Positions 1 to 26,394 of a stretch of 26,394 nt of DNA are shown piece by piece; position 1 is the stretch's first letter; each line of letters opens with the position of its first letter. The notes under the pieces were generated by a model. It ran no database searches, was not told where the DNA came from, and saw only the letters and a list, made by a program, of their open reading frames with translations. Source of the DNA: an uncultured Alistipes sp. (GTDB taxonomy: Bacteria; Bacteroidota; Bacteroidia; Bacteroidales; Rikenellaceae); contig CAMWGZ010000002.1 in the NCBI GenBank assembly GCA_947173915.1, positions 1 to 26,394 on the forward strand, in the 5' to 3' direction. A program made the position numbers and the translations under genes.

Positions 1-437
1 CGGGCGGCGACATCACGCACGCCATCCCCGACAACACGGGTTACATTCCCGAGGGCCAGCTGTTCCGGCGCAACGACTCCGACACGGGCAAGGTCATCGT
101 CGATCCGTTCCGTTCGCTCTCGCGTCTGAAGCAGCTCGTGATCGGCAAGAAGACGCGCGAGGACCATCCGCAGGTCATGAACGCCTGCGTGCGCCTCTAT
201 GCCGATGCGGCCAATGCCAAGACCAAGCTGGAGAACGGCTTCGACCTCTCGGATTACGACGAGCGCGCCCTCAAGTTCGCCTACGCCTATTCGGAGAAGC
301 TGCTTTCGATCGACGTCAATATCGAGATCACGCAGATGCTCGACATCGCCTGGAAACTCTTCGCCGAGTTCTTTACCAAAGAGGAGGTGGCGATCAAGAG
401 CGAGCTGGTGGCGAAATACTGGCCGAAAGCGGAGTAG
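1..437 (+). CDS. atpB: V-type ATP synthase subunit B, C-terminal part
   Basis: This is the 3' end of the gene for the non-catalytic nucleotide-binding subunit of the V1 head, which alternates with subunit A in the A3B3 hexamer on the cytoplasmic side. The reading frame enters at base 3, so the 5' part lies outside the window and about 144 residues remain. The visible part opens with GGDITHAIPDNTGYIPEGQ, a stretch typical of the end of the B-subunit nucleotide-binding domain, and continues into the helical C-terminal domain with DPFRSLSRLKQLVIG. Subunits D, I and K follow on the same strand, which supports a V-ATPase rather than an F-ATPase beta subunit. The gene ends TAG 5 bases before the next start. 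Subunit A and E genes would be expected upstream but are not in view. Confidence 0.93.
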   Translation, partial: GGDITHAIPDNTGYIPEGQLFRRNDSDTGKVIVDPFRSLSRLKQLVIGKKTREDHPQVMNACVRLYADAANAKTKLENGFDLSDYDERALKFAYAYSEKLLSIDVNIEITQMLDIAWKLFAEFFTKEEVAIKSELVAKYWPKAE

Positions 438-442
438 GTGCG

Positions 443-715
443 ATGAGGACGGGAAAGAATGTCTGGCTGTACGGCTTCGTGCAGACTGCCGTTATCCTGG
501 CGATCAGCTGGGGGACCGACTGGTGCATCCACGGATTGCCTCCCGTTGAAAAGGGGGCGGAGCTTGCGGTCGCTGCCATCTTCATTCTGGGACTCGGAAC
601 ACTGATCTTCGGCGGTACGGAGGCGTTGCTGCGACGGCGGCGGCGTTCTGCGGACCCGAAAGAACGCAATTCGGAAAATAGCAAAAGGGAAAATGGCAAT
701 CAAATTTCAATATAA
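443..715 (+). CDS. small two-helix membrane protein within the V-ATPase operon
   Basis: I do not recognise this 90-residue protein. It has two probable membrane helices, at about residues 9-26 and 39-58, joined by a short loop with a PPVEKG turn. The tail after residue 60 is very basic (a run of five arginines) and then polar, so the tail probably lies in the cytoplasm. The gene starts 5 bases after atpB and overlaps the start of atpD by 23 bases in another frame, so it is embedded in the operon and probably translated with it. It could be an assembly or accessory factor of the Vo membrane part; that is inference from position only. No other start fits better. The compact spacing and hydrophobic pattern argue that it is a real gene. 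Confidence 0.72.
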   Translation: MRTGKNVWLYGFVQTAVILAISWGTDWCIHGLPPVEKGAELAVAAIFILGLGTLIFGGTEALLRRRRRSADPKERNSENSKRENGNQISI

Positions 716-1301
716 TAAAACTTCTCTGGGCGAACTCGGCAAACAGCTGAAGATGCGGCAGAAGGCGCTCCCGACCATCAAGAGCAAGGAGTCGGCGCTG
801 CGGTCCGAAGTGAAGAAGGCCAAGGATACGGCGCAGGATTTCCGGCGGCGGCTCGACGCTTTGGAGGCCGAGTACGACTACATGGTCTCCCTGTGGGGCG
901 AGTTCGACGAGGAGCTGCTGCGCATCGCCGACATCGAACTGACGACGCAGAAGATCGCGGGTGTGCGTACCCCGGTGTTGCAGGAGATCCGCTTCGAGGA
1001 GAAGGAGTACGATCTCTTCTCGGCCCCCGTGTGGTTCGCCGACGGGATCGACGTGCTCAAGCGCATGGCCCGTCTGGGAATCGAATTCGAGGTGTTCAAC
1101 CGCAAGATGGAGCTGCTGGACTTCGCGCGGCGCAAGACCACGCAGAAGGTCAATCTCTACGAGAAGGTGCAGATTCCCGGTTACGAGGATGCCATCCGCA
1201 AGATCAAACGCTTCATGGAGGATGAGGAGAACCTCTCGAAATCCGCCCAGAAGATTGTGAAAACCAAACAACAGCAAGCCGAGGAGGGCGCAATGTTATG
1301 A
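693..1301 (+). CDS. atpD: V-type ATP synthase subunit D
   Basis: Subunit D forms the central rotor shaft of the V/A-type ATPase, linking the A3B3 head to the c-ring. The 202-residue length is usual for the family (about 200-215). The protein opens with a long amphipathic helix containing KTSLGELGKQLKMRQKALP and a following coiled coil, and ends with a second long helix containing NLYEKVQIPGYEDAIRKIKR; both are typical of subunit D, which is an antiparallel coiled coil. The start lies inside the preceding small membrane gene, and the stop TGA overlaps the ATG of subunit I as ATGA, so translation of D and I is probably coupled. It should not be confused with the F-ATPase beta gene, which is also called atpD. 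Confidence 0.93.
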   Translation: MAIKFQYNKTSLGELGKQLKMRQKALPTIKSKESALRSEVKKAKDTAQDFRRRLDALEAEYDYMVSLWGEFDEELLRIADIELTTQKIAGVRTPVLQEIRFEEKEYDLFSAPVWFADGIDVLKRMARLGIEFEVFNRKMELLDFARRKTTQKVNLYEKVQIPGYEDAIRKIKRFMEDEENLSKSAQKIVKTKQQQAEEGAML

Positions 1302-3115
1302 TCGCTAAAATGTCGAAATACGATCTGATCCTCTATGCGGCGCAGTGCGACGATTTCATCGGGAAGCTGCGCGACCTGGGGTTGGTCGATATAACTACGA
1401 CGGGGTGGGAACCCTCCGATGAGGACCGTCAGCTGCTGCTGTCGATCGAGCAGCATGCGCGGGCGGTCGAGGCGCTGGAGCGCTTCCGTCAGAGCGACCG
1501 CTTCGCGGCCGATGCCGGGGCGTTCGACTCGGGCGAGGAGGCTTTCGAATGTTACCGTGCGGCGACGCAGCGTGCGACGGCGCTCGGTGCGGAGATCGCC
1601 CGGCTGGAGAAGACGGCCGCCGAACTGCGTCCCTGGGGCGACTTCTCGCCCGAGGCGCTGCGGCGGCTCTCCGAGCAGGGCGTGGTGCTGCGCTTCTTCC
1701 TCACGCCCCGTGCGACCTACGAACGGGGCATCGCGGAGTGGTCGTCCCGTTATACGATCGAGCCGGTCCGCGAGGGAGAGACGAATTTCTATTTCGTCGT
1801 GGTAACCCGTCCGGGCGAAGAGGTGCTGCTCGACGCGCAGGAGGTCAAAATCCCGGATATGGACTACCGGCAGGCGGAGGCGGAGATCGACAAGGCCCGC
1901 CGGGAGCTGGCGGAGCTGGACCGTGACTTCTCGCGGGCGGCGCTGTCGGTCGATGCGATTCGGAAAAACCGGACGGCGCTGCTTGAGCGGTTGCAGGACA
2001 TTCGTGTGCGTGCGACGGCGCAAAAGGCGGCCGACGATACGCTCTACATCATGGAGGGCTGGGCCGAGGAGGCGACCTCCGGGAAGGTCGATGCCCTGCT
2101 GGCCGAATACCCCGACGTGATTTACCTCAAGAGCACCCCCACGCCCGAGGACGACACGCCCGTGAAGCTGCGCAACAGGCCCTTCGCCCATCTGTTCGAG
2201 GTAATCGGCGCTATGTACGCCCTGCCCAAGTACGGCACCATCGACCTGACCCGCTTCTTCGCTCCGTTCTACATGATCTTCTTCGGCTTCTGTCTGGCCG
2301 AGGGCGGATACGGACTCCTCATCCTGCTGGGCGGCCTCTATGCGGCGCTGCTCGGACGCAGGCGCGGCAACCGGCTCATCCGGGAGATCGGCCAGCTGAC
2401 GATGCTCTGCGGCGGCTCGGGTATGCTCTTCGGACTGGCCTCCGGCTCGTTCTTCGGGCTGCAGATGTCGGAGTGGAGCTGGCTGGGCGATATCCGCCAC
2501 CACCTGCTCACGCCCGAGATCCTCTTCCCGCTCTCGATCGGCATGGGTGCCGTGCAGGTGCTCTTCGCGATGGTCATCAATGCCTGCGTCACGGCCCGCA
2601 GCTTCGGATTCCGCTATGCGCTCTCGCTCATCGGCTGGATTCTGGTGCTGGTCTCGTCGGCCGCTGCGGGGCTGCTGCCCGAGAGCGTCGGATTCACGTT
2701 CCACTCGCCCGCCTACCTCGCGGTGCTGGGCATCGGGCTGGTGCTGATGTTCTTCTTCAACTCGCCCGGCAAGAATCCGCTGGTCAATCTGGGACTCGGT
2801 CTGTGGAACACTTACAACAACGTCTCGGGACTGGTGGGCGACCTGCTGTCGTACATACGTCTGTTCGCCATCGGTCTTTCGGGCGGTATCCTGGCGATGG
2901 TCTTCAACCAGCTGGCCGTCGGTATGAGTCCCGATATTCCGGTCGTCAAGCAGCTGGTCATGCTGTTGATCCTGCTGCTGGGTCACGGCATCAACCTCTT
3001 CATGTGCGTGCTCTCGTCGTTCGTGCATCCGCTGCGTCTGACCTTCGTGGAGTTCTACAAGAATGCGGGCTTCGAGGCTTCGACCCGGATTTTCGAACCG
3101 CTGAAAAACGATTAA
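1298..3115 (+). CDS. atpI: V-type ATP synthase subunit I (a-type stator subunit)
   Basis: Subunit I (equivalent to eukaryotic subunit a) forms the ion half-channels beside the c-ring and anchors the peripheral stalks. The 605-residue protein has a soluble N-terminal half (about residues 1-310, partly coiled coil) and a membrane half with about seven or eight helices, beginning near FFAPFYMIFFGFCLAEGGYG. The conserved segment LLSYIRLFAIGLSGG carries the arginine (R521) expected to interact with the ion-binding glutamate of the c-ring. The C-terminal helix ends in HPLRLTFVEFYKNAGF, also typical of the family. The start overlaps the stop of subunit D by 4 bases. The gap to subunit K is 44 bases and AT-rich. 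Confidence 0.93.
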   Translation: MIAKMSKYDLILYAAQCDDFIGKLRDLGLVDITTTGWEPSDEDRQLLLSIEQHARAVEALERFRQSDRFAADAGAFDSGEEAFECYRAATQRATALGAEIARLEKTAAELRPWGDFSPEALRRLSEQGVVLRFFLTPRATYERGIAEWSSRYTIEPVREGETNFYFVVVTRPGEEVLLDAQEVKIPDMDYRQAEAEIDKARRELAELDRDFSRAALSVDAIRKNRTALLERLQDIRVRATAQKAADDTLYIMEGWAEEATSGKVDALLAEYPDVIYLKSTPTPEDDTPVKLRNRPFAHLFEVIGAMYALPKYGTIDLTRFFAPFYMIFFGFCLAEGGYGLLILLGGLYAALLGRRRGNRLIREIGQLTMLCGGSGMLFGLASGSFFGLQMSEWSWLGDIRHHLLTPEILFPLSIGMGAVQVLFAMVINACVTARSFGFRYALSLIGWILVLVSSAAAGLLPESVGFTFHSPAYLAVLGIGLVLMFFFNSPGKNPLVNLGLGLWNTYNNVSGLVGDLLSYIRLFAIGLSGGILAMVFNQLAVGMSPDIPVVKQLVMLLILLLGHGINLFMCVLSSFVHPLRLTFVEFYKNAGFEASTRIFEPLKND

Positions 3116-3144
3116 ACGAAAAACAAATCAATATTAACAACTAA

Positions 3145-3606
<462 letters not shown>

Positions 3607-3624
3607 TTCGCGGGCGATCGTTTG

Positions 3625-3680
3625 CCGGCCGCGGACGTGCCTCCTCGAAAAGAGTCGCGTCCGCGGCCGGTATTATTTTA
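3625..3680 (+). terminator. intrinsic terminator of the V-ATPase operon
   Basis: A perfect 13-bp stem (3625-3637 with 3658-3670, starting CCGGCCGCGGACG) encloses a 20-base loop and is followed by TATTATTTTA. It sits 18 bases after the subunit K stop codon and 16 bases before the next gene. Confidence 0.85.
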
Positions 3681-3686
3681 AATTCT

Positions 3687-4157
3687 ATGAAAAATAAATT
3701 CTGTTTATTCGTCGCGCTTGCTTATGCCGCTATGGCGATGACCGGTTGCAACCACGCTGATGGGGGCAGCTATTATGAGTCATACGAATTGGCAAACGAT
3801 ACCGAGCATGTCATCTCGATCGTGCATCATCCGTTGTGCGTGCAGCTGCCCGATTCGCTGGTGTTGCAGCCGCACGGATCCTTTTTCCTGGAGCAGGGCG
3901 ATGCGTCGGGCAACGACTTTTTCGGCGGGGAGGATTCGTTCTACAAGAGGTTCGTCTGGTTCGACGGCCGCTATCGGCTGGCGATGGGCGATAATTTGCC
4001 GCTTCCGTTGCGCTTCTGTGACAAGAACTCCCCGGGATGGGCGGAGGCAATCTATGGGGACTGCGATGTGCTCTACATGTTTACCTATACCTTTTCGGAG
4101 GAGGATTACCGCTATGCGGTCGCGCATGGGGAGGAGTTTTCCGAGGCCGGAGAGTAG
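3687..4157 (+). CDS. lipoprotein of unknown function
   Basis: This 156-residue protein has a classical lipoprotein signal: MKNKF, a hydrophobic stretch, and a lipobox MTGC with the lipidated cysteine at C21. The mature part is acidic and rich in aromatic residues, with three further cysteines (in HHPLCVQL, LRFCDK and YGDCDVLY) and probably a beta-rich fold. I do not recognise a family. It stands alone between two terminators, so it is probably a single-gene transcript; I see no clear TAnnTTTG promoter box in the 6-base gap between the upstream terminator and the start, so it may depend on readthrough or on a promoter overlapping the terminator. No neighbour suggests a role. A cell-envelope location is inferred from the signal alone. 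Confidence 0.78.
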   Translation: MKNKFCLFVALAYAAMAMTGCNHADGGSYYESYELANDTEHVISIVHHPLCVQLPDSLVLQPHGSFFLEQGDASGNDFFGGEDSFYKRFVWFDGRYRLAMGDNLPLPLRFCDKNSPGWAEAIYGDCDVLYMFTYTFSEEDYRYAVAHGEEFSEAGE

Positions 4158-4213
4158 CGGATGCCTCCGTGCCGTGCGAGGCGGCTGGCCTTCCTGACTC
4201 CTCTGTATTGGCA

Positions 4214-4253
4214 ATCGGGGCCGGACTTTTCGAAAAGTCCGGCCCCGATTTGT
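4214..4253. terminator. bidirectional terminator between convergent genes
   Basis: A perfect 36-base palindrome (4214-4249, arms of 18, half-site ATCGGGGCCGGACTTTTC) lies between the lipoprotein gene on the plus strand and the TlpA-like gene on the minus strand. The T-run is within the palindrome arm and the hairpin is followed by TTGT, so it can serve both directions. Confidence 0.82.
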
Positions 4254-4269
4254 CGTCGGCGGGAGTGCG

Positions 4270-4851
4270 TCATTGCATTCCGTCGAGCGCCTCTGCGATC
4301 CGCCGGGCAAGCTGTGCGACGCTCTCATCCCCCGTGAACTCGCCTGCCGCGAGCAGCACCCTGCCTGCGGGGTCGATGATCAGGTTGCGGGGCACGTAGC
4401 GGGTGGCGTACAGTCCGTAAACCGTGCCGTCGGGGTCGAGTCCCACCGGGAAGGCGATGCCCGTCTCGTGGCAAAAAGCGGCGACCGTCTCGCGCTCCTC
4501 GGCCCGGGAGATGGGCAGGAAGCGGAACGGCCGGCCGGCGAACCGATCGACGATCCCCTCCTGCATGAGCGCCATCTGCTCCCGGCAGGTGGGACACCAG
4601 GTCGAAAAGAAGGTAAGCAGCACCACCTCTCCCCGCAGGGCGGAGAGGGTGGCCGTGCCGCCGTCGAGCAGCTCGACCGTGAAGTCGGGAGCCGTGTCGC
4701 CCGTGCGGACGAGCGCGGTCGCCTCGAACTCCTCCGGCTCCTCCGTGATGCACCCCGCCGCGCCGAGGAGCGGCAGGAGAAGGAGCGGCAGGAGCGATCT
4801 GCGCAGGACGGAGAGCGGGCGGAAGCGGCAGGGTGTGATCATGGGACGCAT
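4270..4851 (-). CDS. TlpA/ResA-like thioredoxin-fold lipoprotein
   Basis: This is a membrane-anchored thiol-disulfide oxidoreductase of the TlpA/ResA/AlkHP family, 193 residues. A basic N-terminus is followed by a leucine-rich signal and a lipobox LGAAGC with lipidated C34, so the enzyme faces the periplasm. The thioredoxin domain begins at about residue 52 with APDFTVELLDG. The active site is WCPTC (C86 and C89), and a typical VPRNLIIDPAGRV strand with the cis-proline region follows. Likely roles are reduction of periplasmic disulfides or cytochrome c maturation; the substrate cannot be told. Two starts are possible (4851 and 4842). It is the last gene of the minus-strand operon, 13 bases after mqnC. 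Confidence 0.87.
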   Translation of the reverse strand: MRPMITPCRFRPLSVLRRSLLPLLLLPLLGAAGCITEEPEEFEATALVRTGDTAPDFTVELLDGGTATLSALRGEVVLLTFFSTWCPTCREQMALMQEGIVDRFAGRPFRFLPISRAEERETVAAFCHETGIAFPVGLDPDGTVYGLYATRYVPRNLIIDPAGRVLLAAGEFTGDESVAQLARRIAEALDGMQ

Positions 4852-4864
4852 CGGTTGCGGGGGA

Positions 4865-5968
4865 TTATGCGCGGGGCGTTTCGCGCAGGCGGTAGAGCTG
4901 GTCGCGCAAGCGGGGCGTGAAGCCCGCCTCGCGGATGGCCTGCTGGATGCCTGCCGCGTCGAACCGGTTGCGTGCGCCGGCCGACGAGACGACGTTCTCT
5001 TCGATCATGATCGACCCCATGTCGTTCGCGCCGCTGTGGAGCGCCACCTGGGCCGTCTCCTTGCCGACGGTCAGCCACGAAGCCTGGATGTTGCGTATGT
5101 TGTCGAGCACCAGCCGGCTGACGGCGATGATGCGGATGTATTCGAGCGGCGAGAATACGGTGTTTACCCCCTGGCGCTCCAGCTCCGTGCCTGCCGAGCG
5201 GAAGATCCAGGGAATGAAAGCCAGGAAGCCGTAGTTCCCCTCGGGGCAGCGGTCCTGAAGTTCGCGGATGCGCAGCAGGTGCTCGACCCGCTGGCGGGGC
5301 GTTTCGACATGGCCGTACATCATCGTCGCGGAGGTGGGCAGGTTCAGGCAGTGTGCCTCGTGCATCACGTCGATCCACTCCTGCACGGAGGGCTTGGCGG
5401 GCGAGATGCGCCGCCGGACCTCGGGGTCGAGGATCTCGGCCCCCGCGCCGGGCAGCGAGTCGAGTCCCGCGGCTGTCAGCCGCCGGAGCGTGTCGCGGGT
5501 CGAGAGTCCGCTGATGCGGGCTATGTGGGCCACTTCGGGGGCACCGAGCGCATGCAGCCGCACCTGGGGGTAGAGCCGCTTGAGCGAGGAGAAGAGCTCC
5601 TCGTAGAAGTCGATGCCGAGCTGCGGATGGAGTCCCCCCTGAAGCAGCAGCTGGTCGCCGCCCAGCGCCAGCATGCCGTCGATCTTCTCGCGGTACTCTT
5701 CGAGGGTGGTAATGAAGGCCTGCTCGCTCTGGTGGGGCTTGCAGTGGAAGTTGCAGAAGCGGCAGCCCGAGATGCAGACGTTGGTAATGTTCACGTTGCG
5801 GTCGATCTGCCACGTGACGGTCCCGGGATCGGGAACGACGGCCCGGCGCACGCGGTCGGCCGTGAGGGCCAGCCGCTGGAGCGGGGCCTGCTCGTAGAGC
5901 CAGTGGGCTTCGTCGGCCGTCAGGCGCTCGCGCGCCAGGCATTTGTCGAAAATCGAATCGGCGTTCAT
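4865..5968 (-). CDS. mqnC: cyclic dehypoxanthinyl futalosine synthase (radical SAM)
   Basis: MqnC is the radical-SAM enzyme of the futalosine route to menaquinone; it cyclises dehypoxanthinyl futalosine. The 367-residue length is normal. The [4Fe-4S] ligands are the CxxxCxxC cysteines C65, C69 and C72 in VCISGCRFCNF. Family signatures follow in order: LLLQGGLHPQLGIDFYE, LDSLPGAGAEIL (usually PGGGAEIL), SATMMYGHVET, AFIPWIF, DNIRNIQASW and GANDMGSIMIEENVV. The TMMYGHVET and NIQASW stretches favour MqnC over its relatives MqnE and CofH. The start codon overlaps the stop of rnr as ATGA, so the two are probably translationally coupled. No other futalosine-pathway gene (mqnA, B, D, E) is in the window. 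Confidence 0.9.
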   Translation of the reverse strand: MNADSIFDKCLARERLTADEAHWLYEQAPLQRLALTADRVRRAVVPDPGTVTWQIDRNVNITNVCISGCRFCNFHCKPHQSEQAFITTLEEYREKIDGMLALGGDQLLLQGGLHPQLGIDFYEELFSSLKRLYPQVRLHALGAPEVAHIARISGLSTRDTLRRLTAAGLDSLPGAGAEILDPEVRRRISPAKPSVQEWIDVMHEAHCLNLPTSATMMYGHVETPRQRVEHLLRIRELQDRCPEGNYGFLAFIPWIFRSAGTELERQGVNTVFSPLEYIRIIAVSRLVLDNIRNIQASWLTVGKETAQVALHSGANDMGSIMIEENVVSSAGARNRFDAAGIQQAIREAGFTPRLRDQLYRLRETPRA

Positions 5969-8274
5969 CGTCTGTTGCGTTTGGATGCGGTTTTACGGGA
6001 TTTTTTCTCGGCCTTTTCGGACCGTTTTGTCTTTTTCGTCTGCTTCGCGGGCTTTTCGGATTGCCGGGTGCGTGCGGCGCTCTGCCGCCGGACGGGAGCC
6101 TCGGGCGAGTCGGGGTGCTGCGTGCCGGGCAGGATCAGCTCGAAGTCGAGCAGCCGCTTCTGGAGGTCGGCCCGCTTGACGCGGATGCGTACCGCGTCGC
6201 CCAGCGTGAAGACCGTGTTGTTGCGGTGGCCGTAAACCTCGTAGCGGTTCTCGTCGAACTGGTAGCGGTCGCCCTCGATCTCGCGCAGGGAGACCATTCC
6301 TTCGATGTGGGTGTCGTTCAGTTCGACGTAGATGCCCCAGTCGCTCATGCCCGAGATGTGGCCGTCGAAGAGCTGGCCGATCTTGTCCTGCATGAACTCG
6401 ACCATCTTGTACTTGATCGAGGCGCGCTCGGCTTCGGCGGCGACCACCTCGCGTTCGGAGGAGTGCACGCAGAGTTTTTCGAGCGCCTCGCGGTCGGCCG
6501 AACGGCCTCCGTCGAGGTAGCGGGCCAGCAGCCGGTGGACCATCATGTCGGGGTAGCGGCGGATCGGCGAGGTAAAGTGGGTGTAGTAGGGGAACGCCAG
6601 TCCGTAGTGGCCCAGGTTGTCGGTCGAATAGAAGGCTTTCGACATGGCGCGCACCGCGAGATTCGAGATCACGTTCTCCTCGGTGCGCCCCTTGGCCTTG
6701 GCGAAGAGCTGGTTCATCTCCTTGGCGATGGCCCGCCCCTTCTGGGCCTTGAATATGTAGCCGAAGCGGAGAACGAACGTGCGGAACTTTTCGAGCTTCT
6801 CCTCGTTGGGCACGTCGTGCACGCGATAGACCATCGTGCGGCGCACGTTGCGGCCGTTTACCCGCTGCTTGCCGCAGAATTCGGCCACGCGCCGGTTGGC
6901 CAGCAGCATGAACTCCTCGATGAGCTGGTTGGCCTCCTTCTGCTCCTTGAAATAGACTCCCAGCGGCTTGCCCTGGTCGTCGAGCCGGAATTTGGCCTCC
7001 TCGCGCTGGAAGCTCACCGCGCCGTTCTTGAAGCGCAACTTGCGCAGCGTCTGGGCCAGGCGGTTGAGGGTCAGGATCTCCTCCGCGAGGTCGCCCTGCC
7101 CGCTCTCGATGACCTGCTGGGCCTCCTCGTAGGAGAAGCGGCGGTCGGAGTAGATGACCGTGCGGCCGAACCACTCGTCGAGCAGCTCCGCCTGGTCGTT
7201 CAGCGTGAAGACCGCCGAGAAGCAGAGGCTCTCTTCGTGGGGCCGCAGCGAGCAAAGCTCGTTGCTGAGCTTCTCGGGCAGCATCGGAACGGTGCGATCG
7301 ACCAGATAGACCGACGTGCCGCGCTCCTGAGCCTCGGTGTCGATCGGGGTGCGGGGCGTGACGTAGTGGGTCACGTCGGCGATGTGCACGCCGATCTCCC
7401 AGCGCCCCTCGCCGATCTTGCGGACCGAGAGGGCATCGTCGAAGTCCTTCGCGTCGGCCGGGTCGATCGTGAAGGTGGTCACGCTGCGGAAGTCGCGGCG
7501 GGCGGCGTAATCCTCCTTCGTGATCGCGGAAGGGATGCGTTCGGCCGCCTCCTCGATCTTCGGCTCGAAGCGGTAGGGAAGGCCGTATTCGGCCAGGATG
7601 GCGTGCATCTCGGTCTCGTTCTCTCCGGGGGTGCCGAGCACCTCGACCAGTTCGCCGGCGGGGCTTTTCGACCCCAGGGGCCAGTCCGCGATGCGGACGA
7701 CCACCTTCTGGCCGTTTTGGACGGTCGGGTTGTCGCGCCGCGAGAGATAGACGTCCAGCGGCAGGCGGCGCGGGTCGATCCGCACGAAGATGGCGTGGTC
7801 GCTTACCTCGGCGATGCCGACATACTGCTTGCCGCTGCGCTCGACGATGCGCGTGATCTCGCCTTCGAGCGATCCCGAGTGCGAGCGGCGCGTGACGACC
7901 AGCTCCACGCGGTCGCCGTCCAGGGCGTTGAGCGAGTTGCGCTGGCTGACGTATATGTCGTTCTGCTCGGAGTCCGTGCGGACGTACATCGCACCGCTCT
8001 GGATCATATCGACCACCCCTTCCAGGCGGGGAAGCTCCCTGCCGCTGAGGCGGTATTTCTCGCGGCCGCACTCCTCGATGACCCCCTCCGAGAGCAGCTC
8101 CCCGATGATTTCGCGGGTGCGGGCGCGCCCCTCCTTGGTCGCGCCGCCCGAGGCGGAGGCCAGGTGCTTGAGCGAGAACTTGTTGCACGGAGCTTCGCGA
8201 AACAGGCTGATGATGAGTGAAGAGCGGTCGAATGCGGCCGCCGGTCCGTTATTTTTTTTCGTTGTTTTGCTCAT
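5965..8274 (-). CDS. rnr: ribonuclease R
   Basis: RNase R is a processive 3'-5' exoribonuclease that degrades structured RNA. I place the start at MSKTTKKNNG (8274), giving 769 residues; the frame stays open upstream, but that part reads as antisense of the amidohydrolase and is arginine and proline rich. Domains in order are an N-terminal winged-helix-like region (about 15-80), two cold-shock domains, the catalytic RNB domain and a C-terminal S1 domain (GHISGMSDWGIYVEL). The metal-binding acidic cluster is IDPADAKDFDDA (D271, D274, D277, D279, D280). HFTSPIRRYPD is the other RNB signature. The protein ends in a lysine-rich tail of about 35 residues, probably for RNA binding. Start and stop both overlap neighbours by 4 bases. 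Confidence 0.95.
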   Translation of the reverse strand: MSKTTKKNNGPAAAFDRSSLIISLFREAPCNKFSLKHLASASGGATKEGRARTREIIGELLSEGVIEECGREKYRLSGRELPRLEGVVDMIQSGAMYVRTDSEQNDIYVSQRNSLNALDGDRVELVVTRRSHSGSLEGEITRIVERSGKQYVGIAEVSDHAIFVRIDPRRLPLDVYLSRRDNPTVQNGQKVVVRIADWPLGSKSPAGELVEVLGTPGENETEMHAILAEYGLPYRFEPKIEEAAERIPSAITKEDYAARRDFRSVTTFTIDPADAKDFDDALSVRKIGEGRWEIGVHIADVTHYVTPRTPIDTEAQERGTSVYLVDRTVPMLPEKLSNELCSLRPHEESLCFSAVFTLNDQAELLDEWFGRTVIYSDRRFSYEEAQQVIESGQGDLAEEILTLNRLAQTLRKLRFKNGAVSFQREEAKFRLDDQGKPLGVYFKEQKEANQLIEEFMLLANRRVAEFCGKQRVNGRNVRRTMVYRVHDVPNEEKLEKFRTFVLRFGYIFKAQKGRAIAKEMNQLFAKAKGRTEENVISNLAVRAMSKAFYSTDNLGHYGLAFPYYTHFTSPIRRYPDMMVHRLLARYLDGGRSADREALEKLCVHSSEREVVAAEAERASIKYKMVEFMQDKIGQLFDGHISGMSDWGIYVELNDTHIEGMVSLREIEGDRYQFDENRYEVYGHRNNTVFTLGDAVRIRVKRADLQKRLLDFELILPGTQHPDSPEAPVRRQSAARTRQSEKPAKQTKKTKRSEKAEKKSRKTASKRNRR

Positions 8275-9377
8275 GTTTCGAAACATTTGCGGGCGAGGCG
8301 CTCCATGAACCGGATGCCGGCGGGGATAGCCGCCTCGTCGGGGTTGAACATTGCCGTGTGGAGCCGGCCGGAATCCGGCCCGACACCCAGACGGTAGAAA
8401 AGGGAGGGGTAGCGCTCTGCGTAGAAACCGAAATCTTCGGAGGTCGTGCGCAGGGGCAGCATGCGGCAGGGGATGCCCTCCTGCTCGGCCAGCGCGACGG
8501 CCCGGCGGGTCAGCGCGGGGTCGTTTACCACGCACGGATAGCCGGGCGTGAACTCCACGCAGGTGCGGACACCGTAGTCCGCGTCGTTGCGGCGCGCCAG
8601 CGCCTCGACCGTCTGCTTGAGCGAGGCGCGCTCCGTCTGGTCGAAGGTGCGCATCGTCCCCTCCATCGCGATCCGGGCGGGGATGACGTTGGTGGCTCCG
8701 GGGGCTTCGACCCGGCCGATCGAGACGATCCGTTCGGGGGTGTTGAGCGCCGTCAGATCGAGGATGAGCCGTGCGGCGGCGCTGACCGTGTCGGCGTGTT
8801 CGTCGCGCTTGGCGGCGTGTCCACCGGGACCCTCCAGGCGGAGGCGGATCTCGTCGTTCGAGGCCATGTATTTGCCCGGGCGGAAGCCCAGCGTGCCGGT
8901 CGGAAGCTCCGGTTCGACATGCTCGCCGATCACGGCGCGGACGCGGTAGCCCGCGAAGGGATCCTCGGCCAGCACCCGGGAGGCTCCGCCGGGGTTCTGC
9001 TCCTCGCCCGGCTGGAAGAGGCCGAAGAGGGTGCCTTCGAAGTCGGGGCGTGCGGCCAGACGCAGCAGCACCCCGTAGAGGACGGCCGCGTGCAGGTCGT
9101 GCCCGCAGGCGTGCATCGCACCCGGATGCTCCGACCTCCAGGCGACGGCGGCCCGCTCCTCGATCGGCAGCGCGTCGATGTCGGCCCGCAGCACCACGGC
9201 CTGCGTCCGGTCGCCCTTCCCCTCGATGCGCGCCAGGATGCCCGTGCCGGCGATCGGACGGTGGGCGATGCCCGCACGGTCGAGCTGCCCGGCGATGAAG
9301 CGGGCGGTCCGCTCCTCGCGGAACGAAAGCTCCGGGCTGCGGTGCAGGCGGCGGCGGAATTCGACGGGTGTCATCAT
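8271..9377 (-). CDS. M20 family amidohydrolase (N-acyl-amino-acid hydrolase type)
   Basis: This is a 368-residue metallohydrolase of the M20D group, which removes acyl groups from amino acids (hippurate hydrolase, N-acetyl-diaminopimelate deacetylase and IAA-amino-acid hydrolase are relatives). Conserved elements are LHRSPELSF near the N-terminus, LRADIDALP, GAMHACGHDLHAA with likely metal ligands C91 and H93, FQPGEEQNPGGA with E125 and E126, and GEHVEPELPTG with H153. A distal histidine lies in GRLHTAMFNPDE. There is no signal peptide, so it is cytoplasmic. The exact substrate cannot be read from the sequence. A second Met directly follows the first, so the start may be 9374. The stop overlaps the rnr start as ATGA, and the gene lies 14 bases after the glutaminyl cyclase gene. 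Confidence 0.9.
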   Translation of the reverse strand: MMTPVEFRRRLHRSPELSFREERTARFIAGQLDRAGIAHRPIAGTGILARIEGKGDRTQAVVLRADIDALPIEERAAVAWRSEHPGAMHACGHDLHAAVLYGVLLRLAARPDFEGTLFGLFQPGEEQNPGGASRVLAEDPFAGYRVRAVIGEHVEPELPTGTLGFRPGKYMASNDEIRLRLEGPGGHAAKRDEHADTVSAAARLILDLTALNTPERIVSIGRVEAPGATNVIPARIAMEGTMRTFDQTERASLKQTVEALARRNDADYGVRTCVEFTPGYPCVVNDPALTRRAVALAEQEGIPCRMLPLRTTSEDFGFYAERYPSLFYRLGVGPDSGRLHTAMFNPDEAAIPAGIRFMERLARKCFET

Positions 9378-9391
9378 GGCGGCGTGCGTTT

Positions 9392-10183
9392 TCAGAGTTC
9401 GACGGTCTTTATCTCAAAAATCCGGCCCCAGTTTTTGCCCGTCACGAAAATCCGGTCGCCGGCAGCGTCGTAGGCGATGCCGTTCAGCACGTCGGTCGCG
9501 GGCGTGAACTCCTCGGCGGGCAGCAGGCCGCCCAGGTCGATCGTCCCCTCGACCCGGCCGGTGGCGGGGTCGATGACGGCGATCAGGTCGCTCGTATAGA
9601 TGTTGGCCCAGATCCTGCCGCCGATCCACTCCAGCTCGTTGAGCAGCCGGAGGGGTTCGCCCCGGTAGGTTACCGTGATGCGGCGCAGGGTGCGGAACCC
9701 GTCGGGGTCGATCACGCGGATGTATTCGGTACCGTCGCTCATGTAGAGGCGCTCGCCGTCGTCGGTAAGGCCCCAGCCTTCGCCCGGGTAGGAGAAGGTT
9801 TGCAGCAGGCGGCCCGTCGCGGCCTCATAGACGTAGCATTTGTTCGAGGTCCAGGTAAGCTGGTAGAGCTTGCCGCCGAGCAGTGCGATCCCCTCCCCGA
9901 ACTCCGAGGCGGGCAGCGAGGCGACGGTTTCGCACGTGCCTCGGTCGAGGTCGGTGCGCAGCAGCCTGGAGTCTCCGTACTGGCCGGTTCCCTCCCAGAG
10001 CAGTCCGTCGGCGAAGAGAAGTCCCTGCGTGTAGCGGTCGGCGGGACGGGGGTAGCTCCGTACGACGCGGTAGGTATAGGAGCGCGGAGCGGCGGGTGTC
10101 TCCGCGGTGTATCGTGCGGGTGCTTTCCCCGAGCAGGCGGCCAGCAGCAGCGCCGGCAGCCAGAACCGGAAGATTTTTTTCAT
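9392..10183 (-). CDS. glutaminyl-peptide cyclotransferase lipoprotein (plant/bacterial type)
   Basis: This enzyme turns N-terminal glutamine of peptides into pyroglutamate. The start is set at MKKIFRFW (10183), because that gives a proper lipoprotein signal with lipobox LAAC (C17); an in-frame ATG 33 bases upstream would put charged residues in front. The mature part is a five-bladed beta-propeller of the glutamine cyclotransferase family: YTQGLLFADGLLWEGTGQYG (with E64, the position proposed as catalytic in bacterial members), GWGLTDDGERLYMSDGTEY, LLNELEWIGGRIWANIYTSD and LNGIAYDAAGDRIFVTGKNW. The length of 263 residues is usual. It acts in the periplasm or on the outer membrane. It is the first gene of the minus-strand operon. 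Confidence 0.9.
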   Translation of the reverse strand: MKKIFRFWLPALLLAACSGKAPARYTAETPAAPRSYTYRVVRSYPRPADRYTQGLLFADGLLWEGTGQYGDSRLLRTDLDRGTCETVASLPASEFGEGIALLGGKLYQLTWTSNKCYVYEAATGRLLQTFSYPGEGWGLTDDGERLYMSDGTEYIRVIDPDGFRTLRRITVTYRGEPLRLLNELEWIGGRIWANIYTSDLIAVIDPATGRVEGTIDLGGLLPAEEFTPATDVLNGIAYDAAGDRIFVTGKNWGRIFEIKTVEL

Positions 10184-10213
10184 AGGATCGTCGTCATGAA
10201 GAGTGTAACCGTA

Positions 10214-10221
10214 CAAAGGTA
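10214..10221 (-). promoter_or_regulatory. -7 box of the glutaminyl cyclase operon promoter
   Basis: Read on the minus strand this is TACCTTTG, an exact match to the Bacteroidota -7 consensus TAnnTTTG, placed 30 bases before the chosen start. I see no good TTG -33 box at 19-21 bases upstream, so the promoter is only half supported. The rest of the 234-base gap to trigger factor holds nothing else I can name. Confidence 0.55.
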
Positions 10222-10346
10222 GCGTTTTTTTCGTAACGGTATCGTCCGCTGCGGCGATTTGCCTCCGCGGACTCCGAAAGCAGAGGGGCGCGCGAGGTAC
10301 TGCAGCGGAAAAACGGGTGCGAAGATTGAGAATTATCGGAGGGTTG

Positions 10347-10377
10347 TTGCTTCTGCGTGAATTATTTTGTACTTTTG
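10347..10377 (+). promoter_or_regulatory. promoter of trigger factor
   Basis: A TTG -33 element (10347-10349), a 20-base spacer and TACTTTTG (10370-10377) match the Bacteroidota housekeeping promoter. Transcription should start near 10382, giving a leader of about 36 bases. Confidence 0.7.
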
Positions 10378-10417
10378 TCGGTCCGATCAGGAAAAATTAA
10401 AAACAGCATAGAGAATT

Positions 10418-11743
10418 ATGAATATCGTAAGAGAACAACGCGAACAGAACGTATCGCTCATCAAGGCGATGGTCGATGAAAAGGATTACGGCAGCGCCGT
10501 CGAGAAGTCCCTGCGCGAGTACAGACGCAAGGCCAATATTCCCGGTTTCCGTCCCGGCATGGTGCCGATGGGAATCATCAAGAAGATGTACGGCCGCGGC
10601 GTGCTGGCCGAGCAGGCCTACCGCATCGCTTCGGAGTCCGTTTTCGAATACCTTCAGAAGGAGAATATCGACTACGTGGGCGACGTGATCCCCTCCGACG
10701 AGCAGGGCGACTTCGACTTCGAGAACGGCACGGAGTTCGAGTTCGTCTTCGAGATCGGCGAGGCTCCCGAGGTAAAGCTCCCGCTTTCCGATAAGGATCA
10801 GGTAACCTACTACGCTATCGCCATCGACAAGCAGATGCACGACAACTACCGCTCGAACTACCTGCGCCGCTACGGCCGTCTGGCCGATACCGACGAGGTG
10901 GTGGCCGATGAGGCGCTCAACGTGACACTCGACAACGGCGAGATGAAGATCGAGGATGCCTACGTCGGTCTGGTGTCGATGAGCGAGGAGGAGCGCAAGC
11001 CCTTCATCGGTCAGAAGGTGGGCTACAAGACTACGGTAAACATCAACGAGCTTTACAAGTCGCCCGCACAGCGCGCCGCCATCCTTCAGGTCAAGGAGGC
11101 CGAGTTGGAAGGGATCAACCCCGAGTTCTCGCTCGAGATTACCAAGATCCGCAAGTTCGCCGAGCCGGAGCTGAACGAGGAGTTCTTCAAGATGGCTTTC
11201 CCCGCCGGCAACGTCAAGACGGTCGAGGAGTTCGAGGCGTTCATCGACGCGGAGATCGGCAAGGAGCTGCGCCGCGAGAGCGACTACCTCTTCACGCTGC
11301 AGCTGCGCGACTTCCTGCTGAAGAAGGCCGACCTGCAGATGCCGGTCGAGTTCCTCAAGCGCTGGCTCTACGTCATCAACGAGGGCAAGTTCTCGAAAGA
11401 GGAGATCGAGAAGGATTTCGACTCGTTCGTCAAGCTCTTCTCGTGGAACTACCTGCAGAAATACTTCATCAAGCAGGATAACCTGAACGTTACGGCCGAG
11501 GAGGCGACCGAAGAGGCCAAGGCGCTGGCTCAGGCCCAGTTCGCACAGTACGGGCTGCCCTCGGCTCCGGACGAGATGCTGGAGAACTACGCCAAGAAGA
11601 TTCTTGAGGACCGTGAGCAGGGTCAGAAGATCTACGAGAAGCTCTACGAGAAGAAGGTGGTCGAGGACGTGAAGTCGAAGATCACGGTAACCGAGCAGGC
11701 CGTATCGACCGAGGAGTTCGCGAAGCTGGCTCAGGAAATCTAA
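10418..11743 (+). CDS. tig: trigger factor
   Basis: Trigger factor is the ribosome-bound chaperone that meets nascent chains at the tunnel exit. The 441-residue protein has the ribosome-binding domain first, with the signature loop GFRPGMVP at residues 43-50 (the usual form is GFRxGKxP, so a Met replaces the second basic residue) followed by IIKKMYG. A divergent peptidyl-prolyl isomerase-like region lies in the middle, with [12 protein letters not shown] near its start. The C-terminal half is the long helical chaperone arm, rich in Glu and Lys. Its own promoter lies just upstream. The gene comes before clpP and clpX, the common bacterial order tig-clpP-clpX, with 196 bases between tig and clpP. 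Confidence 0.93.
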
Positions 11744-11836
11744 ATCGAAACAGGCGGTCGCAGCGGACCGCTCCGATCGGGAACTCTGCGGGTTTGGTCC
11801 GGGCGATCTTTCCCTCAGAGTTCTTCGTTTGCGGTC

Positions 11837-11908
11837 GGCGGCTGCCGCGGCGAGGTGTCCAGCCGGGCGGCTCTGTCCGCCGGACGGGGTCCGGCGGTTG
11901 CCGCGGCG
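11837..11908 (+). repeat. GC-rich hairpin and short direct repeats in the tig-clpP gap
   Basis: The 196-base gap between trigger factor and clpP holds a perfect 9-bp hairpin (11877-11885 with 11889-11897, half-site CCGCCGGAC, loop GGG) without a T-run. Around it are two copies of a 16-base sequence, GGCGGCTGCCGCGGCG at 11837-11852 and 11893-11908, differing at one base. A further 8-bp inverted repeat (11781-11788 and 11816-11823) lies upstream. The hairpin may attenuate or process the transcript between the two genes; I found no clear -7 box for clpP. Confidence 0.5.
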
Positions 11909-11939
11909 GAACGGAACGCCTCATAATATTTACGTTAGT

Positions 11940-12605
11940 ATGTCAGAATTCGAAGAATACGCTCGCCTGCATTGCGGCCTGAGCAGTTTGAAATTGCACG
12001 ATTTCCGGTCGCAGTATGCGGCCTACGTCTCCCCGACGATCATCGAGGAGCGGCAGTTGAACGTGGCGACGATGGACGTTTTCTCGCGGCTCATGATGGA
12101 CCGCATCATCTTCCTCGGTGCGCCGATCTACGACGATGCGGCCAACATCATCCAGGCGCAGCTGCTGTTTCTGGAGTCGGTCGATCCGGAGCGGGACATT
12201 CAGATCTACATCAACTCGCCCGGCGGATCGGTCACGGCGGGTCTGGGAATCTACGACACGATGCAGCTCGTGCAGCCCGACGTGGCGACCATCTGCACGG
12301 GGCTGGCCGCCTCGATGGGGGCGGTGCTGCTGACGGCCGGTGCCGCAGGCAAGCGCTCGGCGCTGCCCCATGCGCGGGTCATGATCCATCAGCCGCTGGG
12401 CGGTGCCCAGGGACAGGCTTCCGATATCGAGATCACGGCCCGCCAGATCATGAAGACCAAACAGGAACTGTACGAGATCCTGTCGGCCCATTCGGGGGTG
12501 CCGATCGAGACCATAGAGAAGGATGCCGACCGGGACTACTGGCTGTCGGCCGCGGAGGCTAAGGAGTATGGCCTGATCGACGAAGTATTGACCAAACGAG
12601 GATAA
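11940..12605 (+). CDS. clpP: ATP-dependent Clp protease proteolytic subunit ClpP
   Basis: ClpP is the serine protease that forms the barrel-shaped core working with ClpX and other Clp unfoldases in the cytoplasm. I choose [10 protein letters not shown] (11940), giving 221 residues; the frame is open further 5', but that part is an arginine- and proline-rich run from the GC-rich gap. The catalytic triad is S125 in [10 protein letters not shown]150 in ARVMIHQP and D199 in KDADRDYW, with the same spacings (25 and 49) as in E. coli ClpP. The oxyanion region [11 protein letters not shown] is intact. The N-terminal extension of about 30 residues before the core looks like a propeptide plus axial loop. 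clpX starts 7 bases after the stop. Confidence 0.95.
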
Positions 12606-12612
12606 TCGCACC

Positions 12613-13911
12613 ATGACGAAGAATTACGGAGGAGACTCTTTCGAGAACGAGACCGACGCATGCGCCTTCTGCGGGGCACGCCGCAGCGACGGAGCCATTC
12701 TGCTCAACTCGTCGCGCAGCGGCTGCAACATCTGCAGTAAGTGCATCGAGAAGGGATACCTGATGCTGGTCGAGAACAACGTGCTGGAGGAGGATGCGGC
12801 TCCCGTCAAGGGCAAGCGCAAACGGCCGGCGATGAAATACGAGGATCTGATGAAGCCTCATGAGATCAAGCAGTTCCTCGATCAGTACGTAATCGGTCAG
12901 GAGGCTGCCAAACGTTACATGTCGGTGGCGGTTTACAACCACTACAAGCGTCTGCTGGCACCGGACCGCAAGGACGACGTGGAGATCGACAAGTCGAATA
13001 TCGTGCTGGTGGGTTCGACCGGTACGGGCAAGACGCTGCTGGCCCGTACGATCGCCCGCCTGCTCGATGTGCCCTTTACCATCGTCGATGCGACGGTCCT
13101 GACCGAGGCCGGCTATGTGGGCGAGGATGTCGAGAGCATCCTTTCGCGGCTGCTGCAGGTGGCCTCCTACGACGTGGAGCAGGCCGAGCGGGGCATCGTC
13201 TTCATCGACGAGATCGACAAGATCGCCCGCAAGAGCGACAACCCCTCCCTTACGCGCGACGTTTCGGGCGAGGGGGTGCAGCAGGCGCTCCTGAAGATTC
13301 TGGAGGGGACGACCGTCAATGTGCCGCCCCAGGGCGGGCGCAAGCACCCCGAGCAGCAGTTCGTGCAGGTCAATACGCGCAACATCCTGTTCATCTGCGG
13401 CGGTGCGTTCGACGGCATCGAAAAGAAGATCGCCCAGAGGATCAACACCCGGGCGATGGGATACGGCCGGGCCTCCGGTGTGGCCAACGAGTCGATCGAC
13501 CGCAACAACCTGATGCAGTATGTCATGCCGCAGGACCTCAAGTCGTTCGGCCTGATTCCCGAACTGGTGGGGCGTCTTCCGGTGCTGACCTACATGGAGC
13601 CGCTCGGACGCGAAGCGCTCCGGGCCATCCTGACCGAACCGAAGAACGCGATCGTGCGGCAGTACGAGCGTCTGTTCGCGATCGACGGGGTGGAGCTTAC
13701 GTTCCGGCCCGAGGTGCTGGACTACATTGTCGATAAGGCGATCGAGTACAAGCTCGGCGCGCGCGGCCTGCGCTCGATCTGCGAGGCGATCATGATCGAC
13801 ACGATGTTCGACCTGCCGTCGTCGGGGGCGCGCCGTTTCGAGGTCACGCTTCCCTATGCGCGTGAAAAATTCGAGAAGAAGAAATTTTCGGACATGAAGC
13901 AGGTCGGGTAA
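12613..13911 (+). CDS. clpX: Clp protease ATP-binding subunit ClpX
   Basis: ClpX is the AAA+ hexamer that unfolds substrates and feeds them to ClpP. The 432-residue protein has an N-terminal zinc-binding domain with C17, C20, C41 and C44 (an extra cysteine, C38, sits close by). Then come Walker A GSTGTGKT at residues 134-141, the pore loop GYVGEDVES, Walker [11 protein letters not shown] at about 195-204, a sensor-1 region and the arginine-containing [14 protein letters not shown] stretch. The ClpP-docking loop, IGF in E. coli, appears here as MGYG (residues 282-285). The gene follows clpP by 7 bases and is surely co-transcribed. The C-terminus is lysine-rich. Confidence 0.95.
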
Positions 13912-13925
13912 TGGCGGTTTTGTAT

Positions 13926-13933
13926 TAAATTTG
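13926..13933 (+). promoter_or_regulatory. possible -7 box for transketolase
   Basis: TAAATTTG matches TAnnTTTG exactly and lies 51 bases before the tkt start, within the AT-rich 73-base gap after clpX. The nearest TTTTG (13918-13922) is too close to act as the -33 box, so only one half of the promoter is seen. Confidence 0.4.
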
Positions 13934-13984
13934 TCTCCCGAAGATTCGTAAAGCATATTAATTTAAAGTACAGATATCTTTTTT

Positions 13985-16015
13985 ATGGCAACAAAATCCG
14001 AAATCATGCGTACGGCGGACAACATCCGCATCCTTGCGGCCGCGATGGTCGAGAAAGCCAAGTCTGGCCACCCGGGCGGTGCGATGGGCGGCGCGGATTT
14101 CATGGCGGTGCTCTACACCGAATTCCTGCACTACGATCCCGATCGCATGGACTACCCCTTCCGCGACCGCTTTTTCCTCGATCCGGGCCACATGTCCCCG
14201 ATGCTCTATGCGACGCTGGCGCTGGCGGGCAACTATTCGGTCGAGGACCTGCGCAACCTGCGTCAGTGGGGCAGCGTGACTCCGGGTCATCCCGAGGCGG
14301 ACGCGATGCGCGGTGTGGAGAACACCTCGGGTCCGCTGGGACAGGGACATGCGATGGCGCTGGGTGCGGCTATCGCCGAGCGCTTCCTCGTCGCCCGCTT
14401 CGGGGAGTGGCAGGCGCACAAGACCTACGCCTACATTTCGGACGGCGGCATCGAGGAGGAGGTTTCGCAGGGCGTGGGCCGCATCGCGGGCCATCTGGGC
14501 ATGCACAACCTGATCATGTACTACGATGCCAACAACGTGCAGCTCTCGACCAAGGTCGATGAGGTCGATACCGAAAATGTCGCCATGAAGTACGAGGCCT
14601 GGGGCTGGAACGTGCTGCGGATCGACGGCCACGATGTGGACCAGATCCGCGAGGCGCTGACGGCTGCCAATGCCGAGCAGGAGCGTCCGACGCTCATCAT
14701 CGGCCGCACGGTCATGGGCAAGGGTGCGGTCGCGGCCGACGGTTCGAGCTTCGAGGACAAGGTTTCGACCCACGGACAGCCGCTGACGGCCGCCGGAGCC
14801 GATTTCGCGGCGACGGTGCGCAACCTGGGTGGCGATCCCGAGGATCCGTTCGCTTTCTTCGCCGAGAGCCAGGCGCTTTTCGCGGCACGCCGCGAGGAGC
14901 TGCGGGCCTGGGCCGCCGAGCAGCGCGAGAAGGAGACGGCATGGCGCTCGCAGAACCGCGAACTGGCGCGCAAGCTCGATCTGTTCCTTTCGGGCGAGGT
15001 GCCTGATATGGACTACAAGACTTTGGAGATCAAGGCCAACGGTGCCACGCGCGCCGCTTCGGCATCGGTGCTTTCGTTCTATGCCGAGCGGGTCGAGAAC
15101 CTGATCGTCGCTTCGGCCGACCTCTGCAACTCGGACAAGACGGACGGCTACCTCAAGAAAACCAAGGCCTTTACCCGGGGCGACTTCTCGGGCAAGTTCT
15201 TCCAGGCGGGTGTCTCGGAGCTGACGATGGCCTGCGTGATGAACGGCATGGCGCTGCACGGCGGCGTGATCCCGGCCTGCGGCACCTTCTTCGTCTTCTC
15301 GGACTACATGAAGCCGGCCGTGCGCCTCTCGGCGCTCATGCGCCTGCATGTGATCTATGTCTGGTCGCACGACTCGTTCCGCGTGGGCGAGGACGGTCCG
15401 ACGCACCAGCCCGTAGAGCATGAGGCCCAGATCCGTCTGATGGAGCACCTGAAGAACCACCAGGGCGAGCGTTCGATGGTGGTGCTGCGCCCGGCCGACG
15501 GCGAGGAGACCGTGACCGCATGGAAGCTGGCGCTCGAAGAGCGTCGTCCGGTGGCGCTGATTCTTTCGCGTCAGAACATCAACGACCTGCCGGCATTGAG
15601 CCGCAGCCGCCGCGAGGAGGCTGCCCAGCTTTCGAAAGGTGCCTACATCGTGGCCGATACCGCCCATCCGGCGGTGGTCATGCTCGCCTCGGGATCGGAG
15701 GTGGCGACCCTGATCGAGGGCGCGGAGCTGCTGTCCAAGGAGGGCATTGCGGTGCGCGTGGTTAGTGTCCCGAGCGAGGGGCTCTTCCGCGACCAGCCCC
15801 GCTCCTACCAGCAGACGGTGCTGCCGCAGGGCGTGGTCCGCTACGGTCTGACCTCGGGGCTGCCCGTAACGCTCCTCAGCATGGTGGGCGAGAACGGTGC
15901 GATCCACGGACTGGATCATTTCGGCTATTCGGCACCCTACAAGGTGCTCGACGAGAAGTTCGGCTACAACGGGCAGACCGTTTGCGACGAAGTAAAGAAA
16001 CTGCTCGGAAAATAG
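13985..16015 (+). CDS. tkt: transketolase
   Basis: Transketolase moves two-carbon units between sugar phosphates in the non-oxidative pentose phosphate pathway, using thiamine diphosphate. The 676-residue length is that of the single-chain enzyme. The N-terminal PP domain has KAKSGHPGGAMGGADF and the cofactor motif as SDGG (residues 152-155; usually GDG) ending in YDANNVQL. The pyrimidine domain has the catalytic glutamate E412 in GVSELTMACVMNGMALHGG (many homologues have REH or REF here instead of SEL) and the motif GEDGPTHQPVEH. The C-terminal domain has SGSEVATLIEGAELL. It follows clpX and ends in a strong terminator, so it may be its own unit. The location is cytoplasmic. Confidence 0.94.
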   Translation: MATKSEIMRTADNIRILAAAMVEKAKSGHPGGAMGGADFMAVLYTEFLHYDPDRMDYPFRDRFFLDPGHMSPMLYATLALAGNYSVEDLRNLRQWGSVTPGHPEADAMRGVENTSGPLGQGHAMALGAAIAERFLVARFGEWQAHKTYAYISDGGIEEEVSQGVGRIAGHLGMHNLIMYYDANNVQLSTKVDEVDTENVAMKYEAWGWNVLRIDGHDVDQIREALTAANAEQERPTLIIGRTVMGKGAVAADGSSFEDKVSTHGQPLTAAGADFAATVRNLGGDPEDPFAFFAESQALFAARREELRAWAAEQREKETAWRSQNRELARKLDLFLSGEVPDMDYKTLEIKANGATRAASASVLSFYAERVENLIVASADLCNSDKTDGYLKKTKAFTRGDFSGKFFQAGVSELTMACVMNGMALHGGVIPACGTFFVFSDYMKPAVRLSALMRLHVIYVWSHDSFRVGEDGPTHQPVEHEAQIRLMEHLKNHQGERSMVVLRPADGEETVTAWKLALEERRPVALILSRQNINDLPALSRSRREEAAQLSKGAYIVADTAHPAVVMLASGSEVATLIEGAELLSKEGIAVRVVSVPSEGLFRDQPRSYQQTVLPQGVVRYGLTSGLPVTLLSMVGENGAIHGLDHFGYSAPYKVLDEKFGYNGQTVCDEVKKLLGK

Positions 16016-16038
16016 ACTTCCGACGTGAAGTCCGATGA

Positions 16039-16079
16039 AAGCGTCCGCTTCCCGCAGGGGAGGCGGACGCTTCGTTTTT
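16039..16079 (+). terminator. intrinsic terminator of transketolase
   Basis: A 15-bp stem with one G-T pair (16039-16053 with 16058-16072) closes a GCAG tetraloop and is followed by CGTTTTT. Confidence 0.88.
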
Positions 16080-16141
16080 GCTGCGGGGTGTTCGGAAGCG
16101 GTTTTGTAATTTAACATAATATAAAGCCCGGTTTCTTCGTT

Positions 16142-18505
16142 ATGCTTCCGGATAGAAAACGAAAAATGACGAAGAAGATGCAGGCAAAGATTTCCAGAAC
16201 GCTCGAAGAGCTTATCGCCCGGACGCTCGTCGAGTCCTCCGGCGAGCCGGTTACCCACTCGCTCAAGGACCGTCTGGTGCTCGGGATATTGCGGGACGGG
16301 AGAACGGCGGCTTGCCGGATTCTCTCCTCGCTGTTGAAGAATTGGGAACTCGCACAGGTCCGGCGGCGGATCGAGGAGGAGATCGCTCCTGCTGAAGGGG
16401 CCGTTTCCTCTTCGCCCGAAGAATACTTTACCCGATATACCGCCCAGCTGCGGGAACTTTTCGCCGGGGCGCAGAGTATTTCGACCGCCCACGCGCTGCT
16501 GCATGCGCTGGCCGACCCCCGTACTGCGACCGTGCGGGTGCTCGCCTCTTACGGAATCGACTTTGCGGCCGTCACGGCCCGGATGGGGGCTTCGGACGAC
16601 GGCGACGGCGAGCCGGAGCTGCGGCTGGTGGGGTGTGAGCCGGCGGCGGAGCGTGTGCCGGAGACCGGTGCGGGGATGCTCGACCGGTTCGGAACCGACC
16701 TGACGCAGGAGGCGCGCCGGGGGCGGATCGACCCCGTGGTCGGACGCGAGGGGGAGACCGAGCGGCTGGTGCGGATTCTCGTGCGGCGCAAGAAGAACAA
16801 CCCGCTGCTCGTCGGCGAGGCGGGCGTGGGCAAGAGCGCGGTGGTCGAGGGGCTGGCGCTGCGGATGGCGGCGGGCGAGGTGCCCGACTCCCTGCGCGGG
16901 AAGCGGCTCTTCTCGCTCGACATGGCCTCGCTGGTGGCCGGCACCAAATTCCGGGGCGAATTCGAGGAGCGGATGCGGCAGCTGCTGGAGGAGCTGCGGA
17001 GCAGACGCGATACGATCCTCTTCATCGACGAGATCCATACCATCGCCGGGGCCGGGGCGACGCAGGGAAGTCTCGATACGGCCAATATCCTCAAGCCCTC
17101 CCTGGCCCGGGGGGAGTTGCAGCTCATCGGTGCGACGACCTGCGACGAATACCGTACGGGCATCGAGAAGGATCCGGCGCTCGAACGCCGCTTCCAGCCG
17201 CTGCTCGTCGAGGCTCCTTCGCCGGAGCGGACGCTGGAGATTCTGCGCCGGCTGGCCCCCTGTTACGGGCAGCACCACGGAGTCCGTTACACGGACGAGG
17301 CGCTGCGTGCGTGCGTCGCCCTGACGGGCCGCTATCTGTCGGGGCGTAATTTTCCCGACAAGGCGATCGACGCGATGGACGAGGCAGGGGCATCCGTGCG
17401 GATGGGGACGGTGTGCGTGCGGTCGTGCGGAGCAGCGGAGGGTGCGGCATCGGATTGCGGAGAGGGTGCGGCGTGCGGAGTCGGCGAAGTGCGGCGCGAA
17501 CATGTCGAACGGGTCGTCACGGCGATGAGCGGAGTGCCCGTGCAGCGGCTCTCGGAGGAGGAGGGCGAACGGCTGCGCGGGTTGGTCGAACACTTGAGCG
17601 CGCGGGTCGTGGGGCAGGATGAGGCGGTCGGCCGCATCGCCCGGGCGATCCGCCGTGCGCGGGCCGGGCTGCGGGAGGAGACCCGTCCGATCGGGGTGTT
17701 CCTGCTGGTCGGGCCGACGGGGGTGGGCAAGACCCTCCTGGCCCGGGAGCTCTCCCGGTGGCTTTTCGATGAGGATCGGGGGATGATCCGACTCGACATG
17801 GGAGAATATGCCGAAAGACACAACGTGGCGCGGCTGATCGGATCCCCGCCGGGCTATGTCGGCTACGGCGAAGGGGGGCAGCTGACCGAGGCGGTGCGCC
17901 GGCATCCCTATTCGGTCGTCCTGTTCGACGAGATAGAGAAGGCCCATCCCGAGGTGTTCGACACCCTGTTGCAGCTCTTCGACGACGGGCACCTGACCGA
18001 CGGCGGAGGACGGCGGGTGGATTTCCGTAATACGTTGATCGTGATGACCTCGAACGTCGGGTCGCAGGCTGCGGCATTGCGGCGTGTGCAGGTGGGCTAC
18101 GGCACCCGCTCGAAGTCGGAGGCCGTGCGGGCGGCATCGGAGGCGGAGTACCGCCGTGCGCTCGAAGAGACTTTCCGGCCCGAATTTCTCAACAGGATCG
18201 ACGACGTGGTGCTGTTCCGTGCGCTCGAACCGGACGATGTGGAGCGGATCGTGGAGCTGGAACTGGAGGGGCTGCGCCGCCGGACGGACCGGTTGGGTTA
18301 TCGGCTCGAAGTGACCGACCGGGCGCGCCGGAAGCTGGCGCTGCTCGGATACGAACGCAACTGCGGCGCTCGTGCGCTGAAGCGTACGCTGCTCGACCGG
18401 GTGGAGGATCCGCTCTCGGAGCTGATCATCGGCGGCGGCGTGCCCGACGGCGGCCGGGTGGTGGTCGATGCCGACCGCGAGGAGGTAACGCTGCGGGTGG
18501 CATAA
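16142..18505 (+). CDS. Clp family double-AAA+ unfoldase (ClpA/ClpC type)
   Basis: This 787-residue protein is a two-ring Hsp100 unfoldase. An N-terminal Clp-N domain with two degenerate repeats (about 15-145; the second is STAHALLHALADP) precedes the first AAA module with Walker A GEAGVGKS (225-232) and Walker B ILFIDE. The second module has Walker A GPTGVGKT (524-531), pore loop GYVGYGEGG and Walker B VVLFDE. The coiled-coil M domain of ClpB and ClpC is absent. In its place is a 28-residue stretch rich in Gly, Ala and Cys (C425, C429, C439, C445). A likely ClpP-docking loop, VGYG (651-654), lies after TSNVGSQ, where ClpA has IGL, so it probably partners ClpP rather than acting as a disaggregase. 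Starts at 16142, 16166 and 16178 are possible. Confidence 0.88.
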   Translation: MLPDRKRKMTKKMQAKISRTLEELIARTLVESSGEPVTHSLKDRLVLGILRDGRTAACRILSSLLKNWELAQVRRRIEEEIAPAEGAVSSSPEEYFTRYTAQLRELFAGAQSISTAHALLHALADPRTATVRVLASYGIDFAAVTARMGASDDGDGEPELRLVGCEPAAERVPETGAGMLDRFGTDLTQEARRGRIDPVVGREGETERLVRILVRRKKNNPLLVGEAGVGKSAVVEGLALRMAAGEVPDSLRGKRLFSLDMASLVAGTKFRGEFEERMRQLLEELRSRRDTILFIDEIHTIAGAGATQGSLDTANILKPSLARGELQLIGATTCDEYRTGIEKDPALERRFQPLLVEAPSPERTLEILRRLAPCYGQHHGVRYTDEALRACVALTGRYLSGRNFPDKAIDAMDEAGASVRMGTVCVRSCGAAEGAASDCGEGAACGVGEVRREHVERVVTAMSGVPVQRLSEEEGERLRGLVEHLSARVVGQDEAVGRIARAIRRARAGLREETRPIGVFLLVGPTGVGKTLLARELSRWLFDEDRGMIRLDMGEYAERHNVARLIGSPPGYVGYGEGGQLTEAVRRHPYSVVLFDEIEKAHPEVFDTLLQLFDDGHLTDGGGRRVDFRNTLIVMTSNVGSQAAALRRVQVGYGTRSKSEAVRAASEAEYRRALEETFRPEFLNRIDDVVLFRALEPDDVERIVELELEGLRRRTDRLGYRLEVTDRARRKLALLGYERNCGARALKRTLLDRVEDPLSELIIGGGVPDGGRVVVDADREEVTLRVA

Positions 18506-18551
18506 GGTGCGGGGAGGGGCGAAAACACCCCGCCTGCATGGGATATGACGA

Positions 18552-18579
18552 AAAAGGCATCGGATTTCCGATGCCTTTT
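18552..18579. terminator. bidirectional terminator between the Clp unfoldase and aspS
   Basis: A 13-bp perfect stem (18552-18564 with 18567-18579, AAAAGGCATCGGA) has a 2-base minimal loop and A/T runs at both ends, so it can end transcription from both convergent genes. Confidence 0.87.
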
Positions 18580-18600
18580 CGTTGGTTGCCCTCCTGTGCG

Positions 18601-20355
18601 TTACTCCTGCGGCTGGCGCAGGTCGAGCAGCAGCTCGTCGAGCTGAGCCTGGTCGATGTAGCCCGGCGCATCGAGCATCACGTCGCGGCCGTTGTTGTTC
18701 TTCGGGAAGGCGATGTAGTCGCGGATCGACTCCGAACCGCCGAAGAGCGAGCAGAGGCGGTCGAAACCGAAGGCGAGGCCTCCGTGGGGCGGCGCGCCGT
18801 ATTTGAAGGCATTGATCAGGAAGCCGAATCGTTCCTGCGCCTGTTCGGGCGTGAAGCCCAGCAGCTCGAACATTTTGGCCTGCAGCTTCGAGTCGTGGAT
18901 GCGGATCGAGCCGCCGCCGATCTCGGTGCCGTTGCAGACGAAGTCGTAGGCGTTGGCGCGCACGCGGCCCGGGTCGCTGTCGAGGTACTGCACGTCCTCG
19001 GCCTTGGGCGAGGTAAAGGGGTGGTGCATCGCATAGTAGCGCTGCGTCTCGTCGTCCCACTCGAAGAGCGGGAAGTCGATGATCCACAGGGGGGCGAACT
19101 TCTTCGGATCGCGCAGCCCCAGCTGCTGGCCCACCTCGAGGCGCAGGGCGCAGAGCTGCGTGAGGGTCTTGAACTTCTTGCCGCAGAGGATCAGCACCAG
19201 GTCGCCTGCTTTCGCGCCGCAGCGCTCGGCCATCGCCCGCACCTGGTCGGGGGTGTAGAACTTATCGACCGACGATTTGACGCCTCCCTCCTCGACGCGG
19301 ATCCAGACCAGTCCCTTGGCACCGATCTGCTGGCGCTTGACGAACTCGGTCAGCGCGTCGATCTGCTTGCGGGTGTAGCCGGCGCAGCCCGTCGCCGCGA
19401 ATCCGGTAACGTATTCGGCATCGTCGAAGACCGGGAAGCCGTGTCCCTTGGCCAGCTCCGTGAGATCGGCGAACTCCATGCCGAAGCGCAGGTCGGGCTT
19501 GTCCGAGCCGTACTTCTCCATCGCCTCGATCCAGGGCATGCGGCGCAGCGGCTCGCTCAGCTCGATGCCCATGACCTCGCGGAACATGTGCTTGGCCCAG
19601 CGCTCGAAGATTCCCAGCACGTCCTCCTGCTCGACGAACGACATTTCGCAGTCGATCTGCGTGAACTCGGGCTGGCGGTCGGCGCGCAGGTCCTCGTCGC
19701 GGAAGCAGCGCACGATCTGGAAGTAGCGGTCGTAGCCGGCGACCATCAGCAGCTGCTTGAGGGTCTGGGGCGACTGCGGCAGGGCGTAGAACTGGTTGGG
19801 GTTCATGCGGCTCGGAACGACGAAGTCGCGGGCACCCTCCGGTGTCGAATTGACCAGGTAGGGGGTCTCGATCTCGAGGAATCCCTCCGAGTCGAGGAAG
19901 CGGCGGATCTCCTGGGCCATGCGGTGGCGCAGGATCATGTTGCGCTGCAGGGGCGGGCGGCGCAGGTCCAGATAGCGGTACTTCATGCGCAGGTCGTCGC
20001 CGCCGTCCGAGTTCTCCTCGATCGTGAAGGGCGGGACCTCCGCTTCGTGGAGGACGGTCAGCCGCTCGGCGATCACCTCGATGTCGCCGGTGGCCATCTT
20101 CGGGTTCTTGGCCGAGCGCTCGACCACACGGCCCTCGACCTGGATGACGTATTCGCGGCCGAGGGTTTCGGCAGCGGCCTTCACTTCGGCCGGCGAGTGC
20201 TCCTCGACGACGATCTGCGTGATGCCGTAACGGTCCCTCAGATCGATGAAGGTCATCGCGCCGAGGTTGCGGATCTTCTGCACCCAGCCGGCCAGCGTGA
20301 CCGTCTGCTGCACGTTCGCGGCCCGAAGCTGACCGCAGGTATGGGTTCTGTACAT
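18601..20355 (-). CDS. aspS: aspartyl-tRNA synthetase
   Basis: AspRS charges tRNA-Asp with aspartate in the cytoplasm. The 584-residue length is that of the bacterial type with the GAD insertion domain. The N-terminal OB-fold anticodon domain has [20 protein letters not shown]; a leucine (L31) sits where non-discriminating enzymes often have His, which favours a discriminating AspRS that does not charge tRNA-Asn. Class II motif 2 is [19 protein letters not shown] (about 217-235) and motif 3 is [14 protein letters not shown] (about 526-538). The start [10 protein letters not shown] fits family alignments. A consensus -7 box on this strand lies 41 bases upstream, and the 3' end meets a bidirectional terminator. 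Confidence 0.96.
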
Positions 20356-20358
20356 GGC

Positions 20359-20388
20359 TTGTATGTTTTGCTTTTAATTCGTATCTTG
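20359..20388 (+). promoter_or_regulatory. probable tadA promoter
   Basis: TTG at 20359-20361, a 20-base spacer and TATCTTG at 20382-20388 resemble the Bacteroidota promoter, with the -7 box one T short of consensus. The expected transcript start is about 20 bases before the tadA ATG. Confidence 0.45.
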
Positions 20389-20395
20389 CAACCCA

Positions 20396-20403
20396 CAAAG
20401 ATA
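20396..20403 (-). promoter_or_regulatory. -7 box of the aspS promoter
   Basis: Read on the minus strand this is TATCTTTG, an exact TAnnTTTG match 41 bases before the aspS start. The closest TTG on that strand (20419-20421) is at 15 bases spacing, shorter than usual. The box overlaps the expected 5' leader of tadA. Confidence 0.55.
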
Positions 20404-20412
20404 GGAAAAATA

Positions 20413-20859
20413 ATGGAACAACGGACCATCGACGAACAATTCATGCGCCGTGCGCTTGACGAGGCGCGGCGGGCGCTGGAGCGGCGCGAGGTGCCGATCG
20501 GGGCCGTCGTCGTGGCGGACGGGAGGATCGTGGGCCGGGGGCACAATCTGGTCGAGACGCTCGGCGATGCGACGGCGCATGCCGAGATGCAGGCGCTCAC
20601 GGCGGCCGCGTCGGGTATCGGCGGGAAGTACCTGGCGCAGTGTACGCTCTACGTGACGGTCGAACCCTGCGTCATGTGCGCCGGAGCCATCGCCTGGAGT
20701 CAGGTGGGGCGCGTGGTGTGGGGGGCCGACGACCCGAAGCGCGGCTACCGTCGCTATTCGGAGCAGATCTTTCTGCCGAAGGTGGTCGTGGAGCGGGGCG
20801 TGCTGGCCGAAGAGTGCGAGGAGCTGATGACTTCGTTTTTCGAATCGCTTCGCAGGTAG
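20413..20859 (+). CDS. tadA: tRNA adenosine(34) deaminase
   Basis: TadA converts A34 of tRNA-Arg(ACG) to inosine in the anticodon wobble position. The 148-residue protein starts at MEQRTIDEQF; the open frame continues far upstream, but only as antisense of aspS. The zinc and catalytic motifs of the cytidine/deoxycytidylate deaminase fold are present: H56-A-E58 in AHAEMQ with E58 as proton shuttle, and PCVMCAGA with C86 and C89. The stretch VVWGADDPKRGYRRYSEQI is typical of TadA (usually GA.DPK.GA.GS). It sits back to back with aspS. Guanine deaminase is a related fold but lacks this layout. Confidence 0.9.
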   Translation: MEQRTIDEQFMRRALDEARRALERREVPIGAVVVADGRIVGRGHNLVETLGDATAHAEMQALTAAASGIGGKYLAQCTLYVTVEPCVMCAGAIAWSQVGRVVWGADDPKRGYRRYSEQIFLPKVVVERGVLAEECEELMTSFFESLRR

Positions 20860-20866
20860 CGGCATA

Positions 20867-20896
20867 TTGGTTTTCCGGAAAAAACCGTTATTTTTG
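20867..20896 (+). promoter_or_regulatory. promoter of the TPR protein gene
   Basis: TTG (20867-20869), a 19-base spacer and TATTTTTG (20889-20896) are a full match to the Bacteroidota promoter. It begins 8 bases after the tadA stop. The leader of the transcript would be about 65 bases and is A-rich before the start codon. Confidence 0.75.
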
Positions 20897-20966
20897 CAAA
20901 CCGTCGCCTCCGGCGGCGGAGACAAAGAGTCGGAACCTTAAAAATCTAAAAAATAAAAAACGACCT

Positions 20967-21923
20967 ATGAAAAAAATCATCGTTACGGCGCTCGCGCTGT
21001 TCGCCGTCTGCTCGCTCTCGGCACAGAACTCATTGACCGAGGTGTATAATGCGGCCATCGCAGCCAATAACTCGAAGAACTATGCGGAGGCACTGCGCCA
21101 GTTCGAGCAGGTAATCGAACTGGGAGCCGAGTCGGAGGATCCCGAGGAGCTCTCCTGGGTTGCTACGGCGAAGAAGCGGGTGCCCGTCTGCTATTTCATG
21201 CTCGGCGGCGGTGCCGCTCAGAAGGGCGATTTCTCCGCTGCGGTGGACAACTTCTCCAAGTCGGCATCGCTGGCATCCCTCTACGGCGACCTGCAGCAGG
21301 AGCGCAAGTCGAAGATGTGGGAGGCTACCATCTACAAGAAATGGGGCGAGAAGCCTTTCAACGAGAAGAATTATGCCGAGGCGGGCGAGATCTTCGCCAA
21401 AGGCTATGCTGCCGATCCCAAGAATATGGAGATGGCCAACCTGCTGGCGATCTGCTACTGCGAGACGGGCGACTTCCAGAAGGGTATGACGATCTTCAAC
21501 GAGGTGGCCGCACAGAAGAACCCCAAGTTCGCGGAGCAGGCGGCCGAAGCCAAAGAGAAGATCGCCATGTACACCAACAACCGCATCGCGACGATGCAGG
21601 GTGCGGGCGATTTCGACGGAATCGTCGCTTTCGCCGATGAGCTGCTCGCGGTCAATCCGGCCGATGCACTGGCTCAGAAGATCCGGATCCAGGCGCTCTT
21701 CTCCAAGAAGGATTACGCCGCTGTGATCGCTTCGGCGGCGGAAGCGGCCGAGGCGCAGGAGGAGGCCGCCGACCGCAGCGATGTCTATTACATTCTGGGT
21801 GCCGCCTACAACGCCCGGTCGATGACCCCCGAGGCGATCGAGGCGCTGGGCAAGGTAACCGACGGCGCGAACGTGGAGGCTGCCAAGAAGACCGTTGCGC
21901 AGCTGACGGCCAACGCCAAGTAG
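20967..21923 (+). CDS. secreted tetratricopeptide-repeat protein
   Basis: This 318-residue protein begins MKKIIVTALALFAVCSLSAQ, a signal peptide with the SAQ end common in Bacteroidota, so the mature protein is periplasmic or outer-membrane associated. The rest is all helical and reads as tetratricopeptide repeats, for example YNAAIAANNSKNYAEALRQF, FNEKNYAEAGEIFAKGYAAD and ANLLAICYCETGDFQKGMTI, with three to six repeats to the end. TPR domains hold protein partners; no enzymatic motif is present. It has its own promoter and terminator, so it is a single-gene unit. The start is set by the signal peptide; the frame stays open upstream without meaning. Partner unknown. Confidence 0.85.
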   Translation: MKKIIVTALALFAVCSLSAQNSLTEVYNAAIAANNSKNYAEALRQFEQVIELGAESEDPEELSWVATAKKRVPVCYFMLGGGAAQKGDFSAAVDNFSKSASLASLYGDLQQERKSKMWEATIYKKWGEKPFNEKNYAEAGEIFAKGYAADPKNMEMANLLAICYCETGDFQKGMTIFNEVAAQKNPKFAEQAAEAKEKIAMYTNNRIATMQGAGDFDGIVAFADELLAVNPADALAQKIRIQALFSKKDYAAVIASAAEAAEAQEEAADRSDVYYILGAAYNARSMTPEAIEALGKVTDGANVEAAKKTVAQLTANAK

Positions 21924-21947
21924 GCGGCGGACGTTGCCGCGAACCTC

Positions 21948-21990
21948 AGGGCGGACGGATCCTTGCGCGGGATCCGTCCGCCCTGCTTTC
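21948..21990 (+). terminator. hairpin terminator after the TPR gene
   Basis: A perfect 16-bp stem (21948-21963 with 21971-21986) with a 7-base loop lies 24 bases after the stop and is followed by CTTT, a weak T-run. It may end transcription or protect the 3' end. Confidence 0.7.
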
Positions 21991-22105
21991 GGGGGGCAGT
22001 GTCCCGGGGCCGCGTGCACCGTTCGCAGAGCCGCTTTGAGCCGGGCGTTCTGCCGGCCGGGCGGCGGGAAAGGTGGCGGCTGCCGGCAAAAAAACGGCCG
22101 TTTCG

Positions 22106-22136
22106 TTGGAGGTCTTCGATATTATCCTTACTTTTG
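22106..22136 (+). promoter_or_regulatory. promoter of metK
   Basis: TTG (22106-22108), a 20-base spacer and TACTTTTG (22129-22136) match the Bacteroidota promoter. The start of transcription near 22140 lies just before a small hairpin (22137-22146 with 22153-22162) and the SAM-II-like aptamer. Confidence 0.75.
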
Positions 22137-22162
22137 TCATCCCGCTCCGGAAAGCGGGATGA

Positions 22163-22214
22163 TGTGGAAAGATTTGACTGATTGCAAACCACAATAAAAA
22201 ATCGCTAAAACAGC
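22163..22214 (+). ncRNA. SAM-II (SAM-alpha) riboswitch upstream of metK
   Basis: The leader resembles the known SAM-II aptamer closely. P1 is TGTGG (22163-22167) with CCACA (22189-22193). The loop GATTTGACTGATTGCAAA aligns with GATTTAACCGTATTGCAAG of the marine metX SAM-II element whose structure is known. The 3' part ATAAAAAATCGCTAAAA aligns with ATAAATGTAGCTAAAA. A pseudoknot is possible between TGATT (22179-22183) and AATCG (22200-22204), the same place as in the reference with different bases. The element binds S-adenosylmethionine, the product of the gene that follows, and probably lowers expression when SAM is plentiful. A CAGCTTTTTT stretch follows; the start codon is 68 bases past the aptamer, so whether control is by translation or termination is unclear. 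The comparison was made from memory and by eye. Confidence 0.82.
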
Positions 22215-22281
22215 TTTTTTATTCCAAACAGCCAATTTTTCCCCGTTTTATACGTTTAACACTTAAAACCTTAAATGTAAA

Positions 22282-23586
22282 ATGGGATTTTTGTTTACGT
22301 CGGAGTCGGTCTCGGAAGGCCATCCCGACAAAGTCTCGGACCAGATTTCCGATGCCATTCTCGATGAGTTCCTGCGCCGTGACCCGGAGGCGAAGGTGGC
22401 GTGCGAGACCCTCTGCACGACCGGCCTGGTCGTCGTGGCGGGCGAGGTGCGGTCGAATGCCTACGTCGATGTGCAGGGGACTGCACGGCGCGTGATCAAC
22501 CGCATCGGCTACACCAAGAGCGAGTATCAGTTCGACGGCAATTCGTGCGGCGTGCTCTCGGCCATCCACGAGCAGTCGGCCGATATCAACCAGGGTGTCG
22601 TCCGCGAGGCGGAGGAGGCGCAGGGTGCCGGCGACCAGGGCATCATGTTCGGTTATGCCTGCAACGAGACGCGCGAGTACATGCCCGCGACGCTCATCCT
22701 CTCGCACGTGATCCTCAAGGAGCTGGCCGTCATCCGCCGCGAGGGGGAGGTAATGACCTACCTGCGCCCCGATGCCAAGTCGCAGGTAACGATCGAGTAC
22801 GATGAGCGGACGCACCGCCCCCTGCGCGTGCACACCATCGTGGTCTCCACGCAGCACGACGAGTTCATCGCCGCCGGCGGGGGAGTGGACGAGAAGCAGG
22901 CCGAGCGGCAGATGCAGGAGCGCATCCGCGAGGATGTCCGCACGATCCTCATTCCGCGCGTGAAGGCGCGTCTGGAGCGGGCGCACGACAAGTTGGCCGA
23001 GCTGATCGGCGACGACTATATCCTGCACGTCAATCCGACGGGCAAGTTCGTCATCGGAGGCCCCCACGGCGACACGGGACTTACCGGCCGTAAGATCATC
23101 GGCGATACCTACGGCGGCCGGGGTGCGCACGGCGGCGGTGCTTTCTCGGGCAAGGACTCCTCGAAGGTCGATCGCTCGGCGGCCTATGCGGCCCGCCATA
23201 TCGCCAAGAACATGGCGGCGGCAGGCATCGCGGACGAGGTGCTGGTGGAGCTGAGCTACGCCATCGGCATTGCGGAGCCGATCTCCGTCTATGTCGAGTG
23301 CGGCGCGGGACGCAACCCGAAGCTGGCTGGCATGACCGACGGCGAGATCGCCCGGCGCATCGCCCGGCTTTTCGACCTGCGTCCGGCGGCCATCGTCCGC
23401 AAGTTCGGTCTGAAGAATCCGATTTTCGAGGCGACGGCCTCCTACGGACATTTCGGCAACCGTCCCTTTACCCGTCGGGAGAAGGTGTGGGAGAACGGCC
23501 GCGAGGTCGAGCGTGAGATCGAGTTCTTCGGTTGGGAGCGGCTCGATGCGGTGGATGCGATCCGCCGTGAGTTTGCACTCGAATAG
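22282..23586 (+). CDS. metK: S-adenosylmethionine synthetase
   Basis: MetK makes S-adenosylmethionine from methionine and ATP in the cytoplasm. The 434-residue protein is somewhat longer than E. coli MetK (384), with extra residues in the middle and at the end, a form seen in Bacteroidota. The N-terminal motif [20 protein letters not shown] carries H14, D16 and K17. [16 protein letters not shown] is the hexapeptide signature region, and [20 protein letters not shown] is the P-loop-like second signature. [20 protein letters not shown] is also intact. The gene has its own promoter and SAM-responsive leader, and a strong terminator follows, so it is a single-gene unit. Confidence 0.96.
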
Positions 23587-23624
23587 GGTTTCGGGGGGCG
23601 GAAAGCCGCTTCTCTTCGATAGAG

Positions 23625-23663
23625 AAATCCCGGATGACAGTCATTGTCGTCCGGGATTTTTGT
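23625..23663 (+). terminator. intrinsic terminator of metK
   Basis: A 15-bp stem with one G-T pair (23625-23639 with 23645-23659), a 5-base loop and a following TTTGTT lie 39 bases after the metK stop. The arm AAATCCCGGATGACA also offers an A-run for the opposite strand, so it may also stop ung transcripts. Confidence 0.87.
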
Positions 23664-23807
23664 TGTCCGCCTGCGGGCGGGATGGTGGCGGTGTCGCTCG
23701 TGGCCGGATGAAGATGCCTGTTCGTGCATCTCCTGTCGGGCGGCGGATGGGGGGGGCGGGGCTGTTGCCGTCCCGCTGCTGTCCTGTTGCCGTTCGCAGT
23801 GCGGGTG

Positions 23808-24470
23808 TTACCAGACGATCGGCTCCTTGCCGATGCTGCGCAGGTACTCGTTGGCGCGCGAGAAGTGTTTGCTGCCGAAGAAGCCCCGATAGACCGACAG
23901 CGGCGAGGGGTGGACGGCCTTGAGGATGCAGTTGCGCTGCGGGTCGGCGATAGCCCCCTTGCGCTGGGCGTAGTTGCCCCACAGCATATAGACGATGCCC
24001 TGCTTGCGCTGGGCGATGGCCCGCACGACGGCATCGGTAAAGGTCTCCCAGCCGTGTCCCGCATGGGAGGCGGCCTCATGGGCCCGGACCGTCAGCACGG
24101 CGTTGAGCAGCAGCACCCCCTGCTCGGCCCAGCGGTCGAGGTTGCCGCTCGTCGGGACGGGTGCGCCCGTATCGTCGGCGACCTCCTGGAAGATGTTTTG
24201 CAGTGAGGGCGGGAAGGGAACGCCGTCGGCGACCGAAAAGCAGAGTCCGTTGGCCTGCCCCTCGCCGTGGTAGGGGTCCTGGCCGATGATGACTACGCGC
24301 AACTTGTCGAACGGACATTTGTCGAAAGCCCGGAAAATGTTGCTGCCGCGCGGGTAGATGCGGCGCGTGGCGTACTCCTGACGGATGAATTCGGTCAGTT
24401 GGGCGAAGTAGGGTTTTTCGAACTCCTCGGCAAGAAGCTCCTTCCAGTCCTGGGCGATTTTTACCTCCAT
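23808..24470 (-). CDS. ung: uracil-DNA glycosylase
   Basis: Ung removes uracil from DNA to start base-excision repair. The 220-residue length and sequence fit family 1. The start MEVKIAQDWK (24470) matches the family N-terminus; the frame runs open far upstream only as antisense of the riboswitch region. Motif A is VVIIGQDPYHGEGQANG, with the catalytic Asp in GQDPYHG. Motif B is AVHPSPLSVYRGFFG, with the His that stabilises the leaving uracil, followed by the usual SKHFSRANEYL end. A near-consensus -7 box on the minus strand, TACTTTAG, lies at 24491-24498. The gene converges on metK with the metK terminator between them. Confidence 0.95.
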   Translation of the reverse strand: MEVKIAQDWKELLAEEFEKPYFAQLTEFIRQEYATRRIYPRGSNIFRAFDKCPFDKLRVVIIGQDPYHGEGQANGLCFSVADGVPFPPSLQNIFQEVADDTGAPVPTSGNLDRWAEQGVLLLNAVLTVRAHEAASHAGHGWETFTDAVVRAIAQRKQGIVYMLWGNYAQRKGAIADPQRNCILKAVHPSPLSVYRGFFGSKHFSRANEYLRSIGKEPIVW

Positions 24471-24525
24471 ATTTTCTGCGATTGACTTTGCTAAAGTACA
24501 TAAAAATATCGAATCGGTGGCGGAT

Positions 24526-24559
24526 TTTGCGGATCGGTACGTAGAAATCGCTATATTTG
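24526..24559 (+). promoter_or_regulatory. promoter of the cobalamin riboswitch transcript
   Basis: TTTG (24526-24529), a 22-base spacer and TATATTTG (24552-24559) resemble the Bacteroidota promoter, with a spacer slightly longer than usual. The start of transcription would fall within a few bases of the first aptamer stem. Confidence 0.65.
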
Positions 24560-24565
24560 CCCTCA

Positions 24566-24742
24566 GATTTGGTTTCCGACTCCCTGTTGCGGGGAGCGGA
24601 ATGAAAAGGGAATCGGGTGGAAATCCCGGACAGTCCCGCTGCTGTGAAGCTCCGCGACGTTCCGAATATCTTAGCCACTGGCCCCGCAGGGAGGGGTCGG
24701 GAAGGCTTCGGAACAGGAGTGAGTCAGAAGACCTGCCAAGTC
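24566..24742 (+). ncRNA. cobalamin (adenosylcobalamin-type) riboswitch
   Basis: This is a full cobalamin riboswitch aptamer. The closing stem P1 is GATTTGG (24566-24572) with CCAAGTC (24736-24742). In order it has the 5' GGTTTCC element, the GGGAATCGGGTG segment (24608-24619), the B12-box-like CCGCTGCTGTGA (24635-24646), GCCACTG (24673-24679), the GGGAAGGC turn (24699-24706) and the 3' GTCAGAAGACCTGCC (24723-24737). The class is well known for repressing B12 uptake and synthesis genes when the vitamin is present. The downstream region holds no such gene, only a 280-base leader and a small unknown gene. Confidence 0.95.
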
Positions 24743-25022
24743 GATTCGATATGGAACATGCTCGTGGGATTAGGTGTTTCGTTTCGGTTGGATAACATGT
24801 GTGAAATAGGTGGATTCCTCCCTCTCTTCCGGCTTTTTCGGAGGTAGGTCGGGGATGTGCGTTTCCGGTTGTGTCGCAACGGAAGGGGAGGCTTCGTTCT
24901 CGGACGGATGCCGCCGTTTCCGGGTCGGATGTCGTGCGGCGCCTGCCCGACGGGCGGTTGCGGCGGTGTTGTGCGCGGGTGGCGGCCGGTGCGTTCGTCC
25001 GGTGCGGGCGGGATTCGCTGCA
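24743..25022 (+). other. long leader between the riboswitch and the next gene
   Basis: These 280 bases have no convincing gene. Two short open frames begin close after the aptamer: 24751-24795 (14 residues, MEHARGIRCFVSVG) and 24758-24847 (29 residues, ending GGFLPLFRLFRR). A weak 6-bp hairpin (24826-24831 with 24839-24844) has a T-rich loop but no T-run after it. An open frame with a GTG start at 24810 joins the next gene in frame, but its first 71 residues look non-coding (Cys, Arg and Gly rich). The rest is GC-rich. The segment could be the expression platform, the remains of a lost target gene, or both. Confidence 0.55.
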
Positions 25023-25394
25023 ATGAATGTCAGTATGAATCTTGTGTTGTATGGATTTTCCGAGACGCAGGTAAACCGGCTGGTCGCGCGCTACGGATTC
25101 ACGTTGTGTCGCTCGTTCGAGGAGTTCGGTGCGGAGCGCTCTCTGTTGTCGCTGCCCCGGATCGAGTCGGAGCGGCAGATGTTCGACTCTTTCGAGCGTA
25201 TGACCGGCAACGAAGAACGGATCGACGCGGTGGTCGTCCTTCAGGACGAGTCGTTCTGCGTGCTCCATTACGGCTCCCAGCCCGGGAAGTTCTTCTGTGT
25301 CGGATGCGATGCGGAGGAGGAGCAGCTCGAATGCGAGCTGGACCGGATCGTCTGCGCGCGCCTCGGGCTGCTCTGTGCGCACGAAGGGGTGTGA
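25023..25394 (+). CDS. small protein of unknown function downstream of the cobalamin riboswitch
   Basis: I do not recognise this 123-residue protein. The start MNVSMNLVLYGFSETQ (25023) is the first good ATG after the leader; MNLVLYG, 12 bases on, is the alternative. It has no signal peptide or membrane helix and is acidic. It reads as alternating helix and strand: an N-terminal LVLYGFSETQVNRLVARYGF, a middle VVVLQDESFCVLHYGSQPGKFFCVGCD, and a C-terminal ECELDRIVCARLGLLCAHEGV. Five cysteines fall in the second half, including CVGC, which could bind metal; that is a guess. Codon use resembles its neighbours. It is the only gene on the riboswitch strand before the convergent YiiX-like gene, so it is the candidate target of the riboswitch. 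Confidence 0.65.
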   Translation: MNVSMNLVLYGFSETQVNRLVARYGFTLCRSFEEFGAERSLLSLPRIESERQMFDSFERMTGNEERIDAVVVLQDESFCVLHYGSQPGKFFCVGCDAEEEQLECELDRIVCARLGLLCAHEGV

Positions 25395-25437
25395 CAAGAG
25401 ACGGGGCGGTCCGCCTTGCCCGGGTGTCGGGAGGGCG

Positions 25438-26097
25438 TTAGCGGCTGAAATCGAATACGACGGTCAGGCAGGACTCTTGTGCCATTTTGTTGGGATTTGT
25501 GCCGAGGGTGTCTTGCGGAACGGGCATGTGCAGTCGGTCGAAATGTTCGATCCAGTATTGCGGAAAGCACCCCTTGTCGTCTTTGAAGTTCATGGGCGCG
25601 GCCGGAAAGAGGCGGGTCGAATCGTTGCGGTCGAGGAATGTTTCCCAGACCAGTTCGGAGCAGTAGAACATGTCGTTGCCGGGCAGGAAGGTGTCGTCGT
25701 AAGGGCATCCGACCTTTTTCAAGGCTCGGGCGACCGCCTTTTCGGCGACTTTGCGGGCTGCGGGGGTGTTCAGCCGAGCGACGATTGCGATCGGTTTCCC
25801 CTCCCGGGTTTGGGATACCTGCAGGAACTGCTCCAGCGGGGTAATGGTTACGCCGGGTGCGGATTTCGCCTCGATGACCGATATTTTTCCTTGCTGTCGC
25901 CAGATGATGCCCACGTGGGTGAAGGTGTCGTCCGGGCGGTTGCCGCTCGTCGCCTGCTGGATGGCTTCGGTCATTCCGCCTGCTGCTCCGACCTGGAAAA
26001 TCAGATCGCCGGAGCGGAGTCCGTAGTTTTTCTTGCCGCATCCGGCCGACAGAAAGAATATACCTATATATAATATATAACAAAAGAGCTGTTTCAT
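25438..26097 (-). CDS. YiiX/YebB-like permuted papain-fold lipoprotein
   Basis: This 219-residue protein is a lipoprotein (lipobox LSAGC, C20; start at MKQLFCYILY, 26097) with a YiiX/YebB-like hydrolase domain, a circularly permuted relative of NlpC/P60 cysteine peptidases. Seen in order are the entry strand LRSGDLIFQ, the conserved histidine H61 in FTHVGIIW, the acidic VIEAKSAPG, and the cysteine C146 in MFYCSELVWETF. These are the usual catalytic His and Cys of this group. Possible substrates are cell-wall peptides or acyl groups; bacterial members remain mostly uncharacterised. The gene converges with the small unknown gene, with a 43-base gap and no clear terminator between them. Confidence 0.85.
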   Translation of the reverse strand: MKQLFCYILYIGIFFLSAGCGKKNYGLRSGDLIFQVGAAGGMTEAIQQATSGNRPDDTFTHVGIIWRQQGKISVIEAKSAPGVTITPLEQFLQVSQTREGKPIAIVARLNTPAARKVAEKAVARALKKVGCPYDDTFLPGNDMFYCSELVWETFLDRNDSTRLFPAAPMNFKDDKGCFPQYWIEHFDRLHMPVPQDTLGTNPNKMAQESCLTVVFDFSR

Positions 26098-26124
26098 CGG
26101 TGCCGTATTTTGTCGTTGCGGCGG

Positions 26125-26132
26125 CAAATATA
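26125..26132 (-). promoter_or_regulatory. -7 box of the YiiX-like gene
   Basis: On the minus strand this reads TATATTTG, an exact TAnnTTTG match 27 bases before the start codon. No clear TTG element lies at the normal distance upstream. Confidence 0.5.
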
Positions 26133-26216
26133 TATCAAAAAGAGGTGCGCCGTTTATTTTGCGGGTAAATCATGTCGATTTTTGCATGCTTTTTCCCGTT
26201 TCGTTCCTGCTGTCGC

Positions 26217-26256
26217 GCGGTAGGGTGGGAGCGGTGTTTTGAGCGGTAGGGTGGGA
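26217..26256 (+). repeat. short direct repeat in the terminal intergenic region
   Basis: GCGGTAGGGTGGGA occurs twice, at 26217-26230 and 26243-26256, 26 bases apart start to start. The 26-base period is not a whole number of helix turns. It may be a binding site pair or chance in G-rich DNA. The surrounding 267 bases to the window end are AT-rich and hold no open frame I can support. Confidence 0.45.
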
Positions 26257-26368
26257 TTTTGCCCTTTTATGGGAGTTTTTCCTTGGTTTTCGGTTGATTT
26301 ATAATCGTGTGGTTTTTAGGTTGTTGATGATTTATGTGTAAAAAACTTCAAAAAAAGTTGCGGAAATA

Positions 26369-26394
26369 TTTGGAAGTATGGGTATGTATGGTAT
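26369..26394 (+). promoter_or_regulatory. possible truncated promoter at the window end
   Basis: AAATATTTGG after an A-rich tract resembles the -33 region of many Bacteroidales promoters. A TAnnTTTG box would begin about 19-20 bases later, at the very end of the window (TAT at 26392-26394), so it cannot be confirmed. Confidence 0.3.

Follow-up and report, generated by a model that had tools for sequence, protein, structure and literature searches.

A cobalamin aptamer probably governs a new, narrow family of small proteins in Alistipes

Cobalamin riboswitches reliably point to B12-related function. What, then, does such a switch control when the only gene behind it is a small open reading frame (ORF) of no familiar kind? 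This question is raised by a DNA stretch of 26,394 bases from an uncultured Alistipes sp. (hereafter the window), which makes up an entire contig (C2) of a genome (G000) that is 85% complete and divided into 214 contigs. Four cobalamin aptamers were found in this genome, and the other three have targets of the usual sort, namely two genes for TonB-dependent receptors and one for an anaerobic ribonucleotide reductase. The reductase gene, on contig C10 (L003), encodes NrdD with an ATP-cone, a B12-independent isoenzyme. We suggest herein, from comparison of related genomes, that the small gene behind the fourth aptamer probably represents a new and narrow family of the B12 regulon.

The aptamer (RF00174; 24,553 to 24,754, plus strand) is complete, as a preliminary description of this locus had held. 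The cmscan match in the window spans the whole model (1-189) and reaches 104.9 bits against a gathering score of 31.5 (E 1.4e-25). The promoter claimed for the aptamer has a putative counterpart in a TAnnTTTG element at 24,552 to 24,559 on the same strand, located with a script pattern and identical in its letters in the nearest relative (L011); we take it to be the Bacteroidota -7 element. The segment that follows the aptamer (24,755 to 24,812, plus strand) shares 54 of 58 aligned bases with L011 and is probably an expression-platform hairpin. A poorly conserved leader (24,813 to 25,034, plus strand) comes next, with 113 of 204 aligned bases the same as in L011 and 37 gap columns. The small ORF is the sole gene behind the aptamer on the aptamer's strand; both flanking genes lie on the minus strand, a divergent one of the uracil-DNA glycosylase superfamily (23,808 to 24,470; PF03167, 1.4e-19) and a convergent one of the Peptidase_C92 (YaeF/YiiX) family (25,438 to 26,127; PF05708, 4.4e-24). 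Among the ORFs and Pfam matches of the window, no gene for B12 uptake or transport, B12 synthesis or an isoenzyme was found behind the aptamer, in agreement with the preliminary description. An end of the transcript before 25,023 had been named as a finding that would speak against the gene, and no terminator-like site was found before the small ORF in the window leader. Elsewhere in the window, an ordinary SAM-II riboswitch (RF01726; 22,158 to 22,218, 68.3 bits) lies directly 5' of an S-adenosylmethionine synthetase gene (22,282 to 23,586), and a 773-residue ORF (18,538 to 20,859) ends in a cytidine/MafB19-type deaminase domain of about 140 residues, its first ~630 residues being without a Pfam match at E 0.1.

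The small ORF had been read as a gene of 123 residues starting at 25,023; the gene has proved real, and its start has had to be moved. Similarity of relatives to the 123-residue reading sets in at residues 3 to 5, where the relatives themselves have an ATG in frame, so that the ATG at 25,035 is the most likely start. The gene then occupies 25,035 to 25,394 on the plus strand (119 amino acids and a stop; family profile E 4.3e-58), and the leader between aptamer and ATG measures 280 nt. Twenty-four family members were aligned (alignment A5). Among 29 pairs more than 60% identical, which are not mutually independent, 28 gave dN/dS values of 0 to 0.26 and the remaining one was saturated. For the window and L011, dN is 0.113 and dS 0.453, and 267 of 317 bases of the shared coding part are the same, with differences at 11 first, 13 second and 26 third codon positions. 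The family is under purifying selection, and the small ORF has to be regarded as a genuine gene. In the same comparison the promoter and aptamer (24,526 to 24,754) are 97% identical (223 of 229 bases), as against 55% for most of the leader. Selection thus appears to have kept the aptamer and the protein and not the spacer between them. Decay of the frame in close relatives, another sign that had been named against the gene, is absent from the nearest one, L011, whose homologue is 78% identical over 106 residues with a frame open to the contig end, although it does occur in G026, G170 and G072.

How widespread is this family, and how firmly is it tied to the aptamer? According to a profile built from six relatives, 25 of the 180 genus genomes contain it; run on a sample of 393 genomes of the order, the profile matched the own genome only. 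When 268 genomes of the bacterial family were searched with a 24-row profile, 28 matched, namely the same 25 together with G610, G072 and G087. G610, of another genus, holds a family member at E 9.4e-37. The match in G072 (E 4.9e-4) was set aside as a gene remnant, and that in G087 (E 2.2e-4, within a 731-residue open frame) is probably spurious, its surroundings being without aptamer or hairpin. Among the 26 gene-bearing genomes, in which L011 and G169, apparently one contig, were entered once, 21 have a transcription unit headed by the aptamer; one (G163) was undecidable and four lack the aptamer. In 18 of the 26, aptamer and gene share a strand and are direct neighbours, the aptamer being 73 to 701 nt upstream (G000, G009, G012, G023, G032, G064, G065, G067, G169, G177, G178, G180, G184, G186, G188, G189, G191 and G195). 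Homologues standing mostly without the riboswitch, a further finding named beforehand as adverse, are therefore not what the genomes show, and the proposal of a new B12-regulon member with conserved linkage is borne out by the 21 aptamer-led cases.

A further directly linked case, outside these counts, is L131 (MT837887.1), a scaffold from human faeces labelled 'UNVERIFIED: Bacteriophage sp.'. It is probably a chromosome fragment of the Alistipes group; its ORFs were read by eye, and one of them appears to be MnmE-like. A mobile-element origin was considered and rejected, there being neither a plasmid match (tblastn) nor a viral-contig match (profile). Neighbour genes vary between subgroups, some being common to close relatives, and the linkage is not mere synteny.

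Four genomes (G026, G070, G175 and G183) have the gene, and the 1.5 kb upstream of it contain no aptamer. By eye, the promoter regions of G070 and L131 are still alike, but G070 no longer has the aptamer. The G026 gene carries an in-frame TAA, and no RF00174 match was present among the best 13 candidates scored in this genome (82% complete) in a genus-wide search with strict filters; gene and switch may be decaying together there. G065 has a second, longer copy of the gene (L048, G065:C29), and the 3.3-kb locus around it (L034) holds no aptamer. Because of these four genomes and the second G065 copy, it appears that the gene can persist without B12 control. The longer copy also contains an Ala/Pro/Glu-rich insert of ~95 residues, roughly where a profile alignment with adenylate kinases (see below) places the missing NMP-binding part. 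Conversely, G170 and G072 keep the aptamer and a hairpin next to what is, by eye, only a remnant of the gene. On a tree of 26 members, rooted at its midpoint for drawing only and with several long branches that are unsure, directly linked members fall on either side of the root and unlinked ones are scattered; the linkage states need seven changes, not fewer than with shuffled labels. An ancient pairing, lost late and on separate occasions, agrees with this pattern better than a small number of recent gains would. That the switch is an orphan, its original target lost and the ORF behind it a chance or unrelated one, was the other branch of the preliminary description. The 280-nt leader with its weakly conserved middle and an ORF without known family would suit such an origin, but the gene is linked to the aptamer in 21 of the 26 genomes, selection on it is purifying and linked members occur across the family tree, which together largely refute the idea. 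We regard it as hardly credible; it fails for the window genome, even though decay of this kind is seen in the relatives G170 and G072.

A second RNA element accompanies the gene in part of the family. It is a hairpin of 74 to 84 nt (longer in G064 and G188) just 5' of the ATG, composed of a GC outer stem between an A-run and a T-run, and of an inner hairpin. The CTGCC letters of the loop and a downstream GAT are invariant in 11 aligned copies (eight with the gene, two with a remnant, one without gene), and folding z-scores are -4.0 to -4.8 in the three copies tested. In the 11 model-aligned hairpins, both partners vary in 10 of the 22 pairs, and the covariation score was reached by 0 of 500 shuffles; rows gathered with the model lean toward its structure, and the shuffles ignore relatedness. 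A MAFFT alignment with a fixed 20-pair structure, in which G610 replaced G064, gave nine covarying pairs of 20 (0 of 500 shuffles). One hairpin model, R2, was left unused, its inner helix being unlike the covariation-supported one. With strict filters and the best 17 candidates per genome scored, so that weak copies may be missed, model R3 matched at least 15 of the 268 genomes, 13 of them at this locus: 10 with the gene, two with the remnant (G170 and G072), and G061 without a family match. Two matches elsewhere, stems of 33 to 39 nt in G579 and on another contig of G023, were taken for ordinary terminators, and G068 has a degenerate copy of 20 bits. In the window there is no R1 or R3 match, the best being 5.3 bits with filters off; L131 is likewise without the hairpin, yet has kept aptamer and gene. 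Rfam 15 searched with a hairpin-bearing locus (L055) returned only RF00174 up to E 1, a short hairpin pattern showed no excess over control in the own genome, and pseudoknot pairings of the CTGCC loop, sought by eye and with no tool, did not seem conserved. On these sequence features we read the hairpin as an attenuator that belongs to the small gene, and as a candidate new RNA element essentially restricted to this locus. In G061 (L096, G061:C5), aptamer and hairpin occur with no small gene, and promoter-like motifs and, further on, a CobA/BtuR adenosyltransferase gene follow.

In some genomes the transcription unit has an additional member. The order aptamer, Asp-Al_Ex permease, small gene is found in G063, G068 and G610, which represent two genera. 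The permease carries a TrkA_C regulatory domain (PF06826, PF02080), and that of G610 was identified through its 75% identity to that of G068. In G163 the contig is cut 363 nt upstream of the gene, within the end of the same permease, which probably makes it a fourth case; the permease link is thus seen in three, perhaps four, of the 26 genomes. In this operon form the hairpin begins 3 to 8 nt after the permease stop. Mere presence of an Asp-Al_Ex gene is uninformative as a correlate of the family, since 170 of 180 genus genomes have one. These arrangements bear on the possibility that the RNA is itself the product, a short B12-controlled transcript that comprises the aptamer and any hairpin behind it and ends at the hairpin T-run, the gene being separately controlled or dispensable. 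The hairpin is indeed shaped like an intrinsic terminator (GC stem and T-run) with a loop invariant in 11 copies; G170, G072 and G061 retain aptamer and hairpin without an adjoining intact gene, and G070, G175 and G183 retain the gene without the aptamer. Against this, the window and L131 have aptamer and gene and no hairpin, a permease gene separates aptamer from hairpin in G063, G068 (where the hairpin is degenerate) and G610, and the remnants in G170 and G072 resemble decay of the gene itself. A short RNA of this kind is accordingly quite improbable as the main product of the locus.

The protein itself offers few landmarks. Its highest 19-residue hydropathy mean is 0.83 and the N-terminus is not hydrophobic, so there is no obvious signal peptide or membrane helix, and the family would appear to consist of cytosolic proteins of ~120 residues. 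The preliminary description had guessed at metal binding from the CVGC motif of the window protein, and a role in handling cobalamin or metals, with Cys or His as the binding residues, could also draw on the C-terminal HE(G/E) found in 19 of the 26 proteins examined. However, CVGC is private to the window protein (1 of 26), no Cys or His is invariant in the 24-row alignment, and one subfamily ends in (E/K)GN..N(L/F) in place of CAHEG. The guess from CVGC accordingly falls, and binding of this type is very improbable. That the protein is of no known family was confirmed: for the window protein, 24 family members and a consensus sequence alike, matches in Pfam, NCBIfam and PHROGs did not rise above chance level, and no fitting family emerged from Pfam or NCBIfam. 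In the open-licence literature we recognised no paper treating either the small-protein family or the second hairpin.

A more distant kinship is suggested by profile comparison. In a PDB profile search, 7 of 12 matches were adenylate kinases and these ranked first, with E values of 0.087 at best and none significant. The family and 28 adenylate kinases of the genus and the order align collinearly in hhalign (P 4.1e-5 local over 114 columns, 9e-7 global over 117), although the family alignment used for this test is the one that had suggested the kinase idea; with G610 and L131 added, P is 3.6e-5 local and 5.9e-7 global. The reversed profile gave 0.26, and the score of 35.4 compares with 29.7 for the best of 200 column shuffles. 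Taken block by block, residues 1 to 34 correspond to kinase positions 2 to 34 (P 1.2e-6; 4.5e-7 with the genus kinases alone) and residues 73 to 119 to positions 157 to 193 (P 4e-4; genus alone 0.0028). The middle block, residues 35 to 72 against positions 92 to 114, is not significant (P 0.078; genus alone 0.21), and shuffles can outscore it. With the genus kinases alone the local alignment is limited to the first 27 to 28 N-terminal columns. In a control with 25 ORF families from the same loci, some of them possibly wrong-frame ORFs, adk came first after the family itself with 35.6, followed by a kinase fusion (26.7), and the highest score among 22 unrelated families was 21.2.

Perhaps, then, the protein has nothing to do with adenylate kinase, and is a B12-regulated protein with a generic alpha/beta (Rossmann-like) N-terminus or a domain of periplasmic-binding-protein type. 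Adenylate kinase is unsupported by HMMER, which listed no PF00406 match for the 24 members; NF001383 matches one of the 24 at E 0.055 and 13.1 bits against a cut-off of 225, no better than several unrelated single matches. The six-row profile has no kinase among its nine matches and favours periplasmic binding proteins (0.12), as the consensus sequence weakly does in Pfam (0.08), and the middle block is, as noted, not significant. The collinear hhalign matches at the N- and C-terminal ends, the whole-alignment shuffles and the 22 unrelated control families argue the other way. An unrelated fold is thus a real possibility, though not the one we prefer; we lean toward adenylate-kinase origin, the protein being a core without P-loop, NMP-binding part and LID. 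The Walker A pattern GxxxxGK[ST] is found in none of the 26 proteins examined, and an alignment gap takes out part of the P-loop. Because the P-loop is missing, the protein should not be a kinase and phosphotransfer is expected to be absent.

The locus is probably best explained as a working B12-responsive unit, in which the aptamer controls a narrow family of small proteins, made in B12 shortage, whose putative degenerate adenylate-kinase core would bind rather than catalyse. By analogy with known cobalamin riboswitches, binding of cobalamin to the aptamer would turn expression off. In B. thetaiotaomicron, according to PMC8941943, cobalamin riboswitches repress downstream genes when B12 is present. 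If cobalamin shuts off expression here as well, the protein would be made in B12 shortage, and would appear alongside the two TonB-dependent receptors and NrdD, the B12-independent reductase. Its action most likely consists in binding, either of a partner protein or of a ligand that contains adenine, a proposal with moderate support, since a protein without a P-loop should not be a kinase. The process it serves might be a riboswitch-controlled transport route, a weak suggestion made because the gene directly follows the Asp-Al_Ex permease in G063, G068 and G610, from two genera, and probably in G163. A more elaborate scheme, which we consider unlikely, would have the cobalamin aptamer and a new terminator-like class of cis-regulatory RNA jointly control an adenylate-kinase-derived pseudo-kinase that links a lack of B12 either with the status of adenine nucleotides or with the permease. 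The second element would then have as its ligand a nucleotide, some protein, or the small protein itself.

The family constitutes a compact new group in Alistipes, with a defined start codon, an operon partner and natural losses of switch or gene. The second conserved RNA element, unmatched in Rfam, adds to its value. If the adenylate-kinase origin is true, a kinase core shorn of its catalytic parts has been set under vitamin control.

Four known systems invite comparison. With the RF00174 regulon in Bacteroidota the locus shares a full-length aptamer above the gathering score, and it differs in that the window target is an undescribed small protein and that ten carriers add a locus-specific hairpin before the ATG. 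The B12-binding lipoproteins BtuG and BtuH (DUF4465) of Bacteroides are likewise extra proteins at B12-riboswitch loci, and BtuH of gut Bacteroidota binds B12, as described in PMC8941943. Unlike them, the small protein has neither a DUF4465 nor a beta-propeller Pfam match and no hydrophobic N-terminus, and the window gene is not within a btuB operon. The Asp-Al_Ex permease (PF06826, PF02080) shares an aptamer-led operon with the gene in G063, G068, G610 and probably G163, as a partner and not a homologue; in carriers with direct linkage, aptamer and gene have no permease between them. Finally, adenylate kinase (Adk, PF00406) resembles the small protein through collinear profile similarity at the N- and C-terminus and, weakly, in the middle, whereas the small protein lacks Walker A, is ~70 residues shorter, falls below the Pfam and NCBIfam cut-offs, and in the profile alignment is without the NMP-binding and LID parts.
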